64,000 bases of DNA from Boletus sp. NGJ (taxonomy: Eukaryota; Basidiomycota; Agaricomycetes; Boletales; Boletaceae): contig JAGTXK010000005.1 in assembly GCA_019096195.1 (NCBI GenBank), forward strand, positions 310,001-374,000, given 5' to 3'. Position 1 is the first letter of the stretch. Each line of letters begins with the position of its first letter. Below the pieces are notes generated by a model, which was not told the origin of the DNA, made no database searches, and saw only the letters and a program-made list of their open reading frames with translations. The translations under genes and the position numbers were made by a program. Shown here one piece after another: positions 1-64,000 of the stretch.

Positions 1-453
1 TTCGGTCCCTTTTGTGAAAATCATGTGTTCCGCACTTGATCTCTGAGTGAGAATTCCGACCACGCACGTCGAACACCGAGGTGGGGCCGCCAACATGGAT
101 AGCAGTTTCTAGGGAATAGCCACTCGATGCAAGTTCCGGCCATACCAGTGTTAGGGTTTCGTAACTACGGAGGTGACAAAGGACAGCTCGCTTCGGTTCG
201 GTAACAAAATGTTCCCGTCTTATCTTCAAGGGCTCGTGGCGGGTACGTTTCTATCTGGATATCAATCTACTAGTGTCGTGCATTTCGTTGTTATAATGTT
301 CCGCAAATGGTCACATGACCCTTTATTAATTACACCTGCTTTCCTCTACAGCCTGTTGGGCGGCGGTTTCTTGCAACGATCCGACGCGAAGGCCGTTTTC
401 CATCGGAAGGTCTCAAGTACAGTTACCTCAACCAACAAACGTACTCTGCAAAT
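1..453. other. Upstream region, no gene supported
   Basis: This stretch precedes the aldo-keto reductase start. A 104-codon open frame from 173 has no family resemblance and runs into the start of the recognised gene in another frame, so I treat the region as 5' flanking sequence and probable promoter. CpG is frequent, as in the rest of the first 6 kb. Confidence 0.5.
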
Positions 454-1798
454 ATGTCGCTTACCATCAAATCAACCGTCCAGTTGACGTCAGGTATTTT
501 AGAGTTCAATCCTGTTCACAATTCTTTACTGACGCCCAACGGTCCATGTAGGACATGCGATGCCCCTTCTCGGGTTTGGCGTGTACCAAAATTACAACAC
601 ACGACCGTCCGTGCTAACAGCCTTTGCAGCCGGTTATAGGTATGTTGATCGATCCGTTACGATCGCAGTCTTTCAGCACTTGATCACATCTGATTTGCCG
701 GTGCTCGTTAGACACGTCGATTCAGCCCAGGCGTACAAGAACGAAGCAGAAGTCGGTGAAGCTGTCAGAGAGAGTGGTCTCGAACGAAGCGACGTATTCA
801 TCAGTACGCAACCGTGCGTGTTAAAGCAAGGTTCATCACGACGCTTATCGCTCTGCATGCAAAAGCCACGAAATGTATTAGTAAAACGCATGGCTATGAC
901 AGCACCCTCGAAGGCGTCGACGAGTCGCTCGCAAGGTTTGGCTTCGGTAAGTGGGGATGAACGTTCCGATCACGTCTTCGGCAACTCACTTTTTGCTTCT
1001 CCGTCTATTGTTGTCGCTCAACAGATTATATTGACTTGTTTTTGATCCACGATCCTTTTTCTGGCACGGAACGACGCTTGGCCACCTACCGTGCCTTGCT
1101 AGATGCCCAAAAGGCAGGGAAAATCAGGACGGTCGGGGTGTCGAACTAGTCGGTTCTTTTAAATCTGCCTCTCTCGATTCCCTGATTAACTTTCTGCAAT
1201 CTAGTGGTGTCAAGCATCTCGAGGAAATAAAAACTGCGGGGTTGCAGATGCCCGCTGTGGACCAAATCGAGGCATGTTCCATTTTCCATTGTCATTTAAA
1301 TGAGGTAATTTATTTCCCTGTGCGTAGCTTCATCCTCTGTGCCAGCAGCGGCCTGTTGTGGATTATTGTCGAACCCACGAGATTGTTGTGCAAGCGTACT
1401 GCCCGATTCTGCGCGGCAAGACGGATAATCCAGTGATTCAAGCGATGGCACAGAAGGTCAGGACTATCATCGCCGCGCCGCACCAGCGCCCTCATGCCTT
1501 CCATCCCATCGATCTAGCACGGGCGAGATCCCGCTCAGATACTCATCAGATGGTCCTTGCAGAAAGGGTGCGTTTTTCATCTTACTTATCGATGTGGAAG
1601 AATTTTAGATCGTTCTGCACCATTTCTTCTTGTTCTTGCAGATTTGTCCCCCTTCCAAAGTCGGCTACTTCCAGTAGGATCAGATCCAACGCAGAGATAT
1701 ACGACTTTTCGCTCGGTCCAGAGGATATAACGCTTTTGGATGACCTTGACGTCGGGAAAGCAGGAGCTATCAGTTGGAACCCAGTTGATGCACCTTGA
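454..1798 (+). CDS. Aldo-keto reductase (AKR superfamily), nine exons
   Basis: NAD(P)H-dependent carbonyl reductase of the fungal 2,5-diketogluconate/xylose-reductase-like group; presumably cytosolic. My exon model is 454-493, 552-639, 712-813, 882-946, 1025-1148, 1205-1271, 1328-1456, 1518-1567 and 1642-1798. It sums to 822 bases (273 residues plus stop), a normal AKR length. Family motifs appear in order: GFGVY; YRHVDSAQAY (catalytic Asp and Tyr); HGYDSTLEG; DYIDLFLIHDP (catalytic His); RTVGVSN; VDQIELHPLCQQRPVV; a Tyr-rich YCPILRG; and the NADPH-phosphate site VPLPKSATSSRIRSN. All introns are GT-AG except 1272-1327, which starts GC. The catalytic Lys should fall next to the exon 3/4 junction, where my reading gives STQPKTHG; either the splice differs or the Lys is replaced. 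Start chosen as the first ATG that splices in frame. The specific substrate is unknown. Confidence 0.88.
1272..1327 (+). other. GC-AG intron in the aldo-keto reductase gene
   Basis: The exon ends in GAG, the donor is GCATGT and the acceptor is GCGTAG. Removing 1272-1327 joins DQIE directly to LHPLCQQRPVV, the conserved AKR strand and loop. No GT donor nearby gives this join. Confidence 0.75.
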
Positions 1799-2757
1799 AC
1801 TCCGATACGAATATTCCGTGATGGTTGCAAGGTCAGAAGTGTAAATTTATCCTGTTATATGCTTGGCTCTCTCGACTCCGGATCAGTGACACTGCAGCGA
1901 GGCGACATGTCGTAACAAGCTCGAAAAATGAACTTCATACACAATATTGTGTTACACCACTTTCTTTCTTCATTGTTCGTCAATAGAGTTGTATCAGCGG
2001 CGAGGATATCATCAATCAGCCAAAGCCTCGTGTCGGTGAGTAAGATAGATTAGAATTTTTTTTTCACGTACGTTTTTACCGTGAGGGGGGCCGCGGAAGA
2101 CGAGCCAGCGCGACCCTTGGGAGATCAAGTTGAAGTAAGGCTACGGGCCGTCGTGCTGCCACGTAAGGGAAAGGGTACCATTCGTGAAACATTGAACACT
2201 GGACCGGGCCCCGGTTGCGGTCCTCCGAGTCAATTCTTCCCTGGGTGTGATGTCTTACCTCCATCAAGGAGGCAGACCTTTCGACGGGGATACTACCAAT
2301 GCAATCGCCAAAGCGACTGTGATAGAAGTGGATACACGGAGCTCAATCAAGGACCCTCGTGCTGCCGCTAGATGTGCCTGCACCGAAACTTCATCACGCT
2401 GCTTGCCAGCCTCCCTGACCATCTCTCTCGCCATGAGTATAATTCCAGGGATGCTGTTGATGGGTTTCTCCTTGGTCATAACCACGACGGCTCGGAGCTT
2501 TGTGCAAAGTCATGATGTCGATGTTCGCAGTGTGTGTGTAGAGGTCGTCTACTAATTAGGCGACAGGAGGCAGCGTATCATGATGGTGCATGGGCTAAAA
2601 GGCTACAGTGGATCCTCGGACCGGATCGCCGAAAGTTCGGAGTGGCGGTGCAGAGTCTGTTGTTTGAAACACCTCGTTCGAGTCGTTCAGATTGAGACTC
2701 TCTGCTAAGCCATCTACCTCTCATCCTGCACATACCGCTCTCAGTGTATTAGTGAAA
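1799..2757. other. Intergenic or unresolved region between two host genes
   Basis: Several 60-100 codon frames overlap on both strands (for example + 2247-2555 and - 2264-2485), but none resembles a family I know. The - strand frame reads as a plausible soluble protein segment with many Lys/Glu and could be one exon of an unrecognised gene. I see no splice series that supports it. Confidence 0.4.
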
Positions 2758-3841
2758 ATGAACGTCCTGTCTCATTTTTGGGAGCTTGATGAACTGATTC
2801 AAGTCATATACCAAGGATTTGATCAATTTGTCGTCCTGTCCGAAGTTAGCGAATCTTCGTGGACCGTCCACCTCGGCTTGAAGGGACCCGAAGGCAGGTG
2901 GTGGCGCGGATCATGGTCAGCGCCGGATGTATCAAAGTTTATCGTTCGTTCCAGCGGTTTATTGGCACGTTCCGACACGTTGACAGCTGCTTTTCACCTA
3001 GGGTTCAACGTCGAGCTCCCAAATTCTGGCAAGTTTCGCTCACAACCTCTCCGAGGTGTTTGTGAACGGTGAGTTATGTGTCGGCGATTGGGTACCTGAC
3101 AAAGGCGCAAAAATAAACGTGAGCCTGATCTTGACTTTCTTTTGGTCCCACGCATTTGTCAATGAATGACCACCATGCTTAGCTTACGTTGGGACCTACG
3201 TCGAAAAAACCGGTACACATTCCTCTGGTGGAATTGTCCGCCAAGGAAGCAGCGTCTCGTGCGACGGCCATCCTCACTGCAGTATGAAACTTGGACTGTC
3301 CATTCCTGACCAGTGTGATGACAAATTTGACCAAAGATTGCCCTCCAAGCACAATCTCGCAAGTGTCGACTGAACCCACCATCGTTTTTTGCTCAGACTG
3401 CAACAACAACAGGACCATCCCGCACTAGATCAGGTGCGTTTGACAGACCGCAGAGACGTTTCGGAGGTGAAAACCCTTGCATCACTCCAAGTCACCCATG
3501 TACACCCTCCGAAGAAAGCGCGTGTCTCCGAGTCTGAGCCATTAGCACTGCCCCGAGCTGAAGACGAAACTGAAGTTGCTCAACGAAAAATCAAGTTATT
3601 AGAGGCAGAACTTGCACACGTCAAGGCAGCGAAAATGGCCAAATCAAAATCTCCTTTAAGCGATGCAGAGCCGAGTAGGTTACGAAGTCACGACGCCGCT
3701 TCGCCTGCTGACCTCCACGTATCTGGAATCCTCCAAACAGAACCATCAGTGTCTGTACGAACGAAAGGCGCATCGCTAGCTAATCCACACAAAAAAGCGC
3801 GCAAATATCAGACGGTGGAGTTTGAGAGTGACAACGACTAG
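2758..3841 (+). CDS. Probable XRCC4-like (XRCC4/XLF superfamily) end-joining factor
   Basis: XRCC4-type proteins scaffold DNA ligase IV in non-homologous end joining in the nucleus. Exon 1 (about 2758-2928) gives a head-domain pattern: FVVLSEVSESSWTVHLGL followed by GRWWRGSWSAPD, resembling the Trp-x-Gly-x-hydrophobic strand pair of XRCC4. Intron 2929-3001 then leads in phase 0 to exon 3002-3118 (LSEVFVNGELCVGDW, DKGAKIN). Intron 3119-3182 leads in phase 0 to an exon from 3183 with LTLGPTSKKPVHIPLVEL and SAKEAASRATAILTA. The last exon (about 3397-3841) has a predicted coiled coil (EVAQRKIKLLEAELAHVKAA), a Ser/Pro-rich linker and a basic-acidic tail ending KKARKYQTVEFESDND. The junction near 3282-3396 does not resolve in frame with standard sites, so an exon may be missed or the gene may be damaged. 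The family call rests on pattern memory, not on a search. Confidence 0.5.
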
Positions 3842-4251
3842 GCACCGTCGCCAGCTAGTTCGCTGTTCATAGTTATATTCACCTGGAGATGGTTTCATGA
3901 CTTGTCCCTGCTGTGCCCTGCTGCGGCGATTTCATCAAGTTGGGAATGAGTTTCACACGACCTCTGCGGTATGATGACTATGAATATCACGTTCTTTTTA
4001 GAAATTCATGACGAGCGCATCTAGGGCTACGAAGCTGAGTGTTCTACATAGGCTGAGAAGTTGCTCTCGTCTGTGGTTTCATACACGTACCAAGTGGGGT
4101 TTAAGTTATTCCGTCTACCTCGTGTCCGAGCCGAGATTGTGCCGAAATAGATTGTTACGGTGTTACAGCAAAATTGATTATTGGGTCCACGTTGGCAAAA
4201 CGACCTCATCGTTTCTTCACCTGCCCCGAATACCCTTGACCTGAGACCACC
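3842..4251. promoter_or_regulatory. Intergenic spacer, presumed 3' UTR plus promoter of the next gene
   Basis: No convincing coding sequence is present. The spacer separates the stop of the XRCC4-like gene from the ATG at 4252, which lies in the context ACCACCATGTCC, a good fungal initiation context. I see no clear TATA box. Confidence 0.45.
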
Positions 4252-5979
4252 ATGTCCTACATTCCTCGTACTTTACCCGCTCAGGGAGATACCACCACTA
4301 ATGTTCTTGGCGTAGAGGCCATGTTTACACAGATATTGGGTGCGGTACAGAAATCGGTGCGCCAACAGTTTCTTTGCGGTCAAAGAACCTGGTCTTTAAC
4401 AAGGGGCCCATCCTAGCAAGCTGAGATATCCGAGCTTCGCCAAGAATGCGCAGACCTGAAACTCGCCAACGCGAGTCTCGAGAGACAAGTTAGAGAGGGC
4501 TTCAATGTATGTCCATCGCGGGCACAATTGTGATTCAGCCGACTGAACGACCCGTCGGCAGAACCACAACGTCAACGGAAGTCGCACCACTGCCTCCCCT
4601 GGCTCTGTGACGCCCATCCACGGGAGCCCTCAGCTTCGTGCAAAGTCCCCGTTTCTTTCTCCTCATCACATTCCCACCCTTTCGGCAGTTCCCCCTGCAC
4701 TTCTCGTTCCTTCTCCGCTTGGAGAGAATGCTGTAACTCCTATCTCATGTTCACAACGTGATATTCCAGGATTCTACGTCGTTATTCCCGCAGGAGGGGC
4801 TGGTACTCGCCTCTGGCCCTTGTCCCGAGAGGAACACCCAAAGTTCCTCCTGGATCTTACTTTGAAGGGGAGGTCTTTGATTCAAGCCACCTGGGATCGG
4901 CTGTTGCCCCTTTCTTCTGCGCTTCGTACGACGGTCGTCGCGGGGCCAGGTCACGTCAAGTCCATCCACGAACAATTGCCCGATCTCCTTCCTCACAACC
5001 TCTTTTGTGAGCCTGGGCCCAAGGATTCTATGGCAGCTATCGGTCTCGCAGCTGCCGTCCTCGCAAAGAGGGACCCCGATGCTATAATTGGATCCTTTGC
5101 CGCCGACCACATGATTTCTGGTGACGAGGCGTTTCTTTCGGCCGTTGCGGAGGCAGTCGAAGTAGCGAAGCAAGACTATCTCGTCACTATCGGCATTGCG
5201 CCGTCACACCCATCCACTGGATTTGGATACATCCGTCTCGGCGATAAGCTGGGTATCAAGCAGGCTCCAAACGCGAGATTGGTATCGAGCTTTAAGGAGA
5301 AGCCAGACGCCCGTACCGCTGCTGCATACATTGGCACGGGTAATTATCGATGGAATGCCGGCATGTTCGTGACCAGAGCGACATTGCTCATGGACCTCCT
5401 GAAGGATTATGAACCTGAGCTATACGATGGGCTTCAAAAGATCGCCAGCGTCTGGGCGGACGAAGAAAAACGTCAAGCGACGTTAGCTGAAGTGTGGCCT
5501 ACTCTCGAGAAAATCGCTATTGATAACGCTGTTGCGGAACCTGCTGCTGTTGAAGGCAAGGTGGCTGTCGTACCTGCGACTTTCGGTATGTTCCGTGGGG
5601 TTTAACAATCAAAAGAATACTTCTTTGACGTAATTTCTACCAGGTTGGGATGACGTCGGAGACTTCTCTTCTCTCGCGGATCTTCTACCCGCTGAATCCA
5701 ATCAACCTCGCGTACTTGGTGATGGCAGCCTGGGTACGTGTTCTGTTTCGTAATTGATGAGTCGCCACCAACATCCATTCCCCCGCAGTTCTCACCGAGC
5801 AGGTTGCTGGTGGGATTGTTGTCCCTGGGTCCGGACGACTGATCACATGTCTTGGAGTCGATGATCTGGTTATCGTTGACATGCCAGACACTCTCCTTGT
5901 CACAACGCGCGCGCGCTCTCAGGAAGTAAAACGCTTGGTGAAGAAATGTCGCGATGCTGGATGGAAAGCCTTGCTTTGA
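4252..5979 (+). CDS. Bacterial-type mannose-1-phosphate guanylyltransferase with coiled-coil N-terminal extension, five exons
   Basis: It should make GDP-mannose from mannose-1-phosphate and GTP in the cytosol. Exons are 4252-4356, 4417-4506, 4562-5585, 5644-5733 and 5789-5979: 1,500 bases, 499 residues plus stop, every junction GT-AG and in phase. Residues 1-65 include a Glu/Leu-rich coiled coil (EISELRQECADLKLANAS) and residues 66-134 are Pro/Ser/Thr-rich. The enzyme domain begins at about 136 with FYVVIPAGGAGTRLWPLSR (nucleotide-binding loop), then PKFLLDL, PKDSMAAIGLAAAVL, IIGSFAADHMI (metal site), FGYIRLG, FKEKPD, YRWNAGMF, IAIDNAVAEPA and TFGWDDVGDFSSL, the last formed only after intron 5586-5643 is removed. 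There is no in-frame ATG between 4562 and the enzyme core, so the extension is needed for a start. The layout matches actinobacterial ManC from memory, not the eukaryotic PSA1/GMPPB type. Confidence 0.85.
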
Positions 5980-6650
5980 GCTCCGCGCTGCTATTCCTGT
6001 CAACGGAAACGCGAACGTGTCTGGCACAAATGTCTTTTGGGCGAATTTTTTCGGTACATTCACTCTGTCGTTGTCGCATCACGCTTGGACGTCTGACGTT
6101 GGACGGGTTTCGTTTGTCATCTTGCATTCAAGCCATACTGGTAGCTATAAGTGTAGTGTCCCTTTTGCCCCTGTAATTACAACCATCTGGTGTATGTATG
6201 TGTCTTGAGACTGTCATTGCAATGCTACAAGTTGAGGACTAGAATGATTTATAATATTCATAATGTCCAAGATAAACTTTCATCAACAAGCTGTACTTGA
6301 GTTGATGAAAAATTAATAATAGAATCATATTTTGTTGAGATTTAGAGCCTGTTGTTTGAGTAAAAAATAAATAGCCTCAAAAACCAAGGTCCCAGTTACC
6401 AATTCCTGAAAGACTGACAGGATGGTCCCATTGGCATTGGTGCACCATTGTTATGACCACAGTCAATATTGGTGCACCTTTGTACATATGACTACAAAGT
6501 CATTTGTCATATACTCTAATGAGACATACTCCTATCTATGCATATCATGCTTTGTATGCTAGAGAGAAAGAGATTCAGATAGTGGATTGTCAGGTGACAT
6601 AGGTACATGTGTATGATGGTGTCAACAAATAAAAGGTCTGGGTGAAAAAC
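5980..6650. other. 3' flank of the last host gene and boundary to the repeat-rich region
   Basis: CpG is still common up to about 6,120, then disappears. A short motif containing TTGGTGCACC occurs twice near 6437-6480. No gene is supported. Confidence 0.55.
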
Positions 6651-7572
6651 CGTAGGTTTTTCCTAGCCCAAAACTGGACTCAAACTGTTGGGCAAAGTGA
6701 GCTGTGGTTCCCTGAGAGAAGGAGTGAGCAATGCATTAAGCAAAGCTTGAAGTTCCAACAGTAGGAGTGGTGACTTATGAGGAAGGAGTTTATCTGACTG
6801 GCAGGAGGATGTAATGATGTAGGCTGTCAAGGATGTCAGGTTGATGTTGGAGGAAGGGTGCTAGCACAATTGTGTGATGATGAAGGTACAGAGTAAAGGA
6901 TTCACTCAACCATCTTCCTATTGTTTTGATGATGTTGAAGGGGACTCCTTTTAGGAGGTAGAAGGGAGTACTGTCAATATGCTATTATGCATAGGCTGTG
7001 GCCTTTAAGGTCTGGGATGTTAGGGTTGTTTTTTGTGATGGAATCTATTCATTTGGTTACCTCTTTTTTGGAGAGGGGACAGAGACTGCCTGTTGGGTGT
7101 TTCCATGAGAAAAGGTGAGTGGTGTTGGAGTCAATGTTTATGGCAAAATATCTGTTGAGTGCACTTTTGGGGTCTAGATGTGAGTTCAAGTTCTCATTGT
7201 GGGGCATGCAGAAGGTGTTCTCTCCATTGGTGGAAGTCTTGGTGAATAGGAGGGTGAATTTGAGAATGGAAAGGTTCTTGTGGTTGTGGGATAAGGTGAC
7301 TCCAGCTCTTGTGATGTGTTTGGAAGGGTGGAATTTGGATATGGCAGGTATAGTGAATTTGCCTAGACACACAATGTAGAAGAAAGTGCAAACAAGGCAT
7401 GCAAAGATGGCAGTGTCTCATGGGTCATTGAGATCTATTGCCAAGCCAAATGATTTGAGGATGTCAACTGTGAAGGGAGCTCGTTTGGGTCTTTTTGATG
7501 AAGCTAGGGGCTAGTCTTGTGGTGCCTTTTAGCAGTGCACTATATTTGGCATCTTTGATTGCCTATTCCAGC

Positions 7573-8499
7573 TGTTATGGTTATGGAAGGGGGTACATCT
7601 TTTTCTCTTCCATCATCCCCCTCTGGGACTCTGGGATGACCTCTTCTTTAATGCCTCCGACTATCTGGGATTCCCCCATGACACTCACACAAACATCGCC
7701 CCATCCAGAATCCCCCTTCTAGGTGATGCACCACTATGGCTGTGACACAGCCTATCTTATTTCACTTTACATGCATTTCACCTTTGATCTGATCATAAAC
7801 ATTGCCTCCTTGGCTGTGTTCTCTCGCACACAGCCCAGTATTCCATTTTCCTCATTTGACTGATGATATGATCCCTTATGGTAATATTCCAGTATTACCA
7901 TATACGATACGAAGTCTGCCCTGAATGGGGAAAGGCCTATATATATGGGCATCCACCCTTCATGTAAACCTAACCTAGATCTACACAACTTCCTGTGTAA
8001 TCTACCCCACTCTTGGTTCCACTTCACCTCAGAAGCCTGCACCTGCTCTGGAGGTGATCACCATAGTGCTCGTGATCGTCCTTCTCATCACTTCACACTT
8101 GTGTGGCCTTGTTACCATTTGGTCGCATAACTAGCCAATGGCAACTCCAATGCAGACAGAGGTCTGCCTGTCTAAGCCCAGGACTCGGCCACTGGCAGCA
8201 CAGTAAATCCAGGACTCTGCCACTGGTACCAGCATAGGCCCAGGACTCTGTTACCAGCCCTCGTATACAATAGGTCTGCGCTTCCATCAGACTGCACCAC
8301 CATCATCAAAGTCCAAGACTCTGCCATTGATTGTAGAGTAGGCTCCAATTCCAAGGGAGGCTCTATGTGAAAGCTAGCTGTTGGTCCCCAGTCCGAGGAA
8401 CATTGGGCCTTGGGAGGTATTTTCCCCTCAAGTCTGGCTAGTCCAGTAATCAAACAGGTTGATTACTTGGGAACGTGTCACTTGTTACCTGGTGTAACA
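7573..8499 (+). mobile_element. Solo LTR, 927 bp, TSD CCAGC
   Basis: It begins TGTTATGG and ends GGTGTAACA, with the 5-bp direct repeat CCAGC at 7568-7572 and 8500-8504. It is homologous along its length to the solo LTR at 11795-12738 but has lost nearly all CpG. It contains a TATA-like CCTATATATATGG at about 7936 and a 3' array of a short CAGGACTCTGCCACTGG motif. It lies inside the tyrosine recombinase fossil. Confidence 0.9.
8170..8330 (+). repeat. Minisatellite-like array inside the solo LTR
   Basis: About four to five degenerate copies of CAGGACTCTGCCACTGG are spaced 25-70 bases apart. The same array occurs in the 11795-12738 LTR. Confidence 0.65.
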
Positions 8500-8930
8500 C
8501 CAGCCTGTGGAGCAGGTGCCAGGCTTTAATGGTGGCAGCATAATTCACTACAGTGGATCTGGAATATGTGCCTGCAGAGCTGGATAGGAAAGCCATGAGG
8601 GTATTTGATAAGACAGGGGCTCTGTAATTGTTTGGGATATTGTTTAGATCATAGTAGACATGGAATATGAGGAGGCCCATCTAGTGTTGCTGTAGCTTCA
8701 AGCTGAATTTTTTTATCTTATCCATTTCATTACAGACCTCTATACATATATTAGAGATAGAAATGTGGTTTCTAGTGACAGCTATTGGATAAACAAAAAA
8801 TTATATAAATTGAACCAGTCAATTAGGAGTTATTCTCTTTAAGCTATTTTTCAGCTTTATAGTGGTTTGTGAATCTCTGTGGAAAACAAATTTTGGAAAG
8901 TCATGCCTTGGAGACACCCAGGAAAGGACC

Positions 8931-9475
8931 TGTTACAGTTGTGGAAGGGGGTATATCTTTTTCTCTACCATCACCTCCAGAACTCTGGGACAATCTCCTC
9001 TTTAATTCCTTCAACTTGGAATTCCCCTGGGATTTCCCATGCACACCTACACAAGCATTGCCATACTCTGTCCACTTCTAGGTGATGCAACACCGCTCCT
9101 ATGGCTGTGGCATAGCCCTCTATTTTACCTTCTCTATTTCATCTTCTGATTTGATCTTAGACATTGCCTTCTTGGCTGTGTTCTCTTGTACACAGCTTAG
9201 TATTTCCAAACTCCCATTTGACTGATATCCCATTTTCCCTTATAGTAACATTTGATCTGAATCTCATGTTACCTTATATAATAGAAAGCCTGCCCTAGAT
9301 AGGGAGAGGTCTATTTATATGGGCATTAGCCCTTCATGTATTTCCCTAATCTTGATCTACATAATCCAACCTGAGTGTATATCATCTCTGCCTCTTCATT
9401 AGCTTTTGTTCCTAGAAGCTAAAGCCGGAAGTCCTGCTTCTCCTTGTGCTATTGATCATTATGATCACTAGCTTT
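8931..9475 (+). mobile_element. Truncated LTR copy of the same family
   Basis: It starts TGTTACAG and follows the 927/944-bp LTR through the TATA region (about 9310) and the CTAGATCTACA-like segment, then diverges near 9,400-9,475. The motif array and the 3' terminus are absent. It shares a diverged inner segment with the - strand copy at 49680-50190, so these two form a subfamily. It is broken and CpG-poor. Confidence 0.7.
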
Positions 9476-9741
9476 TTTGTTTGCTTCACAACCTGTTAGG
9501 GTCAGGGTAAAGCCATACTCCTTGGTATTGATCCAAGGTTATAAAAGATGTCTACTCTACAAAGGTAGAGTAGATAGTAGAAACCTTGCAGAGCATACAT
9601 TGCAGACAGTTGCTGCTCTGAGATATATGTTGAGAGCTGGGAACATCTTTGTCGCTCACATATCAGTATTAGGTGGTGATCCTAACACATTCAAAGCCTC
9701 ACTACAGTATCCACCTATCAACTGGACCCTTGCCTATCTAG

Positions 9742-10150
9742 TGTTATGATATTGAATATTTTCAAACTTTTACAAACGACATTTACTTTCTTTTCTTTAA
9801 ACTATTTTCACAACAAAGTCATGTGACTGTGTACATGACCATGGGAACAATCACATGACATGGTCTAGAACCTATAATGTCAGATGACATCATACCTCAT
9901 ATGATTTATCACATGCACAGCTTGGTCTGTGCACCATCGCTGTACATATATAAAGTAGCACTTGACAACTGGAATCTCCAGTCTAATCCATTTGTATTCT
10001 GCTTCAACAACTCATTGCCTTGGCCACTCTGGTCATTGTAGGGTTGGCATAGTATGGATCATGACTCTCCACCTCATCCATTGAGCCAGGACATGTGTAG
10101 CCTGCAAGCATTGTCCGAGCCTTATGATTTGTTCCAAAAAGTTCATAACA
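9742..10150 (+). repeat. 5' LTR of the chromovirus (409 bp)
   Basis: TGTTATGATA to TTCATAACA. It holds a TATA box and lacks a 68-bp segment present in the 3' LTR. Confidence 0.93.
9947..9954 (+). promoter_or_regulatory. TATA box of the chromovirus LTR
   Basis: TATATAAA lies about 200 bases into the LTR and is repeated at the same place in the 3' LTR. Confidence 0.6.
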
Positions 10151-10750
10151 CTTGGATTAGACTGCATACACAATGCTTGGACTTCAGAGCTAAGGAGACA
10201 TCATATACATGGGCCCAGCATTGAAGGGACATCTCTAGTATTCACCACTTGACAGTGATGAGTATAGCACTCGCTGAAACACTAGTTATATATGCTTGTC
10301 CAGCATTATAAATATGGATAAAGTTGCTGTTGGGCATAGTGCACTAGCCCCCTTTCTCGAGTGGGTGCCTACTTGAGCATACACTGGTTCTACGATAGTG
10401 AACCCAGGTTTGCATAATCACCTGTGATGTCACATAGTGTGATAAGGGGATTTATCTCGCCTTTCCTCCATGCACATCTGTCTATAGTACGACAGTCATA
10501 CTCTGGTTCCTCCTATGAATTACCCATCATTTTTAATGATCTATACTTTGACTCTTACATAGGTACCCCAGAACCTGGTTGCAAGATACTAGGTAGTAAG
10601 GTACTGAAAGAAAACTGACCAAGAAAAATTTACAAGGCAAACCCTGATAAGCAGAGACCTCTACATCCCTCCTCTGCTTTCGCTTTATACCACATTGCAA
10701 TACATTGTTCCTACCTCTGACCTCTCTCTCTTCTAAAACCCATAATCAAA
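10151..10750 (+). other. Chromovirus leader between the 5' LTR and gag
   Basis: No coding family is recognised. The primer-binding site should lie directly after 10150 (CTTGGATTAGACTGC), but I cannot match it to a tRNA by eye. Confidence 0.5.
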
Positions 10751-12191
10751 TATGTCTCGCATGGACGTTGATGAACTCATCCAAAAACTCACAGACCTTA
10801 CCATGGAATGTGACAAGGAAAGTGTCACCAAGAAAATCGTTGATCCCAGTAAATGGGATGGCAACCAATCTACTTTTAAGATATGGTGGATCAAATTGCG
10901 TTTGTGGGTTGACACACAAAAATGGAAAAACAACAAGATCCTCAACATCACTGTCCTTTTGCATCTGGAAGGAAAAGCCAAAGGATTTGCTTAGCTTATG
11001 CTCAAGCATTACCTCGATGAAGAATTTATGATAGAAGCAGATGCACAAGGAAACCTGTTGCTGGCTAAAGGAGAGACAGCATGGTCAACATGGAAGAAGA
11101 TGTAGGAGCAAATCTGTACTCACTTCTATATTGACACCCTCTCTCATGAGTCTCTTAAAAAATTAGAGGCTCTCAAGCAAAACAGACATCCAATAGATCA
11201 GTTTCTACAAAGGTTTGAGATCTTATGCAAGGAGGTGCTGATTGACGACCATCATGCCACGATTCTCATAAAAAAGGCTGTAGACTTCAAAATCTACGAA
11301 AGATCTCGCCTGAACAACCCAGGCAGAATATATGATTATGAGGACTTGGTAATTTCCTATTGAGTCATTGGCAGAGCATTTGAGCAGATGCAGACAGAGC
11401 AAGGTCCTCCTGTCAACCCCTCACGCTATCCTCCAAGATCATCCTTCCTCCCTCTGTGTGGGCAATCCCCACAACAAACATACCATCCTCAGTTTATGGT
11501 AATGGGTACACAACCAGGTGGAGGTGCCCCAATGGAGATAGGTGTCCAGCAGGCTGGACCGTCAAAAGACACAAGGACCTGTTTCCACTGTGGAAAACCC
11601 AGGCACATAAAGCCAAATTTCCCAACGAACCCTTTCTGCTGTACATCTTGTCTGCCTCAACAGAGGCAAATGATTTGGGATTGGAACCAAGGCTCATATG
11701 TAGAGCAATCCACGGGAGAAAATGAATATCCCACATTTTTCAACCAGCCCCAAACTCACCAGCATTACTCAGGACGACCACTTCCTCCACCTCCTGTTAC
11801 GGTTACCGAAGGGGGTACCTCTTTTCCCCTTCCCTCTCCTCCTGTAGGACTATGGGACGACCTCTTTTTCGACTCTGATCAGGGATTCCCCCGCGACACC
11901 CACTCAGGCATCGCCCCATTCGGAACCACCTTTCTAGGAAGTTATTCATAACTTCCTCTTCAGGAACCTACCCGTTTGGTATGGACACCGCCTCTCTATT
12001 TCACTGATACATGACTGCCTCCTTCTTGACCCGATCATAGACATTGCCTCCTCGGCTATGCTCTCTCACGCATAGCCTAGTATTCCTACCTTCCCATTTC
12101 GATTCATGCCTAGATCCACTTATAGTAATCTCATGTCTGCGACTAGATATTACTATATTCATCACGAAGCCTGCCCTAGAGGGGTAAGGCC

Positions 12192-12199
12192 TATAAATA
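12192..12199 (+). promoter_or_regulatory. TATA box of the 944-bp solo LTR
   Basis: TATAAATA in the context GGCCTATAAATAGGGAC; the equivalent position in the older copies is CCTATATATATGG or TCTATTTATATGG. Confidence 0.55.
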
Positions 12200-12439
12200 G
12201 GGACGCGGGCCCTTCATGTAACTCTAACCTAGATCTACACATCTTCCCGTGTAATCTACCGCTTCTCCCGCCAAGGTTCCACTTCACCTCAGAAGCCTTC
12301 TCCCGCACTCTGGAGGTGCTCGCCCTCGTGCTTGTGATCATCTTCCTCATCACTTCGCACCTGTGTGCCATCGTTGCCGTAACAGGCTCCTAAAGCTTCG
12401 GCAACTCCAACGACCAACAGGTGTTGGTCGTCGTTGGTC

Positions 12440-12580
12440 AGGACTCCGCCACTGACCCAGTAAGACCGGGACTCCGCCACCAGCAATCCAGCAAGACTGG
12501 GACTCCGCCACCGGCACAGTAGACCGGGAAACCAAGACACCGGCATTACAAATCCGAGACTCCGCCATCGGTCGCAGAGG
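12440..12580 (+). repeat. Minisatellite-like array inside the 944-bp LTR
   Basis: Four to five copies of a unit close to GGGACTCCGCCACCGGC are spaced about 30 bases apart. The unit is CpG-rich here and CpG-poor in the older homologue. Confidence 0.7.
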
Positions 12581-13179
12581 TAACATAGCGCTCTGCGTAA
12601 AGCTAGCAATGGTCCCCAGTCAGAGAGCATTTGGGTCTCTGGAGGTTAAGTGATCTCTTCCTCAAGCCTGCTAGTCTGGTAATCCAACAGGTGTTGGGAT
12701 TATACGGGAACGTGTCACCATTGTTACCCGGCGTAACACCTCCTGTAGCTACAGCAGTACCAAGTGTAGCATCAAGGGTGTATGTTTCAGAAGAGGTAGA
12801 AGCATACTATAGAGATAAATTTGAAGTGGAAGCCAAGGCATGAGCAGCCGAAGCTTTAAATGGACAATGTCAATGAGTGTTGAGGGAACTCAGCAGCAAG
12901 AACAATCTTCTTTTTCTTCTTTTACAAATTGTACAGATAGTGATTTTCCGATTTCTGATCTATCTTCTGTTTTATGTAAACTATCAATACAATCCGCAAG
13001 GGCATCTCAATCGAGCATGGCACCAGAAATAAGTGTACTTAATTCCCTTGTGAAACAATAAAAAATATCATCTATCTATAAACCCACTAAAGTGACATTA
13101 AACCAAGCATCGACTCTGTCATTTGGCAGTGAATTCTCGCTTGAGACAGTAGTATCATGCAACATTAACGAACAGTAGT

Positions 13180-14990
13180 TGCATTACTGGTTCAAATCCC
13201 TCTTGGACTCAGGAGTATCGCATACATTTATTGATCAGGACTATGTTACTTGTCACAATATTCCTTTTTATGACATTGGAAACCCAATTAAGATACATAA
13301 TGCAGATGGATCAGAAGGAGCTATCAGACTGATTCGTCATGCAGTAACACTAATCGTGGAAGTACAAGGACACTACGAAGTCATTGACACTTATATATCT
13401 AAACTTGGAATCCATTGAATGATCATTGGGTATGACTGGCTTTACTGCCATAATTCCGATATCAATTGGATAAAACAAACAATCTCTTTTCCTCATTGTA
13501 CATCATACTGTAAAGTTATGGGACTCAGACCTTCTTCTTCTTATACTCCAGTCAATCTATGTACTATCAAAGAAGGACTTAAAGAAAAAGTTCTGCTAAC
13601 TTATCATGAGTTTTTAGATGTTTTCTCAGAACAAGAATCTCAAAGAATATCCATAAGGAAACATTGGGATCATGCCATAGATCTCAAAGAAGACTTCTCT
13701 CCAAAGAAATGATGTGTTATTCCTCTTCTGGATATTGAAATAGAAGAAGTCAGGGCTTTCATCGAGAAAGAAGTAAAGAAGGGATATATCAAACCTTCAA
13801 AATCTCCACAAACATCTCCAGTCTTCTTTATTCCAAAAAAGGAAGGTAAAAAATGAATAGTAATGGATTACTGATATTTAAACGAAGGCACCATAAAGAA
13901 TTCCTATCTTCTTCCTCTTATTCTGCAACTAATTGACAGGCTTAAAAACGTGGACATGTTTACAGCAATGGATCTCTGATGGGGATTCAACAACATATGC
14001 ATCAAAGAAGGAGATGAATGGAAAGCAGTGTTTGTAATGCCCATCGGTGCTTATGAACCAACGGTAATGTATTTCGGACTTACGAACTCTCCCCCTACCT
14101 TTTAAACGATGATGAATGATATATTTAATGACATATATGCGATGGTGATTATTTATATCAACGATTGTATGGTATTTACTTCTGGAAAGTTTAAAGAAGA
14201 ACATGAGGAGGTTGTCAAGGAAGTTCTTTGTTGCTTGTGCGAGAATGACCTATATGTAAAACCAGAAAAGTGTATCTTCTTCATGGACAAGGTGGACTTT
14301 CTAGGAATGGTTGTATCTAAAAAGGGGGTAGAGATGCAGTCGAAGAAAGTGGCAGGGGTCATGAATTGGCCAGTTCCCACATGACTAAAGCAGCTCCAGG
14401 GATTCCTCAGCCTTTGTAATTATTATAGGAGATTCATAGAAGGCTTTGTGGAAATTGCACATCCCTTAAATGATCTTACCAAGAAAGATGTTCCATTCAA
14501 ATGGGGACCCAATCAACAACAAGCTTTTGAAAACTTAAAAGGAAAATTTACAGAAGCACCACTTCTTGCATATTCCAATCACGATCAAGAAGTGCATGTG
14601 AAAATTGATGCCTTGGACATTACAACAGGAGCTGTGCTCTCTACTCTATGTAAAGATGGTAATTGGTGACCAATCGCCTTTATTTCACATTCTTTTGATA
14701 GCGCAGAGCGCAACTATCCTATTTATGATAAAGAATTGCTTGCAGTAATTCGGGCGCTGGAAGAGTGGTGTTACTATTTAATAGGTCACGAAAGATTTGA
14801 AATTTGGACTGACCACAAGAACCTTGAATATTGGAAGAAATCACAAACTCTCAGTGGTCAACAAGCACACTGGCATGCACTCTTACAAGAATTCAACTAT
14901 TTCTTTGTTTATAAACCAGGATCTTCAAACAGTAGAGCTGATGCTTTATCTCAACAACCTGATCACGGTGACGCTGTGATTGATCACAAC
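13180..14990 (+). pseudogene. Protease, reverse transcriptase and RNase H region of the chromovirus (fossil)
   Basis: A retropepsin-like site (LLDSGVSHTFID) near 13,200 is followed by RT blocks at about 13,750-14,400 (a FTAMDL motif, a degraded YxDD box read as YINDCMVF, KCIFFMDKVDFLGMVV) and RNase H at about 14,480-14,960 (QQAFENLKG, WTDHKNLEYW, NSRADALSQQP). Reading is broken at several places. The order is that of the Ty3/gypsy family. Confidence 0.88.
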
Positions 14991-15099
14991 CAAAATGTTA
15001 CTGTTCTTCCTCCCTCTATTTTTATAAACAATGTTTCTCTTTCTTTTGACTTTTTTACGAAACTACAAAAAGAATCAAAATACCAAAGCATTGATGCTA

Positions 15100-16535
15100 T
15101 AAACAATTTCCTTTTCTTCTCTGATTTGAATATTTTCAAAAATGAAAAAGACAAAATCTTTATCCCAGAATCATTATGTACTGAACTCTTAACATTATGT
15201 CATGGCTCTCCTATTGCTGGTCATGAAGGACATTCAAAAACCATACATACTCTTTCTCAATATTTTTCGTGGCCAGGAGTCACAAAGGACATTAAAGAAT
15301 ACGTAGATCACTGCCAAGTGTGCACCCTCACGAAGGATAAGCAAAAAGCACTGGCAGGTAAAATTATACCATTACCTGTAGCAAAAAGACCATGAGAGGA
15401 TCTTTCAGTGGACTTTATAACTGGATTACCTCCATCACATTCATTTACAGCTATCTGCATAATTGTTGATTGATTTTCCAAAGAAGTCGTTTTTATCCCT
15501 ACATATGATACTCGTTCCTCCAAAGACTTAGCTATTTTATTCCGTGATCATGTCTGGTATACACATGGACTATTCTCTACACTTGTATCTAATTGAGGAC
15601 CCCAATTTGTTTTAGTGTTTACCCAAGAACTTTGCAAGTTACTTGGTGTTAAACAAAAAATATCTACAGCATATCACCTGCAAACAGATGGGCAAATAGA
15701 ATGCATAAACTGAGATCTTGAACAATATCTCCACACATATGCTGGAAAAAAGCAAAATGAATGGGTAGATTGGTTAAAATTGGCACAATTCTCCCACAAT
15801 AATACCATAACCACTGCCACTGGAGAAGTTCCTTTCAAGGTCACACGAAACTATGTGCCTCGCATGGGATTTGAAGGGAACCTTGTTGGCTTTGCAGGAG
15901 AAATAGGCCATAATCATAAAGAAATAGAAGAAGCGCTTAAAGCATCATGTGAGAGGATGATCACCTCTTCCGATAAAAAACAATCAGAAGCTCCCGAATA
16001 TTCTATTGGTCAGCAAGTCTGGCTATCTACCAATAAACTAAAACTTCCATATACAGTGAAGAAGTTAACACAGAAATGGATAGGACCATATGCAATGACT
16101 CAGATTCTATCAAATGCAGTCACACTCAAACTCCCTAATTCTGTTCATATTCATCCAACCGTGAACATCTTACATGTTAAACCATACTGAGAAACATTAC
16201 CTGATCAATCTAAATCTTGACCTGACGCCATTGAGATTGATGAAGAAGGAGAAGAACAGTTTGAAGTTGACTTCATCGCCACTTCCAGGATGAAGAATTG
16301 GAAGTTAGAATATTTAGTGCATTGGAAAGGATACAACAACACAGATCACACATGGGAATCAGATGAAATTATCAACACTGCCCCGAATGCAGTTAAAGAA
16401 TTCCATCATCTACATCCTTCCACACCATGCAAGCTTCACGGTTTATTCGCTGCTTCATTTGCATCTTTATTTTACCCTTATGAAAACTTCACACAAACTG
16501 AAAAAACCACAACTCACCTGGAACTCGAGTCCTAA
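15100..16535 (+). pseudogene. Integrase and chromodomain region of the chromovirus (fossil)
   Basis: An HHCC zinc-finger pattern (GHEGHSKTIH, DHCQVCTLTKD) lies near 15,220-15,340, followed by the integrase catalytic core to about 15,830 and a GPY/F-like block (WIGPYAMTQILSNAVTL) near 16,080. A C-terminal chromodomain (LEYLVHWKGYNNTDHTWE) near 16,300 places the element among chromoviruses, which the family is known to use for heterochromatin targeting. Broken. Confidence 0.88.
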
Positions 16536-16546
16536 AAAGGGGGTAG

Positions 16547-17023
16547 TGTTATGATATTGAATATTTACAAACTTTTACAAACGACACTTACTTTTTTTTC
16601 TTCAAACTATTTTCACAACAAAGTCACGTGACTGTGCATGTGACCATGGGAACAATCACATGACATGGTCTAGAATCTATAATGTCAGATGACATCATAC
16701 CTCATGTGATCCACAACCTTTTAATTTCTGCTCTTATCACACAGCCCCATTAATCTCCATCTTACTATACATAGTAATTTATCACACGCACAGCTTGGTC
16801 TGTGCACCATCCCTGTACATATATAAAGTAGCACTTGACAACTGGAATCCCCAGTCTAATCCATTTGTATTCTGCTTTAACAACTCATTGCCTTGGCCAC
16901 TCTGGTCATTGTAGGGTTGGCATAATATGGATCATGACTCCCCACCTCATCTGTTGAGCCAGGACACGTGTAGCCTGCAAGCATTGTCTAAGCCTTGTGG
17001 TTTGTTCTGAAAGGTTCATAACA
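16547..17023 (+). repeat. 3' LTR of the chromovirus (477 bp)
   Basis: Same termini as the 5' LTR plus a 68-bp segment at about 16711-16778 that the 5' copy lacks. That segment contains a near-copy of its own flank (TTATCACAC). Confidence 0.93.
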
Positions 17024-17249
17024 TCTAGAGGAAGGGAGAGTAGCAGGTCCTAGTATAACCCAGATCACCTTCAGTTTACTTAGATCACATGTTTCATTGT
17101 TATGCGGTCATAATAAAAGATCAAGGTTATAAACATCTAGTGCCACCTGGCCTAGAATTTTACAACCACTGGAATATCTATCAGAGGATAGAAACTCACT
17201 CTCACAATGTGCTATATTAATCTCCACTCCTTCATTCCAGATAGTGATT

Positions 17250-17890
17250 CAGAAGAAGAATCAGAACCAACCCCAACACATGCAACCTCTGCACCATTGG
17301 CCAAAATGTCTTCCTCAAGAAGAGTCCCAGAGTAATCTCACTTCCCAAACCTTCAAAACCATTCATCTCACATTCCATCTTGATTTCAAGAATTTCCAGG
17401 TGGTCTTCACTTGTGCTCCATGACCCCATTGGAAGATCCTACCCTAGAGCCACTCTTTGACATGGAAGGTGACACCATCCTTGCAGATATAAGAGCAGCA
17501 GCAAACCCAGCAAGAGAGGACTTAGACAAAGAAGACATGCCCGAAATCAAAGCTGCATTACCAGAGGAGTAGAGTGGAAACACTGAGGATGCCAGGCAAT
17601 GGCTCCTATCAATGGAAGCCTGTTTTGGGCTTCATGATGCCTATGGAGAGGACTAGAAGAAGACCATGCTGCTAAACAGAATGACCAAAGGAAGGGAAAA
17701 AGCTTTCTCAGAAGCATGGTATATCAAGATGATCAACCCCACTGTACCTGCCACAGATAAAACTTACTCCAAGATAAAGGAAAGTTTTATCACCATGTCC
17801 ATGTTCTCTTCACACAACACCAAGGAAGTTGCACAACAACAGCTCAGAACTCTTAGACAGAATGTATGAGCAAAAAACAGCTTTGATCAA
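17250..17890 (+). pseudogene. gag fragment of a second Ty3/gypsy family (fossil)
   Basis: The gag pattern (ARQWLLSMEACFGL, KTMLLNRMTKGREKAFSEAW, LRTLRQNV) differs from the gag at 10.75 kb. The fragment stops at about 17,890, where the sequence changes to an LTR-like start (GATGGGGGTATACC) and then Copia LTR sequence. No matching pol region is found nearby. Broken. Confidence 0.65.
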
Positions 17891-17899
17891 TATCAGTTA

Positions 17900-18178
17900 T
17901 AGTTATAGATGGGGGTATACCTTTTTCCCTTATTAGATATTGAAGACCAAGTGGGAAATGAGAGTGTGGCTAGTAAAGTATACTCAGTTGTTGTGTGATG
18001 CAATGGACTGAGGAGAGTGGTTGCTCATTTCTACATATGTATATAAGATACTATAGCTAAAAGTTTGAAAGATATCCTGAACTGCGGAAAGGGGGTGGTG
18101 TAGCATACTACATTGTGAGTGAACACATGGTGCATAGAATATAATCACAAGGGTGGAGTGCACACTTGTATTCCAACA
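17900..18178 (-). repeat. Probable 3' LTR of the Copia fossil
   Basis: On the - strand, directly after the RNase H end and a purine tract (AGGGGGAG), the sequence begins TGTTGGAATACA at 18178. The far end is unclear and is placed at about 17,900-17,930. Confidence 0.5.
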
Positions 18179-18947
18179 CTCCCCCTTAAGCTATGTGTAG
18201 TCCAAGTTCCACAGCAAAGTGTTTGACTTTTGGAGAGGGCAGTGCCTTTGTGAAGATGTTTGTGACCATGTTGCTCATGGGGCAGAAAATGAGACAGAGT
18301 TTGCTGTCATCGATGATCCAGCAAATGAAGTGGAAATGAACATTGATGTGTTTTGTGCATGCATGGTACTGGTGATCTTTTGTGAGGGCAATGGCAGGTT
18401 GATTGTCCAAGAAAAGAGTCATGGGCTCAGTCAGTGGGTGGAAAAGGAAAGAAATGAGGGCATGAAGCCACATGGCCTCTTTGGCAGTGTGCATGGCACC
18501 AACATACTTGCTTTCTATGGTAGAGAGCAAAATGATTTCTTGTTGCTTTGAGCTCCATGACACCATGCCTCCATCAATGAGGAATGTGTACCCTGAGATG
18601 GTGTGCCTGTCCTCAGTGACACTGCCATCTACGTCCATATAGCCAGCAAGTGCTTTCTCTTCTTCAAGTCCACCATAGAGTAGCTTTAAATCTTTTGTGC
18701 CAAGTAGATAGCGGTAGATTCTTTTTACTGCATTCCAATGTGCCTGTCCATGGTTCAACGAGAAGTGGGATACCTAAGATACTGCATAGGATATGTCAGG
18801 TCTGGTCCCGAGTGTGGTATACATGAGTGATCCGACAGCTTCCTGGTACAGGATGTGTTGTATAGCAGTATACTTGGTGGCAGTGGAGGGTGATTGACTG
18901 GTGGTCAACTTGGTGCTTGGCTCCATGGGCATTGAGATGGGCTTTAG

Positions 18948-19075
18948 GTCTTGTTCGAGTAATGAAAAGGTGAAATGGAACTTTCAGCTTCGTGTCATGT
19001 GCTGTCACATGCAACTGCCAATGTGACTCACACTGCCACTCGGGATTGTCCGGATCACACCGACTGCCTGCATAC
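18948..19075 (+). repeat. Left terminal inverted repeat of the PIF/Harbinger element
   Basis: About 128 bp, mirrored at 21880-22007 with roughly ten differences, mostly transitions. Confidence 0.88.
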
Positions 19076-19139
19076 ACCCTCAAACAGCACTCCTGCCCTC
19101 TACCCATAGATTTGATAACACTCTCTTGAGTGTACCACC

Positions 19140-20464
19140 ATGGACCTCGAAGCTCAGCATATTCAACAAGAACGCCATCACTGCCTCATCGTCCTTGTGT
19201 CACTTCTAATCACTCAGGTAGCCTACTACTACAATCTATTGTTCCTGACACCTGCAAGTCCAATCCCACATCACACGTCAATTCTGACAGGAGAAGGTTG
19301 GATGATTGAGCTCCTAAATGGGCATTCTGAATGTATATGCACATGTCTGGGAGTTGGACATGTTGTGTTTGATCACCTCGTTCAAGTACTGATGCACAAT
19401 GGGGTTACCTGCTCACAGAGTGGATTGTCGGTTGAGGAACAACTCGGCATCTTCTTGTATACATGTGTTATGGGACTGTCGTCTCGACAGGTTGCTGAGA
19501 GGTTTCAACATTCACCTGGTACGATCAATAAGTCAGTATCACTCATAATTGTGCATGGTTTCCACCACTTGCATCATCTAATATTTCGCAAGGTATTTTA
19601 AATGAATGCTAGATTTTTTTGCAGGCACACCATTCTATCCCTCACAGGTTAAATTCCCGACAGCAAATACTCCAATCTCATCCATAATCACTGACGACCC
19701 ACAGTTTCACTTTTTTGGTGATTGTATTGGAGCTGTTGATGGTATGCACATCCGTGTGTTCACTGCTGTTGATGACCAGCCCTATATGCGCAACCGGAAA
19801 GGATATCTCTCACAGAATTGTCTATTCATCTGCGACTTCGACTTCTATTTCATATATGCGCTCACTGGTGGGGATGGATCAGCTGCAGACACAACTTTAT
19901 GGAACAATGCACACACCAAGGATTTACGGATTCCATGCAGCAAATACCTCCTGGCCGATGCAGGCTTTGGGACATCAGATGCACTCATGGTTCCATATCG
20001 CGGTGTCTGGTATCATCTCAAAGAATGGTGTTAAGCACATTTGAGGTATGTTGCTAAGTCTATTCTATGGACGCCACTACAGTAACTTGAATAACTACAT
20101 CTAGACCTCAGAATTGTGAGGAGCTTTTCAATCTATGACACGCAGCACTTCGTAACATTATTGAGCACATATTTGGCATTCTAAAGTGCAAATTCCGTGC
20201 CCTTTAAACCCCCTTGAATATAATATGCATGTTCAAGCCAAACTCCCACTTACACTGCGTGCACTTCACAATTTTATTCGCCGATATGATCCAGAACTTT
20301 CAGAATCGGATTTTCCAGCAGATGGAGGAGATGAAGAACTCAGAGTACTTGGTGATGGGCCGGCAGATGCGGTAGAACGAAGGCAAGCTGATGGACGACG
20401 CAACACTACCATGCAGGAGATGTGGGCTGATTATCGAGAGGAGCTTGTACGGCGTGGATTGTGA
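19140..20464 (+). pseudogene. PIF/Harbinger transposase (DDE_4 type), nearly intact
   Basis: A helix-turn-helix-like N-terminal part (SVEEQLGIFLYTCVMGLSSRQVAERFQHSPGTI, residues about 98-130) precedes the nuclease core. Catalytic acids sit in GAVDGMHI, in CDFDF...GGDGSAADTTLW and in LRNIIEHIFGILK. A gap at about 19,593-19,624 (GTATTT...TTGCAG, only about 32 bases) and one at about 20,035-20,105 look like introns, but the first does not join in frame. The last exon region has two in-frame stops, at FNL/HAAL near 20,133 (TGA) and RAL/TPL near 20,205 (TAA). The C-terminus ends EELVRRGL at 20464. The protein is unlikely to be active from this copy. Confidence 0.82.
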
Positions 20465-20561
20465 TAGCAATAGAAATGACATTGTCCGTTGCAATACAAA
20501 CAGTATATTCGCAAAAATAAAAAGCACAGCAGTTGAAAAAGTACCATGAAGTAGAAACGAA

Positions 20562-21842
20562 TCAATTGTTACCAACCTCCATCTCACCCACTTGGTCTGA
20601 CACTGTCACAGATTGGTGTCCAAGCTCTGCTAACCTGCGCGCCAACCAGTACTTCCTCTCACTCACACGAAGCTTGCAGAAAACAACGGCATGATTCAGG
20701 TGGTTTGGATCTGCAAGATAGTCACTAATGTCAAGTCTCTGAATGGTTGTCAGTTCATCATGCTCGTTGAGAATCTCCATTGCCATTTCAAGATCATTTG
20801 CACATGTTGTAATACTCTTGGAAATGTCCTTCATCATGGCTGTCATATCTGCTATAGCAGCACCACTTGCTTGCTGTGCTAGAGCAGTCACCAATAATGG
20901 TCGAGATTGTTTGCAACTACTGGTTTCTGACTCAACAGCAGAAATGGAGTCCGATTTCCTTTTTGGACGGCTAACACTGGTGAGCAAAGAGGATGTCAAG
21001 GACATTGCTGAGATTGATACAAAGCTGGATGGAGCAGAAGGTGGAACAAGATTTGGGTCACCAGGAATACTGGATGGTGGTGGAGGCATCTGTGAGGCTG
21101 CTGGGAACTGCGAATTAGCCATAGAGATTTCATCTGCCACAGTAGACAATTGATGGAGATTGAGGGGAGTGGAATTATTGATATTGGTGGCGGGGCCATG
21201 ATCGGTAGCTTGCAGTCCTTGACAGATATGTTTGCCTTGGCTTGCATCAGGCATGAGGCATTCAACAGCATCAAAATGGATGAAACCCTTCGTTTTGAAG
21301 GGTTTCGCAAATTTATGAGACTGTGTGATAAATTAGCAACACTGTCTTGATTGTATATACAATACACACCTTGATATATCTACTCCATACGTCATTTTGC
21401 ACCAGAGTGATGCCAGCACCATCTTTGTCTGAATATGTGAATCCGGAGGCATTCTTGAGAGCGACAACAGCAAAATAACTATTCCTCATCTACTCCAATT
21501 GTTAGTATCAAATTTGAACTCATTAGTAGCAGATGAAATCTCACCAGCTGGTACAGCCTCTCACATGTTTCTGCACTCTTGGCTCCCCCCTCCACGGTCT
21601 TAAATTTGGTGTCCATGTGGGATTCAGCCACCACCCATGTCGTTTTTTTTGTAGTTGCCACCATCGCCTTGTGGCTGTCCAGTAAGAAAATCGAGTAGTG
21701 CCAGTGTTTCCTCATCAGTCCAGTGGGCAGCTTGCTTGCGAGGCTTTGATTGTTGACTACCCTCACTGCCAAGAGGGTTTATAACGACAGGCCCCTGTGA
21801 ACACAATGAATGGTTGGATGTTGAGCTTGATTGTCTTGACAT
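20562..21842 (-). CDS. Harbinger accessory SANT/trihelix-like DNA-binding protein
   Basis: This is the second protein of Harbinger elements, which helps the transposase enter the nucleus and bind the ends. The start is at 21842 on the - strand. The N-terminal exon carries HWTDEETLALLDFL, a SANT/Myb-like helix. Further exons lie at about 21,660-21,500 (WVVAESHMDTKF, KSAETCERLYQL) and about 21,450-21,380 (YSDKDGAGITLVQNDVW) before a donor GTGTGT. A long last exon (21254-20562) has a Pro/Ser-rich linker, a basic patch (RPKRKSD) and a helical C-terminus (DMTAMMKDISKSITTCANDLE) ending VGNN. Frames change between pieces, consistent with introns, but I could not settle all junctions. It converges on the transposase gene. 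Confidence 0.65.
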
Positions 21843-21879
21843 GGAGATAGAGGACAGGGCTAAGGGCTTGATGGGTTAC

Positions 21880-22007
21880 CAGGTATGCAGTTGGTGTGAT
21901 CCGAACAATTCCGGGTGGCAGTGTGAGTCATGTTGGCAGTTGCATGTGACAGCACATGACACGAAGCCAAAAGTTCCATTTCACCTTTTCATTACTTGAA
22001 CAAGACC
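21880..22007 (-). repeat. Right terminal inverted repeat of the PIF/Harbinger element
   Basis: Mirror of 18948-19075; ends ...GAACAAGACC before the TTA duplication. Confidence 0.88.
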
Positions 22008-22808
22008 TTAGTTCATCAAAATTAAAGTGGTGGAGGATTGACTCAATATATGTTCATTGTGAGAGGAACAACATGCATTCTTTGTGATTATACATTACCT
22101 CAATTCTGAGCAGCCAATGGAGTTCACTGAGGTCTGTTACCTGGACAAACTGTGCGAGTTGGATCTTGACAGTGGTGATGGGCTTAGTGGTAGTGGCAGT
22201 GATCATGCAGTGATCAATGTGTACAACGATGATAGTGAGGGAGCTGCCAGCACATTTTACAAATACTGCTTGATTGACTTCACACTGTCAAAAGCAAAGA
22301 TTTGTCACTAGGATAGTAACTAACTTCTAGTACTATCGACGACTGCTCTGTTTTAATCTGTAGAATATCTTTTATAGGTGGCATACATGCCGCAGATGGG
22401 TAGGATCAGTGTATCCAGGTGGCTGGCACATGTAGATCTGCTCCCTTTATGTCGACTTGATGGAGTTCAAGGTCAAGGCAAGCAGTGAGAGTGAGGATGG
22501 TTCAAATAGAGGCAAGCTTGGCAACAGGGGTATACATGTCGAAGTAGTTGATATTGGGTACCTGTGAAAATCCTTGGGCAACAAGGTGCACTTTGTGATG
22601 GATGATATTTCCTGTGGCATCCTTTTTCACATGGAATACCCATTTTGATCTGACGAGGTTTGCACCAGAGAGAAGCTCAGTGAGCTCCCAGGTACTGGCT
22701 TTCTTGAGCATTTTGAGCTCATCATGTATGCCCTGTTCCCATTGGGACCAGTCTGGATGGCATTGGGCATCAGCAAGGGTGGTAAGCTTGAGTGCTTCAG
22801 CTGCAGTA

Positions 22809-24419
22809 AAGTGACTCCCAAAACTGTTCCAATACCTAACCCTAATGCAGTGCACGAAGCACACTGCAAACACCGTGGGAATGTCACTTGGCTTTGGTGG
22901 GACAAATAATAGTACATACCCTTGGCTACCTATGGGCGCTTGGATCGTGTGAGTTGATCTAGAGGAAGTGGAGATATAGCTATTTTAAAACAGCAACTAC
23001 ATTGGAACAGTTTTGGAACTTTTGATGTGAGCATTAGAATCTTTATGATATAAGGGAATAATTGCTGTTGTTTGGTGGTACAAACAAAGATATACATATA
23101 AATATCATGTCTGAGTCTAAAAATGTTCCCACACTTCTTGACTCTTAACCACTACCATCATGCGATCTTTCTCTGCCACTCAAAAAAACACCATCCTCTC
23201 TCAACTTGATTCTGGCCATTCCATCTGCTCTATTGCCTCTAGTACAGGTGTTGGCATTGCTACCATCTCTAGGCTTCATTCCAAGAAGTGTTCTGACCTT
23301 CAAAAGTCTGCTAGAGGCTGTCCATCAAAGCTTTCCTCTGTTAATATTCATCATGCTGTTTGCCTTATCTCCAGTAATAAGGCAGAGAATGCTGTTCAGG
23401 TCACCAAAGCTCTCTCCACTGTCACCAACCAGCCTCTCTATCCTAATACAGTTCATCATCATTTGAAAAAGATTGGTATGAAAGCCATAGTCAAGTTCAA
23501 ATGCCCACTACTCTCTGCCAAACATCGCAAGGCTCAGTTGGACTTTGCTTATGCTCATAAGGACTGGACTCTAGAGGACTGGAAGCAGGTGGTATGGCCT
23601 GATGAGACCAAAATCAATTGTCTTGGGTCAGATGGTCACAAATGGGCATGGAAAAAGCCAGGAGAGGGGCTTAGTGACAGATTAGTTGAGGGGACTTTGA
23701 AGTTTGGAGGGGGTCCTTTGATGTTGTGGGGCTGCATGGCTTGGGATGGGGTTGGCTATGCAACCAAGATTGATGGTAGGATGGATGGTGATCTCTACCT
23801 TCAAATTTTGAAGGATGAACTCCAGGATTCCTTGGAGTTCTATGATCTGAATCCTCCTGATGTTATCTTTCAACAAGATAATGACCCCAAGCATACTTGT
23901 AAAAAGGTCAAGAAGTGGCTGGAAGAGCAGGAATTTAGGACCATGGTATGGCCTGCACAGTCTCCTGACCTCAATCCCATAGAACATATCTGGCTTCACC
24001 TCAAAAGAAAGCTGGCAGACTATAAGGAGCCTTCTAAGGGAATAGAGGAGTTGTGGAGAAGAACTTAGGAGAAATGGAATGAGATATCAGCTGAGGTGTG
24101 TCAGGGATTGATTGAAAGCATGCCTAGGAGGGTTCAGGCAGTGCTTAAAGCCAAAGGAGGATATACCAAGTACTGATATATACCAAATACCCTTATGATA
24201 ATCAAAAGTTCCAAAACTGTTCTAATGTAGTTGCTGTTTTAAAATAGCCATATCTCCACTTCCTCTGGATCAAATTATATGATCCAAGCACCCATAGGTA
24301 GCCAAGGGTATGTACTATTATGTGTCCCACCAAAGCCAAGCGAAATCTCCATGGGTGTTTGCAGTGCACTTCATGCACTGCATCAGGGTTAGGTATTGAA
24401 ACAGTTTTGGAAGTCACTG
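22809..24419 (+). mobile_element. Tc1/mariner element A, 1,611 bp, TA target site
   Basis: The ends read AAGTGACTCCCAAAACTG and, inverted, CAGTGACTTCCAAAACTG, and are flanked by TA at 22807-22808 and 24420-24421. A subterminal CCTAACCCT block occurs at both ends. It is nearly identical in length and sequence to element C (39876-41486, opposite strand). Confidence 0.92.
23160..24176 (+). pseudogene. Tc1 transposase of element A, C-terminus cut by a stop
   Basis: 302 residues read from ATG 23160 to a TAG at 24066-24068. The frame then continues open to TGA at 24174 with the conserved tail (CQGLIESMPRRVQAVLKAKG). The paired helix-turn-helix N-terminus (TILSQLDSGHSICSIASSTG) is present. Catalytic acids are in VWPDETKIN, FQQDNDPKHT and SPDLNPIEHIW, with 34 residues between the second and third (DD34E). 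The stop lies after the last catalytic residue and removes about 36 residues. The same stop is in element C. Confidence 0.88.
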
Positions 24420-24421
24420 TA

Positions 24422-26060
24422 AGTCTGTGGGTTATGTATTTATTAAATGTTGTAGAATTGAAATTGAAATAGCTTCAAAAGGGATCTAGTTAATAATGTG
24501 GCTCAGTATTGATAACATACATACTTAGATGTATGGTAGTTAATACTAATAGATTGCTAGCCTTGTTAATATATATATAAACTTGAAAAAGATTAGAAAA
24601 GTCAAATTCTTTGAGTTACTTGCTATAAAGGGCAATGACTTTGTGGCTTGTAATTTGACAATATACTGGATTGTTGAGGTATTGATATGTTTCTAATTAG
24701 GTTGAAATGTAGTCACACTTTACTTAGCTCATTTGATAGGTTATAATAACATAATCTTTATTAAAATACTAAGAAGAATACAATTTGAGGCTTGTTTGAT
24801 TTGGCTGTACTATTATATATTTCTTTAGATGGATAGTCAGGAAAGTAATAGATATGCTACTATTAGGTCTATTAGAATTAAATTATTGGAGATCTTTTTC
24901 CTTTTATTGCTTTATTTAGGGTTTTATTCCAAAAGATGTTCTATTTTACTTGTACACTATTATTGGCGACAGGGCTTTACTCCTAACATCCAAATATGAT
25001 AAGCAAGTTTTTCCTTAAAGAATTTTATTATGAGACTATTCTCCTTGAAAGAAAATCTACTCCTTAAGTGGCCCAAAGTGCTCTTCTTTTATAAATAAAT
25101 ACAAAGGCTTGGTCAGCCAATCAAAACAGTTGGCTGCTTATAAATGCCAAGCTTGTGCTAACTGAAACATAGAGCTTTATGAAATGCTATACAAGACTAT
25201 GTAGGATATGATCACCTGATCATCTTCTCTTACTAGCATCTAGCTATATATAGAGTAACAAACCATATGTTGGAGAAGAGCATTTATTTCTTCTGAGTTT
25301 TATGGTGAAATTTTAAGGATTGGCAGGTTATATTAAGGATTATTAGGTTCTAGAGCATTGGAAGATTCTAATTATAGAATGCATCACATTCAAGTAGTAG
25401 CTTCTGACTATACATGAAACAAGTTTAATGCAGATCAACATGCTATCACTTCTTCTAGCAATAAAATGAGATAGCCAATCAACAGATATGAATGAGTGGC
25501 TTGTGACTACAACAATTTAGTTTGGCACTCTTTTTGTTTCACTTTCATGATATGATGACAATATATAAAATCAGTATGTTAATTAGATCTACACAATCAT
25601 CTATTAAACTATTACAGAATAGATTATAATGTTCACATATTACTGCCTATTACCATTATTCACATCAGACAATGAGGCCATTTACAAAAAATTATTAATC
25701 TAGATTATTTCAACAAGATAACCACCAGCTCATATAATATCAAATTTATGAAGCTTGCATGGGTCCTAGGAATATACATCATATATACATGAAAAAGAAT
25801 GACATTGAGCATGCCTACTCAGCTTTGAGCAATGTAGAATTCAATCATACATCATCCAATTCAAGGCAAAGTGGTTCAAGTTTAATATACACTATATGAT
25901 GGAGTATTTGTAAGTTCAAGGTCATTGTGTGGAGTATCATTGTGTGCTCTGGTCTCTCCAAAGAGTTGATTATATCAGCCAAGTTCTGTAAGACCACTAC
26001 AGTAACTCAAGAGGTGGTGTAAATATTATATCAACTGCCCAAATGCCCTCTAGCACATAA
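24422..26060. other. AT-rich, CpG-free stretch without recognisable genes
   Basis: I find a single CG in about 1.6 kb (near 24,965) and no open frame of interest. Most likely this is heavily decayed repeat sequence. Confidence 0.5.
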
Positions 26061-26900
26061 ATGAGCATCACAAACTTATCTATTATAATTCACAATATAA
26101 TCAATGGTTTCTATTGTACAGTGTGTATAGTAAATTCTTATCTCCACTGTGATAATCAATCTGTGATTGCACTTGCCAAATGTTACAACCCTTCCTTTTT
26201 CCTCTCTTTATCCTTCACATCTCTTGTTCATTGTCACACAGTGGGACTCCATGTAACTACACTTACTGTACCTTCCATGTTGTGTACTTTTAGCATCACT
26301 TACACAAGAAATCCCTTCACCTTCTTTTTCCTTCCATAGGATTCATCATGTGTATGGCTTACTCATTCTTATTCCATGCTCAGTACATATATAAACTCTA
26401 TGTAACCTACTGTTCTCACAATTTACACCTACTTAGTGAACTTCCATCATCTTCTAGCAGGATCTCTCAAAGTTGTTGTTCTACTTCTGAGTAAACACTG
26501 CTTCCCTTATTGTGACTTTGTTTTTGTGAATGAGTCTATCAATCACAATAAGAAAGATCCTTGTCGTCAAACCCTTGACCCTATTATAGGGATCTCTTGT
26601 CTTGTAGCCATAGTCACTACCTAGTTCTCTGGTAGCTTATTGCTACTTGACCTTTCTGAGTTAACATCTATTTCTACCTGGAGTAGTCAAAACACCAAAG
26701 ATGGCACATTTCATGCACAAACAAAACACATAGATATATAGTATCATTTCATATGTTTTACACTTGATAATAATTCCATTCATATACTTTACTGTCCCAC
26801 TAACAAGATGAATGCAGACACTCTCATCAAGGCCCTAGCTAGTGTCAAAACAAAGCATTTTGCTGCAGCACTAGAACTACATGCTGTTTGAGGGAGTGTT
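26061..26900 (+). mobile_element. Second Copia fossil, RNase H end, split by a solo LTR
   Basis: LHCDNQSVIALAK at about 26,140-26,180 and, after the inserted LTR, AQTKHIDI and LIKALASVKTKHFAAALELHAV (about 26,710-26,890) are the conserved end of Copia RNase H. A purine-rich GAGGGAGTGTTGCAG follows, probably the start of its own 3' LTR. Broken and CpG-poor. Confidence 0.75.
26181..26694 (+). mobile_element. Solo LTR, 514 bp, TSD CCAAA
   Basis: It begins TGTTACAACCC and ends GTAGTCAAAACA, with CCAAA at 26176-26180 and 26695-26699. It shares blocks with the LTR at 31602-32142 (GTGGGACTCCATGT, ATATAAAC, ACAATTTACACCTACTT). It is inserted in the Copia RNase H region. Confidence 0.9.
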
Positions 26901-28300
26901 GCAGTATGAGACATCACACAGGTATTACTTACCTAAGCACATTATCATTTTCTTGCTGCTCATACTGCTTCACCTCAGTGACTTCCAATGTTACTGAGGT
27001 AAGACGGTCTATCCTTACATTCCTATAGCCTATACTAATTACACCTGGCTCTATATTTGCTATAAGTTTGGTTTCAATATAACATGCACTATTCAGGCAA
27101 AGTAGAGGTTGACTAAGCCAGTTATTTACATCCACTAGCCATTGTTCAGCTTGCTCCCCTAACCTTTTGACTTGACAAAGATGTCTTTTGAACCACCACC
27201 ACCACCATCCCCCCATGGGAAAACCCTACTAGCAAGGGCCCTACAGCCTCCTCTTCCAAACACAAGTGCATGAATACCCACCCATGCACTATCTGCATCT
27301 TCAACATTGACAAGGGTTTTCATACCCTGTTAAAGAGGTCCCTTAAGATCCATTACACCCCTCCTTCCCTTCCTAACTTTGTCTTGGACTATTTCAACAC
27401 CAACCACTTCACCTGCACCTGGACTACCAGGTCTGGCCCTAATCAGGGAAATCATTTAATGTCCCCCACACCCCACCCATAGCCTTCAATCTGACCACTA
27501 TGCAGTGCATTGAAAAGTGGACTTATTGCACTGATTTGGGGCATATCTAGTCCCCTCCACTCTTAATGCCTACAGGTGTGTCCCATCTCCCCTCATACAC
27601 ATTTACTACAGCAACATGCTCATTCACTTCCACTGGCAACTGGCAGCCCATAAAGCTGCTAGTGGACACCAGATTCTGCCAACCCCTCCAAAGTGCCATG
27701 TCAGCTCCCAAGAAAGTAGCTGATCCTAAACCCAAGCAGTATGAGGGGCTGAATGCACAAATATATAGCATACAACTATGTGGAGAGTGTGCAACTATTT
27801 GATGGTCAAGCATGTAATATTGGGATGTTGGGCTCAGAGTACTATAATTTCACACAAGGAAATATAAGTACTGTAAAAAACCATTATTGTGAGACTACTC
27901 TTAGTGCTGGTAGTTAGAGTATGGTATGACTCAATGGATGGTATATGCATGGTAATGACTGTAATGTTGTACTGCATAAACAGAAATCATTAATGAATGC
28001 TAGTAGTAGAGGAACTTAGAAACTCAGAGTTGGAGATGTAAATTAGGGGAGATTTGCAAGAAAGAGATTAGCATCAACGAATGGAGGGTTATTTAAAAAG
28101 GTGGACTCAGAAGTATGTTGTAGACTAGCCCCATGGGTTGAAATAAGTGCCTCAAGTTGGCCAGAGTGCAGATGGTTGGTGGTGTGAAAATGGAACACTC
28201 AGACCAGGGACAGGTAGCATAGCCACCTCTGATGGGTGACTACTATGGGGAATAGATGCCAATTCCAGGAAAGCTTTAAACTGTGGACTCTGATGTTCTG
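26901..28300. other. Repeat-derived region without an assignable gene
   Basis: A - strand frame (26929-27216) and + strand frames around 27,180-27,800 are Pro/Ser-rich or low in information, and I cannot assign them. CpG is almost absent. It may include the LTR and leader of the Copia fossil ending near 26,900. Confidence 0.35.
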
Positions 28301-28379
28301 TTACAGACTATATTATTTTTCCCTTTATTTCTACTATTTTTCCAGATTTTATACAATGACTTTCGCATTTAGCCCCTAT

Positions 28380-28900
28380 AACCTGATCCTCCTAAATGCT
28401 CAAGTCCATCCATAGATCTAGACCCACAGACCTTATGGCATCCTTATGCTTGCCTCATGCCCCCATCTATCACTCATCCACCTCATATACTCCTCATGTC
28501 CAACTTTCCTTCCATTCCATGGCTGTACTGATATACATGTTATCCTCATGTTAGCCTCACTAACCATGCATGTAGCATAGCATATCAATAGATCTAGTGT
28601 ACATAGATGTAAACCCCTAGACAGTATATAAAGGTACAAGAGCCACCAGAGGACCTCAGTCTTGTCCTCTTGGTCTTGCCCATCCTCTACAGGTCTGGGC
28701 TAAGAGCTACAAGTACTAGCATCACTTGCCTATAGTCTAGATTAGCCCCAGGTAGGGTTTGATCACTTCATTAGGACAAGACTTTTAATAGACCCTCAAA
28801 CTAGCTATAGTATCTGATTGCCCACCTCTTGTCAACCTTTGTCCCTAGTAATCAGTAGGAGCTCACAAACTTGCCAGTCATAGTTTCCCACTGATCTCTT
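28380..28900 (+). repeat. LTR-like segment
   Basis: A TATA-box-like GTATATAAAGGTACAAG at about 28,625 is followed by a pyrimidine-rich leader, the arrangement of the LTRs in this window. I could not identify both ends or a target duplication, so this is tentative. Confidence 0.3.
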
Positions 28901-30600
28901 GTAACCATTAGTGCCCATCAAACACAAGAAAACTCCCTTTGCCCTCCTCTAATTCTTTGGTAGAAAGGAGACATCATCAGAGTGCACAGAGAGTGCATTT
29001 AGTCACATATATAGTCATAGCAGTACTTAGTACCCTAGCAGACCTCCAAGACCTTCTTGTCAAGCCACCAGCAGGCTCTCATCATACCACACCTAAAGCC
29101 CAATACCTTGGTACACTCCATACTTAAGCACCTATAGGCCAGCAACCCCCATAAGAGAAGCAACCCCACTAGCTAAGGCAGTCAGTTGGGATCAGATAGT
29201 CAGTCACTGTGGAGCATCCCCCAATGCCACCCTTCATGCCCCCACTACCTCATCAGAGGCAACAACACTACTTGATCCTCTCCATTTCCATTTCCATTGA
29301 GCTTTCCTCCCTTCATTCAGAGATCTTAAAGATCATTAGAGAGGGGATACAATTGGATTTACAGCAATGAGCCCATCAGGAACAGATCAATCAAATCAGA
29401 TTGGAAGAAGAGTCCACATGACCCATGTTCATATTGAGGCATGTTTATGACTTCAGTCATCATTTTCAAAGCAATTAACTCCTGATCATATCATACCTAC
29501 TATTTTGCCACAGTGGTCATGACTTTCTCTTTATCCTATTCCTGTATATGGCGCTACATCTACTCTTAGACCTCAAGCTCTACTCTGCACACCTGTGCAT
29601 TACCATACAGATTTAAACCAGCACTAGCATCCTTAAATCTACAATCCACAGAGTATCTAGATTCCACCCTTGCTCTATTTCTATCCCGAATAGACCAGCT
29701 GCACCCCCTCCATATTCTGAATCTGACAAAGAGAATTTGGATCACATCATCCAGTAAGCATGCATTGCATAGATCAACATTGAAGTTGAACTCTGATCAA
29801 AGGAAGTGATTTCAATTTCATGTAACAAATTTTGCCAAGTGCGAATTGGGTAAACTCTATTAGCTCATTTTCTTATATCACTCAATCTTGAAAACCTTGC
29901 ATTGTTTGAAATCACAAAACTCAGATAAGGTTCACAAACCTATATAAACCAATTCCTATTTGTGATTCTATATATCTACACCACCTTGCTTCTTGCTATC
30001 ATATATTGCATTTATAGGTCAACACCTAAGAATTGCCCCCTTGCAATCAACTTTCCCAGAAATGCAAAGTTCTGGTCAGTTACAATCAGTGATTCTACTA
30101 TCACTTGGAACATTCAAGGACAAGCAGAGATTAAAGAAGAAGAACCAGCAAACTGGGAAAACCCTGACTGTTAGAATGGTTGGTATAACCCAGATTTTGA
30201 CAACAAGAACACCTGAAATGCTCAACCCCTAGTTGAATTCCTATTGAATGATTCTGTGAAGAACAGTAAGGTTCTCATTATATATACCTTCTTCACCAAT
30301 GCTCTGCTGGCTTTCTGGACAAGGGAGTGAGAGCAGAAATTCAAGACCTAAAGATCATAACAAAAGCAAGTCAGGATAGAGTCTGTAGAGCATTTGATGT
30401 GTAGATTCTGGGATCTGAATTATAAAATGAATATGAAAGGGATATAAGAATAAATCTTACCAGAAAGTGGACTGTTTTGTTCTTGAAATAGTATTTAGGG
30501 TGCTGCTCTTGACTCAAAGGAATATTCATGTGAGTGTAGTTGCAATGTTTCTGATTGAGAGTGGCAAAAGAGTGAAAGCAACACTTTAGTAAGCAACTGC
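28901..30600. other. Decayed repeat DNA without recognisable genes
   Basis: Only short frames are present (for example + 28939-29127, + 29962-30174, - 30371-30604), none with a family pattern. A TATA-like CCTATATAAACC at about 29,940 suggests another retroelement relic. Confidence 0.35.
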
Positions 30601-30639
30601 ACAAACATTTTGGGTAGTTGCTTATATAATCATTCAGAT

Positions 30640-33040
30640 GCAGTGACAGTCCATGATGTCAACAAGAAGATTGCATGCCAGCTCACCAGCATAACAACTT
30701 TCTGGACCTTCTAGTCAGGGAGTATTGGAGTGCAGATGTGCTCTGTGCTCATGATATTTTACACAATGCATACCAGCAAGCTTCACAACTGTTATGACAA
30801 GAAGACAATGATCAATTTCACCTCCAAATTCATTTCAACCAGATTTATTACCAGATGATACCATTGTTAGAAGCTATGCAGCATGAAATGAAGAACCTGG
30901 ATATCCATTGGATTACTGATTGTGTATACACTTTTGGTGAGCTATTGAGCAAACTAGAGCATGCAGCTTTGGCTGCAGGTGAACAGTACCTATGTTCTTG
31001 CTAGCATATTGATAACTGAGACTAGAAACACCAAAGGGAGGGTCTGACAACAGACATTATTCAAATCACACCTATACATCACTGTCAATCAGGTGGTCCT
31101 GGCCACTCTTGTTTCAAATTTAATCAAGACTGGCTGGCTGAGGCAGTATTCTCCACCCATCACATTCCACTCCAAACTCTTGCAAAAGCCCTTAGTATGT
31201 ATTAGAACACTCTATGTCATCATCTTCATATGCACAGTCTTTTCAGTTGCCAGTGCTCTAACATAATGGACCATAAGCTTGATGAGCTTATACATCATTA
31301 CAAGCACAAATGTCCAAATGCTGGTCACTGATTTGTCATGGCATATCTCAAGTCCTATGAAATAAGTGTACAGCACACATATGTTTGGATGTCTATGCAA
31401 CAGATTGATCCACTTGGTGGGATTCTCTGTCATTGAAACAAAGTGCAGCATTATTATATATGTATATTAGATGCCATGGTCAAATTACTTATGACAGACA
31501 GCCACCACAAGTTGATTTAATAGGGATTTGTTGTTCATAGTATGATTGTTGTATGGTATGTAGAAATTTTGAATCTAAGAAAAGCTGCTCACAAAGTGAA
31601 CTGTTACAACTTCCTCTTTCTTTCTCTTTTCTTCGTCCTTGCTTTGTCCTCACCTACATCTTGTTCTCACGCTCTGAACTTACTGTCACATAGTGGGACT
31701 CCATGTGACCATTTCTACCTTTTACACTGTGTACTTCTAATACTGCTTTTACATGAGGAATTCCTTTTTTATTATTCTTTGCTCCATAGAGTTCTATTAT
31801 ATTGGCAGCTTTGTCATTTCCATTCTATGTATATAAACCTTGTGTAACCTACAATCTCAACAATTTACACCTACTTGGTGAACTAACTTTCATTATTACC
31901 CTCCTGGAATTCTAAGAGTTGTCATTCTACTCTTGAGAAAACACTTCTTCTGAGTTTTGACTTTGTTCTTCTTGAACAAACTCATAACCATGACAAGGAG
32001 GACCCTTCCATCATCAAACCCTTGATTCTATTGTGGAAATTCTTCCTCTTGTAGCCTTATCAGCTACCTTCTCACCCCAATAGCTAGTTGTTACTTGACA
32101 CATTCAAGTTAATGCCTACTCCTACCCAGGGTAGTCATAACATGGACAGATTGTCAGATTACAAGTCAATACAAATAATTATGCATCTACAGTGCTCAAT
32201 CTTTTTCTCAACACCATCATTCATATGTTCATGGAAATTGAGGTGGTGAAAATATGGATGTCAGTGTGGATGATTCAACACTATGGTCCTAATAGATCTT
32301 CATTCATGTGGGGGAAATCCACACCAAACCCTCACATTGAACAACTTTGGGTTGACATTGGCATGCATTTTTTCTCACCTTGAAGAGAATCATCTACTTA
32401 ACCTGAACAATTCACATCACTTCTGCTCTTGCAACATTTATAGAGCAGCTTAATGATGACTGCCACCAATTTCAAGAGGACTGGAACCACAACCCAATCT
32501 CAAAGTGAGGTTACAATCAAATACTGCTGGTATGTGTGTTAAAGTCTAATTATGTATGTGATCAAATTGGAGGTGCTAACTTTATACAGGACATGCCATT
32601 TCTATCTGAGGTACAGCATGGTATATATCCAGAATGCTATAAAGACATACATTTGCAACATATATGTAGAATGAAATTGATGAAATTGATGTACAAACCA
32701 AGATTGCCACCAATCAAGATCAACATATCCAACATGCAGCTGTCACTGTGCCATCTACAATCATGCTGTTTTATTCTGTGGAGGCACATGAAGCTTTTAT
32801 TCTTGCTCTTCAAGCAAGCCAAGACCAAGGTATTATTCCAATGGGTTATGGAGTTGCAGAGAATGAGTGGGCAGCAGATGGATTCTATCTTAAAAATGAA
32901 GTAATCTCCATTGGTTGTGGTGTGAGGGAGTACAACATTCATTTGCCATTTCAAAGCTGGTGGCCACAAGCTGTTTTGTGGGCACAGAGTGCAGATGCAA
33001 TGACAACAATCCATATGATCAAAGAGGGTGAGCTCTAGAT
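30640..33040 (+). pseudogene. Fungal repeat-associated integrase-type protein (DDE integrase core family), fossil
   Basis: The pieces match a protein family common in Agaricomycetes repeats: an HTH-like segment near 31,080-31,200 (TGWLRQYSPPITFHSKLLQKPL), a segment near 31,250-31,420, an integrase-core end near 32,310 (HIEQLWVDIGMHF) and a conserved C-terminal block at 32,748-33,038 (FILALQASQDQGIIPMGYG, ADAMTTIHMIKEGEL). An LTR (31602-32142) is inserted in the middle. The element is broken at several places and CpG-poor. It is not a Ty3 or Copia integrase; which transposon class it served is not visible. Confidence 0.6.
31602..32142 (+). mobile_element. Solo LTR, 541 bp, TSD TGAAC/TGGAC
   Basis: It begins TGTTACAACTTCC and ends GTAGTCATAACA. 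The flanking pentamers TGAAC (31597-31601) and TGGAC (32143-32147) differ at one position. Same family as 26181-26694. It carries ATGTATATAAACC as a probable TATA region. Confidence 0.85.
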
Positions 33041-33170
33041 ACTATAACTATGAATCTACAAATACAGTAGGTTGTGTTTGAAATAATGCTATCTTGTATT
33101 CTTTCCCCTGAGTCTTCTATCCACTTAGTCTTTAGACTCTCTACTATACATACATTGACTTGACTACTTT

Positions 33171-33455
33171 GTGATACTAGTGGTAGTGATGTCAAACCCA
33201 GCAGCATGTGACCAGTTCATTCCAGGTGCAGGATGCAAAGATAACCACTGTCAAACATGTTATTGGAAAGAACAGCATCACTCATCCATCCAGCCTGATG
33301 TGGATGCCTCAGCAAGTTCTGCTCTTAATGATAATAGCACACCTTATCCTGGCTCATTAGTCCAGAGGATTTTCAGCCAGTATGCCTTACAACAAAGGCT
33401 TCAATCACAAATGACTTTCCAGGTTGCTCATAATGAGGCTTTGTCAGGGTTTTGA
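33171..33455 (+). other. Open frame with a Cys-rich N-terminal part, unassigned
   Basis: 94 codons. The first half has a C...C...C..C arrangement (CDQFIPGAGCKDNHCQTCYW), the rest is Ser/Gln-rich. It lies just after the integrase-type fossil and could be a downstream exon or second gene of the same element. No family recognised. Confidence 0.3.
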
Positions 33456-33756
33456 AGAACTCTTTTTAGGCTGCCAGTTGCACAATAGACAAGTCTTTGG
33501 CTTTTAAACAAAATCAAGCTGTAAAGTATAAATTTATGATAATTTTTGCTCACATATTTTTTCTAGGTTGGAATGGGTGGTAGCAGTGGATCAAGGCTTT
33601 TGAGCTTGCTTATGTCGGAAAATTGGAAGTTTTAATTCAATGGATTGTAAAGTATTGCAATGCCTAAATAGGATATTACCATTACATTCATATTGAGATA
33701 GTAAAGGTCCAATTGAAATAGCATGCTAATCAGAATTTCAATTGTTGTTGCAATGG

Positions 33757-34230
33757 GATTCGAACGTGGCCGGTATCATTTTGATCATGTGTGTGGTTGC
33801 AAAGCAATTATATTGTGTGAATTGTGAGAAGATTACAATGTGGCTTACAATGATATCATGTGACTTTTGATTAGATTACAATGTGGCATGCAATGATGTC
33901 ATGTGAATTGTGATAAGATAACAATGCAATTGCAATACAGTCACAACAGGGGGTAAATCCATAAAAAGAAAGTGTGGCACAGTTTCAATAGTGTGAGAAT
34001 CACTGAAATAGGCCGATCCAACTGGCCAATGAGAATTCTCTTTTATTGCTTTTGGGACTGGGATTTGAACTTGTCACCACCAATCTGACTGGCCAATCAG
34101 AATTGTCTTTTAATGCTGTTGGGACTGGGATTCGAACCTAGGACTTTGTCATCAGTATCCCAAATCATTAGCTAATTTTACTATAATTACTACTCACCTC
34201 ATTGATAGTTAACCATTAGGCTATGCATCC
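33757..34230 (-). repeat. tRNA-derived SINE-like cluster
   Basis: On the - strand a pol III A box (TAGCCTAATGG, about 34,215-34,225) lies upstream of a B box (GGTTCGAATCC, about 34,130-34,140). A second B-box-like GTTCAAATCC lies at about 34,070 and a third (GTTCGAATCC) at about 33,760. The segments around 34,010-34,075 and 34,080-34,140 are near-duplicates (CTGGCCAATCAGAATT, TGGGACTGGGATTCGAAC). A-to-B spacing of about 80 bases is longer than in a plain tRNA, and no clean cloverleaf folds by eye, so I call these SINE relics, not tRNA genes. Confidence 0.55.
33827..33950 (+). repeat. Imperfect direct repeats, about 55-bp unit
   Basis: Two and a half copies of a unit containing AGATTACAATGTGGC and CAATGATGTCATGTGA lie just next to the SINE-like cluster. 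Confidence 0.6.
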
Positions 34231-34406
34231 ACAACTACTCTAGAACCACACTTCAATATATTGGGCCTTCACATATTACTCAGAGTCAATCTAAAGTGTA
34301 CTACTGAGTCAACAGCAATAGATACTTAACATTCACAACTCAATTTAAACAATGGACAAACATTGATGACATGTATTAGAATCCAAATCATGTCTATTAT
34401 AAGAAT

Positions 34407-36171
34407 CTATTTAGCAGCACTATGGCATGTGCGTCGCACCACTGCACCATTTGCAGCTGCTTTATTACCCTTATTAGTACCGCATGCCCTTCCACACCCT
34501 CTTGCTGAAACAGACTCCTCGGGATTGTCCAAAACCTCCTCTGACGTCTCTAGACTAAAAGCCACTTCACCTGCCTGTGGGTTTGGAACTTGGAGCGACA
34601 CCACAGAAGCCTGCTCAGTATCAGCAATGTCATTGGGTGATACAATTTCCGCCATTGCGCTAGATGATGAGCTAAGGGCAGACTCTAAAAGATCTGAGTT
34701 TTGGAACTCGGAATGAGGTACCACTGGCAGTGAGTTAGAATCTGGCAGTGCCATTGCCATAGTAGCCATAGCGGCATCAATGTCGGCTATGAAATCCTCA
34801 TTTATTGTTGCGGTACCTGATGTGTGAGCCTTGGTTTTGCCAAAGACTCATTGGTTGACTTTGCTAACCAAGTCGAGAACATATGGTGTGTCCCAGCTGT
34901 TGATGAAGAGGCGCTTGTACTGAAAGAACAGTTTGTGATACTGGATCTCAGAGTTGGCACCAACACCATCCTTAGGAAACTGGGAATCAGGCGAAACAAG
35001 AAAGACTACCTATAATTTTAATCAAGCAAGTAACCATTACAGATTCAGACAATTTAGATATAAAAACAGAGAAATTCATACTGACCATGACAGCAGCCCA
35101 TGCAAGGCACCCTGGAGTACAGTAGGTTATGCACCCATATCGTTCCATTGGATTTCCCACCAAGGTGGTGTGTAACATCATGCGTGAGGGCAGTCCATCC
35201 CCAAAACACAATATGAAGAATCTATGATTAGAAAATAATCCAGTTAATATCAATGAAGAGTAGAGTGACTGTGTAACATACAGAAGCGAGTAACTCCCAG
35301 TTAGAGAAGGGAGTGCGTGCATTGACTTTGTGATCAGTATAGAGAAGCGGCAGGAATGTGGGATACTTGGGCTTGGTGGCATCCTGTGGTATTTCGAGTA
35401 GTACATAAATTTCTGGGAACTCGAGGCAACAAGGAGCAGTATCACAGCTGAAGTAATGGTTGCCAGAGGGCAGTTGAAAAAGGTTGTTGGCTGCCTGACG
35501 AAGTTTGTGGAGTTCACTAGATTGGCCAGTGCTAACATGAGTCGCTAACTGAGTTATTGACACATCAGTTCATATGTGATATTAAATTAAATCATAAATA
35601 TAATATACCTGATCAGCAAAATGGTGTGACATTCAAAGGTTTGGGATGTGAGGTGGAAGTATCGAGTCTAGCTCTGCAACAATTGCTGCTTCCTCTGTGA
35701 GGCTTGATGCATAGTGGGCCTTACTGACAATCTCTAATGACGCAGGTGACATGTTTGATACACCAGGAGTTAGTGGATGACTGAGAACGTCTTTTGACGG
35801 AGGGAACATTTCAACCAAGACTCTGAATTTCTTTGCAAGAGTCTGTATTTTAGTATTGAAGGTGCTGAGCATCTCAGGGACAGAAGCTTTTATTGACTTG
35901 TGTGATCTGTTTGCCTCAGCAATGCAAACCTGCTCCTGTAAGACATGACACTGTTCTTTCACAGCATCAAGCTCAAGCTGTGCCTGCCTCAATGTCTGTT
36001 CGACACATAAAGATCAGTTCCATGGACTTGAAGTGTTGAAATCAATTGCAGGTCATTGCTTACCTCATCATTCTGGGTTTCCACTGTGGCTAGGTGGGGA
36101 CGGATGACGACAGGTTCATCATCATCAAGATCCAGAAGAACATTAGCAGCATGACCAGAGATAGCAGGCAT
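34407..36171 (-). pseudogene. Basidiomycete repeat-associated protein with coiled coil, decayed
   Basis: On the - strand from 36171: MPAISGHAANVLLDLDDDEP, an acidic start; a coiled coil at 35,992-35,850 (QAQLELDAVKEQCHVLQEQV); a core at about 35,540-35,240 (ELHKLRQAANNLFQL, PEIYVLLEIPQ, DHKVNARTPFSN); CTPGCLAWAAVMVSMNFS near 35,120; a continuation at about 35,000-34,830; and a Ser/Ala-rich tail ending in a short basic segment at about 34,410. This matches an Agaricomycetes family found next to transposons and of unknown function. Several donor/acceptor-like sites separate the pieces, and at least one stop (before VFGK, near 34,845) interrupts the last exon. Confidence 0.5.
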
Positions 36172-36872
36172 GGTGCAGATTGTACAAGGGTGGAGCAGAG
36201 AGCTGTATAACAGGTAATGTAGTTAAGGAGGAGTGAAAGACGACACAAATAGCTGTGACTCACCATCCAATATTTAAACCAAGCAAGCATAATGAATGGG
36301 GATATGGGACCAGGAAGCACAAGTCAGTTGACATGTCAATGACACACCCCACCAGGTGCTATGGAGACCATCATCTGAGCATCTTAGCATTGAATGCAAT
36401 GTTACATCACATTTCTGGGCTCACCTCATTTAGAAGGTCTGGATCTTCCTGAATATGTACAATGACCTTCACCTGATATTGTCAAGTGATCCAGGAGATG
36501 TGGGGCATGGTCACATTACTGTTGTTGATGTGTTATGGCGGTGATTTCAGGGTTGTGGACTTTATTATTACCAAAGTCGTCGCTCCCGATTTGATCCAAG
36601 TCTGAATCAATTCCTTGTTGAAGCAACCCAGCTATCATTCACCGCAGGTCTGGCATGTTGGTGTCAATAGAGGGGTGGGATAGGGAGGTGTTGTGAAGGC
36701 AAACCATTTGATGTTGTACACAAACGGGTCTTGAGTGTGGTTTGAGGGATGGATGGTCCAAAGAAGAGTGAAGCAGAGCTGGAGCTTGAGAGATGTGTTG
36801 TACTAGATGGGCATGGCACATTGTTGGGTGCATTTGGAATCTGCAAGAATGAATGTGGCCCACTACTGCCAG
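36172..36872. other. Region between repeat elements, no gene assigned
   Basis: - strand frames at 36639-36942 are His/Pro/Ser-rich and lack a family pattern. The Tc1 element B begins at its right edge. Confidence 0.4.
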
Positions 36873-37194
36873 TATAGTGGCTCAAAAAAGTGTCCCAATG
36901 TTTGACTATTTTGCAAAGACTTGACATTTGCAAAAGAACCAAAAGGTATTAGCCCTAACCCTTGCTGGGCCATTGATAGCCCTAATCCTTGCCCTGAAGA
37001 TGAGCCCTTAGTCATGTGAGTTGGTTGTCATGGTACTGAGTTATAGCCATATTAAAAGGATATGTCATTGGGACACTTATTTGACCCTGATATTATCAAC
37101 TATCATTTAGTAAATAACATAAGGTTCTGATGGATGCTGTGCTTCAACCCTGTCTGATTATGTCACTTACATAACTCCAAATGGTATAAAGAGC

Positions 37195-37202
37195 AGAGAT
37201 AC
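37195..37202 (+). promoter_or_regulatory. TATA box upstream of the element B transposase
   Basis: TATAAAGA, 24 bases before the ATG at 37226. Elements F and G have ACATATATAAACCCC about 40 bases before theirs. Confidence 0.5.
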
Positions 37203-37225
37203 CATTCAGCCAACCCTACTTCATT

Positions 37226-38242
37226 ATGAAATCCACTCCCTCCTCTGCTAGAGCCAATATTCTTTTTCTCTCTGAATCTGGCCTTTCTACTAGGCAAATA
37301 TCATTCCAAACTGGTCTGGGGAAGTCTACTGTGGCCAGGGTTATCAAGGAGATCCACCCAGGCAAGGAAAACATCAAATTAGGATGTCCTTCTAAACTCT
37401 CTCCTACTGATAAAAGGAGAATTGTCTCTAGTATTACCTCTGGCAAAGTTGAAAATGCTGTCCAGGCTACCCATCTCATCAATTCTGCTCTCTCTTCTCC
37501 TGTCTCTGCTCAAACTGTTAGGAATGTTCTCAAGTCTGCATCTCTCAAGGCTGTGGTCAAGAAAAAGAAGCCACTCTTGTCTGTGAAGCATAGGCAACAT
37601 AGGCTAGCCTTTGCTCTCAAGCACCAACATTGGACTGTGGAGGACTGGACTAGGGTTATATGGTCAGATGAAACCAAGATCAACAGGATTGGGTCAGATG
37701 GAAGGAAGTATGTATGGAAATTGGCAGGAAAGTCTTTGCAAGACATGGAAGTTCAGGGAACAGTAAAGTTTGGAGGAGGTTCCTTGATGGTTTGGGGATG
37801 CATGAGTTGGAGTGGAGTGGGGATTCTTGCAGAGGTTGAAGGGAGGATGAATGCTGAGCAGTATGTCTCCATTTTGGAGGATAATCTGCTTCCTTCCATG
37901 GAAAATTCTGGAATTCCTAAGGAGAGCATTATCTTTCAACAAGATAATGATCCCAAGCACACCTCTAAAAGAGCCAAGGAGTGGCTGGAATCTCAAGGGA
38001 TCAAGCTTCTTGACTGGCCAGCACAATCTCCAGACCTTAATCCCATTGAACATCTCTGGCAAATCCTCAAAAAAAAACTCAATAGCTATACAACACCACC
38101 AAAAGGAGTATGGGAGCTTTGGGAGAGAATTGAAGTGGAGTGGGGGAAGATAGAGGTTGAGGAGTGTCAAGGATTGATAGAGAGTATGCCTAGAAGACTA
38201 GAGGCAGTGATAAAAGCAAAGGGAGGGCATACAAAGTGCTAA
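37226..38242 (+). CDS. Tc1-type transposase, 338 residues, apparently intact
   Basis: Cut-and-paste transposase of the Tc1 branch (DD34E). N-terminal paired-like helix-turn-helix domains span residues 1-120 (FLSESGLSTRQISFQTGLGK; GCPSKLSPTDKRRIV). The catalytic core has Asp in WSDETKINRIGSDG, Asp in FQQDNDPKHTSKRA and Glu in SPDLNPIEHLW, with exactly 34 residues between the last two. The C-terminus ends ESMPRRLEAVIKAKGGHTKC, as in the other copies. No intron, stop or frameshift is seen. A TATA box lies just upstream. The copy could encode active enzyme and may also act on relatives with similar ends. Confidence 0.93.
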   Translation: MKSTPSSARANILFLSESGLSTRQISFQTGLGKSTVARVIKEIHPGKENIKLGCPSKLSPTDKRRIVSSITSGKVENAVQATHLINSALSSPVSAQTVRNVLKSASLKAVVKKKKPLLSVKHRQHRLAFALKHQHWTVEDWTRVIWSDETKINRIGSDGRKYVWKLAGKSLQDMEVQGTVKFGGGSLMVWGCMSWSGVGILAEVEGRMNAEQYVSILEDNLLPSMENSGIPKESIIFQQDNDPKHTSKRAKEWLESQGIKLLDWPAQSPDLNPIEHLWQILKKKLNSYTTPPKGVWELWERIEVEWGKIEVEECQGLIESMPRRLEAVIKAKGGHTKC

Positions 38243-38475
38243 ATTGAAGAATAGAAATGTTGCTCAAAAAAGTGTCCCAATGACATGTCACTTTAATATG
38301 GCTATATCTCAGTGCCATGACAACCAAATTATATGACTAAGGGCTCATTTTCAGGGCAAGGATCATGGCTATCAATGGCCCAGTAAGGGTTAGGGCTAAT
38401 ACCTTTTGCTTCTTTTGCAAATGTCAAGTCTTTGCAAAATAGCCAAACATTGGGACACTTTTTTGAGCCACTGTA

Positions 38476-39873
38476 TATGTTGTAGTTTCTCTCTGGCAGA
38501 GAGAAAGTCTGGAAGAGGTAGCCACATAGCTGCAAGTCTCCATTGGCATGAGTAACAATCCAGAGGTGGTAAGAGAGGCATTCATTATTAGAATGAAGGG
38601 CTTGGTGGTGTTGGAGAAGGAAACTAGCTTCTGGGTGAAGGTATTCTTTAAAACCAGGAAAGACTTTTCTCAGGATTCATCCCATCACCATGGCTCTTTG
38701 CTTTTTGTGAGGTCTAGCAGCAGGTGGGCGATGTCAGAGAACAAGAGGATAAATTTCTGATAAAAGATGCAGAACCCTAGAAAGAACTGTACATCCCTCA
38801 CATTGATGAGTGCTTTCCATTTCTGGATGGCCTTGAGCTTAACTGGTCCATTCTGAACCCATGTTTGCCCATGATCATCCCTAAGCATTCAACCTCCTCT
38901 GCTGAGAAGGTACACTTCTCTAGTTTGAGATACATTTCATGCTGTCAGAAGTGTTTCAGGACCTTCCAAGTCCTTTCACCATGAACCTCTTGATCTGTGG
39001 AGTGAATCAGCAGATTGTTCATATAGATTACCAGCCATCCCTCAGCAATGTAATCTCCAAAAAGATCGTCCATGAAGGCCTGAAAGGTAGTGGGGGAATT
39101 ACACATCCTGAAGAACATTACATTGGGTTCAAACAACCCAAAAGGGGTAAGGAAGGTGGCTTTCCACTGATCTTCCAGTTTGATGAGCACATTGTTATAT
39201 TCCCATTGTACATTGAACTTTGAGAAGATTGACGATTCTTTTAATTTATTCATGAGGTCAGAGATTAAAGGGAGGGAATAGGTGTTTTTGATCATATGCT
39301 CATTCAGATATCAGTAGTCTTGGCAAGATCAGAGTTTTCCATCTTTCTTCTGGACAAAGAAGAAAGGGGCAGCTTGGGGAGATTCAAATGGCAAGATCTT
39401 CCCAGTCTTGAGATGTTCTTAGATGAATTTCTTACAGGCCTTCTGTTCAGCAGGGTTCAACAGGTAGACCTTAGCTCTTTTTGGTACAAATGACTTCTTG
39501 AGTTTGATTGCATGGTCATATGACCAGATGGGGGTAATCTGGTGGTGGTTTTCTCCATGAAAACATCTTGGTATTCTTTGAGGGCAGAGGGAAGGGATAC
39601 TTTCATCTTTTCTACTTGTTGAGCAATAGCAGTGGACAAAGTTGTTCTGCAGATGACATATCTCCGGTGGCCCTAAAGAATTGTGCCTGTTGCAGAGGCT
39701 TCTAGTGGCAGAACTGTTTGTACAGTTTCCCTTTTGACAAATTCTTCTTTGTTGTGTTCTAGATATCTTAGTAGATATCTTTGTTCCAATGTCCCCAGAG
39801 AATCTCCATAGGTGTATTGATAATTGAATGGCACTATTGTTACCCATTTGCTCTCCCACTGGATATCTGGATT
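38476..39873 (-). mobile_element. Ty3/gypsy reverse transcriptase-RNase H fossil, third family
   Basis: On the - strand: KRAKVYLLNPAEQKA, then FESPQAAPFFFVQKKDGKL near 39,390, the RT core 39,295-38,945 (NTYSLPLISDLMNKLKESSI, a YxDD-like YMNNLLIH), LKLEKCTFSAEEVECLGM near 38,930, and RNase H toward 38,490 (ending LSARERNYNIY). It is broken at several places. Tc1 elements B and C have inserted at its two ends; I do not recognise its continuation on the far side of either. It is distinct from the chromovirus at 9.7 kb. Confidence 0.82.
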
Positions 39874-39875
39874 TA

Positions 39876-41486
39876 CGTGACTTCCAAAACTGTTTCAATA
39901 CCTAACCCTGATGCAGTGCACTGAAGTGCACTGCAAACACCCATGGAGATTTCGCTTGGCTTTGGTGGGACACATAATAGTACATACCCTTGGCTACCTA
40001 TGGGTGCTTGGATCATATAATTTGATCCAGAGGAAGTGGAGATATGGCTATTTTAAAACAGCAACTACATTAGAACAGTTTTGGAACTTTTGATTATCAT
40101 AAGGGTATTTGGTATATATCAGTACTTGGTATATCCTCCTTTGGCTTTAAGCACTGCCTGAACCCTCCTAGGCATGCTTTCAATCAATCCCTGACACACC
40201 TCAGCTGATATCTCATTCCATTTCTCCTAAGTTCTTCTCCACAACTCCTCTATTCCCTTAGAAGGCTCCTTATAGTCTGCCAGCTTTCTTTTGAGGTGAA
40301 GCCAGATATGTTCTATGGGATTGAGGTCAGGAGACTGTGCAGGCCATACCATGGTCCTAAATTCCTGCTCTTCCAGCCACTTCTTGACCTTTTTACAAGT
40401 ATGCTTGGGGTCATTATCTTGTTGAAAGATAACATCAGGAGGATTCAGATCATAGAACTCCAAGGAATCCTGGAGTTCATCCTTCAAAATTTGAAGGTAG
40501 AGATCACCATCCATCCTACCATCAATCTTGGTTGCATAGCCAACCCCATCCCAAGCCATGCAGCCCCACAACATCAAAGGACCCCCTCCAAACTTCAAAG
40601 TCCCCTCAACTAATCTGTCACTAAGCCCCTCTCCTGGCTTTTTCCATGCCCATTTGTGACCATCTGACCCAAGACAATTGATTTTGGTCTCATCAGGCCA
40701 TACCACCTGCTTCCAGTCCTCTAGAGTCCAGTTCTTATAAGCATAAGCAAAGTCCAACTGAGCCTTGCAATGTTTGGCAGAGAGTAGTGGGCATTTGAAC
40801 TTGACTATGGCTTTCATACCAATCTTTTTCAAATGATGATGAACTGTATTAGGATAGAGAGGCTGGTTGGTGACAGTGGAGAGAGCTTTGGTGACCTGAA
40901 CAGCATTCTCTGCCTTATTACTGGAGATAAGGCAAACAGCATGATGAATATTAACAGAGGAAAGCTTTGATGGACAGCCTCTAGCAGACTTTTGAAGGTC
41001 AGAACACTTCTTGGAATGAAGCCTAGAGATGGTAGCAATGCCAACACCTGTACTAGAGGCAATAGAGCAGATGGAATGGCCAGAATCAAGTTGAGAGAGG
41101 ATGGTGTTTTTTTGAGTGGCAGAGAAAGATCGTATGATGGTAGTGGTTAAGAGTCAAGAAGTGTGGGAACATTTTTAGACTCAGACATGATATTTATATG
41201 TATATCTTTGTTTGTACCACCAAACAACAGCAATTATTCCCTTATATCATAAAGATTCTAATGCTCACATCAAAAGTTCCAAAACTGTTCCAATGTAGTT
41301 GCTGTTTTAAAATAGCTATATCTCCACTTCCTCTAGATCAACTCACACGATCCAAGCGCCCATAGGTAGCCAATGGTATGTACTATTATTTGTCCCACCA
41401 AAGCCAAGTGACATTCCCACGGTGTTTGCAGTGTGCTTCGTGCACTGCATTAGGGTTAGGTATTGAAACAGTTTTGGGAGTCACTG
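39876..41486 (-). mobile_element. Tc1/mariner element C, 1,611 bp, near-identical to element A
   Basis: The ends are CGTGACTTCCAAAACTG and, inverted, CAGTGACTCCCAAAACTG, between TA at 39874-39875 and 41487-41488. Same length as element A, with very few differences. Inserted in the Ty3/gypsy fossil. Confidence 0.92.
40119..41135 (-). pseudogene. Tc1 transposase of element C, start codon and C-terminus lost
   Basis: The codon matching the element A start is ATA (41133-41135). The rest reads as in A through the HTH region and the DD34E core (VWPDETKIN, FQQDNDPKHT, LNPIEHIW) to the same TAG stop (40227-40229), then on to about 40119. The shared stop means it predates the split of A and C. Confidence 0.85.
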
Positions 41487-41543
41487 TATTTCTCTTTTTC
41501 AAAACCCTGGATATTATGTATAGGGAAACTTTCATTGATTATA

Positions 41544-43153
41544 TAGTGACTTCCAAAATTGAGTTAATGTTTTGAGAGTTTGGAGTATTAGTTATATAAC
41601 TCAGGAACATGAACCAATAAAGCCAAAGTGTAAGTGGGTGCCTGAACATGCCTGCTCCTGACTATATGCCAACAAACATTTTATATAATTTAAATAAGTA
41701 TCCATGGAAATACATATTGGTCAATTCAAATTGGCAAGTCATTGACTCAATTTTGTAACTGTGTAGCAAATCTATAGCATCACCCTATTTATTACATTGT
41801 ATGACCTCCTTTGGCCTTTATCACTGCTTGGATTCTTCTATGCATTCTTTCAATCAAATTCTAACACACCTTTGAATCCATACTTCTGCCACTCTATTCC
41901 AAACCTCCTATACTCCTTTAACATGTTTTGAATATTTAGCAAGCTTCTTTTTGATATGATGCAAGAGATATTCAATAGAATTCAGATCTGGACATTGTGA
42001 AGACCAATCCAGGACATTGATATCATTGTCTTTCATCCACTTTTGGCCATTTTGGAGGTGTGTTCTAGATCATTGTCCTATTGAAAGATAACATCTTCCA
42101 GAGAAATTCTAAATTTCTTCAAGCTAGGAAGCAAGTTGTCCTTCAAAATATCCACATATTGGTTGGCATCCATCCTCTGCTCAACCTCTGCAAGGTGCCC
42201 AACACCTTCCCAACCCATACACCTCCATACCATGATATTTCCTTTTTCAAATTTGCTGTTTTCTAAACCTTTTTGTTAATAAGGCCCTCATCTGCCTGTT
42301 TCTATACTCACTCCTTTCCATCTGATCCTATTCTATTGATTTTGGTCTCATCTGACCAAATAGCCCTCTTCTAGTACTCAATAGTCCATTCCTGGTACTT
42401 TAGGGCAAAGGCTAAATGCTTCTTGTTTCTTATAGCAAGAAATGGCTTTTTTTTCTTGGTTACAGCCTTGAATGAATGTTGTTTGAGGACTCTTCTCACT
42501 ATTTGTGAGGAGACTGGACTAGGAATGATGGAATTGATATGGTGGGTAGCCTGGACAGCATTGGCAGCTCTGTCTATGGTGATTTAAATAATGATAGCAT
42601 GCTGAGAAGTGGCTAAAAGCTTGGAGGAAAAGCCAGAAAAAGATATAGATCTGTTGGGAAGAAGATCTCCGAGTATCCTAGAGACAGTAGACTGGCTGAC
42701 ACCTAATTTGGAGACAATATAACAAGTAAAATGACCATTAGAGGCCAAAGAAGGAATGTTTTCTTTTTAAGAAGAGAAAGTGCCATGTATAGTGAATTTA
42801 AAAGGTATAAGAGATGAAACCAGGCTGTAAATAGTGTTAGTTGAAGTGATTACTAAGATATAGTAACTATGGTAACCATCTGTCATGCTTCCATCAATGG
42901 TTACATGTGACAGCTATCAGCCTTTGGCAGATCTGATAGGTAGTTATACAATTGGGTGAATGACATACTAAATGGAATTGGCTATATCTCCATGAATATT
43001 TATTCAAATTATATAAATGTTTTGCTGGCATGTAGTCAGGAGCAGGCATATTCAGGCATCCACTTACACTTTGGCTTTATTTGTTCATGTTCCTGAGTTA
43101 AATGACTAATACTCCAAACTCTTAAAATATTAACTTAATTTTGGAAGTTACTG
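41544..43153 (-). mobile_element. Tc1/mariner element D, 1,610 bp, decayed
   Basis: The ends are TAGTGACTTCCAAAATTGAG and, inverted, CAGTAACTTCCAAAATTAAG, between TA at 41542-41543 and 43154-43155. Remnants of the transposase on the - strand include AIWSDETKINRIGSDGKE (near 42,340), AANAVQATHHINSI (near 42,560) and IERMHRRIQAVIKAKGGHT (near 41,820). Many in-frame stops are present, and the second catalytic Asp region reads SFNRTMI, so the DNDPKH motif is lost. It starts only about 56 bases after element C ends. Confidence 0.9.
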
Positions 43154-43155
43154 TA

Positions 43156-44100
43156 AATCCAGATATTCCTTCCCACAATCTACAAATTGTGGACTATAAA
43201 CTTGGTCATCTGGACACTGTACACATGATTTATATGCATTCTGAGGCACACAAATCCACAGGAACACAAGACTCTTTTGGCTGATAATAAATAAAGATGA
43301 GGTCATAGTATCTATTCTCTCTCCACTTGGCTTGTTCCTCCCTTCAAAGAGCCAGGAAATCAAGCATTAAGCAGAGAGCAGAGAAAACCCAATTATGTTT
43401 TGTTCAAAATAAGTTGAAGATTTTGTTAAAAAACATTTTGAATTTGGTGAGAGTGATGGTGGAACATGTTTTGATGCACTCAAGGATCATTTTCAATTCC
43501 TTAAAGGGCTTTGTATTTCCATCCAATCTTAGAAAGATCTTAAATATATCATTTTTCAGAACGTGACTATTTGGTTTGAAGAATAAAGATATGGACCAAG
43601 ATTAGCCCAAAGATGTGCTTTAGAAGCTGGAGCAATAGCAGAGGGGGAACTAGAATAGATATCAATGATAGAAGGCCAGATTAAACATTTCATCTGAAAT
43701 TAATGGAAATTTTTTGAAAGGCAAGCATGACAATTCTTATATATATGTAAAATACATGTACAAGGGCTATACAAAGAGACTATACAAAGAATCAGTGTTT
43801 ATAGCATTTATACCTTCTATCAGCTTCAGCTTTACCAACTTTGCCACGACCTCTACTTTATCTTTTTCAAAATGAATATCTGCCTTTTTATTTGCCATGG
43901 TTCTTTTGTGGACAACCCTAGCATTGGCATATTTATATTGTATCTTTTCACACTCAAGTTAATGTGTATGCTCACTATTGAAATGCTTACAGCCGTTTGC
44001 AAAGTGATGCGGAAAACATATTTGAGAATTTGACTCATTGGAAACTGCCAGAGTAGGACCCCGGTTGTGCCTAGCCTACATGTGCGCAATTAGCTACTTG
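43156..44100. other. AT-rich region without assignable genes
   Basis: Short frames on both strands (for example + 43327-43566, - 43853-44089) have no family pattern. CpG is rare until about 43,990, where a few CG reappear before the next gene remnant. Confidence 0.4.
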
Positions 44101-44109
44101 TGACTGACT

Positions 44110-45870
44110 GTGACCTGTACTGTATCCACTATGCTGCCACTGTCTCCAGCCTATGAATCCGAGGAACTCCATGTATTTACAATCTCCCTTACTGTCTATT
44201 CCCTCCTCAAAAAGAAGGTATCTACTAAGGGCAAAGTGTTGACATTAAAGGAAGAGAAGACCGTCAAAATCAAAGAACTGCAATTTTCCATCAACAACAG
44301 CAACTACCTCAACTTTTTATGAAGTGTACTTGACAAGCACAGACAAGATCAATACAAGATATTGGAGAAACTGCAGTTTCCATTCAAGTATGTGCTGCTG
44401 AAGGCAAAAGGGTAATGAAGTGTACTTGACAAGCACAGACAAGATCAATACAAGATATTGGAGAAACTGCAGTTTCCATTCAAGTATGTGCTGCTGAAGG
44501 CAAAAGGGTAAGTTGCTCATTTTTTTTATTGCTTGAGTTTGACAGTTGGTTCTACCTAGTAACTTCATTTAGCCAGTGCTCCAGTGATGCAATGGATGTT
44601 GATCATGAATTGATTACAAAGAAATGGTGACGAAAATCAGAGCCAGTACTAATCCTGCTGTAACCAAGATTCTTGTCAATATGAAGGAAGTCGAGAAGCT
44701 CCCCACCTTAGCCACTGTCAAGGATGAATCAGATAGAGATGTCAGTGAGGTTCATATATAGTACATGTTCATTGTATTGCCAAAATATATAATCTGTACT
44801 AACATCAATAGAGTCTGTCGCTCAGAGCTTCTGATTTCAAATTACACCTTTCCCATTGGCATATCAAGCTTCAAATCCATTACAAGAATAGCTTTGACAA
44901 GGGGCTCACATATGTTGGTCCAATGGGAATGATTGCACTGATGCCAGCGATGATCTTGGATTAATGTCATGCACTGGTAGATTGCCATTTTTTTCATTGT
45001 GAGAATATCCTAGTAACCAGCTCATAGGAGGAGGGGTAGGCCATGCTAAGCACTCTGCCAAACATCGAGTCATTCAATTTTGCCAACAAAGTGCCATTTC
45101 TATATCCATCATGAAAAGTGGAGACATCTGCTCCAGCAACACCAGGTATTGATGTCAACTTGTTGACATCAGTGCTTCTTCTCCAGACGCTTATGAACTC
45201 TGGTCTATTGTAGTCTATTACCACATCTCCATCTTCCTCGACTACCACCAATGCAAATGTCACAGTCCCTACTGTGTCTCCAGTGACACCAACACGCAAA
45301 CCAGTTGAACCATCCATTTCCCTGCCTTGTCCATCACCATCTCAGCTCACATGATTTCTTAGTTATGTGGAAACTCATCTTAGTGTGTGCAACGCATCCA
45401 CATATAGGTACCCACTTGAACTACAGGGTATTGGACCAGATATTCTTGCAGATGTCGACAACAATACTTTATCTGGCATTGGTCTCTTGATGGGCAACAT
45501 TATCCACCTAAAAAAAGGCAGTATTGCTTGGTGGAATGGCCCTGATGCCAAATGAAAGCAGAGCAATACCTCGACATCGTCAGGCACTGAGCATGGCGAC
45601 AAGTTAGGCCAGCCATCAAAGAAAAGGTTCGCATATGAAAAGCAATACCATGATGGCAGTGGATGCCGCTTTTCAGAGCCACCAATGCAAGCCAATGGCA
45701 ATATAGGCCCATCAGGCGCTGATTATGATCTATACTACAAATGTGATGCACAGAATCAGTGGTTGCCCATTCCAAAGGGCTTTGTTGTCATTGAGGATGT
45801 GGACACCACTGAGGAGAAGGACAATCACATATTTCAACTGCTTTTTGTACAAGGTAGTAGTAGTACTTAG
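44110..45870 (+). pseudogene. Basidiomycete repeat-associated protein with SAM-like domain, decayed
   Basis: The pieces follow an Agaricomycetes repeat-associated family in order: a Lys-rich N-terminus (KIKELQFSINNSNYLNF, 44,270-44,320), a conserved DKHRQDQYKILEKLQFPFKY block, a DAMDVDHE-like site near 44,590, HWHIKLQIHYKNSFDKGLTY near 44,860, a SAM-like helix bundle (GIGPDILADVDNNTLSGIGL, 45,430-45,490) followed by HLKKGSIAWWNGPDAK, and a C-terminal aromatic block (DYDLYYKCDAQNQWLPIPKG) ending at 45870. There are stops and frame changes between pieces, and one exon is duplicated in tandem (44320-44511). Function unknown. Confidence 0.5.
44320..44511 (+). repeat. Perfect tandem duplication, 2 x 96 bp
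   Basis: 44320-44415 and 44416-44511 are identical. 96 is a multiple of three, and the unit begins TGAAGTGTACTTGAC and ends AAAAGGGTAA. It duplicates the coding block for DKHRQDQYKILEKLQFPF. Confidence 0.93.
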
Positions 45871-46348
45871 TTACATTTACAAGTACTACACTACTGTATC
45901 CAGACACTTGAAAATAACCTGCCGCCTTGCCGGGAGGTGATACTCTGACAAGTGTGAACGATAGCCATCATTGATGGATCTGTGTCATGCTGGCACAAGT
46001 ATGATTTGATAGTGGAAAATGCTTGCTCAATGGGAATTGTAGTCAGGGGAGTATGGTGGCAAATAAATGAGTCTACACACTAAAAACTAATCTGTAAGAA
46101 TAACCCACCAGATTTTTACACTTACAATGCATATCTTCAATGAGCACTCAAACTTCTTTACTGTAGTGGATACGACAATTATCCATGATGAGAATGCTGT
46201 GCAGACCAGGGTATGGATTGGTAAAAGGCATCTAGAAGGAGTCAAACCATCAGTTGTGTTTGTTGATAGGAAAAAAAGTACACTATACATATAAGCTTGG
46301 TATGCATACATATAGATTTATATCATGGTGGGGCTATTTGCTATACAA
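45871..46348. other. Spacer between gene remnant and element E
   Basis: No gene recognised. A - strand frame at 46087-46311 lacks family resemblance. Confidence 0.4.
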
Positions 46349-46350
46349 TA

Positions 46351-47914
46351 CAGTGACCTCAAAAACTCTTTCCATACTAACCCTTATGGCAGTGTGCTTC
46401 ACGCATTGCCAGATACTGTGGGAATTTCGCTTAGCTTTGGTAGAGTTATAAATAGTACATACTCTTGGCTACAAAATCGTCCCCTAGGTCATGTAATTTG
46501 GTTTCTAGGCTATGGAGATATAGTCAATTCAAAACAGTAATACCATGGAAAGAGTTTTTGAGCTTTTGAATGAAAAAGGGTATTTGAACATTATCAGTAC
46601 TTGATATAGCCTCCTTTTGCTTTAAGCACTGTCTGAACCCTTCTAGGCATACTTTCAATCAACTTCTGACACTCCTCAACTAGTATCCTATCCCATTCCA
46701 CTAGAAAGGGTTTTCACACTGTGCAAGCCTTCTCTTGAGACAACCCCAGAGATGTTCAATAGGGTTTAGATTATGTGACTGTATAGGCCACACCATAGCC
46801 ATAGTATTGAATTCTTGCTCCTCTAGCCAATTCTTGACCAGCCTGCAGGTATACTTGGAATTATTGTCCTGCTGAAAGATAATGTCAGGAGGATTGAGAC
46901 CATAATACTCCAGGGTTTGTTGGAGTTCATCCTTCAAAATTTGAAGGTAGAGGTCTCCATCCATCCCACCATCAATCTTGGTAGCAAAACCAACTCCTCC
47001 CCCAGTCATATAGCCTCAGAACCTCCTTCAAACTTAAGGGTTCCCTGCATCAGCCTATCACTAAGGTCCTCACCTGCCCTTTTCCATGCCTGACCCTAGG
47101 TGATTGATTTTGGTCTCATCAGACCATACTACCTTCTTCTAGTACTCTATAGTCCAGTCCTTATGAGCATAGGCAAAATCCAAATGAGTTTTGCAATGCC
47201 TAGCAGAAAGAATAGGGTGTTTGGACTTGACTACAGCTTTCATACCAGCTTTCTTCAAGTGGAGGTGGACAGTACTGGCAGAGAGAGATTGGTTGATGAT
47301 GTTGGTAAGTGATCTGGTCACTTGGACAGCATTTTCAGCCTTTCCAGAGGTGATAAGATGTTGAGTATAACAAATATTGATAGAAGAAAGCTTGGAGGGA
47401 TGACCTCCAACAGCTTTAACAAGGCCAGAACACTCTTTGGAATGAAGTTTAGATATGGCAGGAGGGCTGACACCAGTTTGCTTGGCAATGGCTTTACCAG
47501 AATGGCCAGAATCAAGCAAAGAGAGGATGGTATTTTGTTGAGTAAGAGAAAGAGTTCTGACCATGATGGTGGTTGAGAATCAAGAAGTGTGGGAGCTTGT
47601 TTAAACTCAGACATACTATTTATATGTGTATCTTTGTTTGTACTAACAAACAATGGCAATTATACTACAATATAACTAAGATCCCACTTAGCAATTCAAA
47701 AGCTCAAAAATCATTTCCATGGTATTATTGTTTTGAATTGACTATATCTCCATAGCCTGTGATTTACATCACATGACCTAGGGGACGATTTTGTAGCCAA
47801 GAGTATGTACTATTTATAACTCCACCAAAGCTAAGCAAAATTCCCACAGTGTCTGGCAGTGCATGAAGTGCACTGCTGTAAGAGTTAGTATGGAAAGGGT
47901 TTTTGAGGTCATTG
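46351..47914 (-). mobile_element. Tc1/mariner element E, 1,564 bp, decayed relative of A and C
   Basis: The ends are CAGTGACCTCAAAAACTC and, inverted, CAATGACCTCAAAAACCC, between TA at 46349-46350 and 47915-47916. It keeps the subterminal CTAACCCTTA motif near the left end and GTTTGTTTGTACTAACAAAC near the right. It is clearly older than A and C. Confidence 0.9.
46601..47564 (-). pseudogene. Tc1 transposase of element E, broken
   Basis: The - strand ATG at 47564 opens MVRTLSLTQQNTILSLLDSG with the HTH region, reads 141 codons and stops. The core resumes at 47,009-46,701 with FQQDNNSKYT (the usual DNDPKH has changed) and LNPIEHLWGCLKRRL. Residues between the two parts, including the first catalytic Asp, are partly in another frame. 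The tail (CQKLIESMPRRVQTVLKAKG) is present near 46,620-46,680. Confidence 0.85.
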
Positions 47915-47916
47915 TA

Positions 47917-48424
47917 CTATAGATTACAAGTGGATGGCTACAGTATATTCATATTACATAAGGGCATAGATAAACTTGTGCTATAGTCACTCTTATATCA
48001 TAGTCCTGATCACTAGTACTGAGGTGAGATCCATACATTTTGTACCTACTACCTAGTACTCACTACCTATACTGTGGTATCTCTATAGGTATAATACATA
48101 GTGTCTCATATTGTCTCACAGTATTCTCATAGTACTTCCATAGTGGTCATAGTGATGCCATAGTATACATAGTGCTTTCATAGTGGCTTAGCAATCCTAA
48201 TGCTAATTCTAATCCTGATTCAATTTCAAGCCAATTCTAATTTCAAATTCAATCAAATATTAGTGGTGCTCAATCTGACTATTATGTGACTATTATTTGA
48301 CTCCGAATCTACTATGATTGGAATCTAGCATGTGTCTCTCTGGTAGGAAAGTAGCCATCTGAGTTGGAAAAATATACCTGCTCTTCATCTCTCACTTTGA
48401 TGCTCTGCAAGACTTCAGGCCCTA
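47917..48424. other. AT-rich spacer with degenerate CATAGTG repeats
   Basis: Around 48,125-48,195 the heptamer CATAGTG/CATAGTA recurs about six times, followed by a (CTAAT)-like stretch. No gene recognised. Confidence 0.45.
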
Positions 48425-49400
48425 ATGAATAACCCCATAGCCATGGCTGCCAGTGGCAGAGGAAATAAACAGGCTACATCCTTGAAGAGAGCCTTCATGC
48501 CAATTCTTTCCTCAGGTGTCAACATTGACACAGAGTGGTCTACTACCTCAGACTACTGGCCAGAAGAGACATCATGCAAGGGGCAGCCAGCCCCCAGCCA
48601 TACAACTGTCTGCACAAGAGCCCACTGTGTCATTGGCTACTCAGGCTGGATCTACAAAGAAGTCGATTACAACTATAACATAGGAAGGCAGCCGCACAGA
48701 CCAGCTTGTTGCCTGGATCACTTCTCATGCTGCAGATCATCATATTTTATTTCATGATTGCTCATCATCCACCTCTACTACTAGGCCATCACCAGGAGAC
48801 AAGCCATCTGGCAAGGACAAGAAGGATGTTGCAGCCATTATCACAAAACATATCTTTGACAACAATCCTGATCACACCACCTCATATGGGTCTGATTCTA
48901 CAAGATATGTGACCTCCATTTGACAGTGTAAGTCATTTATGATTTTACTTTGAAACTAAGGCTTATATTTGTATGATCCAGGCTCAAATCCAAATATTGT
49001 GAGCAGCACTCATGGTTCAAAAGTACCAGTAGTGGCATTATGCCTCAGAATGATGATGACATGGATAGCCCACCACAGAACCTTCTTGGTAAGCCCTTTC
49101 CCTCATCTTGCTAATATTGTCACTGGCACTCAATGCTATCTGGAAAGAAATCCCTTCTTTTGATAGTGAGCTCATATCTTCCAATCCAAATGTCAATTAT
49201 GCTTAGAGTTCTTCTCAGCATTGTCACACCCAAAGCCAGTGCTTTTACCACTGTACCCAAAGAAAGGATGCTGATGCCCAATATAACAAAGAAGAGGTCA
49301 TGGTGGAGGATGTTACAACATCATAACAATAGGACATGTGACCTGGTGAACTGAAGGCGATCTAAATTCCACCAAAACCTATTACTCTCCCTTTCTCAAA
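48425..49400 (+). pseudogene. Repeat-associated DNA-binding-like protein, N-terminal part, decayed
   Basis: Around 48,690-48,920 one frame reads LVAWITSHAADHHILFHDCS, PSGKDKKDVAAIITKHIFDN and SYGSDSTRYVTS. This matches the trihelix/SANT-like N-terminal module of an Agaricomycetes repeat-associated family. Frames shift and stop several times. The continuation is probably the coiled-coil segment at 50,510-51,110, with an LTR fragment between. Confidence 0.45.
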
Positions 49401-49679
49401 TAGGCAAGAGTTTGGGCAGCAGGCAAGTACTGTAACAGGCTTTTAGAGTCTTGGGTGACCACCAAGACCTAGTATGTGAGTGACAACAATGTCCAGCTTC
49501 CAACATACTCAGAGCAGCAACCATCAGCGACACATGCTCTGTGAGGCTTCTACAATCTGTCTACCTCTGTAGATATAGACACCTCTTATAACTCCCAGTC
49601 TGCTATAGGGGAGGATGGTCTTGTCTACAACCTAACAGGTGGCAAGGCAAAGGGCAAGGCTAGTGATTATGGCAATCAC

Positions 49680-50190
49680 TAGCAGGACAAGAAGCATGAC
49701 TTCCAGCTTTGACTTCTAGAAACAGAAGTCGGTGGGGAGGCAGATATGACCTTACACCAGATTGAATTGTGTAGATCAAGGTTAGGGTGACATAAAGGGC
49801 AAATGCCCATATAAATAGGCCTTCCTGATCTAGGGCAGGCTTTGTATTGTATATGGTAATAGTAAGTCACAGATTAGATATTACCATAAAGAGGATCAAA
49901 GGCATTAGTCAAATGAAGAGTTTGGAATACTGTGCTGTATGCAAGAGAACACAGCCAAGGAGGCAATGTCTGTGATCAATAGGGGTGATATGCATATCGA
50001 TGAAATGAGAAGGGGCTGTGTCACAGCCATGGTGGTGCATCACCTAGAAGGGGAGTTCCAGGTGAGGCGATGCTTGTGTGGGCATTGTAGAGGAATCCTG
50101 AGTCATAGGAGTTGAAGAGAAGATCGTCCCAGAGTCTGGGAGGGGGTGAAGGAAGGGAAAAAAATATACCCCCTTTCCATAACTGTAACA
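49680..50190 (-). mobile_element. LTR fragment of the 927/944-bp family, - strand
   Basis: On the - strand it begins TGTTACAGTTATGG at 50190 and follows the family through TTATATGGGC (about 49,810) to an inner segment shared only with the 8931-9475 copy. The 3' half is absent. Broken and CpG-poor. Confidence 0.75.
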
Positions 50191-51110
50191 GAGGATAAGG
50201 AGGAATATGCTCTTGCCATGCAGTCTATCAATGACCCGCTTTTCTATGATGATGATTCCAGCATAGATGTTGAGCTGATATTTGAGGAGCCCACTCTCCC
50301 CTGCTCCCAAGATAAGCATTTTTTTAAATTGCTCTCGTTCAGACTGACAAATATATAATTATAAAATATGGCAGTGGACCACTGCATCTGGTCCTTCTAG
50401 TACTTTGTTTTCATCAAGGAGCAAGACACCCTTATGAGAGGGGCACAGCACATTCACCAGCCCGAGGCAGACTCAGAGCCCATATTCATGTCCACCAAGT
50501 TCTATAGGATCAATGTCAACTGTGTGGACTAGTTTGTCAGACAGTGTCTTATCCTCCACCAAGCAGACAACTCCTTTCAGTTCCAAAAATTCATATGCTA
50601 CTAAACTCAAGGAGTTAGATAAGACAAGTAAGGTCTTAGAGGGGGCAACATCTTCGTGTGCATTGCAGCTCAACTATTCACTATGGAAACAAGAACTTGG
50701 GATCCAAAAGCAGGAGCTTAATGCTAAGTGGGCGAATGCTGACATAGAATTCTGTCATGAGCACGAGCTCAAATTGCTGGACCTCAAGTTAAAGGAGACC
50801 AAGGAGCATGCCATTGCCTGTCACATTGAGCTGTTGAAGAATAAGCAAATGGAATATGCATGTGTGATACAGCAAATGGGTATATCTGGCAACCAGTTCA
50901 TCACAGGTACTTTACACCAAGGTCGCTTTCTGCCCACCCATTACCTTGGGGATCCTAACCCTTCATATCAAGACCCCTCCCTTTTACATTTATCCATCCA
51001 TCAATCTCATGTTTCTCACTCAGGTTCTGCCACTGGTGCATCATCAATCTCCTTTTCCTTCCCACCATTTTTATCTTTTCCACTATCCTACTCTCAACTG
51101 CCAGCTTAAA
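50150..51110 (+). pseudogene. Repeat-associated protein, coiled-coil C-terminal part
   Basis: The 198-codon frame 50513-51109 holds a long charged helix (LWKQELGIQKQELNAKWANA, HELKLLDLKLKETKEH, CHIELLKNKQMEYA) and then a Ser/Pro-rich tail. A 70-codon frame just upstream (50146-50358) is acidic. This pattern is the usual C-terminal half of the family whose DNA-binding-like half lies at 48.4-49.4 kb. Whether the parts were one gene is inferred from order and strand only. Confidence 0.4.
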
Positions 51111-53381
51111 ATCTATTCCCAGGATGCTTTCTCTATTTATTTATTTTCTTTTGCAACTGCCTTTCCTCTATCTCAGGCATCAACATGTCATTCTATTGGC
51201 ACAAGTATTGTTCTCTTTTCACTGCTGGTGGCCCTGTAATATATATAGTACACTGGTGTGTTTCAATTTCACTTGGTTATTTATGATACAAGTTTATTCC
51301 TGTCCCCCATTTATGACATATGGCTCCCCAAGTGCCTTGAAAAGGCTATTCATCAACTCCATATGAAAGAGCTGACCTGGGAATCCAACAGGTACCTACA
51401 CCACCATGTTCTCATGCTCTCTAGCAAGCTCCTGAGCTTCTAGTTGCACTCAAGGAATTGATGATGACTGTTCAAGCATTCATTCGAAACAGATGATCAT
51501 ATTGTGCAAAATCAGACAACACTACATCCAATGTGCTACATATTTGATGTTTTGCACTATTCAGATATGGATCTAAAGCTCCCACAAAGACTAAAACTAA
51601 CCTTTCAGGGCTGTGAATGCATGTTCAACACAAACATGAACCTAAATGATCATGGTCAGAATCTCACCACAGTTACTAACTATGTTTGCATCTTTGAAAG
51701 ATGATGGTTATAGATTTTCTGTGGCCTCAACAATGGCATATTTTAGGTGGCCTTAAAAGGCACCACACACCAAGTCTTTGTGGGGTAAGCACTATCTGCC
51801 CAGATCCAATGACCTTTAGGAATTAGATCATCTGCTTCCTTGCAATCTATGCACCTTGGAATGCATATGCATCATGAATGCTTCCAGGGTGGCCCAAACT
51901 ATAATCAACAATCATCAAATTGTACACCATAACAACTGCCTATGATCATATCAATACAACAGCATCATAACATGACAAGATACATGTCAAACCTACTTGA
52001 CAATTGATCAAATAATGACCCTTTCTGTTAGTGAATGTGTCACCATAAAGTGCTGGCTTCTCAAATAAATTAAAGGTCATCCCATCAACAGCAGAAAACC
52101 CTGTTTCAAGCTGCACATGTTTTTGCCTTCATGAACATCTGTACCAATTCCACCTCCTCTGACTTAGCCTCAAGAACATATACAAATTTATTATGCTTGC
52201 TGAGTATTGCAAGCATCACACAATTTGTACAGTTCACCACTGACCCCACACTCACTCCAGCCCATTCCACTACATCCTCAGGTGTTACTGCATTTCCATA
52301 GTGACCAGCATGGTTTAGGAAAATAGCAAGTTGGATTGCAATAGGAAGCTGTGGGTTGTTGGATCTTGAATGAAAGATTGGATTGCCACTGATTTAATCC
52401 AGGATATAGTCAAAAACTTGTAATTCAACATAGACTTTCTTGCAAAACAAATGTGGCCAAAAATCTGCAAAATGCTCAAGCAGATATAGTTGTAAAGCAC
52501 ATAGCCAGTTGGACCCTCACTATGAGCACTATGTTACTGTCCAGTACTGGACAGCACTAGACAGTTAGTCCTGTTTTTACTACTGGCACATGTGAGACAC
52601 ACTTCTACTGCCGAGCATCCCTGGCACAGCCCATTCCTATTTGGACGATTAGGGATAGGAAGTAAAGAGTGTATTTAGGGCAGGATTTAATTCTGATGTT
52701 GGGAAAACCATGGAAGAGAGCCTAATTAAGGATGTTTACAGTCAAAATCACTGTGCTTGGTTAGGCTTACTAACTGGGAACCCTAGCCTAGGTGGTCAAA
52801 TGTACACCTGCACACCCACCCACTTATGTCATGTTCACACGTATGCGCAGGTTGGCCATTTTTACCCTCTCTGAAGCTCTGGCGGTTGCACTCACACACA
52901 GTGTTAACTAGCAATGCCCTCTGAGTCGAACAATGAATGACAAGCTCCCTGGCTCACCATGGCCAGGCCGTCTTACAGACAACCACATGAAAGCTACAGG
53001 ATCTCCAGAAATAGCTGTCAGATACTATAAGTATTGATATGTTGAAAGCAGACCCTACAAGCATGGTATGCACATCATTGTGATCGAGCGCACCACATGG
53101 TCTAATGTGTTCTATCTCCATTCAATACAGGCATCACAAGCAAAATCATATGATTATCTGATATGGCTGAGTTTCCTTGACAGCACATGAGAATTATTAG
53201 CTGCAGCTGGTTGCTTATGTCAGGAGGCTGTGAGCTCAGCATGCCTCCGCATATTGCAATCTCATAGTAGTTGCCAGTAGTCATACAACATTGCAATAAT
53301 ACAAGATATTGCCGTCTTGTAAATTGTGTGAAGGGCGAATGCGCCTGTGATTGTATTGTAACTATAGCCCTCTCAAGCCCA
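51111..53381. other. Repeat-derived region, no gene assigned
   Basis: Only short frames are present (+ 51504-51704, - 52315-52500, - 53102-53491). CpG rises modestly between about 52,780 and 53,300. This may be the downstream end of the Plavaka-like transposon whose coding part lies at 55.0-58.75 kb, with Tc1 element F inserted between. Confidence 0.35.
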
Positions 53382-53383
53382 TA

Positions 53384-54992
53384 CAGTGGCTCAAAAAACT
53401 GTCCGCATGTTTGGTCATTTTTCACTAAACGTGTTATTCCCCAATACCCCCTAACCCTTACCCTAACATATAGGTGTATGCAATAAAGCACTGGCCCTTG
53501 GCTTTCTATCCATCAAGGTTTTAAGACATATGAATAAGAATTGATGAACTGGCAGCCATTTCAAAACAATGACTCATTCGGACAGTTTTTTGACTCTAAG
53601 TTTTGATTACATATATTGGACCCTAGCATGCTGTAATATGATTACATACATTTGGTAAGGCTTCTATTATGTCACCATTATGTAACTGAGTGTCAGACAA
53701 CATATATAAACCCCATCATTCCATGTTTATTTTCCCACCATCACCATAAAACCCATTTCCATCTCTCAAAGAAACAATATCATCTCTCTCTCCTCTCATG
53801 GGCTTTCCTCTAGGAAAATCTCTGCCCAAACTGGCCTAGGGAAGTCTACAGTATGCCAAGTGCTTCAGGAACTCCAGCCAGAGAAGACTAGGCTTCTTGG
53901 TGGCTGTCCTTCCAAGCTTACCTCTACCAACAAAAGAGCTATTGTCCAGCAAATTATTACTAGCAAGGCCAGGAATGCTGTTCATGCTGCCCAATACATC
54001 AATACCATTATTGATACCCCTGTCTATCCTCAGACTGTTAGAAATACTCTCAAGGAAGCCTCCTTAAAGGCTGTGGTAAAGAAGAAAAAGCCACTGCTTT
54101 CTAGTGGTCACAAGAAAAGAAGATTAGCCTTTGCTCTCAAGTACCAGCATTGGACTGTGAAGGACTGGAAGAGAGTTATATGGTCAGATGAGACCAAGAT
54201 AAATAGGATTGGGTCAGATGGGCAAGAGTATGTGTGGAAAAAGAAAGGAGAGGGGCTAATTGCTAGAGAGATCCAAGGCACAGTCAAGTTTGGAGGAGGT
54301 TCACTGATGGTATGGGGCTGCATAGGGTGGAATGGAGTGGGGATTTTGAGTGAGGTGGAGGGGAGAATGGATGCTGAACAGTATGTGGCCATATTGGAGC
54401 AGGGGTTGCTGCAAAGCATGGAGGAATCTGGAATTCCAGAAGATGACATTATCTTTCAACAAGATAATGATCCCAAGCATACCTCTAAAAGAGCCCAAAG
54501 ATGGTTTGAAGAGCAAGGAATCAAGCTTCTGGACTGGCCTGCACAATCTCCAGACCTTAATCCCATTGAACATACTTGGAATCACCTCAAGATATGCCTC
54601 TCAGGTTATGAAAATGCTCCTACAGGTATTCATCAATTGTGGGAAAGAGTAGTGGAGCAGTGGGGAAAGATTGATGAGGAACAGTGTCAGAAATGGATAG
54701 AAAGTATGCCTAGAAGGATTGAAGCAGTTATCAAGGCCAAAGGAGCTCATACCAAGTACTAGATACCTAGATAAATTTAGAGTCAAAAAACTGTCCGAAT
54801 GAGTCATTGTTTTGAAATGGCTGCCAGTTCATCAATTCTTATTCATATGTCTTAAAACCTTGGTGGATAGAAAGCCAAGGGTCAGTGCTTTATTTCATAC
54901 ACCTATATGTTAGGGTAAGGGTTAGGGGTTATTGGGAGATAACGCGTTTAGTGAGAAATGACCAAACATGTGGACAGTTTTTTGAGCCACTG
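53384..54992 (+). mobile_element. Tc1/mariner element F, 1,609 bp, TA target site
   Basis: The ends are CAGTGGCTCAAAAAACTGTC on both sides (inverted), between TA at 53382-53383 and 54993-54994. The subterminal block CCCCTAACCCTTACCCTAAC lies about 70 bases from the left end, with its mirror at the right. Very close to element G. It lies just downstream of the Plavaka-like C-terminal coding region. Confidence 0.93.
53746..54762 (+). pseudogene. Tc1 transposase of element F, start codon changed to ATA
   Basis: The 338-codon frame of element G is open here from 53746, but its first codon is ATA instead of ATG; the next in-frame ATG would remove part of the HTH domain. The core is intact: IWSDETKINRIGSDG, FQQDNDPKHTSKRAQ and LNPIEHTW (DD34E), ending IEAVIKAKGAHTKY. 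Apart from the start, it looks capable of encoding enzyme. Confidence 0.9.
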
Positions 54993-54997
54993 TATAT

Positions 54998-57900
54998 CTT
55001 CATCCAGTTCCTCTCCTTCATCCACAACTCTCTCTCTTCATCTACCCCATCACCATTCCCAGTCTCAATATCCCCTTCTGATTCATCTCCCAAGTCCTCG
55101 GATTTGAGGTCATTGCCAATACCCTCATGATTCGAGTCATCCAATGGTAGATCACATCCCTTGCACTGCAAAAATGCATCCCACTCCCGGGTGATCTTGT
55201 GGCCAATCCCTCCCCCTCAGAAACACATGAACATATCCCTATCTACAAAACTAGTAGAGCCAAATTAGTATATGTATGTAGTGTGTGTAAAAATGAACAT
55301 ACATGTTCACATAGTAGAAACACCAGTCCTTGTTCAGTTCGATCGTCTCTGGTTCTTGTTGCATGAATGACAGTCCCAATAATTCCTCAGTGAGTCCCCA
55401 TCCAAATGCAGGGATGAGATGGACCCCATGGATGACAGAGTCTGGGTCTACGAAATCAAAAGCATCAGCTAGGGTTTCTTTGTTGAAGAACTGAAGCTGG
55501 GAATAATCGCTTGACATCCCATCCCAAGCAGAAGTTTTAGTTATGCTGGAACCAGCACACGAATAAGACATCCATTCATTTTGGCTTGGAATATGAAGAT
55601 GCAACGTCATTGTGATGTTGTACCACTGTATGGAAGACAAGACAGACACAGGCATACCAATATGAATGTGAGTGCACTCACCCTCTTGCAACAATAACAT
55701 AATGTCGCTATGAGAACAGGGGTTGATTGAATCTTGGTCCCTGCCACAAGTCGTAGGTCATGTAGTTGACTCGTAGATACGCATGTTCGTAGATCTTGTT
55801 GTCCAGGATAATGACACAGCGGCGATCCTCATCACTGAAATCATATTTGTTGCCATTGTAAATCAGGTCCCTGAAGACAACCTAATAAATGGTCCTTGAG
55901 GTGCAGAATAAAGTCCTGTGCAAGGGAGCAAGTTGGTCAGTTATGCAGTCAGTTGAAGGTCAAACACACATTGACAGCAGGGTCCTCTCCACACTTACTC
56001 AACCATTCTGTGAGGTCATAGCTCTGCCATGTAGATGTGGCAATATAATAATGGTCTGTGGGGGATGTACGGAGATGGGGGGGATGCTTTGGCTGAGAGG
56101 AGGCTTCCACAGCCAAAAGGGAAATCTCTTGCACTATTCACCTTTGTGACGAAAGCATTCTCTTGCTTCTTGATGAGCAAGGCTAATGTTCCATATATCC
56201 TTCTTCTTCCCTGAGCAAGGAAACTGACATTTTGCATGCTGGTGCTCAAGTTCACCCTAGACCATAGAATTAGTACTTGTTGCACAATACGACAGCAAGA
56301 ATATCATACTGTTTGAGTTGAATAACTATCTGTTGTCCCATACAGTTGAATTGTATCTGGATAGTCAGCCAAAGCATAGTACTTATAAGTTGAAAGATTA
56401 AGCCTTTTAATCTTTGGCATGAATGTTGTTGTGTTTTCACATCTCTTTGCATGCTGGGGGTCCTTGATGACAAGCACCACATGTCTTTCGAGCATGAGAA
56501 GCGGATTCTTGAGGCAATTCTGTAGTTTGATATGTAGAGTATGTTGTCTGCTGAAATTTCTGTACTGAATGACTAAGGTGAGTGGTTGTGATGTCAAAGA
56601 ATGAAAGTGTATCTTCCATATGCATTTGGAGCTTTGCCAAACCATGCCAGGTCACCAAGTTGAAGAGAAGGTCTAGGATGACCTCATCATCTGGAGAAGA
56701 TAGCAGTCCCTCGAAAATGGAAATTGTGCACTATCAGTGTATTTTCAGCCAATGAGAACAAGGTGTACAATTGCTTACCTGAAGTAGATCTTCAAAGTCC
56801 CTGGCTGCAAGCTGCTTCATTGCTGATGTGTTCTTGTGGAATCTTCAAATCATTCCCTGTCCAAACATTCCAACTTTTCGATACCTATTAACCTTGTTAT
56901 ATAGTAATTCTCAATAGACTGATGACTTATCTCCAATTTAGCTCTTGTACTGCATTCCCTCCATGGGCATACAAGATACGCATTAAATGTGTAAATATTG
57001 CCTTCCATACTCCAAGTTCAAACTCATGGAGTAGGTTGACGACAAATAAAAGGAAAAAATTAAAAAGAGCATCCTTGGTTGAGAGATGCTCAGAAAATGC
57101 ATTCTAGGAAGAGTGAAAGTAAGCAGTATTAAAATAATACTATCAAATTTCAAGTCATCACTTACTCAGATTAGAACCAAGGATTGTTATTCAAGTAGAT
57201 CACTGACATTCTTGCTCATCACCTTCTTATCATGCTTGAAGATCAGTTGCCATGCTTTGTCAATACATGCTTGGTATGCCTTGTTGTTTGTTCAGATTTC
57301 TACTCTGCGCATTACCATATCTGACGATTTCCCCATCTGGAAAGACATCTGCCTTCTTGATGAGACATCAGAGACAGGGACATTGCCCAAAAAATTTGGT
57401 ACATGATAGTAGGACCCTGTTTTGTGTATAGTTAGCTCACAAATAGACTGCGAGATTCAGAATACTATGTACTTTTCAGGGTAATCCACAGAATAGCTAA
57501 AAAAAAACAAGGAAAAGAAGCACTGGATGATACCATCAGTGCACTGAATCAATATACCGCCTTTGTGTGTGTCAACAAACTCCTCATCGAGGATTTGTCT
57601 CCAAATCGCATGCATGAGTTCACGTTTGAAGTGGGTATAGAGCTCATCTGTTGATGCCTCTCCATATATGTTGACATATATATCTTGAAAAGTCATCTGG
57701 TAACTAGATAATTTATCAGTAAGAAATGTTATGTTAAATGATGAACACTTACAGAGGGAATATATGCAATATAGTGACATGCCACTGCAGTTGGCTTCCT
57801 GCAGATGTACTTGGACTGGTTCCCAAAGAAAAGATAAACTGGCCAGAGTGATGCATCACCAAAATTGGCAAGCTGTGTCAGACCATATCATTAAAGAAGC

Positions 57901-58750
57901 AACAACTTGCTCATAGTTATCTGTTATCTTCAGGATCTCTAGGTAGGGAATTGATTTCTTTGTGCGCATCAAGCATTCGAGGGGAGATATATGCTTCTGA
58001 GTAAACATGGACTTTTCTTCCATCCATAGTGGTCCAGAACTGTTCAAAAGGGGTTATGTGAAATGTAGCAAAGACACTATCCACAAACATGGATTTCATA
58101 ATATCAGTGATTGACCTGTGAATGAAATTTTCAATGTGAAGGGAGAAAATGGTTGAATCTATTTCCAAGGCATACTTGACCCCCTCTTTTACAAGAGGGA
58201 AATCAAATGAGGAGCAGATCCAGCCATGTTGCGATCAGAAAGGATTTAACTCATCCTGTAGGTACCTTTTGATGAGACTACATTCATGGTCAAGTGAGAA
58301 TGGCAGTTCTCCAGATGGATTGAATGCAGGATCTTGTAAATATGTCCAGAGCCGATTAGTCTCCTCCTTAATCTTTGCTGTCCAGCCTGAAAAATGCCAG
58401 CAAGTAAGCAGCCCAATGGTAGGGCTACTAAAGGCTGAAAACAAGTTTTCACAAGTTATATCTGTGGGAGGGATGATGTTCATGAGGGAAGGGGAAGGAA
58501 GGGGACCTTGAACTAGTGTTGGAGCATCAATGAGGCCAGAATCTGAGCATGGCTCAAACATTGGATGATTTGGAAAGGTCTTCAAAAGCCCAGAGGAATT
58601 TGGTTCCGTCTGAAATTGGTTGGAAGGAGGAGGATCAATGGGCTGAGAAGGTTCAGCCAAAGGGAATGATGGAATGGGCATGGGTGGAGCATGGCGGAGA
58701 TCTGTCAGCTCATCAGATAGGTAGTCGTTGTATCATGCAGGAAGCCTAAT
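54998..58750 (-). pseudogene. Plavaka-like (CACTA-clade) transposase, decayed
   Basis: Read on the - strand, the order matches a large Agaricomycetes transposase family: a Pro-rich N-terminal part from about 58,681; HVYSEAYISPRMLDAHKEIN and LPRDPEDN near 58,000-57,920; LMIWSD near 57,870; DDFQDIY-like, YGEASTDELYTHFKREL and IQCTDGIIQ near 57,690-57,520 (catalytic-core region); SVDYPEKY; TWHGLAKLQMHMEDTLSF near 56,655; YALADYPDTIQLYGTTDSYS near 56,360; and the C-terminal block DPDSVIHGVHLIPAFGWG near 55,440 followed by an acidic tail ending near 55,000. Stops and frame changes occur throughout, some at intron-like sites. No element ends were identified. Confidence 0.65.
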
Positions 58751-60215
58751 GCATCATCTTAAATGCCCGGAGATGACCGGGTTAGGTGAATTTGGGGACT
58801 AGGGGGGCATGAGACAGTTCCTATATTCTCCAATAGTAGTAAATTCTTAGTCAACAATCTGACCGCATGAGGCATGTTTGAACACATTACCTCAGATTGA
58901 AAGTCATCAGCATTTTCCATCTCAATAGGAACTGAGAACCTTGAATTGCTGGCATAGTGAGGCTCTAGAGAATTACTAGGTGATCTCCACTTCCATTTTT
59001 TGGGGCTTATCATCATTCCTGTCATGGTGCTGGTGACAGATATCAATGGTTAGCACTTTTCTTGCTTTGCATCACACTTTGTGGCCCCTCAAAAAGTGCT
59101 GTGTGTCAAATGGCCTCATGCATCTAATGTATATCAGGTCGTCCATGAAGGACATCCTGGCTCGTCTATAGGAGGGGATCAAAGGCAATGAAGCTATTGA
59201 TTGGGACTCGAAGGCTAAATACATAATTTGTAGTCAGAAAATAACTACAAATATATCCTAGAAAGTGTAAATGAGTTGCATGCATTTGATAATCGTAAAG
59301 GAAACTCACCTACCAGTGGACCTTGCACTGGATCAACACAAAGATGTTGCATGGCCAGTGGTGGTAATTGGCTTGCACTCAAAGACTTTCAGAAAGAAAT
59401 AATATATAGAATATGTGTACATACCTCTCTAATTGCATTGATCGCCGCCAATATCTCCAAGTCACTCTTAGGTTCTGTGGAACTTGAATTATCATACTTT
59501 GCTAGACAATATTTTGTAAATTATATAGTGATACTCACCAGATTGTTCAGGAGCCTTGACGTTGTCCGGTCGAGAAATTACAAGGGTTTTATCACCTTCA
59601 AGAGGATGAGAATGTTGTGCATCTGAAAAGAAATAAGGGAAGTTGGAACATATATATCTGAATGTGATTCAAGTGCAAGGTTTTCTCTTGTGTCCCTGTA
59701 ACTCAGACATAGTAGCAGAAGGTTGAATTTCAATTGTCTGAAAAGTTATACAGATAAGACAATAAAATAAACCAAAGCAATGGTACTTACAAGCAGTCTG
59801 GGAGATTCGGGTATGTATGTGATACAATAAACCTTGGAATGTTTGAGGGGAAGTTTTATAGATATCTTGTTCTCCAAAAATCTTGAAAGTGCATTGTTTA
59901 TTGCTGATAGATGGTGTATAAATGAAAAAATAAAATAAAATAAAAAATAAAAAATAGTAAGGGGAATAAAAAAGTGCAACTCAGACCTAGTCATATCTTT
60001 ATGAATGAACAATGGTAACTCATTCTGAGATGTTGAGCATAGGTGATGATGGACGAATATGATGGAAGGGGAATGCAACTCAGAGGCTTCTGACTTGGAG
60101 TCACTGTCCAGGACTACAAGATGCATAAACAGAACCTTTTCACACAGATAAGATCAAAAGGGAATGCCCACCCAAACTCTGACCATTATTCAATCCATCA
60201 ACTATTTATTACATC
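58751..60215. other. Region upstream of two diverging repeat genes, no gene assigned
   Basis: Frames - 58759-59046, + 59276-59626 and - 59746-60126 lack a clear family pattern. The first and third could be N-terminal exons of the Plavaka-like gene on the - strand. An A-rich microsatellite-like run (AAATAAAATAAAATAAAAAAT) lies near 59,930. Confidence 0.35.
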
Positions 60216-63200
60216 ATGCCCTCTAACAAATGTGCTGCTTCTCCAACAGAATCCAATAATAACATGTTCTCAAAATGTGTCAAGATGACCTCAAAATACA
60301 TGTCAAAGATGCTAAAGAAAGGCAAAAAATGCAACAGGAAGTAAGTTTCATTACTGACTATTGTTTCTGAGGCTGATCTCATTAGGAATTGTGTACCTGG
60401 CAATGATTACATGTCTGACTCTGATTCCTCAGTAGGGTCAGAGCACAACTCTGAGTCAGATATTGAGTGTGGGATCCCCCTTAAAGATATGAAGAGCATA
60501 GGACGTACTATCACACACTGCTATGACATGTTCTGTGATGTTGAGAAAGCAGTCCATCTAGCGATGCTCTTGAAGCAAGCAGAGCAAGGATGGGGCAATT
60601 CTGAGGATGAAGACATGCACTGTGCTAGGAAGCAAGCTCTTAAGTGAATGTAAGTGTTTAAATTCATTTTCCATGCTCATCACACAAACCAGGTAGCAGT
60701 ATGCCACAAATGTTGGCTTGTTACAAGAAGGTCTACTATATTCTCATCTACGAGATTCCAAGCATCAAGATGCTCATCAACAATGCTGTGTGTGCATCAA
60801 CACTCAAGAAAATCCTCAAAAAGGTATGTACTGTATATGTGCATATATTGTGGTGTTAAGAACAGGCTGAAGCATTTTTAGATTAACAAAGCTATTAATG
60901 AGACAAGGAGCAGTGACTCTGCCTGACTGTGCGAGAAACTAACAACATACTGTGGCTCAAAAAACTGTCTGCATGTTTGGTCATTTTTCACTAAACGCAT
61001 TATTCCCCAATAACCCCTAACCCTTACAGGTGTATGAAATAAAGCACTGACTCTTGGCTTTCTATCCATCAAGGTTTTAAGACATATGAATAGGAATTGA
61101 TGAACTGGCAGCCATTTCAGAACAATGACTCATTTAGACAGTTTTTTGACTCTAAGTTTTGATTATATATATTGGACCCTAGCATGCTGTAATATGATTA
61201 CATACATTTGGTATGGCTTCTATTATGTCACCATTATGTAACTGAGTGTCAGACAACATATATAAACCCCATCATTCCATGTTTATTTTTCCACCATCAC
61301 CATGAAACCCATTTCCATCTCTCAAAGAAACAATATCATCTCTCTCTCCTCTCATGGGCTTTCCTCTAGGAAAATCTCTGCCCAAACTGGCCTAGGGAAG
61401 TCTATAGTATGCCAAGTGCTTCAGGAACTCCAGCCAGAGAAGACTAGGCTTCTTGGTGGCTGTCCTTCCAAGCTTACCTCTATCAACAAAAGAGCTATTG
61501 TCCAGCAAATTATTACTGGCAAGGCCAGGAATGCTGTTCATGCTGCCCAATACATCAATACCATTATTGATACCCCTGTCTGTCCTCAGACTGTTAGAAA
61601 TACTCTCAAGGAAGCCTCCTTAAAGCCTGTGGTAAAGAAGAAAAAGCCACTGCTTTCTAGTGGTCACAAGAAAAGAAGATTAGCCTTTGCTCTCAAGTAC
61701 CAGCATTGGACTGTGGAGGACTGGAAGAGAGTTATATGGTCAGATGAGATCAAGATCAATAGGATTGGGTCAGATGGGCAAGAGTATGTGTGGAAAAAGA
61801 AAGCAGAGGGGCTAATTGCTAGAGAGGTCCAAGGCACAGTCAAATTTGGAGGAGGTTCACTGATGGTATGGGGCTGCATAGGGTGGAATGGAGTGGGGAT
61901 TTTGAGTGAGGTGGAGGGGAGAATGGATGCTGAACAGTATGTGGCCATATTGGAGCAGGGGTTGCTGCAAAGCATGGAGGAATCTGGAATTCCAGAAGAT
62001 GACATTATCCTTCAACAAGATAATGATCCCAAGCATATCTCTAAAAGAGCCCAAAGATGGTTTGAAGAGCAAGAAATCAAGCTTCTGGACTGGCCTGCAC
62101 AATCTCCAGACCTTAATCCCATTGAACATACTTGGAATCACCTCAAGAGATGCCTCTCAGGTTATGAAAATGCTTCTATAGGTGTTCATCAATTGTGGGA
62201 AAGAGTAGTGGAGCAGTGGGGAAAGATTGATGAGGAACAGTGTCAGAAATGGATAGAAAGTATGCCTAGAAGAATTGAAGCAGTTATCAAGGCCAAAGGA
62301 GCTCATACCAAGTACTAGATACCTAGATAAATTTAGAGTCAAAAAACTGTCCAAATGAGTCATTGTTTTGAAATGGCTGCCAGTTCATCAATTCTTATTC
62401 ATATGTCTTAAAACCTTGATGGATAGAAAGCCAAGGGTCAGTGCTTTATTTCATACACCTATATGTTAGGGTAAGGGTTAGTGGTTATTGGGGAATAATG
62501 CGTTTAGTGAAAAATGACCAAACATGCAGACAGTTTTTTGAGCCACTGTATACTCCTCTGCATTCTCATTGAATGCCATCACATACTTGACTGGGCAGAG
62601 ATATCTGGCCAGCTGTGGATGATTAAGTCCCAAGCTCTGATTTGGAGGTGCTAGAGTTGATGGGAGGCTTTATGTTGTTGACTTTCAGGTTTTGAAGGAC
62701 ATACATGTATATTCATTTGGTCATAATGATTAGGCAGTGCTAACTGAAATTGAACAAAATAGAACTTGGAAGAAACTCGAGAATGGCAAAATTGACATGT
62801 CAGCTACTGAACTGCCCTGCTTTCCTGTGGGAGGACAATGGAGCTAAGTATGACAATGATGGAGACATTTACTCGGGCCTTTTCCATGGATTTTATCTTG
62901 AATGGGTGTGTCTCATTGTTTTTCATGGTCGTTACAGCTACATACTAGCTCCTACCCCACCAGGTCGCTAGGCATATTTTTACAGGTCCATCTACGGCCC
63001 ACGGTGAGGACTCGTGTGGGGTACGTTCATGCAATGCGGTCCTTCACCGTATGGATAAGGTGGAGGCAGCACACATCGCTTATGCCGCAGTCCTGGTAAG
63101 TTTCATAGACACTGCCAATGTCGTGCTAGATTAATGTTCACATTACAGGCTCGCTTTGGAATCAGCTTGCAGTCATGTTGGTCGGAGAAAGACTGATTGC

Positions 63201-63689
63201 TTCAACTACTCGCAAGTTTTACTACGTTGCCATGGATCTCATTGATGAATGCAAAGACATTGAGTGGAAGGAGGGGCTGTCAAAGCATTTCAACATGTGC
63301 GTATCTTCAAATTTCTATCTATGACAGCTGTATTAACTAATACTGTATCATACCAGGCTTTTCTTCAAGAACAAAGAAGGTCAGAGTGCAGTGACTTGAA
63401 GGCTATGGATGACGACTCGGCACCTGCATCTACAAAAAAAGGAGGGTTCCTCAGTCGCATGCAAGCACAGGCAGCTGCACATGCTGCCAACACCGTCCAG
63501 CTGTCCTCTGTCATCACTAATGATTCACCTGGAGAAGCCTCACCAGCCTCACCTGGAGTTTCTGATGCAGCAGAGCAGCAACTTCCTCCTCAACTGTCTC
63601 TTCGGTCCTTGTCTCCCTATGTTCCGGCACCTCGTGCTCAGGACACAGTGACCACTGCTACTGATACTGCCATTCCTGACCCCCCCTGA
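60216..63689 (+). CDS. DUF6698-like repeat-associated protein, multi-exon, with Tc1 element G inside
   Basis: Exon pieces in order: MPSNKCAASPTESNNNMF with a Lys-rich stretch and donor GTAAGT (from 60216); SDSDSSVGSEHNSESDIECG and MKSIGRTITHCYDMFCDVEKA, WGNSEDEDMHC (60,411-60,647); YYILIYEIPSIKMLINN (about 60,725) before a donor GTATGT at about 60,821; then, beyond the Tc1 element, CPAFLWEDNGAKYDND and GDIYSGLFHGFYLEWV (about 62,810-62,910), RHIFTGPSTAHGEDSCG, MDKVEAAHIAYAAVL (about 62,970-63,100), ARFGISLQSCWSEKD (63,150) and a C-terminal Ser/Ala/Pro-rich exon (63,357-63,689). The pattern matches a family of unknown function found near Agaricomycetes transposons. At least one stop (TGA after WSEKD, near 63,198) and one after QALK (60,645) suggest damage, though retained CpG makes it the freshest gene of its type here. 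Confidence 0.55.
60950..62548 (+). mobile_element. Tc1/mariner element G, 1,599 bp, TA target site, transposase intact
   Basis: The ends are CTGTGGCTCAAAAAACTGTC and, inverted, CAGTGGCTCAAAAAACTGTC, between TA at 60948-60949 and 62549-62550. Almost the same sequence as element F over the whole length. It sits in a likely intron of the DUF6698-like gene, in the same orientation. Confidence 0.93.
61302..62318 (+). CDS. Tc1-type transposase, 338 residues, apparently intact
   Basis: Starts MKPISISQRNNIISLSSHG with HTH domains (LSSRKISAQTGLGKS; GCPSKLTSINKRAIV) in the first 120 residues. The DD34E core has Asp in IWSDEIKINRIGSDG, Asp in LQQDNDPKHISKRAQ and Glu in LNPIEHTWNHL. Two residues next to catalytic positions differ from the other copies: Ile for Thr in WSDETK and Ile for Thr in DPKHTS, both explained by C-to-T changes. 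The frame is open to TGA-free end at TAG 62316-62318. It may still be active, but the substitutions leave doubt. Confidence 0.9.
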   Translation: MKPISISQRNNIISLSSHGLSSRKISAQTGLGKSIVCQVLQELQPEKTRLLGGCPSKLTSINKRAIVQQIITGKARNAVHAAQYINTIIDTPVCPQTVRNTLKEASLKPVVKKKKPLLSSGHKKRRLAFALKYQHWTVEDWKRVIWSDEIKINRIGSDGQEYVWKKKAEGLIAREVQGTVKFGGGSLMVWGCIGWNGVGILSEVEGRMDAEQYVAILEQGLLQSMEESGIPEDDIILQQDNDPKHISKRAQRWFEEQEIKLLDWPAQSPDLNPIEHTWNHLKRCLSGYENASIGVHQLWERVVEQWGKIDEEQCQKWIESMPRRIEAVIKAKGAHTKY

Positions 63690-64000
63690 GTGACCTGTCT
63701 GATGTTGAGGCTGACAAAGAATCAGGAATGCACAAGTCGTTGGTGCCAAAGGGAAAGCAAAAGGGAAAGGGATGAAAGTCTGAGGGAGGCCCATCCAAGT
63801 GCAGGAGTGGCAGCGAGAAGGCCGGAAATGACACGTAGGTGAGTATGCTTGTCATCATTTTATTTTCTTGGATAAATGTGGCAGTTAGGTCAACATTCTC
63901 GACATCGTACGTCACGCACAAGTCTTCACACTCATGTCTCTGCTCGTACTCTCGTCACTCCTGCAATGGCATTTGTTTTGATAGTGGTATGTCTGCAAGT
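63690..64000. other. 3' flank of the DUF6698-like gene
   Basis: No further gene is evident before the window ends. CpG is present, unlike most of the preceding repeat DNA. Confidence 0.4.

Follow-up and report, generated by a model that had tools for sequence, protein, structure and literature searches.

Which enzyme supplies GDP-mannose in this Boletus, the usual eukaryotic one or one acquired from bacteria? N-glycosylation, O-mannosylation, GPI anchors and wall mannan all draw on GDP-mannose. Genes that pass from bacteria to fungi are generally regarded as bringing in accessory metabolism, and replacement of an essential eukaryotic enzyme by a bacterial one would be unusual. A gene in the window (by which we mean the whole stretch of 64,000 nucleotides analysed here) raised the question. 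The preliminary description had read it as an actinobacterial-looking GDP-mannose pyrophosphorylase with fungal introns, captured behind a pair of host exons and providing a second source of GDP-mannose. We consider it likely that a ManC gene from an actinobacterium gained introns and an N-terminus in the fungus and functionally replaced the eukaryotic PSA1.

A spliced gene for a ManC-type enzyme

Translation of the five exons (Table 1) yielded 1500 nt, corresponding to 499 amino acids and a stop, with no internal stop codon; this agrees with the 500 codons originally counted. All four introns are of the GT-AG type, confirming that an otherwise prokaryotic gene is interrupted by introns. The WDDVGDF motif had been thought to form only after splicing. 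It is in fact contiguous, lying wholly in exon 4, and what splicing joins is the domain itself and the preceding Gly codon, which straddles the junction of exons 3 and 4.

Table 1. Exons and introns of the fungal ManC gene, in window coordinates
Feature	Position	Strand	Description	Basis
Exon 1	4252..4356	+	ATG context ACCACCATG; residues 1-35 (1-31 with donor 4345)	Spliced translation, sequence read
Intron 1	4357..4416	+	GTGCGC...TAG, 60 bp; alternative donor 4345 (GTACAG, 72 bp), in frame	
Exon 2	4417..4506	+	Residues 36-65, probable leucine-zipper segment	Spliced translation, heptad shuffle test
Intron 2	4507..4561	+	GTATGT...CAG, 55 bp	
Exon 3, first part	4562..4771	+	Residues 66-135, S/T-P-rich linker, 7 S/T-P sites, no Met	
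Exon 3, remainder	4772..5585	+	Start of ManC catalytic domain (GGAGTRLWPLSR, FAADH, EKP, NAGMF)	Pfam PF00483, PDB alignments
Intron 3	5586..5643	+	GTATGT...CAG, 58 bp	
Exon 4	5644..5733	+	WDDVGDF (5646-5666), end of transferase domain	Spliced translation, Pfam
Intron 4	5734..5788	+	GTACGT...CAG, 55 bp	
Exon 5	5789..5979	+	ManC_GMP_beta-helix (PF22640, residues 445-489), C-terminal; stop	Spliced translation, Pfam

Judged by its domains, the encoded protein belongs to the bacterial ManC type of mannose-1-phosphate guanylyltransferase and not to the eukaryotic PSA1/GMPPB type. Pfam detected an NTP_transferase domain (PF00483) at residues 139-421, with 125.2 bits against a cut-off of 21.2 (E=4.3e-36), followed by the ManC_GMP_beta-helix (PF22640), with 41 bits against a cut-off of 27 (E=1.8e-10). 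The closest solved relatives by sequence were the Thermus and Thermotoga proteins 2cu2 (E=3.1e-45) and 2x5s (E=9.9e-45). These align over 354 and 352 query residues respectively, including the core motifs GGxGxRxWPLS...PK, ADH, EKP, WN-GxF and W-D-G, which we take to have the catalytic roles usual for GMP enzymes. Both are much more distant than the actinobacterial proteins described below, and their chains lack the N-terminal extension. Together, the two domains and the aligned motifs bear out the bacterial layout first proposed. ManC-type enzymes convert GTP and mannose-1-phosphate to GDP-mannose and pyrophosphate, the same reaction as that of PSA1/GMPPB, and the transferase and beta-helix domains of the fungal protein should make GDP-mannose from these two substrates.

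In a Pfam comparison of four further proteins, PF00483 and PF22640 were both present in a Sanguibacter segment, a Deinococcus protein and an Escherichia coli piece. The Sanguibacter segment, the one actinobacterial segment scanned, thus has the same two domains as the fungal ManC. The bifunctional GMP/PMI enzymes (TIGR01479; E. coli cpsB) share the transferase and beta-helix domains with it; the E. coli piece additionally carries the MannoseP_isomer domain (PF01050), which the fungal protein lacks. A bifunctional assignment was rejected on that absence and on a TIGR01479 score of 241 bits against a cut-off of 372.95. Yeast PSA1, the fourth protein, has GMPPB_C (PF25087) and no PF22640. The PSA1/GMPPB group (yeast PSA1, human 7d72, Arabidopsis VTC1 7x8j) shares a distant NTP_transferase domain with the fungal ManC. 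Membership of that group was rejected in turn: PF25087 is absent from the fungal protein, and BLASTP of the latter against yeast PSA1 produced no significant match, the best alignment covering 15 residues at E=0.036.

Search for the usual eukaryotic enzyme in the same genome

If the bacterial-type enzyme is an addition, a eukaryotic one should be encoded elsewhere. We searched the fungus's own assembly (32,776,125 bases in 141 contigs, and possibly incomplete) loosely in six frames. The catalytic part of ManC had a single match, the window gene itself. The single match to yeast PSA1 (E=1.34, 26% identity) is noise. We also joined three proteins into one query: yeast SEC53, human GMPPB and, for human GMPPA, the N-terminal 190 residues. 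Its GMPPB and partial GMPPA portions gave no match at E up to 10, whereas its SEC53 portion found five exon pieces at 52-87% identity, the shortest of 23 residues. Because GMPPA was queried with part of the human protein, its absence is less certain than that of PSA1/GMPPB. The PF00483 profile found the window gene alone in this genome and no eukaryotic-type enzyme. It likewise failed to show the gamma and epsilon subunits of eIF2B, which are expected in any eukaryote and should carry NTP_transferase-like domains; silence of the profile is therefore weak evidence, and it is the two PSA1-type protein queries that carry weight.

The control genes were all found. The UDPGP family was detected at three places: two, on contig C3, we take for UGP1-like genes, and the third, more distant and on contig C130, for UAP1. 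The two on C3 (C3:485099-486478 and C3:499289-500858) lie about 13 kb apart in opposite orientation, and in the first each of the two UDPGP matches is interrupted by a stop, perhaps where an intron was read as coding sequence. PMM, in a gene with small exons, and type I PMI were also present. All seven housekeeping controls (ACT1, TPI1, PGK1, POL30, ENO1, FBA1 and TUB2) were recovered, a result that flatters the search, as all of these genes are strongly conserved, with actin and tubulin belonging to multi-gene families. The two steps preceding GDP-mannose, PMI and PMM, are thus encoded, and the usual last step was not found in the assembly searched. These results lend no support to the idea of a second source: ManC is probably the sole GDP-mannose source of the fungus, a gap in the assembly being possible.

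The reading of ManC as a genuine but accessory enzyme, serving a special polysaccharide or stage while a normal PSA1 sits elsewhere in the genome, strikes us as unlikely, though it deserves serious attention. The assembly may be incomplete. A study covering 491 fungal taxa and their nucleotide-sugar enzymes (PMC8092308), in its accessible part, reports two GMPP clades, splits C and D, from every major fungal lineage. A further clade there, split E, is confined to Dikarya, sits on a very long branch and has no characterised member, as would fit an additional enzyme. Loss in one class is still compatible with the distribution of splits C and D, and split E may itself be the fungal ManC kind. Against an accessory role stand the two PSA1-type queries, without significant match in a search that detected SEC53 down to 23 residues, and the presence of every other gene tested (UDPGP, PMM, PMI and housekeeping). 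It is further opposed by another Boletales genome, that of Coniophora olivacea, which as far as the accessible text of PMC5689174 goes misses only KOG1322, GDP-mannose pyrophosphorylase, from the CEGMA set at a completeness of 99.78%.

The N-terminal extension

The catalytic part of the fungal ManC begins at residue 136. In-frame Met codons occur at residues 1, 24, 222, 249, 333, 342 and 468, residue 222 being already inside the catalytic domain, and from the stop at 4544-4546 onwards the enzyme frame has no ATG before residue 222. As Met 1 and Met 24 are the only ones ahead of the domain, the upstream exons are needed for an AUG start. Both earlier claims on this point, that the enzyme alone has no start codon and that the open frame requires the extension, were therefore upheld.

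Alternatively, the locus could hold two genes, a small coiled-coil gene that ends upstream of 4562 and a ManC gene whose non-AUG start codon lies within 4562-4771. Some room for this is left by the donor of intron 1, which may be 4357 or 4345 (both keep the frame, giving products of 499 or 495 amino acids, and the sequence alone prefers neither), and by the modest zipper signal described below. The missing ATG and the in-frame joining of exons 1 to 3 through GT-AG introns make such a division of the locus quite improbable.

The extension had been described as a coiled coil. Exon 2 places I39, L42, C46, L49, N53, L56 and V60 at heptad a/d positions. Taken alone, it has 5 of 8 such positions in ILVMF in its best register, which does not exceed chance (shuffle p=0.074); over residues 23-65 the count is 8 of 12 (p=0.010). 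An Asn at an 'a' position, here N53, is also a feature of dimeric zippers. A short leucine zipper is thus probable, and the coiled coil survives in this reduced form. The 70-residue linker that follows contains more S/T-P sites than expected from shuffling (p=0.0023). We suggest that the zipper would help the enzyme to dimerise and that the linker could act as a phosphorylation-controlled tether by which proline-directed kinases would regulate the enzyme or position it.

The proposed capture behind a host exon pair received no support from the genome, where a second copy of the N-terminal 135 residues was not found (next match, E=1.89); capture of host exons is in consequence indistinguishable from exons newly formed in place.

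Actinobacterial affinity of the catalytic part

In a collection of bacterial and archaeal genomes, at least 576 relatives were confirmed among 590 pattern matches, and the best 80 were kept. By title, 79 of these best 80 are actinobacterial, with some genera assigned to the phylum on our own assumption, and the remaining one is a MAG titled Proteobacteria. The 80 loci share 48-59% identity with the fungal catalytic part; in the stand-alone ManC proteins of Actinomycetota, such as those of Sanguibacter and Nakamurella, this similarity spans the whole of it. Plasmid records gave 454 matches, all below 60% identity; among the 40 listed, the best was from Arthrobacter (52.5%), followed by six from Deinococcus (37-42%) and by Escherichia coli (at most 37%). 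One stretch in viral contigs matched the pattern, and none was confirmed as a relative. We also drew 159 genomes from the phylum to which Nakamurella belongs, one Nakamurella genome included, and 13 of them matched at 1e-20: five had an enzyme of the fungal-ManC type (54-58% identity) and eight a more distant one (34-40%). The affinity is therefore to one subfamily and is not a property of all enzymes of this phylum.

For phylogeny, thinning at 76% identity left 65 of 104 rows, the Proteobacteria-titled MAG being among those dropped. The fungal row grouped with 49 actinobacterial rows in a clade supported at 100/100 and set off by a branch of 0.95, to the exclusion of all other bacteria sampled; the fungal terminal branch measured 0.72. 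The outgroup part of the tree is unreliable because of long rows (Thermus, Thermotoga, L115 and L122), and no branch has the outgroup on one side. Grouping of the fungal ManC with Deinococcus was rejected (AU p=0.0002). Placement of the fungus outside the actinobacterial clade was not rejected (AU p=0.34), the base of the clade being without resolution. For the putative transfer, the donor phylum is thus well supported, and the donor lineage and strict nesting are not supported to that degree. The protein search and phylogeny of the catalytic part that the preliminary description had proposed as a check hence agree with the actinobacterial affinity it had suggested.

That AU result, which does not place the fungal row inside Actinomycetota, would be compatible with a ManC of early eukaryotes kept in some fungi with no actinobacterial transfer. 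Such old inheritance is nevertheless very improbable, given a fully supported clade common to the fungus and actinobacterial rows only, and an identity of 48-59% to actinobacterial rows against at most 42% for other bacteria among the matches listed.

GC content at third codon positions (GC3) is 0.534 in the fungal catalytic part, whereas the 80 bacterial loci have a median of 0.936 (range 0.55-1.00), indicating that the gene is not a recent bacterial copy. Bacterial contamination, or a decayed insertion with no working fungal gene, has nothing beyond the bacterial similarity in its favour and is scarcely credible in view of the four short introns with an intact spliced frame, the GC3 value, the conserved core motifs, and a contig of at least 374 kb whose analysed window carries retroelement and Tc1-type transposase sequences. 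These transposable elements, the short GT-AG introns and the small exons of PMM are in keeping with a fungal host.

Two of the bacterial records merit a remark. The Proteobacteria-titled MAG (BP9.bin99) has an actinobacterial-type ManC with 55% identity to the fungal one, as has an Actinomycetes MAG of the same name series (BP9.bin26); misbinning or local transfer is possible. In Paraoerskovia sediminicola the ManC open frame continues for about 400 codons past the usual end, possibly through fusion or a frame error.

A proposed history and its implications

We propose that a fungal ancestor received a ManC gene from an actinobacterium. The gene would have gained spliceosomal introns, drifted in codon usage from its bacterial relatives, and acquired 135 N-terminal residues comprising the short leucine zipper and the S/T-P-rich linker. 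It would have functionally replaced PSA1, as the main or only GDP-mannose source of the fungus. The contrast with Actinomycetota is one of form: the bacterial gene is a single open frame, mostly rich in GC3, whereas the fungal one has four introns and the extra N-terminal residues.

A precedent is the GH13_32 alpha-amylase, which according to the accessible part of PMC3584928 passed from an actinobacterium to an ancestor of Agaricomycotina, where it later acquired many introns. Donor phylum and later intron gain are common to both cases; the amylase was an added starch-degrading enzyme, whereas ManC would replace an essential housekeeping gene. The open-access PMC literature, in the portions available, yielded no description of an actinobacterial ManC transfer to fungi, which does not prove its absence in print. 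A survey of prokaryote-to-fungus transfers (PMC11708051) has neither 'mannose' nor 'guanylyltransferase' in its main text, so far as that is accessible. The accessible part of PMC9605614 lists a 'ManC' of Ganoderma lucidum as down-regulated; this may be mere database naming, and we did not count it as evidence.

Perhaps many Agaricomycetes have undergone the same replacement. For the broader proposal we see an even chance: that a large mushroom-forming group has lost PSA1/GMPPB and its partner GMPPA and relies on one actinobacterial ManC with a dimerising, phospho-regulated N-terminal tail. In the human complex, GDP-mannose is subject to GMPPA-dependent feedback; were the proposal true, such feedback would be absent or rebuilt in these fungi. 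ManC replacement would also account for KOG1322 as the one CEGMA gene missing from Coniophora olivacea (PMC5689174, in the part accessible) and would make KOG1322 questionable as a universal eukaryotic core marker. If it holds across the mushroom-forming group, it would perhaps explain the long-branched split E.

Genomic neighbourhood

Upstream of ManC, window positions 155-1798 contain aldo/keto reductase exons, with PF00248 below the cut-off in the frame at 533-1045 and above it in that at 961-1149. Just upstream of ManC, at 2758-3841, lies a gene whose N-terminal part has no match and whose charged C-terminus looks like a coiled coil. Pfam gave no match for its frames 2668-3072 and 3374-3841, and we found no convincing splicing; its layout may resemble that of XRCC4/XLF/PAXX. 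The rest of the window, from 6200 to 64000, is transposon-dense. Pfam identified a retroelement RNase H/integrase frame at 14670-15395 and Tc1-type transposases at 23142-24068 and 37190-38242; by eye, the list of open reading frames contains similar transposase frames at 53710-54762 and 61266-62318 and, on the minus strand, at 40227-41153.
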